Positions 1 through 33,849 of a stretch of DNA of 33,849 nucleotides are shown one piece after another. The DNA comes from Azovibrio restrictus. Its GTDB lineage: Bacteria > Bacteroidota > Bacteroidia > Chitinophagales > Chitinophagaceae. Position 1 is the stretch's first letter, and the number at the start of each line of letters is the position of its first letter. The stretch spans positions 1 through 33,849 of the forward strand of contig JANLJF010000086.1 of NCBI GenBank assembly GCA_029255605.1, in the 5' to 3' direction. The notes under the pieces were generated by a model. It did no database searches and had not been told where the DNA came from. It saw only the letters and a program-made list of their open reading frames with translations. Made by a program: the position numbers and the translations under genes.

Positions 1-2171
1 CCACTTCCAAAATCCCAATTGTAGGTGGCGATTATGGAGCTTGCCGTGGCGATAAATGTAGTAGGTGTGTTCTTACACAAAGTAGTATCCAGGGCAGAAA
101 AGTTTGCATCCAGGGGTTGCAGGTTTACTGTGCGCCTCAATGTATCCGTACAGCCATGAGTACTGTTGTACACACCCAGTGTGATAGTGTAAGTGCCATA
201 AGCAGCATAGGTATGTGTTATGCTGCCCCCGTTTTGTGTAGATGTAGTACCATCACCAAAATCCCAGTAAGAAGTAGAAGCACCTATAGAGGCGTCCGTT
301 ACTGTTATTTGGCGGCGGTTATTACAATTGTATGCAATTGTGAAATTGGCCCTTGGGGGATAAACCGTAATGTAATTGCTGCGCGTAAACGTATCGCGGC
401 AACCATTATTATTAGCAACAAGCGTTACCGTATACGTACCATGCTCATAAGCCGTATAGGTAGGATTGGTAGCTGCTGATGTATTGCCATCACCAAAGTA
501 CCATACATAAGAACCGGCACCCGTAGAAGTATTGGTAAATGCTACCGGTGTTTCAGGGCACAAGCTTACAGGCGAAGCCGTAAATCCCGCAGTAGGTTTT
601 GTATTTACACTTACCGTAGTAGTTCTTGTATAGGTACATCCTGTACCTGTGGTATATGTGAGTGTTACCGTATAAGTACCGGCTACCGTATAAGTATGCG
701 ACTGTGTAGAACAGGTAGCACAGCTTACAGTACTGCTGCCATCACCAAAATTCCAGCTGTAATTGCTAACAGGGATACTGGTAGTAACATTAGCAGTAAA
801 GTTGATAGTTGCGGGTATGCAACCATTATATGCCCCGGTTGTTATAGTAGCAGTAGGTGCCTGAATGCTGATGTAATTATTACGACGTAACGTATCGGCA
901 CAACCAGCTGCATTGGTAGCTATCAGCCTTACATTGTATGTGCCCAGGCTGGTATAGGTATTCGACGGGCTGGTAGCGGTAGATGTATTGCCGTCACCAA
1001 AAGTCCATGCATAAGCGGTAGCTCCGGTAGATGTATTAGAGAACGCAGTAGTAAATGGTACTGCGCAACCTGATGTGGGTGAAGCAGTAAACTGTGCTGT
1101 CGGGCGGGCATTTACCGTAACTGTGCGATAAGCGGTATCATAACAGGTACCGTTTGAAGCTATCAGGCGCACCATATAGGTGCCTGCAATAGTGTATGTT
1201 TTGGAAGGGCTTGGTGCGCTTGAGCCGGTGGCATCACCAAAATCCCACGAATAGGTAAGCGAACCCGAAGGGGTAGAAGTATTCGTAAAACTAAGCGTGC
1301 TACCTGCACACACGGTGCTGGCGACAGTGAAAGCTGCTGTGGGCCGGCCTATACTCACAAAATCGTTCTGCCCGATGGTATCTGTGCAACCTAAGCTATT
1401 GGTAGCTACGTGATATACCCTGAAGCTACCTGTAGTAGTATAGGTATGCGATGGGTTTTGAGCCGTTGAGCTGTTGCCGTCACCAAAGTTCCAGTAGTAG
1501 GACGTAGCGCCTATAGAGGTACTGGTAAAGTTGGTAGTAAGCGGGGAGGTGCAGCCAAACCTGTTGCTGGCGCTGAAACCGGATATCGGTTTAGTGCCTA
1601 TGCGTATATAGTTGGTTTTAGACAAAGAGCGTGAGCAACCATTGCCATTTGTAACCAGCAGCGTAACTGTATAGTTGCCCGTAGCTGTGTAGGTGTGCGA
1701 CGGATTTGCTGCCGTTGAAGTATTGCCATCGCCAAAATCCCATAGGTAGGTGGTGGTACCGGAACCACCTGGAACCGAATTATTGGTAAAGCTGATAGTA
1801 CGTGGTAATGTGCAGGATGGTGTAGAGTCGGCAGTGAATGCTACTGCGGGGCTGGCAGCCACCGTAATGCAGTTGGTAACTGTGCGGGTATTCGTACCAC
1901 TTGCGTTGGTAACCGTCAGCGATACGGTATAAGAACCGGCTGTGATATACGTGGTGGACGGATTTTGTAAGGTAGAAGTGGTACCGTTACCAAGGTCCCA
2001 ATACCAGGAGGTAGGGGAGTTCGTACTATTATCAGTAAAGTTAACCAGGATGGGGGCACAACCTGAAGTGATATTGGACGTAAAACCAGCAACCGGCGCC
2101 TGGGCTTTGGCAACGGTTGGTAATAAAAATCCAAGGCTTATACACAATAATGCGTATAGGTACCTGTTCAT
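1..2171 (-). CDS. Large secreted PKD-repeat protein, C-terminus cut by window edge
   Basis: I translated the minus strand from the ATG at 2169-2171 to base 1 and found no in-frame stop, giving 723 complete codons with the gene still open. The first ~22 residues are a signal peptide (MNRYLYALL..., then a hydrophobic run ending near AKAQ). The rest is a tandem array of PKD (Ig-like beta-sandwich) domains. Nine copies of the core W-[DN]-[FL]-G-[DN]-G motif are visible, with the Trp at residues 58, 144, 227, 309, 389, 473, 557, 636 and 719, a period of 79-86 residues. Most repeats also carry a conserved Cys in a GC motif near their start. In Bacteroidota such proteins are surface adhesins or very large exported proteins, often with a type IX secretion C-terminal domain. 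That end lies outside the window, so the export route is inference. Function unknown beyond a likely extracellular adhesive or scaffold role. Confidence 0.88.
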   Translation of the reverse strand, partial: MNRYLYALLCISLGFLLPTVAKAQAPVAGFTSNITSGCAPILVNFTDNSTNSPTSWYWDLGNGTTSTLQNPSTTYITAGSYTVSLTVTNASGTNTRTVTNCITVAASPAVAFTADSTPSCTLPRTISFTNNSVPGGSGTTTYLWDFGDGNTSTAANPSHTYTATGNYTVTLLVTNGNGCSRSLSKTNYIRIGTKPISGFSASNRFGCTSPLTTNFTSTSIGATSYYWNFGDGNSSTAQNPSHTYTTTGSFRVYHVATNSLGCTDTIGQNDFVSIGRPTAAFTVASTVCAGSTLSFTNTSTPSGSLTYSWDFGDATGSSAPSPSKTYTIAGTYMVRLIASNGTCYDTAYRTVTVNARPTAQFTASPTSGCAVPFTTAFSNTSTGATAYAWTFGDGNTSTATSPSNTYTSLGTYNVRLIATNAAGCADTLRRNNYISIQAPTATITTGAYNGCIPATINFTANVTTSIPVSNYSWNFGDGSSTVSCATCSTQSHTYTVAGTYTVTLTYTTGTGCTYTRTTTVSVNTKPTAGFTASPVSLCPETPVAFTNTSTGAGSYVWYFGDGNTSAATNPTYTAYEHGTYTVTLVANNNGCRDTFTRSNYITVYPPRANFTIAYNCNNRRQITVTDASIGASTSYWDFGDGTTSTQNGGSITHTYAAYGTYTITLGVYNSTHGCTDTLRRTVNLQPLDANFSALDTTLCKNTPTTFIATASSIIATYNWDFGS

Positions 2172-2258
2172 AAGTTACATATATTAGTTAGAAATCTCTC
2201 ATGCGATACATACGGTCATTTATCTCTCTCGGGGACACAAGTATATATAGCAATGGTG

Positions 2259-2266
2259 CAAATGTA
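2259..2266 (-). promoter_or_regulatory. Possible -7 element for the PKD gene
   Basis: The minus strand reads TACATTTG, matching the Bacteroidota -7 consensus TAnnTTTG, about 88 bases upstream of the PKD-gene ATG. I see no TTTG at the expected -33 spacing, so this is a weak call. Confidence 0.25.
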
Positions 2267-2356
2267 ATCAAATTGTGGATAAACTGTGAGGATTTGACAT
2301 CAAATGTGGAAAAGTTGATATTTTAATAACCTGAAAATTAGGCACTCGCTTAAACC

Positions 2357-2380
2357 TTTGCTTATCAATTGATAAGCAAA
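2357..2380. repeat. 24-bp perfect palindrome between pdxJ and the PKD gene
   Basis: Bases 2357-2380 form a perfect inverted repeat, 12 bases per arm with no spacer, centred on AATT. It lies 40 bases after the pdxJ stop and about 185 bases before the PKD start. On the minus strand no T-tract follows, so it does not look like an intrinsic terminator. A symmetrical AT-rich palindrome of this length suits a dimeric regulator site, but no regulator is known. The rest of the 2172-2420 gap is AT-rich with no other recognisable feature apart from the weak -7 match. Confidence 0.5.
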
Positions 2381-2420
2381 ATAGCGACAATCTAAAAAAT
2401 GTTGAAAAGCTGTTAGTAAT

Positions 2421-3140
2421 CTATTGCAATTGTCTTTTATACAATTGAATAGTGTTTTCCAGGCCATAATAAATAGCATCCGATATCAATGCATGACCAA
2501 TGGATACTTCCTCAAGGTTGAGAATGGAAGAGGCAAAGAATTTGAGATTGTGCAAATCGAGATCATGGCCTGCATTAAGGCCCAGTCCTTTTGCAGCAGC
2601 GGCATTTGCAGCTTTTATATAGTCAAAAATTGCAGCTTCCTTATTTATATGATATTGCTTCGCATAGGCTTCTGTATATAGCTCTACCCTATCCGTGCCT
2701 GTATCTGCAGCCGCAGTCACCAAATCGGCAACAGGATCTACAAAGATAGAGACCCTTATCCCTGCATTTTTAAATACTGCAATAATACGCTTCAGGTAAT
2801 CAGCCTTCTCTATCGTATCCCATCCGTGATTGGAAGTCAACTGGCCCGGATCATCGGGAACAAGTGTTACCTGCGTAGGAAGTGTTTCCAATACCAGCTC
2901 TACAAACTTGTCTTCCAGCGGGTTACCTTCAATATTGAATTCAGTCGTAATGATCGGTTTTATTTCCCGCACGTCGCTGTAACGGATATGGCGCTCGTCG
3001 GGGCGGGGATGTACCGTAATGCCATCTGCACCAAAGCGCTGGCAATCAATAGCAGCTTTCAGAACGCTGGGGTTATCACCACCACGGCTATTACGCAGGG
3101 TAGCTATTTTATTGATGTTTACTGAAAGCTTTGTTGCCAT
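2421..3140 (-). CDS. pdxJ: Pyridoxine 5'-phosphate synthase
   Basis: PdxJ condenses 3-amino-2-oxopropyl phosphate with 1-deoxy-D-xylulose 5-phosphate to make pyridoxine 5'-phosphate, the last ring-forming step of DXP-dependent vitamin B6 synthesis, in the cytosol. From the ATG at 3140 the protein is 239 residues, the usual family size. Family signatures seen: [17 protein letters not shown] at residues 5-21, [15 protein letters not shown] at 39-53 (His44, Arg46, His51 in the active site), Glu71 in EFNIEG, Glu153 in RVELYTE and His192 in NAGHDL. A TTG six codons further upstream (3158) is open, but the family N-terminus begins at about MATKLSV, so I chose ATG 3140. The gene is divergent from the peptide-binding lipoprotein gene, with about 53 bases between the chosen starts. 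Confidence 0.95.
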
Positions 3141-3155
3141 ATGCCGTCGTTTCGT

Positions 3156-3163
3156 CAAAATTA
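3156..3163 (-). promoter_or_regulatory. Possible -7 element for pdxJ
   Basis: The minus strand reads TAATTTTG, a match to TAnnTTTG, about 16 bases before the preferred pdxJ ATG. The leader would be only about 10 bases. No -33 TTTG is visible. It lies in the 53-base region shared with the divergent lipoprotein gene. Confidence 0.3.
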
Positions 3164-3193
3164 ATGCGCATTTCAGTTTATTTTGCAGCTAAC

Positions 3194-4852
3194 ATGGGGT
3201 TATCTCGTTTTTTTAACAACCGGCAGGCCGCGTGCAAGTTGCTGCTAACAGCAGGCATGGCTATGCTCAGCGCCTGCAACAATACTATAAAAGAAAGCAG
3301 GGATAACACTTTCTACCTCAATTTTTCCAGCGGTACGCTGGAATCTATAGACCCGGCCTTTGCCAAAGACCTCTATACCATGTGGAGCGACCATATGGTA
3401 TACAACACGCTGGTGGAAACAGATAATAACCTGCACCTGGTACCCAGCCTGGCTAAAAGATGGGAGGTGAGTGCGGATGGCCTGGAGTACCGTTTTTACC
3501 TTCGCAACGATGTTTACTTTCATGATGCCCCGGAATTTGCAGGTGGTAAAGGCAGGTTGATGATTGCGGCAGATGTAGCGTATAGCTTCAATCGTATTAT
3601 AGACCCCAAAGTAGCATCACCCGGCGCATGGATATTTAACGACCGCGTGGCTGATAAAGAACCTTTTACTGCTATAGATGATACCACCCTGCGCATCCGC
3701 CTGAAAGCCCCCTTTCACCCGCTGCCGGAAATATTGAGCATGCCTTATTGCAGTGTGGTGCCGCATGAAGTAGTAGAAAAATGGGGCAAGGACTTTCGCT
3801 CGCATCCTTGTGGTACAGGGCCCTTTCAATTTAAATACTGGGATGAAGGAAATGTATTGGTGCTGCACCGCAACCCACACTACTGGGAACGAGATAGTGC
3901 AGGGAATCAACTACCCTATCTTTCTGCGGTGCAGGCTACGTTTGTAGATAGCAAAGCCACAGAATTTCTGCTATTCCTGCAAGGAAAAGTAGATTTTGTA
4001 AACAATATCGATGGTTCGTTCAAAGACCTGGTGCTATCTAAAAACGGAGAGCTTAAAAAGGAATTCAGTAACCGCTTCCATATGACGAAGCAGACCTACC
4101 TGAATATGGAATACATTGGTTTCCTGACAGATAGTAATAATAAGCACGTAAAAGGCTCACCGGTATTGAACCCTTTAGTAAGACAAGCCATCAATTATGC
4201 TATAGACAGGCAAAAGATAGCTACTTACTTCCGCAATGGTGTGGTAATGCCTGCCACATCGGGGTTTATACCTGCAGGTATGCCGGCTTTCGATAGCAGT
4301 GGCAGGTATGGCTACAGGTACAACCCCGCCAAAGCATTGGAGTTGCTGGCGAAGGCAGGCTACCCTAATGGAAAAGGACTGCCGCCCATTACTATATTAA
4401 CACCCGATAACTGGAGTGATATCATCAACTTCATTGCCACGCAGCTACAAGAGGTGGGCATACGCCTGAATGTAGAAATCATACAGCCCAATTTTCTGAA
4501 ACAACAGATGTCGCGATCTGAAGTGCCCATGTTCCGTGCACAATGGATAGCCGACTATCCGGATGCGGAAACTTACCTTGTTTTCTTCAACGGTGATTTT
4601 CCGGCACCACCTAACTATACCAGGTTTAACAACAGTACCTTCAATAAATGGTATGCAGAAAGCCTGAACCTGCCGGATACGGCCAGGTGGCAAATGTACC
4701 AACGCATGGATAGCCTTGTGATGAGCTACGCGCCCGTTATACCGCTATACTACGACAGGCTGCTGCATTTTACACAAAACCGTATTTCAGGATTCAGTGC
4801 CAACCCTATGAACCTGATAGATATAAAACGGGTACGTATTGCTAAAAAATAA
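3194..4852 (+). CDS. Peptide/oligopeptide ABC-transporter substrate-binding lipoprotein (SBP family 5)
   Basis: A 552-residue protein with a lipoprotein signal peptide: a basic n-region (SRFFNNRQAACK), a hydrophobic stretch and the lipobox LSAC, with the acylated Cys at residue 28 from the ATG at 3194. TTG 3131 and ATG 3164 are also in frame, but they would give an over-long signal peptide. The mature part is a family 5 extracellular solute-binding protein of the DppA/OppA type. It has the early SIDPAFAKD...YNTLVETD segment, PSLAKRWEVSADGLEYRFYLR, RQAINYAIDR, and the C-terminal RAQWIADYPDAETYL. Such proteins bind di- or oligopeptides (some bind nickel or haem) and hand them to an ABC permease. 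No permease or ATPase gene is nearby, so it is an orphan component here and its ligand cannot be read from sequence. It ends in a terminator shared with the convergent TPR gene. Confidence 0.88.
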   Translation: MGLSRFFNNRQAACKLLLTAGMAMLSACNNTIKESRDNTFYLNFSSGTLESIDPAFAKDLYTMWSDHMVYNTLVETDNNLHLVPSLAKRWEVSADGLEYRFYLRNDVYFHDAPEFAGGKGRLMIAADVAYSFNRIIDPKVASPGAWIFNDRVADKEPFTAIDDTTLRIRLKAPFHPLPEILSMPYCSVVPHEVVEKWGKDFRSHPCGTGPFQFKYWDEGNVLVLHRNPHYWERDSAGNQLPYLSAVQATFVDSKATEFLLFLQGKVDFVNNIDGSFKDLVLSKNGELKKEFSNRFHMTKQTYLNMEYIGFLTDSNNKHVKGSPVLNPLVRQAINYAIDRQKIATYFRNGVVMPATSGFIPAGMPAFDSSGRYGYRYNPAKALELLAKAGYPNGKGLPPITILTPDNWSDIINFIATQLQEVGIRLNVEIIQPNFLKQQMSRSEVPMFRAQWIADYPDAETYLVFFNGDFPAPPNYTRFNNSTFNKWYAESLNLPDTARWQMYQRMDSLVMSYAPVIPLYYDRLLHFTQNRISGFSANPMNLIDIKRVRIAKK

Positions 4853-4879
4853 AGGGAGCCTTTCAACTCCCTTTATTTT
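4846..4879. terminator. Bidirectional intrinsic terminator
   Basis: A 13-base-pair perfect stem (4846-4858 with 4867-4879) encloses an 8-base loop. The stem has a GGGAG/CTCCC core flanked by A- and T-rich arms, so it ends in a T-run on either strand. The plus-strand stop codon of the substrate-binding lipoprotein (4850-4852) lies inside the left arm. It sits between two convergent genes and should serve both. Confidence 0.85.
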
Positions 4880-4885
4880 AAACAT

Positions 4886-6301
4886 CTATTTCTTTTTGTA
4901 CTTGGCTATCAGGTCTGTCACTGATGTGCGCCTCATGTATTCGGGATTTAATTCGGTGAATACTTTAGTACGCCTTGGTGCTGCTTTTAAAGCTTTTTCC
5001 AGTTGCAGCATTGCTTCTTTAGACTTACCCAGTTCAAACAATATGGCGGCGTGGTAATACCTGAAATCGGGCTTATCGCCACAATGCTCGCGAGCTACTT
5101 CCAGCTGCGTTAGTGCTTCATCAAAATATCCCGACACATACAGCCCTTTCAGTAATGCTATCCAGGTGGTTTTATTGCCCGGTTTCAGACGCACTGCGTT
5201 CAGGTAGCACACCAGCGCTTCGCTATGTGCGTCCATTTCCATCAGGCAATTGCCGATAGCCATGCAGTACGATGCATTGTCTTCATCGAGGTGCAAGGCA
5301 ACTGAATATGATTTTACAGCTTTATCCCATTGTTTTTCCCTTGCATAGGTTTCACCTATTTTAAAGAAAATGGTATCATCCTGCGGGCTCAACTGTGAAG
5401 CCTGCCTGTAGAAATGACGGGCGCGCTGGAAGTTCTTTTGTTTTTCCCAGCAATACCCCATGGCTTCAAAGATTACATCTTCAGCTTTGGCTATTTCCAG
5501 GTGTTTTTCCAGTACTTCAATAGCTTTTTCGTACCACTTCAGGCGCATGAATGCATCTGCCATATTGCGATAGGCAAACTCGAATTTTTCATCGATAGCT
5601 ACGCAATATTCATACGCATCAATGGCTTTCTCATACAGCTTCAGCCCCTGGTAAGCTGCGCCGAGGTTGAACCATGCCAGTGCATTATACGGGTCTTCTT
5701 CTGTAAGCTGTGTATGGAGTGTGGCGCTTTCTTCCAGTCGCTTAGTGAAATCGGCCCAGAAACAAATTTTCTGCAGGGCTTCTTCATTTCGGCGGTCTAT
5801 CTTAATAATGCGCTTCAGCGTATCGAACACCGCATCAAATTCTTCGCATTCGTCATATACATCGGATAGTTCGAGCAGTAACTCTATTTTCTCTTTACCT
5901 TCAAATTCATCCGTGCGTTGTTCCAGCCAGGCAGCAGCCTGGTCATATTTGAACTGGCTCAGCAAAATATCTGAACGCAATAAAGTAGCATCGAGGCTTT
6001 TCTGGTCATATTGCTCCAATTCATCCAGCGTTTTCAATGCCTGTCCATATTTCTGAGACTGTGTCAGAATTTCGGCCCTCAGCAATAAGACAGAAGAAGA
6101 AAAGGGATAATATGTGCGGGCTATATCGCAGGCAAGCAATGCCTGCTCTTCATTACTGCTTTGGAAATAATATTCAATAATGCGCTCAAAATCATCCTCG
6201 TCCATCATTCCAACACCTTCGCCATTCTTTACGAGCTCGTAACGTTGCAACAGTTCGTCCATCGAGCCACCTTCATCATCAAAATAATCGTCATCAAACA
6301 T
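4886..6301 (-). CDS. Tetratricopeptide-repeat protein
   Basis: A 471-residue protein with a very acidic N-terminus (MFDDDYFDDEGG) and no signal peptide, so probably cytosolic. From about residue 35 to 440 it is made of helical TPR units. The clearest are ALAWFNLGAAYQGLKLYEKA (near 212), FAYRNMADAFMRLKWYEKA, TIFFKIGETYAREKQWDKAV and a later ASYCMAIGNCLMEM unit, each followed by the usual ID/LxP turn. TPR arrays are protein-interaction scaffolds. No catalytic domain is present and I cannot name a partner. The C-terminus ends in a basic YKKK. It appears to be a stand-alone gene with its own promoter and a terminator shared with the convergent lipoprotein gene. Similar TPR proteins of about 460 residues are, as I recall, common in Bacteroidota and mostly of unknown function. 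Confidence 0.88.
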   Translation of the reverse strand: MFDDDYFDDEGGSMDELLQRYELVKNGEGVGMMDEDDFERIIEYYFQSSNEEQALLACDIARTYYPFSSSVLLLRAEILTQSQKYGQALKTLDELEQYDQKSLDATLLRSDILLSQFKYDQAAAWLEQRTDEFEGKEKIELLLELSDVYDECEEFDAVFDTLKRIIKIDRRNEEALQKICFWADFTKRLEESATLHTQLTEEDPYNALAWFNLGAAYQGLKLYEKAIDAYEYCVAIDEKFEFAYRNMADAFMRLKWYEKAIEVLEKHLEIAKAEDVIFEAMGYCWEKQKNFQRARHFYRQASQLSPQDDTIFFKIGETYAREKQWDKAVKSYSVALHLDEDNASYCMAIGNCLMEMDAHSEALVCYLNAVRLKPGNKTTWIALLKGLYVSGYFDEALTQLEVAREHCGDKPDFRYYHAAILFELGKSKEAMLQLEKALKAAPRRTKVFTELNPEYMRRTSVTDLIAKYKKK

Positions 6302-6317
6302 AGCAACCTATTTATAC

Positions 6318-6346
6318 CAAAGTTAACAAAATATCGTTCCAGCCAA
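6318..6346 (-). promoter_or_regulatory. Promoter of the TPR gene
   Basis: The minus strand shows TTG (6344-6346), 18 bases, then TAACTTTG (6318-6325), close to the Bacteroidota consensus TTTG-N19-TAnnTTTG. The -7 element ends 16 bases before the ATG at 6301, giving a very short leader. Confidence 0.55.
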
Positions 6347-6393
6347 TAGTAACCAATGTTAACACACTGTAAAAATACACATGTTATCAACAT

Positions 6394-6421
6394 ACAAAAA
6401 CGCCTTGATATTCAAGGCGTT
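6394..6421 (-). terminator. Intrinsic terminator of the small lipoprotein gene
   Basis: A perfect 10-base-pair stem (6399-6408 with 6412-6421, core CGCCTTGA) has a 3-base loop. On the minus strand it is followed by a run of five T (6396-6400, partly inside the stem). It lies about 30 bases after the stop codon of the lipoprotein gene at 6452. Confidence 0.8.
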
Positions 6422-6451
6422 AAGCAATTAGTATAGTATTTTATTATTGGC

Positions 6452-6886
6452 TTATTGTTGTGTTGGGCGTACCGGAACTGTTACATATACTAAACCTGTT
6501 TTGGCAGATGCCGGTAAAGTATATGCCATATTACCCCAAATTGTTTGAGAGCGGATGATATCCCAGCCCTTTATATACAGGAAGTAGTTACCTTCTTTCA
6601 GCTCGGTAAATATGGCCATAGGTATGCCATCTACCTTTATAATTTTAGCAGAATCATCGTATTGATTATTAGCCGGTATCACTACGGCATCGTATTTAAT
6701 ATACACCTTTCCGCTATCTACTTTAATGCCATTGGCATCGGCTATCACACGCATTGTAGCCAGCCCCCCTTTACCACCTACAGCAGGCGGGGTAGAAGGT
6801 GTCGGCTTATTATCATCCTTACAAGCAAACAGTGCTATTGAAACCACTGCTGTCAGCAGTGTACTTTTAAACCAAGCTGATTTCAT
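6452..6886 (-). CDS. Small lipoprotein of unknown function
   Basis: A 144-residue protein. The N-terminus is a lipoprotein signal peptide (Lys2, Lys8, hydrophobic stretch, lipobox LFAC with Cys22), followed by a charged and proline-rich linker (KDDNKPTPSTPP). The remaining ~100 residues look like a single beta-sandwich, with alternating strands such as ATMRVIADANG, GKVYIKYDAVV, FTELKEGNYFLYIKGWD and GLVYVTVPVRP. The EGNYFLYIKGWD stretch resembles the transthyretin-like or carboxypeptidase-regulatory-like folds of Bacteroidota surface lipoproteins, but this is only a fold impression. I do not recognise a family. Monocistronic, with its own terminator; no promoter consensus is visible upstream. 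Confidence 0.75.
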   Translation of the reverse strand: MKSAWFKSTLLTAVVSIALFACKDDNKPTPSTPPAVGGKGGLATMRVIADANGIKVDSGKVYIKYDAVVIPANNQYDDSAKIIKVDGIPMAIFTELKEGNYFLYIKGWDIIRSQTIWGNMAYTLPASAKTGLVYVTVPVRPTQQ

Positions 6887-6973
6887 TGAATGGCATTTTT
6901 ACGGGTGATGAAGATACAAAAAACGAATTTAAAATTGCTAATACCTTATACTATTAATTATCAGTCAAATTTG

Positions 6974-8461
6974 TCACTTCGTTTCTGCCGGGGGTGATGG
7001 CTTGCTTTCATTCCATAAACGGTCGAGCGCGGTGACTACATAGGTTGTTTTCTTATACTTATTTGCATCTTCATCCAGCAATTCAGTCGCCTGTGTGATG
7101 CGGATCATCCGGTCGGCCCTGTTGATATTTACAGGTTCCCCATTAGGGAAACGGTACACAGCATAACGTACTTTTTCTTTGCCGGCATGCTGCCATTGCA
7201 ACAAGGTACCCTGTGAAGATGGTATGGCCTTCAATGCCAGGGGGGCAACAGGAGGTATGCTATCCAGCCAAGCCATAACCGGCGGCAGGGCATAATACAT
7301 ATTGTAATGAGCCACGCTATCGGCCATAGCGGGTATTATCTTATCGAAGCTGGCGGTGCTGTAGAATACATGGCTGCTATGCTGCGCTGTTCTGCGTATA
7401 TCGCGTATCTGCCATAGTAATTCATTTGTACCTATCCATGGCCCTTTTGCAGCTTCTGCCATCCTGTATACACCCAATCCGTAATACATGTGGCGTCCAT
7501 AGCTATGTTTTTCCCACCATGGTAGCAGAATATCGAAAGCAGCAGCACGATGACCATGCTCCCAATATAGTTGCGGCAGCAGGTAATCGAGCCAACCGCG
7601 GCGCATCCATAACAGTACATCGGAATACAGGTCATCATAACAGGTTTGCCCGCCACGCGTATTAGAACCTTCGGGATCTTTAGAGGCATTGCGCCATACT
7701 CCGAAAGGACTGATACCGAATTTCACATGGCTCTTTTCCTGCTTGATATTTGTATGCAGTACAGATACGAATGTGCTTACATTATTGCGGCGCCAGTCAT
7801 CTTTCGTAAACCCGCTACCATAGCGTGCGAAACTGCGTGCATCGCCAAATTCTTTGCCGGCTATGCGGTACGGATAAAAATAATCATCAAGATGGATGCC
7901 ATCTACATCATAACGTTTCACCACATCCATAATGATATTGATAACATATTCGCGCGCATGTGGAATACCCGGATCTATATATGATTTACCACCGTAAGAA
8001 ATGATCCAGTCAGGGTGTTTGCGTGTAACGTGGCTGGCAGGGTTAGGGTTTGTTTTGCTATCTGTGAGTGCACGGAAGGGATTGAACCATGCGTGAAGCT
8101 CCATATTGCGTTTGTGGGCTTCTTCTATCATAAACTTCAGCGGATCGTAATACGGAAAGGGTGGCTGCCCTTGCCTGCCCGTAAGAAAACGGCTCCAGGG
8201 TTCATATTCAGAAGCATACAACGCATCGGATGCAGGGCGTACCTGTACGATAACGGCATTACAACCCAGCTTCTGCAACTGGTTGAGCCTGCTGATGAAT
8301 TCCTGCTGTTGCTGCACAGCGGGAAGGCCGGGTTTGGAAGGCCAGTCGATATTGGATACGGTAGCTATCCATGCCGCCCTGAACTCTCTTTTAACGGGCT
8401 GTGCCTGCAATGCAAGGCTGAATGATAGCAAAATGAAAAGGGAACAGTATATGTAACGCAT
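6974..8461 (-). CDS. Secreted glycoside-hydrolase-like protein, GHL10 (DUF187) family
   Basis: A 495-residue protein with a signal peptide (MRYIYCSLFILL..., probable cleavage after LQA at residue 20). It has a TIM-barrel GHL10 domain from about residue 25 to 340: REFRAAWIATVSNIDWPSKP, NAVIVQVRPASDALYAS, MELHAWFNPFRA and the acidic strand end DGIHLDDYFYPY at 188-198. The Asp residues of HLDDYFYP lie where retaining hydrolases of this clan carry catalytic acids, so enzymatic activity on a glycan is likely, though the substrate is unproven. After the barrel comes a fibronectin-III-like C-terminal segment (about 395-490, PPVAPLALKAIPSSQGTLLQW). YngK-type relatives are thought to act on cell-wall or extracellular polysaccharide. 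The porin terminator lies upstream, so it should have its own promoter; I found only a poor -7 match. Confidence 0.88.
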   Translation of the reverse strand: MRYIYCSLFILLSFSLALQAQPVKREFRAAWIATVSNIDWPSKPGLPAVQQQQEFISRLNQLQKLGCNAVIVQVRPASDALYASEYEPWSRFLTGRQGQPPFPYYDPLKFMIEEAHKRNMELHAWFNPFRALTDSKTNPNPASHVTRKHPDWIISYGGKSYIDPGIPHAREYVINIIMDVVKRYDVDGIHLDDYFYPYRIAGKEFGDARSFARYGSGFTKDDWRRNNVSTFVSVLHTNIKQEKSHVKFGISPFGVWRNASKDPEGSNTRGGQTCYDDLYSDVLLWMRRGWLDYLLPQLYWEHGHRAAAFDILLPWWEKHSYGRHMYYGLGVYRMAEAAKGPWIGTNELLWQIRDIRRTAQHSSHVFYSTASFDKIIPAMADSVAHYNMYYALPPVMAWLDSIPPVAPLALKAIPSSQGTLLQWQHAGKEKVRYAVYRFPNGEPVNINRADRMIRITQATELLDEDANKYKKTTYVVTALDRLWNESKPSPPAETK

Positions 8462-8513
8462 ACGTGCGGCGAAGGTAAAATATGTTGCACATACTTATAG
8501 CCTGATGCTACTT

Positions 8514-8551
8514 AAAAAAGCCACTGCAGGCTTTAAAACTTGCAGCGGCTT
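8514..8551 (-). terminator. Intrinsic terminator downstream of the porin gene
   Basis: On the minus strand an 11-base stem (8541-8551 with 8518-8528, one G-U pair, core GCCGCTGCA) is followed by six T (8514-8519). It sits 25 bases after the porin stop codon and should end the mnmE-porin transcript. Confidence 0.82.
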
Positions 8552-8575
8552 CTATAAAGGTATTGACATGCAAGG

Positions 8576-9895
8576 CTATAGGCTTACCTGGTATTGCAAC
8601 CAGACAGAGCTGGCCTGTGCTGTATTATTAATATCGCCATTGGGCTGGCGTCTGAATATGGGACGCATTTCGTAGTTCAGCGATATTTTGGCCTGGTGCT
8701 TATTGATAAGCCAGTTGACACCGGCATTATAAATACTGAAAGGATTGTTTAGTTTTTCATAATCGGACCAGCGATACGAAACATATGGCATTAAAGTGCC
8801 GAGGTCGCCCAACATGCGTTCGGGCATACGAATGCCCAGCTGGGCATATATGCTATTGCCCGTGCCAAACATTGGGTAAGCATTGCCCGCACCGTTGAAA
8901 ACAGTAGCATCTGTATTGCCGTTTGCGGGGTTCATGATACCATTGTTGCGGATGTAGTTTTTGCCATAGTCGGTACCGTAATAACCTACATAAGCTGATA
9001 TAGCATATTTATTCTTCATCACCGGCATATCTGCATATACAGCCGCCGACCATAATAGCATATCATCATATACGGTGTCCACGCCATTCAATCGCCACGT
9101 GGCATCGTTTTGGTACATGATGCCTGCTTCCAGGTTCAATACTTTCTTTTCACCCAGGTAGGTACCTGCCATATAAGGAGTAGTATGCGGTTCTTTATCT
9201 AAAAAATTGTATGCAACAAAACCTTGATATTGTTTGTAATGGCCATAACCCGAAAAGGTTGCATCAGTGCTTATGGCAGGTGGTGTTTGCCCGTTCGTTT
9301 GTATGGGGAATGGGTCTGAAACGGCCACACGATAATCGATTTTGCCTACCTGCCCGCGCGCATACAGGCTCAGCTTACGGGCAAACTCATCTGTCTGGTC
9401 TACCGTTGCCTGCAAGAAGACAGGGACATCTGTAGTCATGATGGTACTGATACTTGGCTGCGAGAACCTACTAAGGCCATTGACAATAGTAAGCCCGCCA
9501 CCCAGTTTCAGTGCATTGGAATGCTTGAAAACACTAAACTCACCCAATGCATCGTGAAAGAAAGCTTGTAGTTTCCGGTTACCGGCATTTTGCGAAAGGA
9601 AGTTAAAATTGTTCATACCAAACTGTGTATAGAAAAATACACGGTCTGTTATTTGCCCGTACAGCTGCATGCGGGTACGCCTCAGTCCTATATCAAAAGT
9701 ATTATCTTCCGGCCTGCCCAATACGGTAGTACCGGGATTGCTTTGGTTCCAGCGTGCCCATAACTGATTGAGGAAAGTTGCTTTTACATAGCGCTTACCA
9801 TCAGTGCTCAGGTTATACTTTAGTTCATTGGTATTTTGTGTAAATGCTATACTGCTATATAATAAGGTTGCGGAAAGAAATACAATCTTCTTCAT
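8576..9895 (-). CDS. Outer-membrane porin, phosphate-selective porin O/P-like
   Basis: A 439-residue protein from ATG 9895 (MKKIVFLSATLLYSSIAFTQ, a signal peptide). An in-frame ATG at 9919 would run into mnmE and put eight extra residues before the basic MKK, so I rejected it. The mature chain is a run of amphipathic beta-strands with polar turns, typical of a 16-strand barrel: RRTRMQLYGQITDRVFFYTQF, LSLYARGQVGKIDYRVAVSD, and a last strand ending VWLQYQVSL. The early IGLRRTRMQLYGQITDRV pattern is typical of the porin O/P family. Its solute is not predictable; the family name phosphate-selective should not be read as proof. It starts 8 bases after the mnmE stop, so it is probably co-transcribed with mnmE, an unexpected pairing. 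A terminator follows. Confidence 0.82.
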   Translation of the reverse strand: MKKIVFLSATLLYSSIAFTQNTNELKYNLSTDGKRYVKATFLNQLWARWNQSNPGTTVLGRPEDNTFDIGLRRTRMQLYGQITDRVFFYTQFGMNNFNFLSQNAGNRKLQAFFHDALGEFSVFKHSNALKLGGGLTIVNGLSRFSQPSISTIMTTDVPVFLQATVDQTDEFARKLSLYARGQVGKIDYRVAVSDPFPIQTNGQTPPAISTDATFSGYGHYKQYQGFVAYNFLDKEPHTTPYMAGTYLGEKKVLNLEAGIMYQNDATWRLNGVDTVYDDMLLWSAAVYADMPVMKNKYAISAYVGYYGTDYGKNYIRNNGIMNPANGNTDATVFNGAGNAYPMFGTGNSIYAQLGIRMPERMLGDLGTLMPYVSYRWSDYEKLNNPFSIYNAGVNWLINKHQAKISLNYEMRPIFRRQPNGDINNTAQASSVWLQYQVSL

Positions 9896-9903
9896 TCTAA
9901 TAA

Positions 9904-11256
9904 TTATTTCCCGATACAAAATTTACTAAATATATAATCAAGCTTATCTTCTGTTGTCACTTCACCGGTTATTTCACCCAGGTAAAACAAGCATCTGCGT
10001 ATATCCAACGCTACCAGATCGCTGGCTATGTGATTGTCCAAACCGACTTTTATATCTGCTAATGACTTTAGCACTTCCTGCAACGATGCATAGTGACGTG
10101 CATTGGTAATAATAGTCTCTTCTGTGTTTATCTCGCCTGCTACTACTTTTGTGAATAGTGCATTTTTCAACTGCTGCACATTGTCTTTGTTTTTGGCAGA
10201 TATGTAAATCAAGCCGTCATAGGTCTTCTGCGTGTAGGTATCTATCTTATTACCCACCAGCAGGTATTTAATACCTTCTTTTTCAAAAACAGCAACTTGT
10301 TCTTTCACTTCTTCAGCGGTAGTAGTATTCACATCATATAAGTACACTACCACATCGGCACGCTTCATGGTATCCATACTGCGCTGTACGCCTATGCTTT
10401 CTATCACATCGCTGGTATGTTCGCGTATACCGGCCGTATCTATCAGGCGGAAGAGTACACCATTTATATTCAGTGTTTCTTCTATCGCATCGCGCGTAGT
10501 GCCGGCGATATCACTTACTATAGCACGCTCTTCATTCAGCAGGGCATTCAGCAATGTACTCTTACCTGCATTTGGCTTGCCTATTATGGCCACACTTACG
10601 CCATTGCGTATCACATTGCCCAGCTTAAAAGAATCTGAAAGGCGCTGCGCAATATGTTGCATTTCATCTATCCGTTTATAAAACTGCGTACGGTCTGCAA
10701 ATTCTACATCTTCTTGGCTAAAGTCCAATTCCAGCTCTATCAGCGCGCTAAACTGTATCAACTGTTCGCGCATTTCTTTCAGCTCTTCGCTAAAGCCACC
10801 ACGCAGGTTGTGCATAGCTGCCTGCTGTGCCGCGCCCGATTGGGAGGCTATCAAATCTGCTACTGCTTCTGCTTGTGCCAGGTCCAGCTTACCATTCAGG
10901 AAAGCACGCTGGGTAAACTCACCCGCCTTTGCCATATGCGCTCCATTGGCTATGCACAGGTTGATGATCTGCTCCAGTATGTATTGAGACCCGTGTCCGC
11001 TTATTTCGACTACATCTTCACCCGTATAACTTTTAGGGGCTTTATACAGGCTCACCACTACCTCGTCCAGTTCTGTATCGCCATTCATTATCCTGCCAAA
11101 GTGCAAGGTATGGCTTGGTTGGTTGGCCAGTTTTTTGCCTTTAAATATTTTATCTGTAATAGCTATCGCTTTTTCGCCACTCAGCCTTATCACACCTATC
11201 GCACCTATACCCGGCGGGGTGGCCAAAGCTACTATTGTTTCATTAATGTTATACAT
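9904..11256 (-). CDS. mnmE: tRNA uridine-5-carboxymethylaminomethyl(34) synthesis GTPase MnmE
   Basis: MnmE, with MnmG, installs the (carboxymethyl)aminomethyl group on the wobble uridine of certain tRNAs, using GTP hydrolysis and a tetrahydrofolate one-carbon unit. The 450-residue protein has the full family layout. The N-terminal folate-binding domain begins MYNINETIVALATPPGIGAIG. The helical domain contains the G domain with G1 GKPNAGKS (226-233), G2 TTRD (253-256), G3 DTAG (273-276) and G4 NKID (336-339). The C-terminal signature is FCIGK (446-450), whose Cys is needed for catalysis. All key residues are present. It is divergent from dtd, another tRNA-related gene, and 8 bases upstream of a porin gene in the same direction. 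Confidence 0.97.
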   Translation of the reverse strand: MYNINETIVALATPPGIGAIGVIRLSGEKAIAITDKIFKGKKLANQPSHTLHFGRIMNGDTELDEVVVSLYKAPKSYTGEDVVEISGHGSQYILEQIINLCIANGAHMAKAGEFTQRAFLNGKLDLAQAEAVADLIASQSGAAQQAAMHNLRGGFSEELKEMREQLIQFSALIELELDFSQEDVEFADRTQFYKRIDEMQHIAQRLSDSFKLGNVIRNGVSVAIIGKPNAGKSTLLNALLNEERAIVSDIAGTTRDAIEETLNINGVLFRLIDTAGIREHTSDVIESIGVQRSMDTMKRADVVVYLYDVNTTTAEEVKEQVAVFEKEGIKYLLVGNKIDTYTQKTYDGLIYISAKNKDNVQQLKNALFTKVVAGEINTEETIITNARHYASLQEVLKSLADIKVGLDNHIASDLVALDIRRCLFYLGEITGEVTTEDKLDYIFSKFCIGK

Positions 11257-11282
11257 GTTCTGCTCCTTTTAGAAAGGAAGTG

Positions 11283-11290
11283 CAAAGTTA
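11283..11290 (-). promoter_or_regulatory. Possible -7 element for mnmE
   Basis: The minus strand has TAACTTTG, the same octamer as at the nuoA and TPR promoters, 26 bases before the mnmE ATG. The -33 position lacks a clear TTTG. It lies in the 82-base divergent region shared with dtd. Confidence 0.42.
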
Positions 11291-11338
11291 GCTTATTGCA
11301 GTAAACTCCTTAGTTTAGCATCAAACAGCTGAAACACT

Positions 11339-11791
11339 ATGCGTGCAGTCATTCAAAGGGTATCTACCGCGAGCGTTACTATACACGGAGAAATGAAGTC
11401 GGCCATAGGGCAGGGCTTCATGGTGCTGCTGGGTATAGAGACTGCAGATACGCAGGAAGATGCTGAATGGCTTTGTAATAAAATAGCACAGTTGCGTGTA
11501 TTTAGCGATGAGGCGGGGTTGATGAACAAAAGCATAGCTGATATAGATGGCGAGGTGCTGGTGGTGAGCCAGTTTACGCTGCATGCTTCTTATAAGAAAG
11601 GTAACCGCCCATCTTTTATTAAAGCTGCACGGCCGGAACTGGCTATTCCTTTATACGAGCATTTTATTAGTTATATGCAGCAACTAACGGGCAAGCCTGT
11701 AGCCACAGGCACATTTGGTGCGGATATGAAGGTAGCATTGGTAAATGACGGCCCTGTAACGATAGTTATGGACACAAAAAATAAAGAATAG
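11339..11791 (+). CDS. dtd: D-aminoacyl-tRNA deacylase
   Basis: Dtd hydrolyses D-amino acids (and glycine mischarged on tRNA-Ala) from tRNA, a proofreading step after aminoacylation in the cytosol. The 150-residue length is standard. Diagnostic motifs are present: MRAVIQRVSTASVTI at the start, SQFTLHA at 77-83, GNRPSF at 88-93 and NDGPVT at 136-141, which includes the Gly-cisPro pair that enforces chiral selectivity. It is the first gene of the plus-strand run dtd-tadA-Rieske-ldcA, with 18 bases to tadA. I found no TAnnTTTG element upstream on this strand. Confidence 0.97.
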   Translation: MRAVIQRVSTASVTIHGEMKSAIGQGFMVLLGIETADTQEDAEWLCNKIAQLRVFSDEAGLMNKSIADIDGEVLVVSQFTLHASYKKGNRPSFIKAARPELAIPLYEHFISYMQQLTGKPVATGTFGADMKVALVNDGPVTIVMDTKNKE

Positions 11792-11809
11792 CTGGCCTAT
11801 CTTTGATGC

Positions 11810-12253
11810 ATGATGTTTGACGATGCATATTTTATGCGCGAAGCCCTGCGGCAGGCACAGCTGGCATATGATGCCGGCGAGATACCTGTAGGTGCGGTAG
11901 TGGTATGGGATACCAAAATTATTTCCCGTGGGCACAACCAGGTAGAACAGCTGAATGACAGTACTGCCCATGCAGAGATGATAGCGCTTACCGCTGCATT
12001 CAATCAATTAGGTAGTAAATATCTTACCGAAGCTACGCTATATGTAACGCTGGAACCCTGCCTTATGTGCTGCGGTGCCATGTATTGGTCTAAACTGAAA
12101 CGCATAGTATATGGCGCTACCGATGTAAAGAATGGCTATAAAAAGACCACGGGTGAAAACTGGCCCTTCCATCCTAAAACAGAATTAGTACATGGCATTA
12201 TGGCCGATGAATGTGCCCAACTCATGAAAGATTTTTTCGCAGCACGCAGGTAA
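11810..12253 (+). CDS. tadA: tRNA adenosine(34) deaminase TadA
   Basis: TadA converts adenosine to inosine at the wobble position of tRNA-Arg(ACG), letting one tRNA read three codons. The 147-residue protein has the cytidine/deoxycytidylate deaminase fold with zinc ligands His54 and the catalytic Glu56 in HAE (54-56), and PCLMC (83-87) supplying Cys84 and Cys87. The GEIPVGAV stretch (23-30) and LEPCLMCCGAM are family hallmarks. ATG 11810 is followed directly by a second ATG at 11813; either could be used. Two bases separate its stop from the Rieske gene start, so the genes are likely translationally coupled. Confidence 0.95.
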   Translation: MMFDDAYFMREALRQAQLAYDAGEIPVGAVVVWDTKIISRGHNQVEQLNDSTAHAEMIALTAAFNQLGSKYLTEATLYVTLEPCLMCCGAMYWSKLKRIVYGATDVKNGYKKTTGENWPFHPKTELVHGIMADECAQLMKDFFAARR

Positions 12254-12255
12254 CT

Positions 12256-12585
12256 ATGTTATACGATTGGCACAAGGCAGATGATCCAATGTTCAGTACA
12301 TTGCAGGATAATACCCTGCAGGAAATAACGCTTGCAGGTAAACGCATTGGCTTATTAAAACGCGGTACCGAACTCTTTGCTTTTGCAGCTACCTGCCCGC
12401 ATGCCAGTGCACCGTTGTGTGAAGGCTGGATGGATGCACAAGGTCGCATTGTGTGCCCGATGCACAAATACCGCTTCGACCCTGCGAATGGACGCAATAC
12501 CAGTGGCGAAGGTTATAAACTGAAAACTTATCCTGTAGAGATACGGGAAGATTATATTTACATAGGCATTTCAGCAGCTATATGA
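12256..12585 (+). CDS. Small Rieske [2Fe-2S] protein
   Basis: A 109-residue soluble protein that is essentially one Rieske domain. The cluster-binding boxes are C47-P-H49 and C67-P-M-H70, two Cys and two His as required, with Phe74-Asp75 after the second box (HKYRFDPANG). There is no transmembrane anchor and no oxygenase catalytic domain. Proteins like this are similar to the ferredoxin components of ring-hydroxylating dioxygenases and to NirD-type Rieske proteins. No partner reductase or oxygenase lies nearby, so its electron partner is unknown. ATG 12256 was chosen because upstream codons overlap tadA in another frame and do not look like a Rieske N-terminus. The stop overlaps the ldcA start by four bases (ATGA). 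Confidence 0.88.
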   Translation: MLYDWHKADDPMFSTLQDNTLQEITLAGKRIGLLKRGTELFAFAATCPHASAPLCEGWMDAQGRIVCPMHKYRFDPANGRNTSGEGYKLKTYPVEIREDYIYIGISAAI

Positions 12586-13490
12586 TACATCCTCCATACC
12601 TTCAAAAAGGTTCTGTAATAGGTATTACCTGCCCGGCAGGTTTTGTTTCGCACGATAGGGTTAGCTATGCGGTGGAAACACTGCGCAATATGGGTTATGA
12701 GGTAGTGATAGGCGATACTGTGGGTAGCGAGCATTATTACTTTTCAGGCAATGATGAGGCCCGCCGTAAGGATTTACAATGTATGCTGGACGATAGCAGC
12801 ATTCATGCTATACTGATGGGCCGCGGTGGTTATGGCATGAGCCGTATCATAGATGAGCTGGATTTTACAAAATTTCAGCAAAACCCTAAGTGGATATGCG
12901 GTTTTAGTGATATTACCGTACTGCACAGCCATATCCTGAACAACTTTGGTATTGCAACGATGCACAGCCCTATGTGCGGTGCCTTCAAACCGGATACCAT
13001 AACACAATCGCATATGCTCAACTTCTTTGATGCTATTTCGGGTAAACCATTAAGCTATGAAACCATACCTTCAGAATATAACCGTACCGGCGAAGCTACT
13101 GCGGTATTAACTGGTGGTAACCTTGCCATACTCGCGCATCTTACCGGTTCAGCATCCGAAGTAGATACAGATGGTAAGATCCTTTTCATAGAAGATATAG
13201 GCGAATACCTCTATAATACCGACCGCCTGCTACTGAACCTGAAACGAGCCGGCAAGCTGGATAAACTGGCAGCATTAATAGTTGGAGGCTTTACCGATGT
13301 GCAGGATACAGAACGTCCTTTCGGGCAAAGAGTAAATGAAATAATATGGGATAAGGTGAAGGAGTATGACTACCCTGTCTGTTTCAACTTCCCGGTAGGC
13401 CACCAGGAAATAAATTATACACTAACATTGGGTGGCACGCACCATTTAAAAGTGACGAAACAAGGTGGCGAACTAGAACTTATAAAGTAG
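12582..13490 (+). CDS. ldcA: Muramoyltetrapeptide (LD-)carboxypeptidase, peptidase family S66
   Basis: Cytosolic LdcA removes the terminal D-Ala from recycled murein tetrapeptides so that they can re-enter peptidoglycan synthesis. The 302-residue length matches the family. The Ser-Glu-His triad is visible: Ser109 in GFSDIT, Glu204 in FIEDIGEYLYNTDR and His274 in PVGHQ. The N-terminal GRGGYG (80-85) is also a family motif. No signal peptide is seen, consistent with recycling in the cytosol. It is the last gene of the dtd-tadA-Rieske-ldcA run, joined to the Rieske gene by an ATGA overlap. Its final codons overlap the convergent rhodanese gene by 11 bases, and no terminator lies between them. 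Confidence 0.93.
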   Translation: MIHPPYLQKGSVIGITCPAGFVSHDRVSYAVETLRNMGYEVVIGDTVGSEHYYFSGNDEARRKDLQCMLDDSSIHAILMGRGGYGMSRIIDELDFTKFQQNPKWICGFSDITVLHSHILNNFGIATMHSPMCGAFKPDTITQSHMLNFFDAISGKPLSYETIPSEYNRTGEATAVLTGGNLAILAHLTGSASEVDTDGKILFIEDIGEYLYNTDRLLLNLKRAGKLDKLAALIVGGFTDVQDTERPFGQRVNEIIWDKVKEYDYPVCFNFPVGHQEINYTLTLGGTHHLKVTKQGGELELIK

Positions 13491-13791
13491 CGGCTGCTGT
13501 TTTCTTCCATTCGCTCATGCCGCCGCTCAGGTTATACAGGTTATTAAAACCTATACCTTCCAGCCTCTGTATGATAATAGAACTGCGGATGCCCTTTTCA
13601 CAATAGATTACCGTAGCAATATCTACAGGTATTTCATTCCGGCGATGCATCACATCGCCCAGCGGTATGTGAAGGCCGCCGATATTAAACAACTCTCTTT
13701 CCCATGTTTCACGCACGTCTATCAAAACGAAAGGTTTCTTCTCTGCCAACCATTCTTTTAGCTCTCGTGGTGCGATTTTTTTCATATTCAC
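13480..13791 (-). CDS. Single-domain rhodanese-like sulfurtransferase
   Basis: A 103-residue cytosolic protein made of one rhodanese domain: IDVRETWERELFNIGGLHIPLGD (about 24-46), then the active-site loop with Cys64 in CEKGIRS (64-70), and a C-terminal NLSGGMSEWKK. The Cys can carry a persulfide, so sulfur transfer or redox work is plausible, but the acceptor is unknown. This form resembles GlpE/PspE-type proteins. Start could be residue 1 or Met3 (MNMKK). The 3' end overlaps ldcA on the other strand by 11 bases; it is divergent from the YceI gene. Confidence 0.88.
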   Translation of the reverse strand: MNMKKIAPRELKEWLAEKKPFVLIDVRETWERELFNIGGLHIPLGDVMHRRNEIPVDIATVIYCEKGIRSSIIIQRLEGIGFNNLYNLSGGMSEWKKTAAATL

Positions 13792-13838
13792 CCTGCAATT
13801 TACTCAGTTTAAGAAGTTTAACCTAAATATTGACTCGT

Positions 13839-14504
13839 ATGAAACACATTCTGAAAAGTATTATTGTCCTTTCATTGGTGTCAACTGCGGCCTGCAATGA
13901 TGCACCTAAGGCTGATGAAGCACAAACAGCAGAAGCGCAACAGGTGCAGGAAGCACCTGTGGGAACCAACTTTGCAGTAGATAATCAGAAAAGTACTTTA
14001 TTGTGGATAGGCACCAAACCGGTGGGGAAACATGATGGTATCTTCCCCATTTCTACCGGCACACTTAGTGTTGCAGATAATAACATAACAGGCGGCCGTT
14101 TTGATATTGATATGGCTAACCTGAAAGTACTGGACGGTGGTAAAGGCAATGAAAAGCTGCAAGGCCACCTGAAAAGCGGCGACTTTTTTGATGTGACAAA
14201 ATATCCGAATGCGAAGTTTGAAATAACAAGTGTTGCTGCGGGTGTTGCTACTGACCCTAAGGACCTGGTAATGAAAGATGCTACCCATACGGTTACGGGT
14301 AACCTGACCTTGAAGGATAGCACCAAGAGTGTAACTTTCCCAGCGAAAGTAAGAATGAATGGCAACAGCCTCATTGCAGACGCCGACTTCAACATCGACC
14401 GCACGCAGTGGGGGGTTGTGTATGGTAATGATAAATCGCTTGGCGATAAATTCATCCGCCCGGAAGTAAATATCAAACTTCACATAGAGGCGAATAAACA
14501 GTAA
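13839..14504 (+). CDS. YceI-family lipoprotein (lipocalin-like isoprenoid-binding fold)
   Basis: A 221-residue protein from ATG 13839 (a TTG three codons earlier is open but less likely). The N-terminus is a lipoprotein signal peptide, with acylated Cys19 in VSTAAC, then a Glu/Ala/Gln-rich linker to about residue 45. The rest is a YceI domain (PF04264): FAVDNQKSTLLWIGTKPVGKHDG, the GGRFDIDMANLKVLD segment, KSGDFFDVTKYPNAKFEITS, and a C-terminal NIDRTQWGVVYGNDKSLGDK. YceI proteins form an extended lipocalin barrel that binds long polyprenyl chains such as those of quinones; here the molecule bound is not known. It would sit at the outer membrane or periplasm. Followed by a strong terminator shared with the convergent M28 peptidase gene. 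Confidence 0.9.
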   Translation: MKHILKSIIVLSLVSTAACNDAPKADEAQTAEAQQVQEAPVGTNFAVDNQKSTLLWIGTKPVGKHDGIFPISTGTLSVADNNITGGRFDIDMANLKVLDGGKGNEKLQGHLKSGDFFDVTKYPNAKFEITSVAAGVATDPKDLVMKDATHTVTGNLTLKDSTKSVTFPAKVRMNGNSLIADADFNIDRTQWGVVYGNDKSLGDKFIRPEVNIKLHIEANKQ

Positions 14505-14519
14505 AAACAAACTCTGTGT

Positions 14520-14561
14520 ATAAAAGAGAAAGGCTGGTTATAACCAGCCTTTCTCTTTTAT
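14520..14561. terminator. Bidirectional intrinsic terminator, perfect 42-bp palindrome
   Basis: Bases 14520-14561 are a perfect inverted repeat, 21 bases per arm with no spacer, core GGCTGGTTATAACCAGCC flanked by AAAAGAGAAA/TTTCTCTTTT. It separates the convergent YceI and M28 genes, and the M28 stop codon (14558-14560) lies within its right end. The T-rich arm serves each direction. Confidence 0.88.
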
Positions 14562-16198
14562 TTAAATTCTATCGGTAGTTTCATTTCCTTGCCATCCCGC
14601 TTGATGGTGACCTGGGTTTTATCACCGGCTGCAAATTTGCCTAAGGCTTCCATATAGCTTTGCATACCGTTTATTTTATAGTCGCCTAACTGTGTGATAA
14701 TGTCTCCTGCTTTTACTCCTGCTGCTATAGCCGGTTTCCCTTCGGTAACGCCATCTACTTTTACGCCTCCTTCCTGGTATGAATAGTCGGGCATGATACC
14801 CAGCGTTACTTTAAAGCGCACCTTGCCAACGGTAGACTGCTTAGTAGTTGTGAATGAGGGCCTCGGTAGTTTTTCCATTTTCTCTACCACATTATAGATG
14901 TAGTTCATTACCATAGCCTCACCCTTGTAGTTAATCTTATCAGCATCATCGCTTGGCTTGTGATAGTCGGTATGCAGACCTGTGAAGAAGAACAGTACCG
15001 GCACCCCGTGATGGTAAAAAGAAGTGTGATCGGAAGGGCCCACGCCTGCACTATCAAAGCTAATACGAAACCTGGGGTCTTTCTTATCTATAACTGTGCC
15101 CCATACAGGCGATGTGCCCACGCCACCTACCGTCAATGCATGCGTGCTGTCATTGAGCCTGCCCAGCATATCCATATTTATCATGTAGACAATCTTATTA
15201 CTGTCCAATGCCGCGTCTTTCACAATGGCTTTAGACCCTAAAAGGCCTAATTCTTCGCCCGAGAAATGCAGAAACAGATAGTTATACTTTTTCAGCTTTG
15301 CATCTTTTATCCAGCCAGCCAACTGCATGAGTGCAGCCGTGCCGCTGGCATTGTCATCGGCACCATTGTGTATCTGCCTGTCTTTTTTAGCATTCAGGCT
15401 ATTACCATCTTCTCCGTAACCCAAGTGATCCAGATGCGCACCCAGCACCACTGTATATTTGGCGCCGTTATCTATAAAAGCTGCTACATTGGTACCCGTC
15501 ATTTCTATTTTCTTCAGTGCTATATTCATTTCCAGTACCACATTGTTATCTGTACGGCGGATGTATGACTCATAACCTTTATTAGTGAGTATAGCTACCG
15601 GTATATCCAGGCTTTCGTATTCTGATTTTGGCAGAAATTCGGGCGGGAATTTGGCACCGTAGCTATCGTAAAACAATACCCCGATAGCGCCTTGTTTGGC
15701 CGCATCTTTAGCGCGTTCAAAAGTGAATTTTTCCCAATCGAAGTGTGCATCTGCGGCCTCATCTTTATCGGCAAACAAAGGTATCATCCATATGTTGCCT
15801 TGCTCATACACCCCCGGTATCACTTCACCTTTTACCTTCTTGTTTATAGCACTAAAAGGTGCAGGACAAGCTTCATCGCGAGTGTTAACTGTATTACCCG
15901 CTACACGTATCATCGTAGCAGGCAGTATCTCTTTGCCATTTACAAAAGCAAATGAATGGCGATAGTCTTTCTCATAGGCTTTAATACCCAGCTTCTGATA
16001 CCTGGCTATGATAAAGTCAACCGCTTTTTGCTCACCTGCGCTACCGGTGCGCCTGCCTTCCAGTTCATCCGATGCCAGGTAGCCTATGTCTTCTTTCAGT
16101 TGCTTTACTGTTTTCTTGTCACTTTTATCTTTAGCCAGCGGTTGTACTGCCATCATAATCATAAAAAGAAAAACGGCAATAGCCTTGGGGGTATTCAT
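14558..16198 (-). CDS. Secreted M28-family metallopeptidase with PA insert and C-terminal PDZ domain
   Basis: A 546-residue exported zinc peptidase. The signal peptide is MNTPKAIAVFLFMIMMAVQPLA. The peptidase fold begins near residue 35 (DIGYLASDELEGRRTGS), with a PA-type insert around 85-240. The dizinc site is complete: His255 in AHLDH, bridging Asp281 in GADDNASG, catalytic Glu315 and ligand Glu316 in GEELG, Asp343 in NMDMLGR and His409 in LHTDYH. A PDZ domain fills about 470-546 (GVTEGKPAIAAGVKAGDIITQLGD), probably for substrate or partner binding. M28 members are mostly aminopeptidases; whether this one is an amino- or carboxypeptidase cannot be told. It is transcribed alone, with terminators on both sides. 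Confidence 0.92.
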   Translation of the reverse strand: MNTPKAIAVFLFMIMMAVQPLAKDKSDKKTVKQLKEDIGYLASDELEGRRTGSAGEQKAVDFIIARYQKLGIKAYEKDYRHSFAFVNGKEILPATMIRVAGNTVNTRDEACPAPFSAINKKVKGEVIPGVYEQGNIWMIPLFADKDEAADAHFDWEKFTFERAKDAAKQGAIGVLFYDSYGAKFPPEFLPKSEYESLDIPVAILTNKGYESYIRRTDNNVVLEMNIALKKIEMTGTNVAAFIDNGAKYTVVLGAHLDHLGYGEDGNSLNAKKDRQIHNGADDNASGTAALMQLAGWIKDAKLKKYNYLFLHFSGEELGLLGSKAIVKDAALDSNKIVYMINMDMLGRLNDSTHALTVGGVGTSPVWGTVIDKKDPRFRISFDSAGVGPSDHTSFYHHGVPVLFFFTGLHTDYHKPSDDADKINYKGEAMVMNYIYNVVEKMEKLPRPSFTTTKQSTVGKVRFKVTLGIMPDYSYQEGGVKVDGVTEGKPAIAAGVKAGDIITQLGDYKINGMQSYMEALGKFAAGDKTQVTIKRDGKEMKLPIEFK

Positions 16199-16214
16199 GC
16201 GCTCAATTTTTGCG

Positions 16215-16222
16215 CAAAATTA
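16215..16222 (-). promoter_or_regulatory. Possible -7 element for the M28 peptidase gene
   Basis: The minus strand reads TAATTTTG, a TAnnTTTG match, 16 bases before the ATG. A TTG lies 16 bases further upstream, shorter than the usual 19-20 spacing, so the promoter is tentative. Confidence 0.3.
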
Positions 16223-16279
16223 GCTCATTTGCTATTGGCAAGCCTTTTATTTTCGGGAATTTGAGCATTTATGCACAAT

Positions 16280-16309
16280 AAAAAATCCCGTACTTGGGTA
16301 GTACGGGGT
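16280..16309 (-). terminator. Intrinsic terminator of scpB
   Basis: On the minus strand a 10-base stem (16300-16309 with 16285-16294, one G-U pair, core CCCGTACT) is followed by six T (16280-16285). It lies about 30 bases after the scpB stop; the bases between are a TTAA-rich run (about 16317-16333). Confidence 0.8.
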
Positions 16310-16336
16310 CAGTTATAATTAATTAATTAATCAATT

Positions 16337-16981
16337 CTATTCAGCTGTCTCTTCATCTATAATGCTGCCATCAGGAGATACCAGCAGTTGCGAGTCACCT
16401 TCAGGTATTGCCTCAGTGCCATTAGTAGGCAACACTATATCGATATTAGTAATGTCTTTCAGTTGTGGCAACTCGCCGGAGTTATTGATACCCAGGTAGT
16501 CCATAAAATTTTTGGACGTAGTGTAGGTAAGTGGTTTGCCCACCATATTCTCGTTGCGCCCGGCTATCACTATCAGTTCTTTTTCCAGTAGTTTTTGGAT
16601 GGAATAGTCGGCACTTACGCCACGTATAAATTCTATCTCTGTTTTAGTAATCGGCTGCTTGTACGCTATGATGGCCAATGTTTCCATTGCCGCTGTCGAT
16701 AGCTTTTTGATGTGTTTATCACCATTCAGCTGCAATACGGTTTTGTGATATGCCTTTTTAGTGAGGAACTGGTATCCACCACCTGCTTCACGCAACTGGA
16801 AAGGGTAATATGCTGCTTCGTATTTTTCGCGGATGGCATCTATACATGTAGCTATGCGGTCACCTTCTATTTGTTCTTCCAAAGCCTGGCCCAGCATTTC
16901 GGTCATCTCCATCATAGTGATAGGACGTTCGCTGGCAAATATCAGCGCTTCTACGTGTGGCATGAGTTGTTCGATATCCAT
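16337..16981 (-). CDS. scpB: Segregation and condensation protein B
   Basis: ScpB is the kite-family subunit that, with ScpA, bridges the SMC ATPase heads in the bacterial condensin. It acts on the nucleoid in chromosome organisation and segregation. The 214-residue protein has two winged-helix domains: the first covers about 1-90 (VEALIFASERPITMMEM at the start) and the second about 95-170 (STAAMETLAIIAYKQPITKTEIE, then IRGVSADYSIQKLLEKELI). The C-terminal tail (from about 180) is acidic and low-complexity. scpA and smc are not in the window. It lies downstream of the nuo terminator and is probably a separate transcript. Confidence 0.92.
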   Translation of the reverse strand: MDIEQLMPHVEALIFASERPITMMEMTEMLGQALEEQIEGDRIATCIDAIREKYEAAYYPFQLREAGGGYQFLTKKAYHKTVLQLNGDKHIKKLSTAAMETLAIIAYKQPITKTEIEFIRGVSADYSIQKLLEKELIVIAGRNENMVGKPLTYTTSKNFMDYLGINNSGELPQLKDITNIDIVLPTNGTEAIPEGDSQLLVSPDGSIIDEETAE

Positions 16982-17083
16982 ATAAACTCCGTTTCAGGTA
17001 CACATCGAAAATAGTACAGCTTACCCTTTATTACCCGAAAAGTAATGCACAGGTGTGGGTAAAAACCTTGTACGTTTCGAACG

Positions 17084-17091
17084 CAAAGGTA
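17084..17091 (-). promoter_or_regulatory. Possible -7 element for scpB
   Basis: The minus strand reads TACCTTTG, matching TAnnTTTG, about 103 bases before the scpB ATG and just after the nuo terminator. A TTTG occurs 23 bases upstream, longer than the usual spacing and overlapping the terminator T-run. Confidence 0.33.
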
Positions 17092-17115
17092 CGGCTATGC
17101 TAGGGGTATATACAC

Positions 17116-17142
17116 AAAAAATGCCCCGTAACAGGGCATTTT
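17116..17142 (-). terminator. Intrinsic terminator at the end of the nuo operon
   Basis: A perfect 9-base stem (17118-17126 with 17134-17142, AAAATGCCC/GGGCATTTT) with a 7-base loop is followed on the minus strand by a T-run. It starts 20 bases after the nuoN stop and should end the 16-gene transcript. Confidence 0.85.
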
Positions 17143-17161
17143 AAGAAAATATTGTATGTTT

Positions 17162-18538
17162 TTAAATGCCTGCGATAACTACCTGTGGTGCGATGCCCAG
17201 TATCAAAACGATAATGCCGGTAACAATAAGCAGTAGTTTATCGGACCCTGTTACTTCACTATTCAATTCAGGATTGCCCTGCTTGAAGTACATAGCGATG
17301 ATAACACGGAAGTAGTAATAAGCACTTACGGCTGCCATCAGCAGGGCAAATATCACCAGCCACATCAGCTGGCCTTGCTCCAGTGCAGCCTGCAGCACCA
17401 TGTATTTTGCCATAAAGCCGCCAGTAAGCGGTATACCCGCCAGCGAGAATATGAAGATAGCGGTAACGCCGGCCAGCAATGGTTGCTTTTTAGCCAGGCC
17501 ATTGAAACCATCATATGTATAATCTTTCAGTTTCAGCAATACGGCAAACAGCCCTATCGTTGCTACGCTATATGCTACTGCATATACTATCATACCCTGC
17601 CATGCCGTGGCATTTACCGCCAATATGGCAAAGAGCATGAAGCCTGCCTGTGCAATAGATGAATAGGCCAGCATACGCTTTACACTTTGCTGGAAAACGG
17701 CTGTAATGTTACCAACCAGCAGTGTTGCAGCAGTAACGATGGCCAGTACAAGCATCCAATGATTGCTCAGCGCACCGAAACCAACGGAGAATAACTTCAT
17801 GAAAGCTACGAATATGCCTGCCTTCACTACAGTAGCCATAAAAGCAGTGAAGGGTGTAGGTGCACCATCATATACATCCGGTGTCCACATATGCATAGGT
17901 GCTGCAGATACTTTAAAGCCTAAGGCTATCATCAGGAATATGATGCCTGCCAATGCAGTTGGACTCAGCAAGTCATCTTGCAAGAAGGTGAATCCAATAA
18001 TATTGAAAGTACCGGTGGCACCATACAACAGCGTAATGCCCATCAGCAGGATACCGGTAGAGAATGAACCCATCAACAGGTATTTCAATGAGGCTTCACT
18101 GCTTTTCAGGTTGCGCTTATCGCTACCTGCCAGTATGTATTGTGGTATAGATAATATCTCGATACCCAAGAACAGCATCAGCATACTATTGTAGCTGCTT
18201 AGCAGGTAGATACCGCATAGGATAAAGCATATCAGGGCAAAGTATTCGGCTACATGGGCACCTACCCGCTGAATATCCTTATTTACCAGCATAGCATACA
18301 GCAATGTACAGCCTGTCATGAGCGTATTGAACCAAAGACCGTATCTGTCTATGCGCAGCATATTGTTGAAATAGGTCTGTGGTTGGTTGCCCGCAGCAGA
18401 AAGTTCCCAGATGTTAACGCCCAGTAACAGTGCCAGTAAAAGAATAGCTACGGTACCTACCGATCTCTTTTCTTTTACCATCAGCCCGGTAAACATGAGT
18501 ATTACACCAAATACCGTTGAAGCAATAATTGCCTTCAT
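17162..18538 (-). CDS. nuoN: NADH-quinone oxidoreductase subunit N
   Basis: NuoN is one of the three Mrp-antiporter-like subunits of complex I, in the inner membrane, thought to form a proton channel. The 458-residue protein is almost entirely hydrophobic, with about 13-14 membrane helices. Antiporter-family marks include LGIEILSIPQYILAG (conserved membrane Glu), VSAAPMHMWTPDVYDGAPTP with the following VKAGIFVAFMK (channel Lys), and RMLAYSSIAQAGFML. It is the last gene of the operon, 37 bases after nuoM. The gap before it contains TTTGACTTTTTAA, weakly like the repeat before nuoC and nuoG. Confidence 0.95.
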   Translation of the reverse strand: MKAIIASTVFGVILMFTGLMVKEKRSVGTVAILLLALLLGVNIWELSAAGNQPQTYFNNMLRIDRYGLWFNTLMTGCTLLYAMLVNKDIQRVGAHVAEYFALICFILCGIYLLSSYNSMLMLFLGIEILSIPQYILAGSDKRNLKSSEASLKYLLMGSFSTGILLMGITLLYGATGTFNIIGFTFLQDDLLSPTALAGIIFLMIALGFKVSAAPMHMWTPDVYDGAPTPFTAFMATVVKAGIFVAFMKLFSVGFGALSNHWMLVLAIVTAATLLVGNITAVFQQSVKRMLAYSSIAQAGFMLFAILAVNATAWQGMIVYAVAYSVATIGLFAVLLKLKDYTYDGFNGLAKKQPLLAGVTAIFIFSLAGIPLTGGFMAKYMVLQAALEQGQLMWLVIFALLMAAVSAYYYFRVIIAMYFKQGNPELNSEVTGSDKLLLIVTGIIVLILGIAPQVVIAGI

Positions 18539-18575
18539 TATTATTAAAAGAATTAAAAAGTCAAACGTTACAATC

Positions 18576-20015
18576 TTATGGCATCATCACACCTGCTGCC
18601 GCAGCCGTCATATCCAGCAGTGGCTTAGGATATACGCCCAGCATTAGTATGATACCTATAATAACTGCCAGCCCCACATATTCATTTACACTCAGGTCTT
18701 TTTGTATGGTCATGCCCACAGTATTGCCATAAGTGGTTTTCTGTACCATGTTCAGCGTATATACCGCACCCAGTATCACACCCAAACCTGCCAGCACCAT
18801 GTAGCTGATGTGATAAGGCGAAGGGCTCTGGAACAATCCATTGAACAGCATAAACTCGCCCACGAAACCATTGGTAAGTGGCAATCCTATATTGGCAAAT
18901 GATATAATAACAAAGGCTATAGCCATTTTAGGTGCCGATATAGCCATGCCACCCAGCTTAGTCATATCGCGGGTACCCCAGCGCTGCTCTATCATGCTAA
19001 CGATGAGCCACATGCCGGTGATATTGATGCCATGGTTGAACATCTGCACCATCAGGCCATGCATACCGGTAGAGGTTTGCGAGAAGGCAGCGGCGCTCAT
19101 CAGGCCCATGTGCGCTATAGACGAGTATGCTATCAGGCGCTTCATGTCCGTTTGAACAATAGCAATGCATGATGCATAGATGATACCTATGATAGAAAGT
19201 ATAATAACAGTATTACTCCAGAAAGCTACACCTTCAGGTACTACAGGCAGCAACCAGCGGATAACCGAAAACAGGCCCATTTTCACCATCAACGCGCTCA
19301 GGATGATGGTAACCGATGTAGGCGATTGCTCATAGGTATCGGGCTGCCAGGTGTGGAAGGGGAATATCGGCATCTTGATAGCAAAGGCTATGAAGATGAG
19401 CCAGAAGAGCCACTGTTGCGTAACAGGGTCTAAAGACATACCTGCACTTACTATATTATCCCAGCCATAAGCATTCGCACCGGGGTTTTGCAATGCCAGG
19501 AAGATGATAGCAGATAGCATCAAAAGGCTGCCGACGAATGTATAAACAAAGAATTTGAACGTAACCGGTATGCGTTTTTCACCACCCCATATAGAACACA
19601 GGAAGTAAACAGGTATCAGTGCCAGCTCCCAAAAGAAGTAGAACAATAAGGCATCGTGCGCTAAGAACACGCCTGTGATGCCGGCCTGTGCCAACAGCAT
19701 CAGGCCGTAGAAGCCGCCGGGGTTTTCTACTTCTTTATTCCAGTTGCTGATGAAGACAACAGGCATAACGATGCCGGTAAGCAGGCACAGCATAGCCGCC
19801 ATGCCATCTGAATATAAACTGAGTTGTGCACCCAGGCGCGGTATCCATGGTATAGACCATGCCATAGGTTGACTGTAGGATGCAGCGCTGATATAAGCAG
19901 CCAGTCCTAAAGTAGCAATGCTACTAATAAGGGCAACAGCCTTTGCGCTATCTTTTGCAAGAAAGCTAAGGATACCTGCTGCTATAGGAACCAGTATAAG
20001 TAATGTTAAGATCAT
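18576..20015 (-). CDS. nuoM: NADH-quinone oxidoreductase subunit M
   Basis: Second antiporter-like proton-channel subunit of complex I, 479 residues, about 14 membrane helices. Key features: FYFFWELALIPVYFLCSIWGG with the essential membrane Glu, IKMPIFPFHTWQPDTYEQSP, the channel Lys in ALMVKMGLFSVIRW, and RLIAYSSIAHMGL. It lies between nuoL (36 bases upstream) and nuoN (37 bases downstream), the order usual in complex I operons. All membrane-arm signatures are present and there is no sign of frameshift. Confidence 0.96.
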   Translation of the reverse strand: MILTLLILVPIAAGILSFLAKDSAKAVALISSIATLGLAAYISAASYSQPMAWSIPWIPRLGAQLSLYSDGMAAMLCLLTGIVMPVVFISNWNKEVENPGGFYGLMLLAQAGITGVFLAHDALLFYFFWELALIPVYFLCSIWGGEKRIPVTFKFFVYTFVGSLLMLSAIIFLALQNPGANAYGWDNIVSAGMSLDPVTQQWLFWLIFIAFAIKMPIFPFHTWQPDTYEQSPTSVTIILSALMVKMGLFSVIRWLLPVVPEGVAFWSNTVIILSIIGIIYASCIAIVQTDMKRLIAYSSIAHMGLMSAAAFSQTSTGMHGLMVQMFNHGINITGMWLIVSMIEQRWGTRDMTKLGGMAISAPKMAIAFVIISFANIGLPLTNGFVGEFMLFNGLFQSPSPYHISYMVLAGLGVILGAVYTLNMVQKTTYGNTVGMTIQKDLSVNEYVGLAVIIGIILMLGVYPKPLLDMTAAAAGVMMP

Positions 20016-20051
20016 AATGCCAAAGCAATATTTGCAGTGCTATCTAATTAT

Positions 20052-21935
20052 TTATTGAACCCAGAAAAAACTAATGGTAAACAACAGGGTCATACCTATC
20101 ACCATCATAAAGATGTAGAAACCTACCTGGCCGGTTTGCAACAGGCGCACCCTGTCGCTACCCCAGCGTACGGTTTTACCTACACCATTTACCACTCCGT
20201 CGATACCCATTTTTTCTACAAACCTGTCGAGGGCTGAAGACAATGCCAGCAGCGGGCGTACGATGATAGCATCATACAGCTCATCTACATACCATTTATT
20301 CTCCAGCACTTTTGCAAGTCCTGTGTTCTCTTTAAAGTTTGGTTTCTTAGTAGCATTGTAGGCTACAATTATCATTATAATTACCAGTCCTGTTGAAAGG
20401 CCCATCAGCATCCATTCGGTGCTGTGTTCCAGGTGGTGATGGCCAAAGTTGGCAACTACAGGCGCCAGGTATGTATTAAATGCATGATGCTCGCTGATAA
20501 CAGCCGGCAGACCCACATAACCACCTATTACCGACATGATGGCCAGTACTATCAACGGTATCGTCATAGCCGCAGGGCTTTCGTGCAGGTGGTGTTCCTG
20601 ATCGTGTGTGCCGCGGAAAGAACCGGTGAACGTAAGGAAGTAGAGGCGGAACATATAGAATGCCGTCATCAATGCAGCACCCAGTGCCAGGTAATACATT
20701 ACAGGACTATGTGCATATGTAGCAGCCAGTATTTCATCTTTAGAAAAGAAACCTGAGAAACCCGGAATACCTGCGATGGCGAGACAGCCTATGAGGAAGG
20801 TAATGCTGGTTATCTTCATTTTCTTACCCAGGCCGCCCATGCTTCGGATATCCTGCTCGCCACCCATAGCATGGATAACGCTACCTGAACCCAGGAACAT
20901 CAGGGCTTTGAAGAAGGCGTGTGTCATAACATGGAACACCGCAGTAGTATAGGCTCCTACACCCAGCGCCAGGAACATAAAGCCCAACTGGCTAACCGTA
21001 GAATAGGCCAGTACTTTTTTAATATCATATTGCCTGATGGCTATAGATGCTGCCAGTATTGCGGTAGCCAAACCGATAACTGCTACCAGGTTCAGCGCCA
21101 TAGGTGCCAAGCTATACAGCGCATTGCTGCGCGCTATCATATAGATACCGGCGGTAACCATCGTTGCTGCGTGGATAAGCGCCGATACCGGGGTAGGACC
21201 CGCCATGGCATCGGGCAGCCAGGTGTACAAAGGTATCTGGGCACTTTTACCCATAGCGCCTATGAACAGGCATATCGCAATCCAGTTATGCATATTAGAC
21301 GACAACTGCACCGTACCACCATTCAGCTGGCCAAAGAATTCATTGTAAGAAAGTGTACCGTAGTTGAAAAGTATCAGCAGCATACCTACCAGGAAACCGA
21401 GGTCACCGATACGGTTCATCACAAAGGCTTTCTTGGCGGCATTGGTGTAATCCCTGTTTTTGAACCAGAAACCGATGAGCAGGTAAGAGCAAAGGCCCAC
21501 ACCTTCCCAACCGATGAACATGATAAGATAGTTCGCACCCAGCACCAGCAGCAACATCGAGAATACGAAGAGGTTGAGGTAGGCAAAATACTTAACCATA
21601 CCCTCGTCATCGTGCATGTATGATGTGGAGTACACATGTATCAGGAAACCGATACCGGTAATAATAAGCAGGAACAGGGAAGACAGTGCATCTACCTGGA
21701 AGGCAAATGGGATGTACAGGTTACCCGATTGTATAAAATCGAACAGGTGCACCACCGTAGAAGTGCCACTGCTTTTTACTTCGAAAAAGATGCCCAGTGA
21801 AACAGCAAACGATGCCAGTATAGCCAGGCTGCCGATAACGCCGCCTGCGCCTTTTGGCATTTTACGCCAACCTATGCCATTAATCAAAAAGCCAATTAAC
21901 GGGAATAAAGGAACCAGCCAAACAAGGTTAGTCAT
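20052..21935 (-). CDS. nuoL: NADH-quinone oxidoreductase subunit L
   Basis: The distal, largest proton-channel subunit of complex I, 627 residues. Besides the ~14-helix antiporter core it has the C-terminal extension that in known structures forms the long lateral helix lying along the membrane arm. Signatures: IMFIGWEGVGLCSYLLIGFW, LYTWLPDAMAGPTPVSALIH, KKVLAYSTVSQLGFM and HVMTHAFFKALMFLGSGSVI. The His-rich stretch HDQEHHLHE (about 449-457) lies in a loop and is common in NuoL. The C-terminal part (about 530-627) includes NKWYVDELYDAIIVRP before the final hydrophobic segment. It is separated from nuoK by 9 bases. Confidence 0.96.
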   Translation of the reverse strand: MTNLVWLVPLFPLIGFLINGIGWRKMPKGAGGVIGSLAILASFAVSLGIFFEVKSSGTSTVVHLFDFIQSGNLYIPFAFQVDALSSLFLLIITGIGFLIHVYSTSYMHDDEGMVKYFAYLNLFVFSMLLLVLGANYLIMFIGWEGVGLCSYLLIGFWFKNRDYTNAAKKAFVMNRIGDLGFLVGMLLILFNYGTLSYNEFFGQLNGGTVQLSSNMHNWIAICLFIGAMGKSAQIPLYTWLPDAMAGPTPVSALIHAATMVTAGIYMIARSNALYSLAPMALNLVAVIGLATAILAASIAIRQYDIKKVLAYSTVSQLGFMFLALGVGAYTTAVFHVMTHAFFKALMFLGSGSVIHAMGGEQDIRSMGGLGKKMKITSITFLIGCLAIAGIPGFSGFFSKDEILAATYAHSPVMYYLALGAALMTAFYMFRLYFLTFTGSFRGTHDQEHHLHESPAAMTIPLIVLAIMSVIGGYVGLPAVISEHHAFNTYLAPVVANFGHHHLEHSTEWMLMGLSTGLVIIMIIVAYNATKKPNFKENTGLAKVLENKWYVDELYDAIIVRPLLALSSALDRFVEKMGIDGVVNGVGKTVRWGSDRVRLLQTGQVGFYIFMMVIGMTLLFTISFFWVQ

Positions 21936-21944
21936 TACTACGAT

Positions 21945-22244
21945 TTAGTGTTTTAACCTATTTAATATATTAATATCAACTGAATGCACCTTGCGGTACA
22001 TCATCACAATAACAGCCAGCCCCACGGCTACCTCTGCTGCAGCCACCACCATTATAAAGAACACGAATATCTGTGCAGAGGCATCATTATACATTTTTGA
22101 AAAGGCTACCATCAGCAGGTTTACGGCATTCAGCATCAGCTCTATGCACATAAAAACGATAATGGCATTGCGGCGCATCAGGGTACCCATGATACCTATG
22201 CAAAACAGCGCAAGACTTAAAAACAAATAGTATTGTATCGGCAT
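21945..22244 (-). CDS. nuoK: NADH-quinone oxidoreductase subunit K
   Basis: A 99-residue membrane subunit with three helices, related to MrpC. The two conserved membrane glutamates of the central ion path are present: Glu35 in [13 protein letters not shown] and Glu71 in [13 protein letters not shown]. Length is standard. It lies between nuoJ (19 bases upstream) and nuoL (9 bases downstream). Confidence 0.96.
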
Positions 22245-22263
22245 TTCTTCTTTTTAAAACGGG

Positions 22264-22782
22264 TTACTGTTTTACTTCACTCACCGCTTCTTCCTTTTTA
22301 CCGATAACTACCGCACCAATCATTGCACTAAGGAAGAGTACACTGCTTATTTCAAAAGGCAGAACGAACTGTGTGAACAGTGTTTTACCCAGGTTTTTTA
22401 TCAGGCCTATATCTGTAGGCGACTGCTCCAGCATGTTTACAGATGAAGTGCGCAAAGCTGCCAGTACTACCAGGAACAACGCACCACCCGATATAACACC
22501 CGCAAACTGCACCAGCCGGTTCTTCTGCGGTTCGGTATCGGCATTCAGGTTCATCAGCATTATCACAAACAGGAACAGTACCATGATGGCACCTGCATAC
22601 ACTATGATGTTTACGATAGCCAGGAACTGTGCATTCATTAATACATAGTGGCCGGAAATAGCAAAGAAGGTAGCAATCAGGAACAATACACTGTTCACCG
22701 GGTTGCGGCTCAGGATAACACCCAGTGCACAGCTCAATGCCATTACCGTCAGGAACCAGAATAATATTTCGTACGTACTCAT
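22264..22782 (-). CDS. nuoJ: NADH-quinone oxidoreductase subunit J
   Basis: A 172-residue membrane subunit with five predicted helices. Its third helix (about 52-76, QFLAIVNIIVYAGAIMVLFLF) carries the conserved Tyr-Ala-Gly that forms a pi-bulge in complex I structures and takes part in coupling quinone reduction to ion movement. Four-gene neighbours I-J-K-L are in canonical order; nuoI ends only 3 bases upstream. Confidence 0.95.
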   Translation of the reverse strand: MSTYEILFWFLTVMALSCALGVILSRNPVNSVLFLIATFFAISGHYVLMNAQFLAIVNIIVYAGAIMVLFLFVIMLMNLNADTEPQKNRLVQFAGVISGGALFLVVLAALRTSSVNMLEQSPTDIGLIKNLGKTLFTQFVLPFEISSVLFLSAMIGAVVIGKKEEAVSEVKQ

Positions 22783-22785
22783 ATA

Positions 22786-23298
22786 CTATTTGGTTTCTTG
22801 TTGCATTTTAGGATGAGGGATCAGGAGGTCTTCCTTTTTATAGATAAAGCTATCACGCGTATAGTTGGTAGGCATTATTGTTTCGCTCAGGTACACGGCA
22901 TCCTTAGGGCAGGCTTCTTCGCAATAACCGCAGAATATGCAACGCAGCATGTTTATTTCATATTTAGCAGCGTATTTCTCTTCGCGGTACAGGTTCTCTT
23001 CGCCCGGTTTGCGCTCAGCAGCTTCCATTGTAATGGCTTCTGCAGGGCAGGCAAGGGCACACAGGCCACAGGCTGTGCAGCGCTCACGACCTTCCTCATC
23101 ACGGTTCAGCACATGCAGGCCACGAAACACCGGGCTAAACGGACGTTTTTCTTCCGGATAGCTGACGGTTGCCTTCTTTTTAAATATATGGCCTATGGTT
23201 ATGCTAAGGCCTTTGGCAATAGCAGGCAGGTATATCTTCTCCCCGAATGTCATCGGGTCGCGGTTTACCGGCGCAGACCTGTTTGTTAGTTTTTCCAT
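22786..23298 (-). CDS. nuoI: NADH-quinone oxidoreductase subunit I (two [4Fe-4S] clusters)
   Basis: The TYKY subunit linking the peripheral-arm iron-sulfur chain to NuoB. The 170-residue protein has two ferredoxin-type motifs: Cys74, 77, 80 and 84 in CTACGLCALACP, and Cys120, 123, 126 and 130 in CIFCGYCEEACP. Together they hold clusters N6a and N6b. The N-terminal ~60 residues include the amphipathic segment expected to lie on the membrane. It is 58 bases after nuoH and 3 bases before nuoJ. Confidence 0.96.
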   Translation of the reverse strand: MEKLTNRSAPVNRDPMTFGEKIYLPAIAKGLSITIGHIFKKKATVSYPEEKRPFSPVFRGLHVLNRDEEGRERCTACGLCALACPAEAITMEAAERKPGEENLYREEKYAAKYEINMLRCIFCGYCEEACPKDAVYLSETIMPTNYTRDSFIYKKEDLLIPHPKMQQETK

Positions 23299-23356
23299 TT
23301 CAACTCAAAAAATGCAGCATATAGAAGTTGCTCAACACAGCTTTCTATATCCTTAA

Positions 23357-24424
23357 TTATTTAAATATCCACAATATAGCAGCACCGGTTACCACCATGT
23401 TGAACAAGGCAAGTGGTATCAGTGATTTCCAACCCAGGCGCATTAGCTGATCGTAACGGAAACGAGGCAGCGTCCAGCGGATGAACATGAAAAACAGTAT
23501 ACAGCAGATTATTTTAGTCAGGAATATCAGCACACATATCAGCGAGAACACTATAGGGCTGGCAGCACCGGCTACCTTATCCATGAACGGGAAATTGTAC
23601 CCGCCAAAGAACAGGGTGATGATAACGGCAGAGCTTACAAACAAGTTGATATATTCAGCAAACAGGTAGAAGCCCAGTTTCATAGATGAATACTCCTGGT
23701 GATAGCCCATGTTCAGTTCGCTTTCACACTCGGGCAGGTCAAAAGGTGCACGGTTCAGTTCTGCAAACGCGCAAATCAGAAATATCAGGAAACCCAGTGG
23801 TTGCTTAAAGAAGTTCCAGGTGAAGTAGCCATCCCAGAAGCCATGTTGCTGTTCTACTATTTCGCGCAGGCTCAGCGAACCGGTCATCATCAGCACCGCA
23901 ACCAAGCTCAGGCCCATAGCCAGCTCGTAAGATATAGCCTGCGATGCTGCACGGATACTACTCAGCAGCGAGAATTTATTGTTGGAAGCCCAGCCACCCA
24001 GCATTACGCCGTACACACCAAGGCTCACTACGCCAAATATGAAAAGGATACCAATACTGATATCGGCCACTTGCAGGCGGATAACCGAACCATTCTCTAA
24101 CGTTATATCCGGCCCCCAGGGTACTACGGCACTGGTCATCAGCGCAGTAAGCATAGCCAAGGCAGGACCCAAGATAAATAGTGTGCGGGTAGAGCGGTCG
24201 GGGATGATCTCTTCTTTAAAGAAAAGCTTACCACCATCTGCCAGCGGCTGCAGCAAACCGAAGATACCGGCACGCGCAGGGCCTATACGGTCTTGCATCA
24301 CGGCAGCTACTTTACGTTCGGCCCAGGTCAGGTACATGGCAATACCCAGCGAACCCAGCAGTATTACCGTGATGAGCAGAATCTTTTCAATTATAAAAGC
24401 TGTATCAATTTGTAGTAACAGCAT
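23357..24424 (-). CDS. nuoH: NADH-quinone oxidoreductase subunit H
   Basis: The membrane subunit that forms most of the quinone-binding cavity together with NuoB and NuoD, 355 residues with about eight or nine helices. Family signatures: TWAERKVAAVMQDRIGPARAG (about 29-49), the acidic loop ELNRAPFDLPECESELNMGY and the following SSMKLGFYLFAEY. These Glu and Arg residues line the quinone tunnel. A TAnnTTTG octamer (TACTTTTG, 24432-24439) lies 7 bases before the ATG and could be chance, as no -33 is visible. It is 32 bases after nuoG. Confidence 0.96.
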   Translation of the reverse strand: MLLLQIDTAFIIEKILLITVILLGSLGIAMYLTWAERKVAAVMQDRIGPARAGIFGLLQPLADGGKLFFKEEIIPDRSTRTLFILGPALAMLTALMTSAVVPWGPDITLENGSVIRLQVADISIGILFIFGVVSLGVYGVMLGGWASNNKFSLLSSIRAASQAISYELAMGLSLVAVLMMTGSLSLREIVEQQHGFWDGYFTWNFFKQPLGFLIFLICAFAELNRAPFDLPECESELNMGYHQEYSSMKLGFYLFAEYINLFVSSAVIITLFFGGYNFPFMDKVAGAASPIVFSLICVLIFLTKIICCILFFMFIRWTLPRFRYDQLMRLGWKSLIPLALFNMVVTGAAILWIFK

Positions 24425-24456
24425 AATGGCGCAAAAGTAATTAGTTCGTTAATTTT

Positions 24457-25539
24457 TTACCTGTCTTTCTTAAAATCATCGGAGTGGGCAGGGCCATCTA
24501 TTTTAGACAATTCTATTTCCGGCCTGTTCACATCACTTACTTTATGTATATCCATCAAAAGTTTAGGGTCTTTACCTATTACTTTATCTATATATACAGG
24601 TTGTTTTTTAGTACCTACGTAGTGGCCTTGAGATATTACGCTGTGGCGGTCTATCTTAGATGGGCCTTCTATCGTCCAGTCGCTGACAGATTTGCGGTGG
24701 AAGCGGCAATCGTTACAGATAAACTCTTCTACCTCACCCCATTTATCCTTGCGGGCTGTAACGCGGAACACCTCGTCGCCACGCATCCACAAGCGCACTT
24801 TACCACTACACTTGGTGCAACTGCAATGTGCATCTACAGGTTTGGTAAACCACACCCTGTTCTTGAAACGGAAGGTTTTATCGGTAAGCGCACCCACCGG
24901 GCACACATCTATTACATTGCCAATGAATTCATTATCAAGCGATTTGCCCAGTAGTGTACTGATCTCGGCATGATCGCCGCGCTCCAGTATACCGTGCTCG
25001 CGCCTTTGGGTAAGCTGTTCTGCCGTAAACACGCAACGGTAGCAAAGTATGCAGCGCGTCATGTGCAGGGAGATGTAATCGCCGATGTCTTCTTTTTCAA
25101 ACGTACGGCGGTCGAACTCGTAGCGCGTGCCGGATGCACCGTGCTCATAGCTCAGGTCTTGCAGGTGGCATTCGCCGGCCTGGTCGCACACCGGGCAATC
25201 GAGCGGGTGGTTTATCAGCAGCATTTCTACTACACCCTTGCGCGCGTCTAGTACTTTTTCCGAAGTGATGTTTTTCACTTCCATACCATCCATCACTGTA
25301 GTGCGGCAGCTGGCTACCAGCTTGGGCATCGGGCGCGGGTCTTTTTCAGAACCCTTGCTTACCTCTACCAGACAGGTACGGCATTTACCACCGCTGCCTT
25401 CCAGTTTACTATAATAGCACATGGCAGGAGGAGTTACCTCGCCGCCTATCATACGCGCCGCATTCAGGATAGTAGTACCGGCTGGTACTTCTACCGTGAT
25501 ATTATCGATGGTTACTTTAAATTTCGGTTGTTCTGACAT
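24457..25539 (-). CDS. nuoG: Short NADH-quinone oxidoreductase subunit G
   Basis: NuoG carries iron-sulfur clusters passing electrons from NuoE/F towards NuoI. This one is only 360 residues, against roughly 680-910 for classical forms. The cluster-binding front part is intact: N1b ligands Cys41, 53, 56 and 78; N5 ligands His111, Cys115, 118 and 124; N4 ligands Cys163, 166, 169 and 213. The large molybdopterin-like domain is missing. In its place is a ~145-residue tail with five Cys (239, 241, 244, 275, 278). The spacing C-x-C-x2-C then C-x2-C differs from the CxxCxxxC...C of cluster N7. nuoH begins 32 bases after the stop, so no missing part is left in the operon. Short NuoG proteins are, as I recall, usual in Bacteroidota. 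The gap before it has the TTTTGAC-type repeat. Confidence 0.9.
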   Translation of the reverse strand: MSEQPKFKVTIDNITVEVPAGTTILNAARMIGGEVTPPAMCYYSKLEGSGGKCRTCLVEVSKGSEKDPRPMPKLVASCRTTVMDGMEVKNITSEKVLDARKGVVEMLLINHPLDCPVCDQAGECHLQDLSYEHGASGTRYEFDRRTFEKEDIGDYISLHMTRCILCYRCVFTAEQLTQRREHGILERGDHAEISTLLGKSLDNEFIGNVIDVCPVGALTDKTFRFKNRVWFTKPVDAHCSCTKCSGKVRLWMRGDEVFRVTARKDKWGEVEEFICNDCRFHRKSVSDWTIEGPSKIDRHSVISQGHYVGTKKQPVYIDKVIGKDPKLLMDIHKVSDVNRPEIELSKIDGPAHSDDFKKDR

Positions 25540-25540
25540 A

Positions 25541-25563
25541 AGTCAACATTCAAAAGTCAAAAA
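25541..25563. repeat. TTTTGAC-type heptad leader before nuoG
   Basis: On the minus strand the gap between nuoF and nuoG reads as near-repeats of GTTTTTGAC / TTTTGAA / GTTGACTT, ending one base before the nuoG ATG. A similar stretch precedes nuoC (30228-30270). Nothing else is visible in this short gap. Confidence 0.5.
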
Positions 25564-26913
25564 CTAAGCTGTAGTAGGAACATGGATAGGATCAGCATAA
25601 TGCGCCAGTCCAAAATTCCTTCTTTGCGATTCATCCGGGTTCAGCACATGCCATTCAAATTCATCGCGGAAATGGCGGATGGCAGCGGCTACCGGCCATG
25701 CAGCGGCATCGCCCAGCGGACAGATGGTGTTACCCTCTATCTTGCGCTGGATATCCCACAACAGGTCTATATCGCTCATCTTACCTTTCCCGTACTCAAG
25801 ATTCTTCAGTATTTTATACATCCAGCCGGTACCTTCACGGCAAGGGCTGCATTGTCCGCAACTTTCGTGGTTGTAGAAGCGCGCCAGCGTCATGGTATGG
25901 CGTACTACACACTGGTCTTCATCCATTACTATAAAGCCGCCCGAACCCATCATGGTACCGGTAGCAAAGCCACCATCGGCAAGGCTTTCATAGTTCATAT
26001 AGCGGGTTTCACCTTGTGCTGTTTTCAACAGCAGGTTGGCCGGCACTATAGGCACGGAAGAACCACCGGGGATGCAAGCCTTCAGGCGTTTGCCTTTAGG
26101 TATACCTCCGCAATATTCATCAGAGAAGATGAACTCTTCTACCGACTGGGTCATATCTATTTCGTACACGCCCGGCTTGTTTACATTACCGCATACAGAA
26201 AGCAGTTTGGTACCGGTAGATTTACCCACACCTATTTTAGCATATGCTTCGCCACCCATATTCAGGATGGGCACTACTGCTGCTAATGTTTCTACGTTGT
26301 TTACCACCGTTGGGCGCATCCACACACCTTGTATGGCGGGGAATGGCGGCTTGATGCGCGGGTTGCCACGCTTACCTTCCAGTGATTCTATCAGGGCTGT
26401 TTCCTCACCACAGATATAGGCACCGCCACCGCGCTGCACGTATATCTCGCAATCGAAACCGGTGTTCAGTATATTCTTACCCAGCCAGCCATTGTTTTTA
26501 GCTTCGGCTATGGCTTGTTCCAGTATATCTACTATCCATGCATATTCTCCACGGATGTATATATAAGTAGCATTGCAACCCAGTGCAAAGCTGCTGACGA
26601 TAAGGCCTTCTATCAGCAGGTGGGGCAGAAACTCCATCAGGTAGCGGTCTTTAAAAGTACCGGGCTCCGATTCATCGGCATTACAAACCAGGTGACGTGG
26701 CACACCTTCCGGTTTTGCCAGGAAGCTCCATTTCATACCCGTAGGGAAACCCGCACCACCACGGCCACGCAGGCCGCTTTTCTTCACCTCTTCCACTATC
26801 TCATCGGGCGTCATCTTAAAGGCTTTTTCCACTGCACGATAACCACCGTTTTTGCGGTAGGTATCGTAGTAGCGGATGCCTTCTACATGTGCATGTTCTA
26901 ATAATACTTTCAT
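25564..26913 (-). CDS. nuoF: NADH-quinone oxidoreductase subunit F (NADH- and FMN-binding)
   Basis: The catalytic subunit that oxidises NADH and passes electrons via FMN to cluster N3, on the cytoplasmic arm tip. The 449-residue protein has all markers: GLRGRGGAGFPTGMKW (47-62) and RGGGAYICGEETALIESLEG (161-180) for NADH/FMN binding, CNADESEPGTFKDR (77-90), and N3 ligands Cys352, 355 and 358 in SCGQCSPCREG plus Cys398 in TICPLGD. Unlike usual operons it does not directly follow nuoE: two unrelated genes stand between. The gap before its start is filled by a REP-like doublet. Confidence 0.96.
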   Translation of the reverse strand: MKVLLEHAHVEGIRYYDTYRKNGGYRAVEKAFKMTPDEIVEEVKKSGLRGRGGAGFPTGMKWSFLAKPEGVPRHLVCNADESEPGTFKDRYLMEFLPHLLIEGLIVSSFALGCNATYIYIRGEYAWIVDILEQAIAEAKNNGWLGKNILNTGFDCEIYVQRGGGAYICGEETALIESLEGKRGNPRIKPPFPAIQGVWMRPTVVNNVETLAAVVPILNMGGEAYAKIGVGKSTGTKLLSVCGNVNKPGVYEIDMTQSVEEFIFSDEYCGGIPKGKRLKACIPGGSSVPIVPANLLLKTAQGETRYMNYESLADGGFATGTMMGSGGFIVMDEDQCVVRHTMTLARFYNHESCGQCSPCREGTGWMYKILKNLEYGKGKMSDIDLLWDIQRKIEGNTICPLGDAAAWPVAAAIRHFRDEFEWHVLNPDESQRRNFGLAHYADPIHVPTTA

Positions 26914-26979
26914 AACCCTAAATCCCTAAAGGGACTTTTTTTAATATTTTATATCCGCCTCCCCTTCAGGGGTTGGGGG
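26914..26979. repeat. REP-like palindromic doublet before nuoF
   Basis: The whole gap between the NTF2-like gene and nuoF is an inverted-repeat element. The nuoF side (26914-26937) has CCCTAAAGGG with a second CCC block and lies directly against the ATG. The other side (26961-26982) has CCCCTTCAGGGGTTGGGGG, the same unit in opposite orientation. The AT-rich middle is about 23 bases. The outer arm reaches into the TAA stop of the upstream gene. Copies of the same unit precede nuoD and nuoE. Confidence 0.72.
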
Positions 26980-27402
26980 TTAAATCTTTGTACTCTGCCT
27001 GCTCAGCAGTTTCCATTCTTTATCCTTGTCTTTCCATACCCACACCTGCAATATGTGCAGTCTCAGCTTCACCTGTTTGCCATCCAGCGCCACATCTATG
27101 TCAGCTTCGGCACGTACGGCAGCCGTTTTTCCTTCTATCACAATATTCGGCGCGGTTTGTGATATACTGTTATATACCAGTTTGCCATTGTGCAGATCGG
27201 TTATTACCTCCTGCCGGCTTTCTATCCACCCGTTAGAGTGGCCGTAGCTCAGCTTTTTGTGCAATAAGCTTTTCAGCACTGCCGTATCTTTTTGCTGCAG
27301 GGCGCTGTTAAGGCCGCCCACGGCTTTTACCAGTGCCACGCTATCCTGCGCAGCTGCGGTATGATAAATAAAGAACAACAATATGATGTATATGTTTCGC
27401 AT
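26980..27402 (-). CDS. Exported NTF2-like (DUF4440/SnoaL-type) protein inside the nuo operon
   Basis: A 140-residue protein with a signal peptide (MRNIYIILLFFIYHTAAA, cleavage probably before QDS). The mature ~120 residues look like an NTF2-like alpha+beta cone: an initial helix pair VKAVGGLNSALQQKDTAVLKSLLHKKLSYGHSNG, then GRQ-like ESRQEVITDLHNGKLVYN, and long strands EGKTAAVRAEADIDVAL, KLRLHILQVWVWKDKDKEWKLLSRQSTKI. This matches DUF4440-type proteins. Some of that superfamily are enzymes, many bind small ligands; no catalytic role can be assigned. It is predicted periplasmic, whereas the neighbouring NuoE and NuoF are cytoplasmic. It begins 3 bases after the SRPBCC gene, so the pair is coupled. 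Confidence 0.78.
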   Translation of the reverse strand: MRNIYIILLFFIYHTAAAQDSVALVKAVGGLNSALQQKDTAVLKSLLHKKLSYGHSNGWIESRQEVITDLHNGKLVYNSISQTAPNIVIEGKTAAVRAEADIDVALDGKQVKLRLHILQVWVWKDKDKEWKLLSRQSTKI

Positions 27403-27405
27403 AGG

Positions 27406-27810
27406 TTATTTAAATCCTGTACTTAACACATATTCTTCCATCAATCCGAAAAACTGGTCTTCCCAGCTATCCTTATGGTCTTTCAACTCATCTTCGTTTG
27501 GCAATCCGGTATGATGCAATATCACTTTGGTGCCTTCGGGATGTGCTGTTAGTTTATAATGAACTTGCGACGGTTTGGCATCTGCATCCCACTCTTCTGT
27601 TTTCCAGGTATATGCCAGCTCGTCTTTCCCGGTTTTTAGTATCTCACCTTTCACCCAGCCGCCAAACATTTCAAACCTACCACCTACTTCTTTTTCAATT
27701 ATTGCATCCTCGCCACTCCACTTTCGCAGCAACACAGGGTCTGTTAATAGCTGCATTACTTTTTCGGGCTTAGCCGATACGATAAATTCCATATCCAGGT
27801 TCAGCGCCAT
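27406..27810 (-). CDS. SRPBCC / AHSA1-like domain protein inside the nuo operon
   Basis: A 134-residue cytosolic protein of the START/SRPBCC superfamily, closest in feel to the Hsp90-activator AHSA1-like group. It has the N-terminal strand LDMEFIVSAKPEKVMQLLTDP, LLRKWSG, the strand-turn EVGGRFEMFGGWVKGEI, ELAYTWKTEEWD and the final long helix SWEDQFFGLMEEYVLS. Such domains form a hydrophobic cavity and bind lipids or other small molecules; no ligand can be named. It starts 7 bases after nuoE and is followed 3 bases later by the NTF2-like gene. Nothing marks it as recently transferred except its odd place. Confidence 0.82.
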   Translation of the reverse strand: MALNLDMEFIVSAKPEKVMQLLTDPVLLRKWSGEDAIIEKEVGGRFEMFGGWVKGEILKTGKDELAYTWKTEEWDADAKPSQVHYKLTAHPEGTKVILHHTGLPNEDELKDHKDSWEDQFFGLMEEYVLSTGFK

Positions 27811-27817
27811 ATCTTAT

Positions 27818-28312
27818 TTAGTTGGTAGCTGCAGCCCTTAGTTCTTCTAATAGCTGGTCTACTTTTTCTTTTGTCAAAAACTCTTTATAATGCTTGCCCA
27901 ATTGCATCATCGGCGCATAGCCACATGCACCCAGGCATTCTGCAGGTTTCAGGGTAAACAGGCCATCGGGCGTAGTTTCACCTGCCTGTATGCCCAGTTT
28001 CTGCTTGATGTGGTCTATGATATCATCGCTGCCATTCAGCATACAAGGGCCGGTCTGGCATACTTCCAGCACATATTTACCTACCGGTTTCATATTGAAC
28101 ATGGTGTAGAAGGTAGCCACCTCGTACACCTCGATAGGCAATATTCCCAGCACTTCTGCCACATAGTCCATAACAGGCACATCCAGCCAACCGCCAAATT
28201 CTTCCTGCGCTATGTGCAGTACAGGTATCAGGGCGCTTTTCTGCTTCCCATCGGGGTAGCGCGCCATGATCTCTTTTACTTTATTCAGTTTTTCTTCCGA
28301 AAATTTTATCAT
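27818..28312 (-). CDS. nuoE: NADH-quinone oxidoreductase subunit E ([2Fe-2S] N1a)
   Basis: The thioredoxin-fold subunit that holds cluster N1a beside the FMN site of NuoF. The 164-residue protein has the ligands Cys85 and Cys90 (CQTGPC) and Cys126 and Cys130 (CLGAC), the expected CxxxxC and CxxxC patterns. The N-terminal helical bundle (1-80) is standard, including the VYEVATFYTMF segment. A REP-like doublet fills the gap from nuoD and ends exactly at its ATG. Confidence 0.96.
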   Translation of the reverse strand: MIKFSEEKLNKVKEIMARYPDGKQKSALIPVLHIAQEEFGGWLDVPVMDYVAEVLGILPIEVYEVATFYTMFNMKPVGKYVLEVCQTGPCMLNGSDDIIDHIKQKLGIQAGETTPDGLFTLKPAECLGACGYAPMMQLGKHYKEFLTKEKVDQLLEELRAAATN

Positions 28313-28390
28313 AACCCCAAACCCCTAAAGGGGCTTTTCTTTTTAAAGTTATATCTACACCTTTCCCTTTTGTAAGGGTCAGGGGCTTTT
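28313..28390. repeat. REP-like palindromic doublet before nuoE
   Basis: The gap between nuoD and nuoE. The nuoE side (28313-28336) has CCCCTAAAGGGG with a further CCCC block, directly against the start codon. The nuoD side has CCCTTTTGTAAGGG and CAGGGGC, a more degraded copy in opposite orientation, followed on the plus strand by six T. Same unit as before nuoD and nuoF. Confidence 0.72.
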
Positions 28391-29632
28391 TTACGCATCC
28401 AGTTCTCCTGCTATCACATTCAGGCTACTTAGGGTGATGATGGCATCACTCAGCAATCCGCCACTTACTATTTCAGGATATGCCTGGTAATAAATGAAGC
28501 ATGGCCTGCGGAAATGCAGCCTGTATGGCGTACGTCCGCCATCGCTTATCAGGTAATAACCCAGTTCACCATTGGCACCTTCCACTGCATGATACACCTC
28601 GCCCGGCAGTACTTCTATCTCGCCCATTATCATTTTGAAATGGTATATCAGCGCTTCCATCTTCGTGTACACATCTTCTTTTGCAGGCAGGTGAAAATGG
28701 TCGGCCTCCGGCGCATAGAAAATATCTTTCTGTGCAGGGTCTTCCTGTTCCAGCTTCGTTATTTTCTCCAGTGCCTGTTGTATTATTTTATAGCTTTCCC
28801 AGATTTCATCATTGCGCACCATGTAGCGGTCATATACATCGCCTGTAGTGCCCACCGGTATCTTGAAATCGAAATCTTCGTAAGATGAATATGGCTGCGC
28901 CACACGCACATCATAGTCCACACCCGCAGCACGCAGGTTAGGGCCTGTCATGCTGTAGTTCAGTGCACGTTCGGCACTTATTGGGCCGGCGCCTATACAG
29001 CGCTCCATGAATATACGGTTACGGTTCAGCAGGGCTTCAAACTCACGCATCACTTTAGGAAAGCCTTCCATGAATTTGTCAATCTTCTCCCATGCCACTT
29101 TACTGAAGTTGCGCTCGAAACCACCTACACGGCCGATATTGGTTGTAAGGCGGCTGCCGCACACTTCTTCGTATATCTCGTATATCAGTTCGCGCCATTG
29201 GAAAACGTAGGTAAAGCCGGTAAGGGCACCGGTATCCACCGCTACTACAGAGTTGCATATCAGGTGGTCGGCAATACGCGCCAGTTCCATAATGATGACA
29301 CGCATGTAGTCTACACGCTTGGGTGTCTTGATGTTCAGCAACTTTTCTATGGTCATGTGCCAGCCCATGTTATTGATGGGGGCACTGCAATAGTTAAGCC
29401 TGTCTGTAAGCGGGGTGATCTGATAATATGGCCTGCGCTCTGCGATTTTCTCGAAGGCGCGGTGTATATAACCGATAGTAGGCACAGTGCTCAGCACTTT
29501 TTCACCATCTATCTCCATGATGTTTTGGAAGACACCGTGGGTGGCAGGGTGCGTAGGACCAAGGTTCAGCGTAGTACTTTGCTTGGCCAGTGACTCTTCT
29601 GCGAGTTGTATATGATTTTGTTGTTCTGTCAT
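28391..29632 (-). CDS. nuoD: NADH-quinone oxidoreductase subunit D
   Basis: The 49-kDa-type subunit, 413 residues, related to [NiFe]-hydrogenase large subunits but without the metal site. Together with NuoB it forms the quinone headgroup site on the peripheral arm. Signatures: LNLGPTHPATHGVFQNIMEI with the His pair of the quinone site, TVPTIGYIHRAFEKIAE, LNYCSAPINNMGW, and near the end PSGELGYYLISDGG-like ANGELGYYLISDGGRTPYR. It is separate from nuoC, not fused. The gap after nuoC is a REP-like doublet ending against the nuoD ATG. Confidence 0.97.
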   Translation of the reverse strand: MTEQQNHIQLAEESLAKQSTTLNLGPTHPATHGVFQNIMEIDGEKVLSTVPTIGYIHRAFEKIAERRPYYQITPLTDRLNYCSAPINNMGWHMTIEKLLNIKTPKRVDYMRVIIMELARIADHLICNSVVAVDTGALTGFTYVFQWRELIYEIYEEVCGSRLTTNIGRVGGFERNFSKVAWEKIDKFMEGFPKVMREFEALLNRNRIFMERCIGAGPISAERALNYSMTGPNLRAAGVDYDVRVAQPYSSYEDFDFKIPVGTTGDVYDRYMVRNDEIWESYKIIQQALEKITKLEQEDPAQKDIFYAPEADHFHLPAKEDVYTKMEALIYHFKMIMGEIEVLPGEVYHAVEGANGELGYYLISDGGRTPYRLHFRRPCFIYYQAYPEIVSGGLLSDAIITLSSLNVIAGELDA

Positions 29633-29703
29633 ACCCCAAACCCCTAACGGGCTTATTGGTTTGGTTATAAATATTTATTACACCCATTACGGGTGTTTTT
29701 ATT
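29633..29703. repeat. REP-like palindromic doublet before nuoD
   Basis: The gap between nuoC and nuoD. The nuoD side (29633-29654) has CCCCAAACCCCTAACGGG directly before the ATG. The nuoC side has ACACCCATTACGGGTGT followed by a T-rich run on the plus strand. The two hairpins point in opposite directions. It is the most diverged of the three copies in the operon. Confidence 0.65.
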
Positions 29704-30222
29704 TTATGCTACTGTGCCGCCGCGGCCAAACATTTCATCATCCTTGTCTATACGCGTCGGGTCTTCCATGCGATATTCCTTACGCATGGGGAAGTAGTCC
29801 ATCTCATCCACATTCAGTATGCGGGTAAGATTTGGGTGGCCTACGAAATTGACACCGAAGTTGTCATACGTTTCACGCTCCATCCAGTTGGCTCCAGAAA
29901 AAAGCTGTGTAGCCGTAAATACATCGGGCTTTTCTATCGGCACATATACCTTCATACGCAGGCGCACATTATTTTCCAGGCTGTGCAGATGATAAACTAC
30001 ACACAATTCTTCACCTTTTCTTTCGGGGTAGTGCACTGCTGTCAGGTCTGTAAGAAATCGGAAGCGGGTGCTATCGTCATCATACAGGTGCTGCATTACT
30101 TTCAGGTTCATTTCGGCAGGTGCTGTTACAGCCAGCATACCATAAGGCTCTTCCCAATTGGTAAGTGCCTCGCCAAATTTTTCCGTCAGTTTTTCTTTTA
30201 ATATTTCGTTGGTCAATGCCAT
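29704..30222 (-). CDS. nuoC: NADH-quinone oxidoreductase subunit C
   Basis: The 30-kDa-type subunit, 172 residues, a structural part of the peripheral arm next to NuoD. The family signature is ANWMERETYDNFGVNFVGHP (about 130-149) followed by NLTRILNVDEMDYFPMRKEY. It has Cys in LCVVYHLHS but no cluster ligands, as expected. It starts 65 bases after nuoB, in a gap rich in the TTTTGAC-type repeat. Confidence 0.96.
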   Translation of the reverse strand: MALTNEILKEKLTEKFGEALTNWEEPYGMLAVTAPAEMNLKVMQHLYDDDSTRFRFLTDLTAVHYPERKGEELCVVYHLHSLENNVRLRMKVYVPIEKPDVFTATQLFSGANWMERETYDNFGVNFVGHPNLTRILNVDEMDYFPMRKEYRMEDPTRIDKDDEMFGRGGTVA

Positions 30223-30227
30223 ATTCT

Positions 30228-30270
30228 AAGTCAAGTAAAAAGTCGAAAGTCAAAAGCTTGTGATTTTGAC
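30228..30270. repeat. TTTTGAC-type heptad leader before nuoC
   Basis: On the minus strand the gap reads GTCAAAATCACAAGC, then CTTTTGAC, TTTCGAC, TTTTTAC, TTGACTT: near-repeats of a TTTTGAC heptad ending 5 bases before the nuoC ATG. A 7-base inverted repeat (GTCAAAA at 30249-30255 with TTTTGAC at 30264-30270) spans the first unit. A shorter, similar stretch precedes nuoG. Confidence 0.5.
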
Positions 30271-30287
30271 CCTTGCCTTTTGCATTA

Positions 30288-30851
30288 CTATTGTATTGCG
30301 TAACTATCCATCAATGCTTTATATACCGGGCTGTTCCTGCGTCGCAGACTTTCATTTTGTACCAGGTCCTGCAGTTTTATCACACCATCCAATATCGCCT
30401 CGGGGCGCGGAGGGCATCCTGATACATACACATCTACCGGTATCACTTGGTCTATACCCTGCAGCACAGGGTAAGAATCGAATATGCCACCGCTGGATGC
30501 ACAGGCACCTATCGCTATTACCCAGCGTGGCTCTGCCATCTGCAAATATACCTGGCGCAGTATCGGTGCCATTTTCTTGGCAATGGTACCTGCTACCAGC
30601 AACATGTCGCACTGGCGCGGTGTAAAGCCCATACGTTCAGACCCGAAACGGGCCAGGTCGTAGTTGGCACCCATGGTAGCCATAAACTCAATACCGCAGC
30701 ACGATGTGGCAAACGGTAACGGCCATAAAGAGTTTTTACGAGCCAGGCCTATCGCTTTATCAAAAGATGTGGCCATGAATCCCTCTCCCGAATACCCTTC
30801 AGGTATCGGTGCCAATTTCACATTCGTATTATATTGAACCGGACGTCCCAT
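30288..30851 (-). CDS. nuoB: NADH-quinone oxidoreductase subunit B ([4Fe-4S] N2)
   Basis: The PSST subunit that holds N2, the last cluster before quinone. The 187-residue protein has the four ligands: adjacent Cys51 and Cys52 in FATSCCGIEF, Cys117 in IGACASSGG and Cys146 in VSGCPPRPE. GANYDLARFGSERMGFTPRQ is also a family stretch. It lies 72 bases after nuoA and 65 bases before nuoC; the upstream gap is AT-rich with no repeat. Confidence 0.97.
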   Translation of the reverse strand: MGRPVQYNTNVKLAPIPEGYSGEGFMATSFDKAIGLARKNSLWPLPFATSCCGIEFMATMGANYDLARFGSERMGFTPRQCDMLLVAGTIAKKMAPILRQVYLQMAEPRWVIAIGACASSGGIFDSYPVLQGIDQVIPVDVYVSGCPPRPEAILDGVIKLQDLVQNESLRRRNSPVYKALMDSYAIQ

Positions 30852-30923
30852 AATCTTTATCTTTTTAATTACACTAAGTATTAACTATTCAATAATCACA
30901 ACTCTTTTACTCACATAAATACT

Positions 30924-31316
30924 TTAGTCTTCCCATTCCAGGGCACCTTTCTTTACGATGTATGTAAAACCACAAAGGAAAAATGCCACAAACATAATAA
31001 CGGCTAAAAAGCCTTCCTGACCCAGTTCCCTGAAGTTGATAGCATACGGATAAAAGAAGATAACCTCCACATCGAACAGAACGAAAAGGATAGCTACAAG
31101 GAAATACTTGATAGCCATTGGCTGGCGGGCATTGCCTACAGAAGGGATACCACTCTCGAAGTTGATAAGTTTATCCTGCGTTCTACGTTTAGGGCCCAGC
31201 AAATGGGAGGCACCTATCGTCATAACTACAAATCCTACCGCTACTATTAACTGTAGAGCTATAGGCAGATAACTGAAGGGCGTTTGTTGGTCGGCCGCCA
31301 GGAATAAAAAATTCAT
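30924..31316 (-). CDS. nuoA: NADH-quinone oxidoreductase subunit A
   Basis: A 130-residue membrane subunit with three helices (about 15-35, 71-92 and 100-120). It joins the membrane arm to the peripheral arm. The conserved loop NFESGIPSVGNARQ (48-61, ESG motif) and VLFDVEVIFFYPYA (with the conserved Asp and Glu) are clear. It is the first gene of the operon, about 38 bases after a strong promoter. Confidence 0.96.
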   Translation of the reverse strand: MNFLFLAADQQTPFSYLPIALQLIVAVGFVVMTIGASHLLGPKRRTQDKLINFESGIPSVGNARQPMAIKYFLVAILFVLFDVEVIFFYPYAINFRELGQEGFLAVIMFVAFFLCGFTYIVKKGALEWED

Positions 31317-31354
31317 AATTAAAACAGTCTTCTAGCGTTCTGTTCTAGAGTTAG

Positions 31355-31385
31355 CAAAGTTAACGGTATGGGACGAATTTGCAAG
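31355..31385 (-). promoter_or_regulatory. Promoter of the nuo operon
   Basis: On the minus strand CTTG (31382-31385) is followed by exactly 19 bases and then TAACTTTG (31355-31362), a near-perfect fit to the Bacteroidota consensus TTTG-N19-TAnnTTTG. The leader to the nuoA ATG would be about 30 bases. The rest of the gap (31386-31502) is AT-rich with no other clear element. Confidence 0.65.
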
Positions 31386-31502
31386 GCTCAAGCTACTTTT
31401 TGCACCTGTTTTTAACTTAACCCGTAAAATTGCAATAATCGATTACAAATAATTATGTTTTGATGGGATGGATAAACAAAATTTCATTTATTATTTATTT
31501 CA

Positions 31503-32402
31503 TCAGGGATGTACGCTTTGCATTATTTCCTGCAAAGTTTTATCCTTCTCCAAAGGGCATAATACATAGTTAAAATGCGTACTTGGCATTATATGATTTA
31601 CCCTTTCATAGCCGGTAACCTCATTTATATTGTAGTACACATAGTTAAGGTCCTCAAAATGCACTGAAATACCATTTGCCACATCACGGTTTAAGATTTC
31701 AATTAATATTATTGGCCTGAAGTGTTTCAAACTTTCCCGCATACCCTCAATTACCTTAGGTTCATGCGTTTCTACATCTATTTTAATAAGATCTATTTGG
31801 GTAATCTTATTAGCCTGAACAAAATGATCGATAGTTTCTACTTCAACCTTTCTTTTTCTAAACCTCTTCTTATCATAGCTTAATCCATCTATATATTTTG
31901 TTTCAAGGCTGGCCTCATATAAATTTCCTTCATCCATATCATGCATTTCTACAACCCCTACCTGATTTGATACTGCCTTATTAACAATGGTTGTGTGTTG
32001 CAACCTGTTCAGCTTTACATTTTGATCCAACAATGTGTAAATGCGCTCAATAGGCTCAAAAGCATATATCGCAGCAGATGGATTATATGCTTTAGCCAAT
32101 AAGGTATATACGCCCGTATTAGCGCCTACATCAAAAATTACATCAGATTTTTCCGCTAAAGCCCTCCATAAATGACTTGATAATTTCTCCCATGCATCCA
32201 ATCCTTTCCAAAAGAAAAGCTGTTCGAGATAGTATCCCTTATTAATCATCTTAAAACTCTTATCATCCGCCTTGAGCGTGATAGTTCCGTTAAAAACCAA
32301 ATGCCTGGTAATATTATCACTTAAGCCAAATGACCTTAGTACTTTAAAAATGGATTGTTTAAAAGGAAATATCTTATAGATATATTTTAATATTTTTTTC
32401 AT
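31503..32402 (-). CDS. FkbM-family methyltransferase
   Basis: A 299-residue SAM-dependent methyltransferase of the FkbM type. SAM motif I is IFDVGANTGVYTLLA (89-103), followed by AFEPIERIYTLL (114-125). Later FkbM marks are VETIDHFV and DLIKIDVETHEPKVIEGM with the acidic residues at the active site. Such enzymes O-methylate sugars or secondary metabolites. Next to a glycosyltransferase, methylation of a surface-glycan sugar is the likely role. It lies 80 bases after the glycosyltransferase gene in the same direction. The sequence is visibly richer in A and T than the nuo genes, as is common in glycan loci. Confidence 0.88.
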   Translation of the reverse strand: MKKILKYIYKIFPFKQSIFKVLRSFGLSDNITRHLVFNGTITLKADDKSFKMINKGYYLEQLFFWKGLDAWEKLSSHLWRALAEKSDVIFDVGANTGVYTLLAKAYNPSAAIYAFEPIERIYTLLDQNVKLNRLQHTTIVNKAVSNQVGVVEMHDMDEGNLYEASLETKYIDGLSYDKKRFRKRKVEVETIDHFVQANKITQIDLIKIDVETHEPKVIEGMRESLKHFRPIILIEILNRDVANGISVHFEDLNYVYYNINEVTGYERVNHIMPSTHFNYVLCPLEKDKTLQEIMQSVHP

Positions 32403-32482
32403 TTTTTAAGAAGCATTGGCTTTGTGCAGAATTAATAAAATTAGCTGGTAGGGACAAATGGTAACGAGATATCAATACGTAT

Positions 32483-33658
32483 CTATAAGCCTAGAAAATC
32501 TCTATATGTTTTGCAGAATACTTCTCCACTGAAATGCTTTTGGGCATACGCATAAGCCGCATGGCCTAAGTCCCTTCTAAGCTGTTCATTTTCAATCAAC
32601 AATTGTATTTTTTCCACGCCTTTAGCCACGATTTCGTCTTCATTCGCTTCTGTAATAAGCAATCCATTTTTATTGTCTTCTATATAGTCGGGTATGCCGC
32701 CTACTGCAGTAGATAGTATTACTTTACCTCTTGCCATCATTTCCATTACTACAATGGGCAGGCCTTCAAAAAGGGATGTAAGTATTAACACATCCGACCT
32801 CAGATATATATCTGCCACTTTGTTTTTGTCCTTTACATTGCCATAAAGCGTGCAGTATTGCTTTACATCATCAGGAATGATCTCTTCCACATCACCCACA
32901 AATGAAAAATGGACATTCGCATCTGCCTCGTGCAGGCGCTTAGCGATAGCTGCTATCAGGTGGACCCGTTTTTGCGCAGCACCACGGCCTACAAACACAA
33001 CTTCCAGCTTATCATTCTTTACTTCTACCAGCTCCGGCACTTCTATCATATTATCTACAAAGTATAGCTGCTGATAGTACTTAACTGGTACACCACTTTC
33101 TCTGTACAGGTTTTCCATATCCCTTTTTATTTGTGGGCTACTGAAAATTCTGAAGTCGATGTATTTAATAAATGACTGCGAAAAATTGAACCAATTATTA
33201 AGATGGCAAAGCTCTACTACACGCGTTTCTTTTTTTACGTGTGGAACTATTTTATAAAAATACATGCTCTCGCCGCCAAATACCACCGGGTTTTCTACAG
33301 CATTAATCCACGATGCTAAAACACCCCTGAAAAAAAAATTCAGGAAATGCAACGCTTTATTATCTACATATTTATGAATATCCAATACACGTACCCCTTC
33401 TATATCGAATAGGTGTCTGAATTCATTATTCCTTGGCTTTTTGGTAAATATGATGAGCGGCCTTTCGTTTTTGATACATGTGGCTATATCTGCATTCACT
33501 TTTATGGAGCCGCCAATATCTGCCCATGGAAAGAAAAGAAATATGCGGTGGCGGGTTTTTAATTTAAATATTTTGCCGGCTATTTTGCCCAGCAATACGA
33601 AAGGGAACATGCCGGCCAGTTCAATATTCCTTTTAAGTATAGCGGTTTTATAGTTCAT
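32483..33658 (-). CDS. GT4-type glycosyltransferase (GT-B fold)
   Basis: A 391-residue retaining glycosyltransferase. The N-terminal half has a hydrophobic start and FFPWADIGGSIKVNADIA. The C-terminal Rossmann half has EVVFVGRGAAQKRVHLIAAIA (about 215-235, usual nucleotide-sugar region), then LYGNVKDKNKVADIYLRSDV and the diagnostic LFEGLPIVVMEMMARGKVI with the E-x7-E acid pair, followed by GGIPDYI. The sugar and acceptor are unknown. The start overlaps the upstream partial gene by 11 bases, so it is probably translated by coupling. It is followed by the FkbM gene. Confidence 0.9.
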   Translation of the reverse strand: MNYKTAILKRNIELAGMFPFVLLGKIAGKIFKLKTRHRIFLFFPWADIGGSIKVNADIATCIKNERPLIIFTKKPRNNEFRHLFDIEGVRVLDIHKYVDNKALHFLNFFFRGVLASWINAVENPVVFGGESMYFYKIVPHVKKETRVVELCHLNNWFNFSQSFIKYIDFRIFSSPQIKRDMENLYRESGVPVKYYQQLYFVDNMIEVPELVEVKNDKLEVVFVGRGAAQKRVHLIAAIAKRLHEADANVHFSFVGDVEEIIPDDVKQYCTLYGNVKDKNKVADIYLRSDVLILTSLFEGLPIVVMEMMARGKVILSTAVGGIPDYIEDNKNGLLITEANEDEIVAKGVEKIQLLIENEQLRRDLGHAAYAYAQKHFSGEVFCKTYRDFLGL

Positions 33659-33849
33659 GATATTTTTTTAGTAGCCGATATAGGTAGGCATCATCAAATG
33701 ATATATTCAACTTTTCGATTACCGGCTGTATCTGCGTCGTATTAATATCAAAGTCGGCGCCTTTGTCAATAGTATCGTATAGTGCTTTTTTCCCTAAAAA
33801 ATTTTCCATTGATTCCACTATATATGGCACAGCATAGCTACGCGGATTT
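33648..33849 (-). CDS. C-terminal part of an unrecognised protein, cut by window edge
   Basis: The last ~67 codons of a gene that runs off the right end. Translating the minus strand from base 33849 shows no stop until 33648, and no convincing start in between; the GTG at 33830 and the ATG at 33809 are only internal. The visible tail reads PRSYAVPYIVESMENFLGKK, then a mixed helical end finishing KKYHEL. I do not recognise the family; position just upstream of a glycosyltransferase suggests a glycan-pathway gene. Its stop overlaps the start of that gene. Confidence 0.6.
   Translation of the reverse strand, partial: NPRSYAVPYIVESMENFLGKKALYDTIDKGADFDINTTQIQPVIEKLNISFDDAYLYRLLKKYHEL

Follow-up and report, generated by a model that had tools for sequence, protein, structure and literature searches.

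A recurrent slot for small genes between nuoE and nuoF in the complex I operon of Chitinophagaceae

Two extra genes within a complex I operon

The window, by which we mean the whole stretch of 33,849 nucleotides analysed here, contains the 14 genes of a nuo (complex I) operon in canonical order and all on the minus strand, running from nuoA (31316) to nuoN (17162). While it shares gene content, order and orientation with the canonical operon, it differs in carrying two additional genes between nuoE and nuoF and in encoding a NuoG of just 360 aa. An earlier note on this DNA had placed an AHSA1-like and a DUF4440-type gene at this position with gaps of 7 and 3 nt, and both the ORF coordinates and Pfam confirmed the arrangement (Table 1). 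An NCBIfam search named nuoE and nuoF, and neither insert was matched.

Table 1. Features of the nuoE-nuoF interval and related elements, in window positions.
Feature	Position	Strand	Remarks
nuoE (NADH-quinone oxidoreductase subunit E)	27818..28312	-	upstream border of the slot; PF01257 (2Fe-2S_thioredx) 194.7 bits; TIGR01958 above cut-off
AHSA1/SRPBCC gene, 134 aa	27406..27810	-	7 nt past the nuoE stop; PF08327 64.2 bits (curated cut-off 22.1); AF2 pLDDT 92.1; Foldseek matches to 3q63 and the Aha1 C-terminal domain
DUF4440/NTF2-like gene, 140 aa, signal-peptide-like start	26980..27402	-	3 nt past AHSA1; PF14534 54.5 bits (cut-off 25.2); AF2 pLDDT 91.0; Foldseek matches to 2r4i and 3fsd
Spacer between DUF4440 and nuoF, 66 nt	26914..26979		2 copies of a dispersed G/C-run repeat
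nuoF	25564..26913	-	downstream border of the slot; PF01512 (Complex1_51K) 160.3 bits; TIGR01959 576.4 bits (cut-off 558.65)
nuoG	24457..25539	-	Pfam matches only N-terminal Fe-S domains
Dispersed repeats, CCCCTTTAGGGG..GGGG	26916..26935, 26961..26980, 28314..28333, 29634..29652		in the nuoC-nuoD, nuoD-nuoE and DUF4440-nuoF gaps

The Pfam match of the first insert spans residues 13-125 of its 134 aa and is of the C-terminal AHSA1 type, with no other domain above cut-off. The confidently predicted structure adopts the helix-grip (SRPBCC/START-like) fold and is closest to the C-terminal domain of human Aha1 (8z3h; TMq 0.86, rmsd 1.5 Å) and to chains of 3q63 (Mll2253; TMq 0.76-0.82). Fold and Pfam family are therefore shared with the Aha1/AHSA1 C-terminal domains (8z3h, 1x53, 6xld) and with bacterial AHSA1 proteins (3q63, 2lak). 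However, unlike Aha1 the protein is a single domain, and the likeness is one of predicted fold and Pfam family; because the N-terminal Aha1 part is absent, we do not file it as an Aha1-type Hsp90 activator.

The second insert has the NTF2-like fold, and the nearest Foldseek matches of its model are CHU_1428 (2r4i; TMq 0.77) and 3fsd ('of unknown function' by title). It shares fold and PF14534 membership with these DUF4440 proteins and differs from them in its signal-peptide-like start, a hydrophobic stretch ending AAAQ that was read by eye as a putative signal peptide. By a crude pattern, 48 of 54 DUF4440 ORFs found at this position in the family have a hydrophobic run of at least 10 within their first 60 residues. 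Taken together, the Pfam scores, AF2 models and Foldseek matches support the earlier assignment of both genes to families with ligand-binding cavity folds.

Scans with promoter and terminator consensus sequences, which are a poor fit to Bacteroidota, found neither signal for the inserts within 26880-28420, and no weight is given to this result. From their position, the two genes are probably co-transcribed with nuo. One form of the dispersed repeat has 7 copies in the genome (at most 3 mismatches), while its reversed pattern has 0; across 64 nuo loci the motif gave 43 matches, none within a nuo gene.

The nuoE-nuoF junction across the family

We surveyed nuo operons in the relatives of the window, finding nuoE in 141 and nuoF in 143 of 147 Chitinophagaceae genomes. 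For the gap count, 140 and 142 of these were used (G134 was left out), second and weaker matches were excluded, and 10 genomes whose genes do not share one contig and strand stand outside the 128 in which both genes are co-located. The distance between the two genes was bimodal, being below 280 nt in 54 genomes, which carry no insert, and at least 400 nt in 73, with one inconsistent negative value (G046). Gaps of at least 400 nt were thus present in 73 of 128 family genomes, compared with 8 of 51 co-located pairs in the order outside this family and 7 of 76 in the rest of the class (Fisher p = 3e-7 and 2e-12, respectively). In the order control, the genes were not co-located in 7 genomes, G223 is a member of the window's family, and G241, counted among the 8 wide gaps, probably owes its 8.9 kb, with genes on the opposite strand, to a rearrangement. 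The class control leaves out window-family genomes, G293 for its weak nuoE match, and nuoF matches that were weak (11) or partial (G380). The view that nuoE and nuoF are normally adjacent holds outside the family, where the gap was below 400 nt in 43 of 51 and 69 of 76 co-located pairs, but not within it. Among the titles and abstract openings returned by an open-access literature search, none dealt with extra genes between nuoE and nuoF.

Sequences were obtained for the 76 gaps of at least 200 nt and, additionally, for stretches of G005 and G079, giving 78 stretches. DUF4440 genes occupied 46 of the 73 wide slots, and 66 contained at least one of six recurrent families. Over all 78 stretches these were DUF4440 (48 genomes, 54 ORFs), VOC (17), NlpE (11), AHSA1 (9), AlkD-like (4) and retropepsin-like (4), the five names other than AHSA1 having been verified in Pfam on one example each. 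A DUF4440 ORF accompanies AHSA1 in seven of nine genomes; in an eighth (G136) DUF4440 is matched, but no ORF there begins with ATG. Typically NlpE, AlkD or one type of DUF4440 comes first, VOC or AHSA1 next and another type of DUF4440 last; in G005, DUF4440 lies upstream of AHSA1. AHSA1 and VOC never shared a slot, which at 9 and 17 genomes could be due to chance.

Both families of the window are tied closely to this junction. In the window's own genome the single AHSA1 match at E <= 0.001 is the slot gene itself. Orthologues were found in 9 of 147 family genomes; these nine matches, with at least 37% identity, all lie near nuoE, and the other 19 (at most 36%) do not. Among the DUF4440 matches in the 147 genomes, every one from rank 1 to rank 34 is close to nuoE or nuoF, and rank 35 is the first to fall elsewhere, in a genome whose slot is empty (G087). 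In a midpoint-rooted tree of the 54 slot ORFs with 12 non-slot paralogues, taken from the better-scoring non-slot matches rather than at random, the 12 grouped in a single clade (ultrafast bootstrap 99), distinct from several lineages of slot sequences.

Some slots hold further variations. In four (L158, L159, L160 and L162, from G125, G031, G001 and G101, respectively) the DUF4440 domain is part of a protein of 280-294 aa, and the one such fusion tested in Pfam (G001) has a SecDF_P1_head domain ahead of it. Two genomes belonging to different families (L189 and L164/L248) carry an AAA ATPase-like and DUF4435-like pair between nuoE and nuoF. Here and below, the names HicBA, HepT/MNT, GxxExxY, four-helix-bundle, AAA15/DUF4435, secreted M43-like peptidase, IspG and methionine-lyase-like were given by eye.

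A nuo-linked AHSA1 subfamily and its inheritance

We scanned 84,980 species genomes with patterns from the nine-sequence AHSA1 alignment, an approach that detects only relatives matching two peptide patterns, and recovered 66 loci, 8 of which match genomes of the family survey, so that the two sets partly coincide. In 44 loci the AHSA1 gene (at least 162 bits) adjoins nuoE, in 21 it scores at most 147 bits and the stretch examined contains no nuo gene (a sister group), and one (L240) is at a contig edge. Of the 45 loci of the nuo-linked subfamily, 44 thus have AHSA1 next to nuoE, and the remaining one is that contig edge. Record titles among the loci include Flavipsychrobacter stenotrophus RB1R16 (L245; the genus is a member of Chitinophagaceae) together with Taibaiella, Flavipsychrobacter and Chitinophagaceae MAGs. 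One record titled Phycisphaerales bacterium (L248, JASGCQ010000030.1) has a Chitinophagaceae-type nuo operon with AlkD, AHSA1 and DUF4440 in the slot, and its title is probably a mislabel.

The spacing at these loci is tight. In 36 of the 44, no more than 10 nt separate the nuoE stop from the AHSA1 start, one of these overlapping by a base; in the remaining eight the two are separated by DUF4440 (three loci), AlkD (three), a gene of 416 aa (one) or 66 nt (one). A DUF4440 match is present in 37 of the 44 slots; in 35 it lies downstream of AHSA1, and 22 of those 35 have a spacing between -11 and +9 nt. Downstream, nuoF was found in 40 loci; the contig ends in two (L227, L247), and in two others (L229, L236) different genes follow and nuoF is not within the stretch examined, AHSA1 staying with nuoE. 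The nearest relative (L207) has the same pair as the window, with identical gaps of 7 and 3 nt.

Several loci carry additional elements or altered frames. A HicB-HicA-like pair is located downstream of AHSA1 within the nuo operon of L208, L209, L211, L212, L213 and L250, and a HicB-like gene only in L224 and L227. The DUF4440 gene is split over two frames in L209 (5414-5850), and its frame lacks an ATG near the expected start in L234 (G136) and L224; decay of the cargo is a possible cause in all three.

Because the sister group occupies non-nuo settings in 21 of 66 loci, the wider group of AHSA1 genes settles in other operons too. Ten of the 21 are preceded by a gene of roughly 695 aa (693-713), which by eye resembles a secreted peptidase and gives no direct functional clue (L251, L255, L256, L258, L259, L261, L262, L267, L268 and L271); this is another fixed home. 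In L259, L261 and L262 they adjoin an ispG-like gene. Plasmid carriage of the subfamily was rejected: the 60 plasmid records matching AHSA1 are all rhizobial and all below 60% identity, with the eight listed at 31-33%.

For 11 close pairs of loci, dN/dS was 0.03-0.24 for AHSA1 (10 computable) and 0.05-0.38 for DUF4440 (7 computable), compared with 0.00-0.08 for nuoD, nuoE and nuoF, several dS values exceeding 1 and being saturated. Pairwise distances of AHSA1 correlated with those of NuoE (0.75) and NuoF (0.72), and those of DUF4440 with NuoF (0.55) and AHSA1 (0.51); the reference values were 0.81 for NuoE-NuoF and 0.87 for NuoD-NuoF, and 0 of 2000 permutations reached any of these correlations. 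AHSA1 and DUF4440 thus look to be maintained by purifying selection and inherited with the operon, DUF4440 more loosely. Taken together with the surveys, the pair is an old, inherited and maintained part of the nuoE-nuoF slot.

What the slot may be for

The inserts are encoded within the nuo operon and travel with it, but part of the lineage has complex I without them. Complex I does not need these genes, given that 54 of the 128 co-located genomes lack any insert and that the cargo differs between genomes; since a genome of the window's own genus (G094) has DUF4440 and no AHSA1 match at E <= 1e-10, in addition to the empty slots, we regard the inserts as dispensable. The earlier note had left the choice between assembly helpers, stress sensors and passengers. 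With empty slots, interchangeable cargo and sister AHSA1 genes in other operons, the evidence leans towards inherited, co-expressed passengers. We therefore favour, as the probable explanation, a cargo slot specific to the family that is inherited vertically, has been emptied repeatedly by loss, and holds dispensable, co-expressed, ligand-binding proteins with a protective role; a part in complex I itself ranks second, and selfish or neutral residence third.

Under this favoured explanation, an AHSA1 gene starting a few nucleotides past the nuoE stop and a DUF4440 gene overlapping or abutting it would be read within the nuo message, and the amounts of both proteins would follow respiration through nuo expression. 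The benefit may then lie in expression matched to respiration rather than in contact with NuoE or NuoF. Judging from the folds, the AHSA1 protein would most likely work in the cytosol, binding a client or a small hydrophobic ligand, while the DUF4440 protein would bind a small ligand outside the inner membrane, and both may be protective, with functions in stress or detoxification.

Accessory subunits of bacterial complex I are a related known case. Passages in PMC8762328 describe homologues of NDUFS4, NDUFS6 and NDUFA12 in alphaproteobacteria and Nqo16 in Thermus, which, like the slot genes, are small extra proteins restricted to some lineages; the slot genes differ from them in being missing from many genomes of the same family. 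The inserts might be lineage-specific helpers of complex I, with AHSA1 helping the NuoE/NuoF module to fold or to receive its cofactors, or offsetting parts absent from the short NuoG. We consider this unlikely. The main points in its favour are that the DUF4440 lineages and this AHSA1 subfamily are scarcely found outside the slot and that AHSA1 is closely linked to nuoE; a functional role in complex I would account for these as well. Moreover, AHSA1 divergence parallels that of NuoE, and its chaperone-like fold, resembling the Aha1 C-terminal domain, would be translated directly after NuoE. Yet the slot is empty or differently filled in many relatives, the DUF4440 protein looks exported whereas NuoE and NuoF are cytoplasmic, and the sister AHSA1 genes reside in other operons. 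The Pfam matches of NuoG, limited to N-terminal Fe-S domains, would suit a compensating insert, but the nuoG-nuoH spacing in 20 control operons suggests a short NuoG there also, including 10 with an empty slot, on which ground the idea that the inserts replace missing NuoG parts was rejected.

A somewhat less probable alternative is that the nuoC-nuoI region is a tolerant landing zone for small genes, including toxin-antitoxin-like pairs, and that AHSA1 and DUF4440 are two selfish or neutral tenants. The control operons, drawn at random as 10 wide and 10 narrow gaps from 63 well-assembled genomes (so that the nuoE-nuoF count is set by design), do have gaps of at least 300 nt at other junctions: FG 9/20, DE 3/20, HI 3/20, CD 2/19 and GH 1/20, with none in AB (18), BC (19) or IJ to MN (20 each). 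Dispersed repeats flank the insert block in the window, some loci have a HicBA-like pair separating AHSA1 from DUF4440, and HepT/MNT-like pairs occur in gaps outside the family. Nevertheless, purifying selection and divergence parallel to the Nuo proteins argue against mere tenancy, as does the identity of the cargo. Comparison of control ORFs (20 and 11 from wide gaps outside the family, 20 from other wide nuo gaps of the 20 family operons) with the six family models gave a single match at E <= 0.01, a 13.6-bit DUF4440 that we take as chance, and neither the other nuo gaps examined nor the 15 wide gaps outside the family yielded DUF4440, VOC, NlpE, AHSA1 or AlkD. DUF4440 and AlkD matches were likewise confined to the slot in the 44 nuo loci. 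Retropepsin-like genes occur in both places and count for the tenant reading: four weaker matches (26-31 bits; Pfam agrees for the 2 checked) lie between nuoF and nuoG, and with four loci in the slot and four in nuoF-nuoG we withdrew this family as slot-specific. Other gaps thus do carry extra genes, but the notion that any nuo gap will do was rejected for the set as a whole, the other five families having been seen nowhere else in the nuo stretches examined.

The nuoF-nuoG gap, too, is frequently filled (9 of 20, as above), by other kinds of gene, named by eye as GxxExxY-like (L167, L172, L174) and four-helix-bundle-like (L173, L177).

More doubtful still is a combined proposal, in which the slot would carry an exchangeable, lineage-specific accessory kit for complex I, a cytosolic AHSA1-fold factor (VOC elsewhere) attending NuoE/NuoF with their short NuoG partner and exported DUF4440- or NlpE-type factors serving on the outer face of the membrane. 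Finally, although the same-genus genome G094 has no AHSA1 match at the threshold used, chance insertion in this single strain has next to no credibility and was ruled out, because both genes, or one of them, were met again between nuoE and nuoF in the family survey and in the 44 nuo loci of the species genomes, down to the same spacing in L207. What the earlier note had set as its refutation, a pair limited to this strain or lying away from nuo in relatives, was not borne out.

Looking forward, the order of nuo genes is usually treated as fixed, and here one family reuses a single junction for a small and specific set of cargo. The result is a natural experiment, in which the same complex I is found with the slot empty, with DUF4440 only, with AHSA1 and DUF4440, with VOC or with NlpE. 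It also places two poorly understood families, DUF4440 and the bacterial AHSA1 proteins, in a testable context, for example in the cultured Flavipsychrobacter stenotrophus RB1R16.
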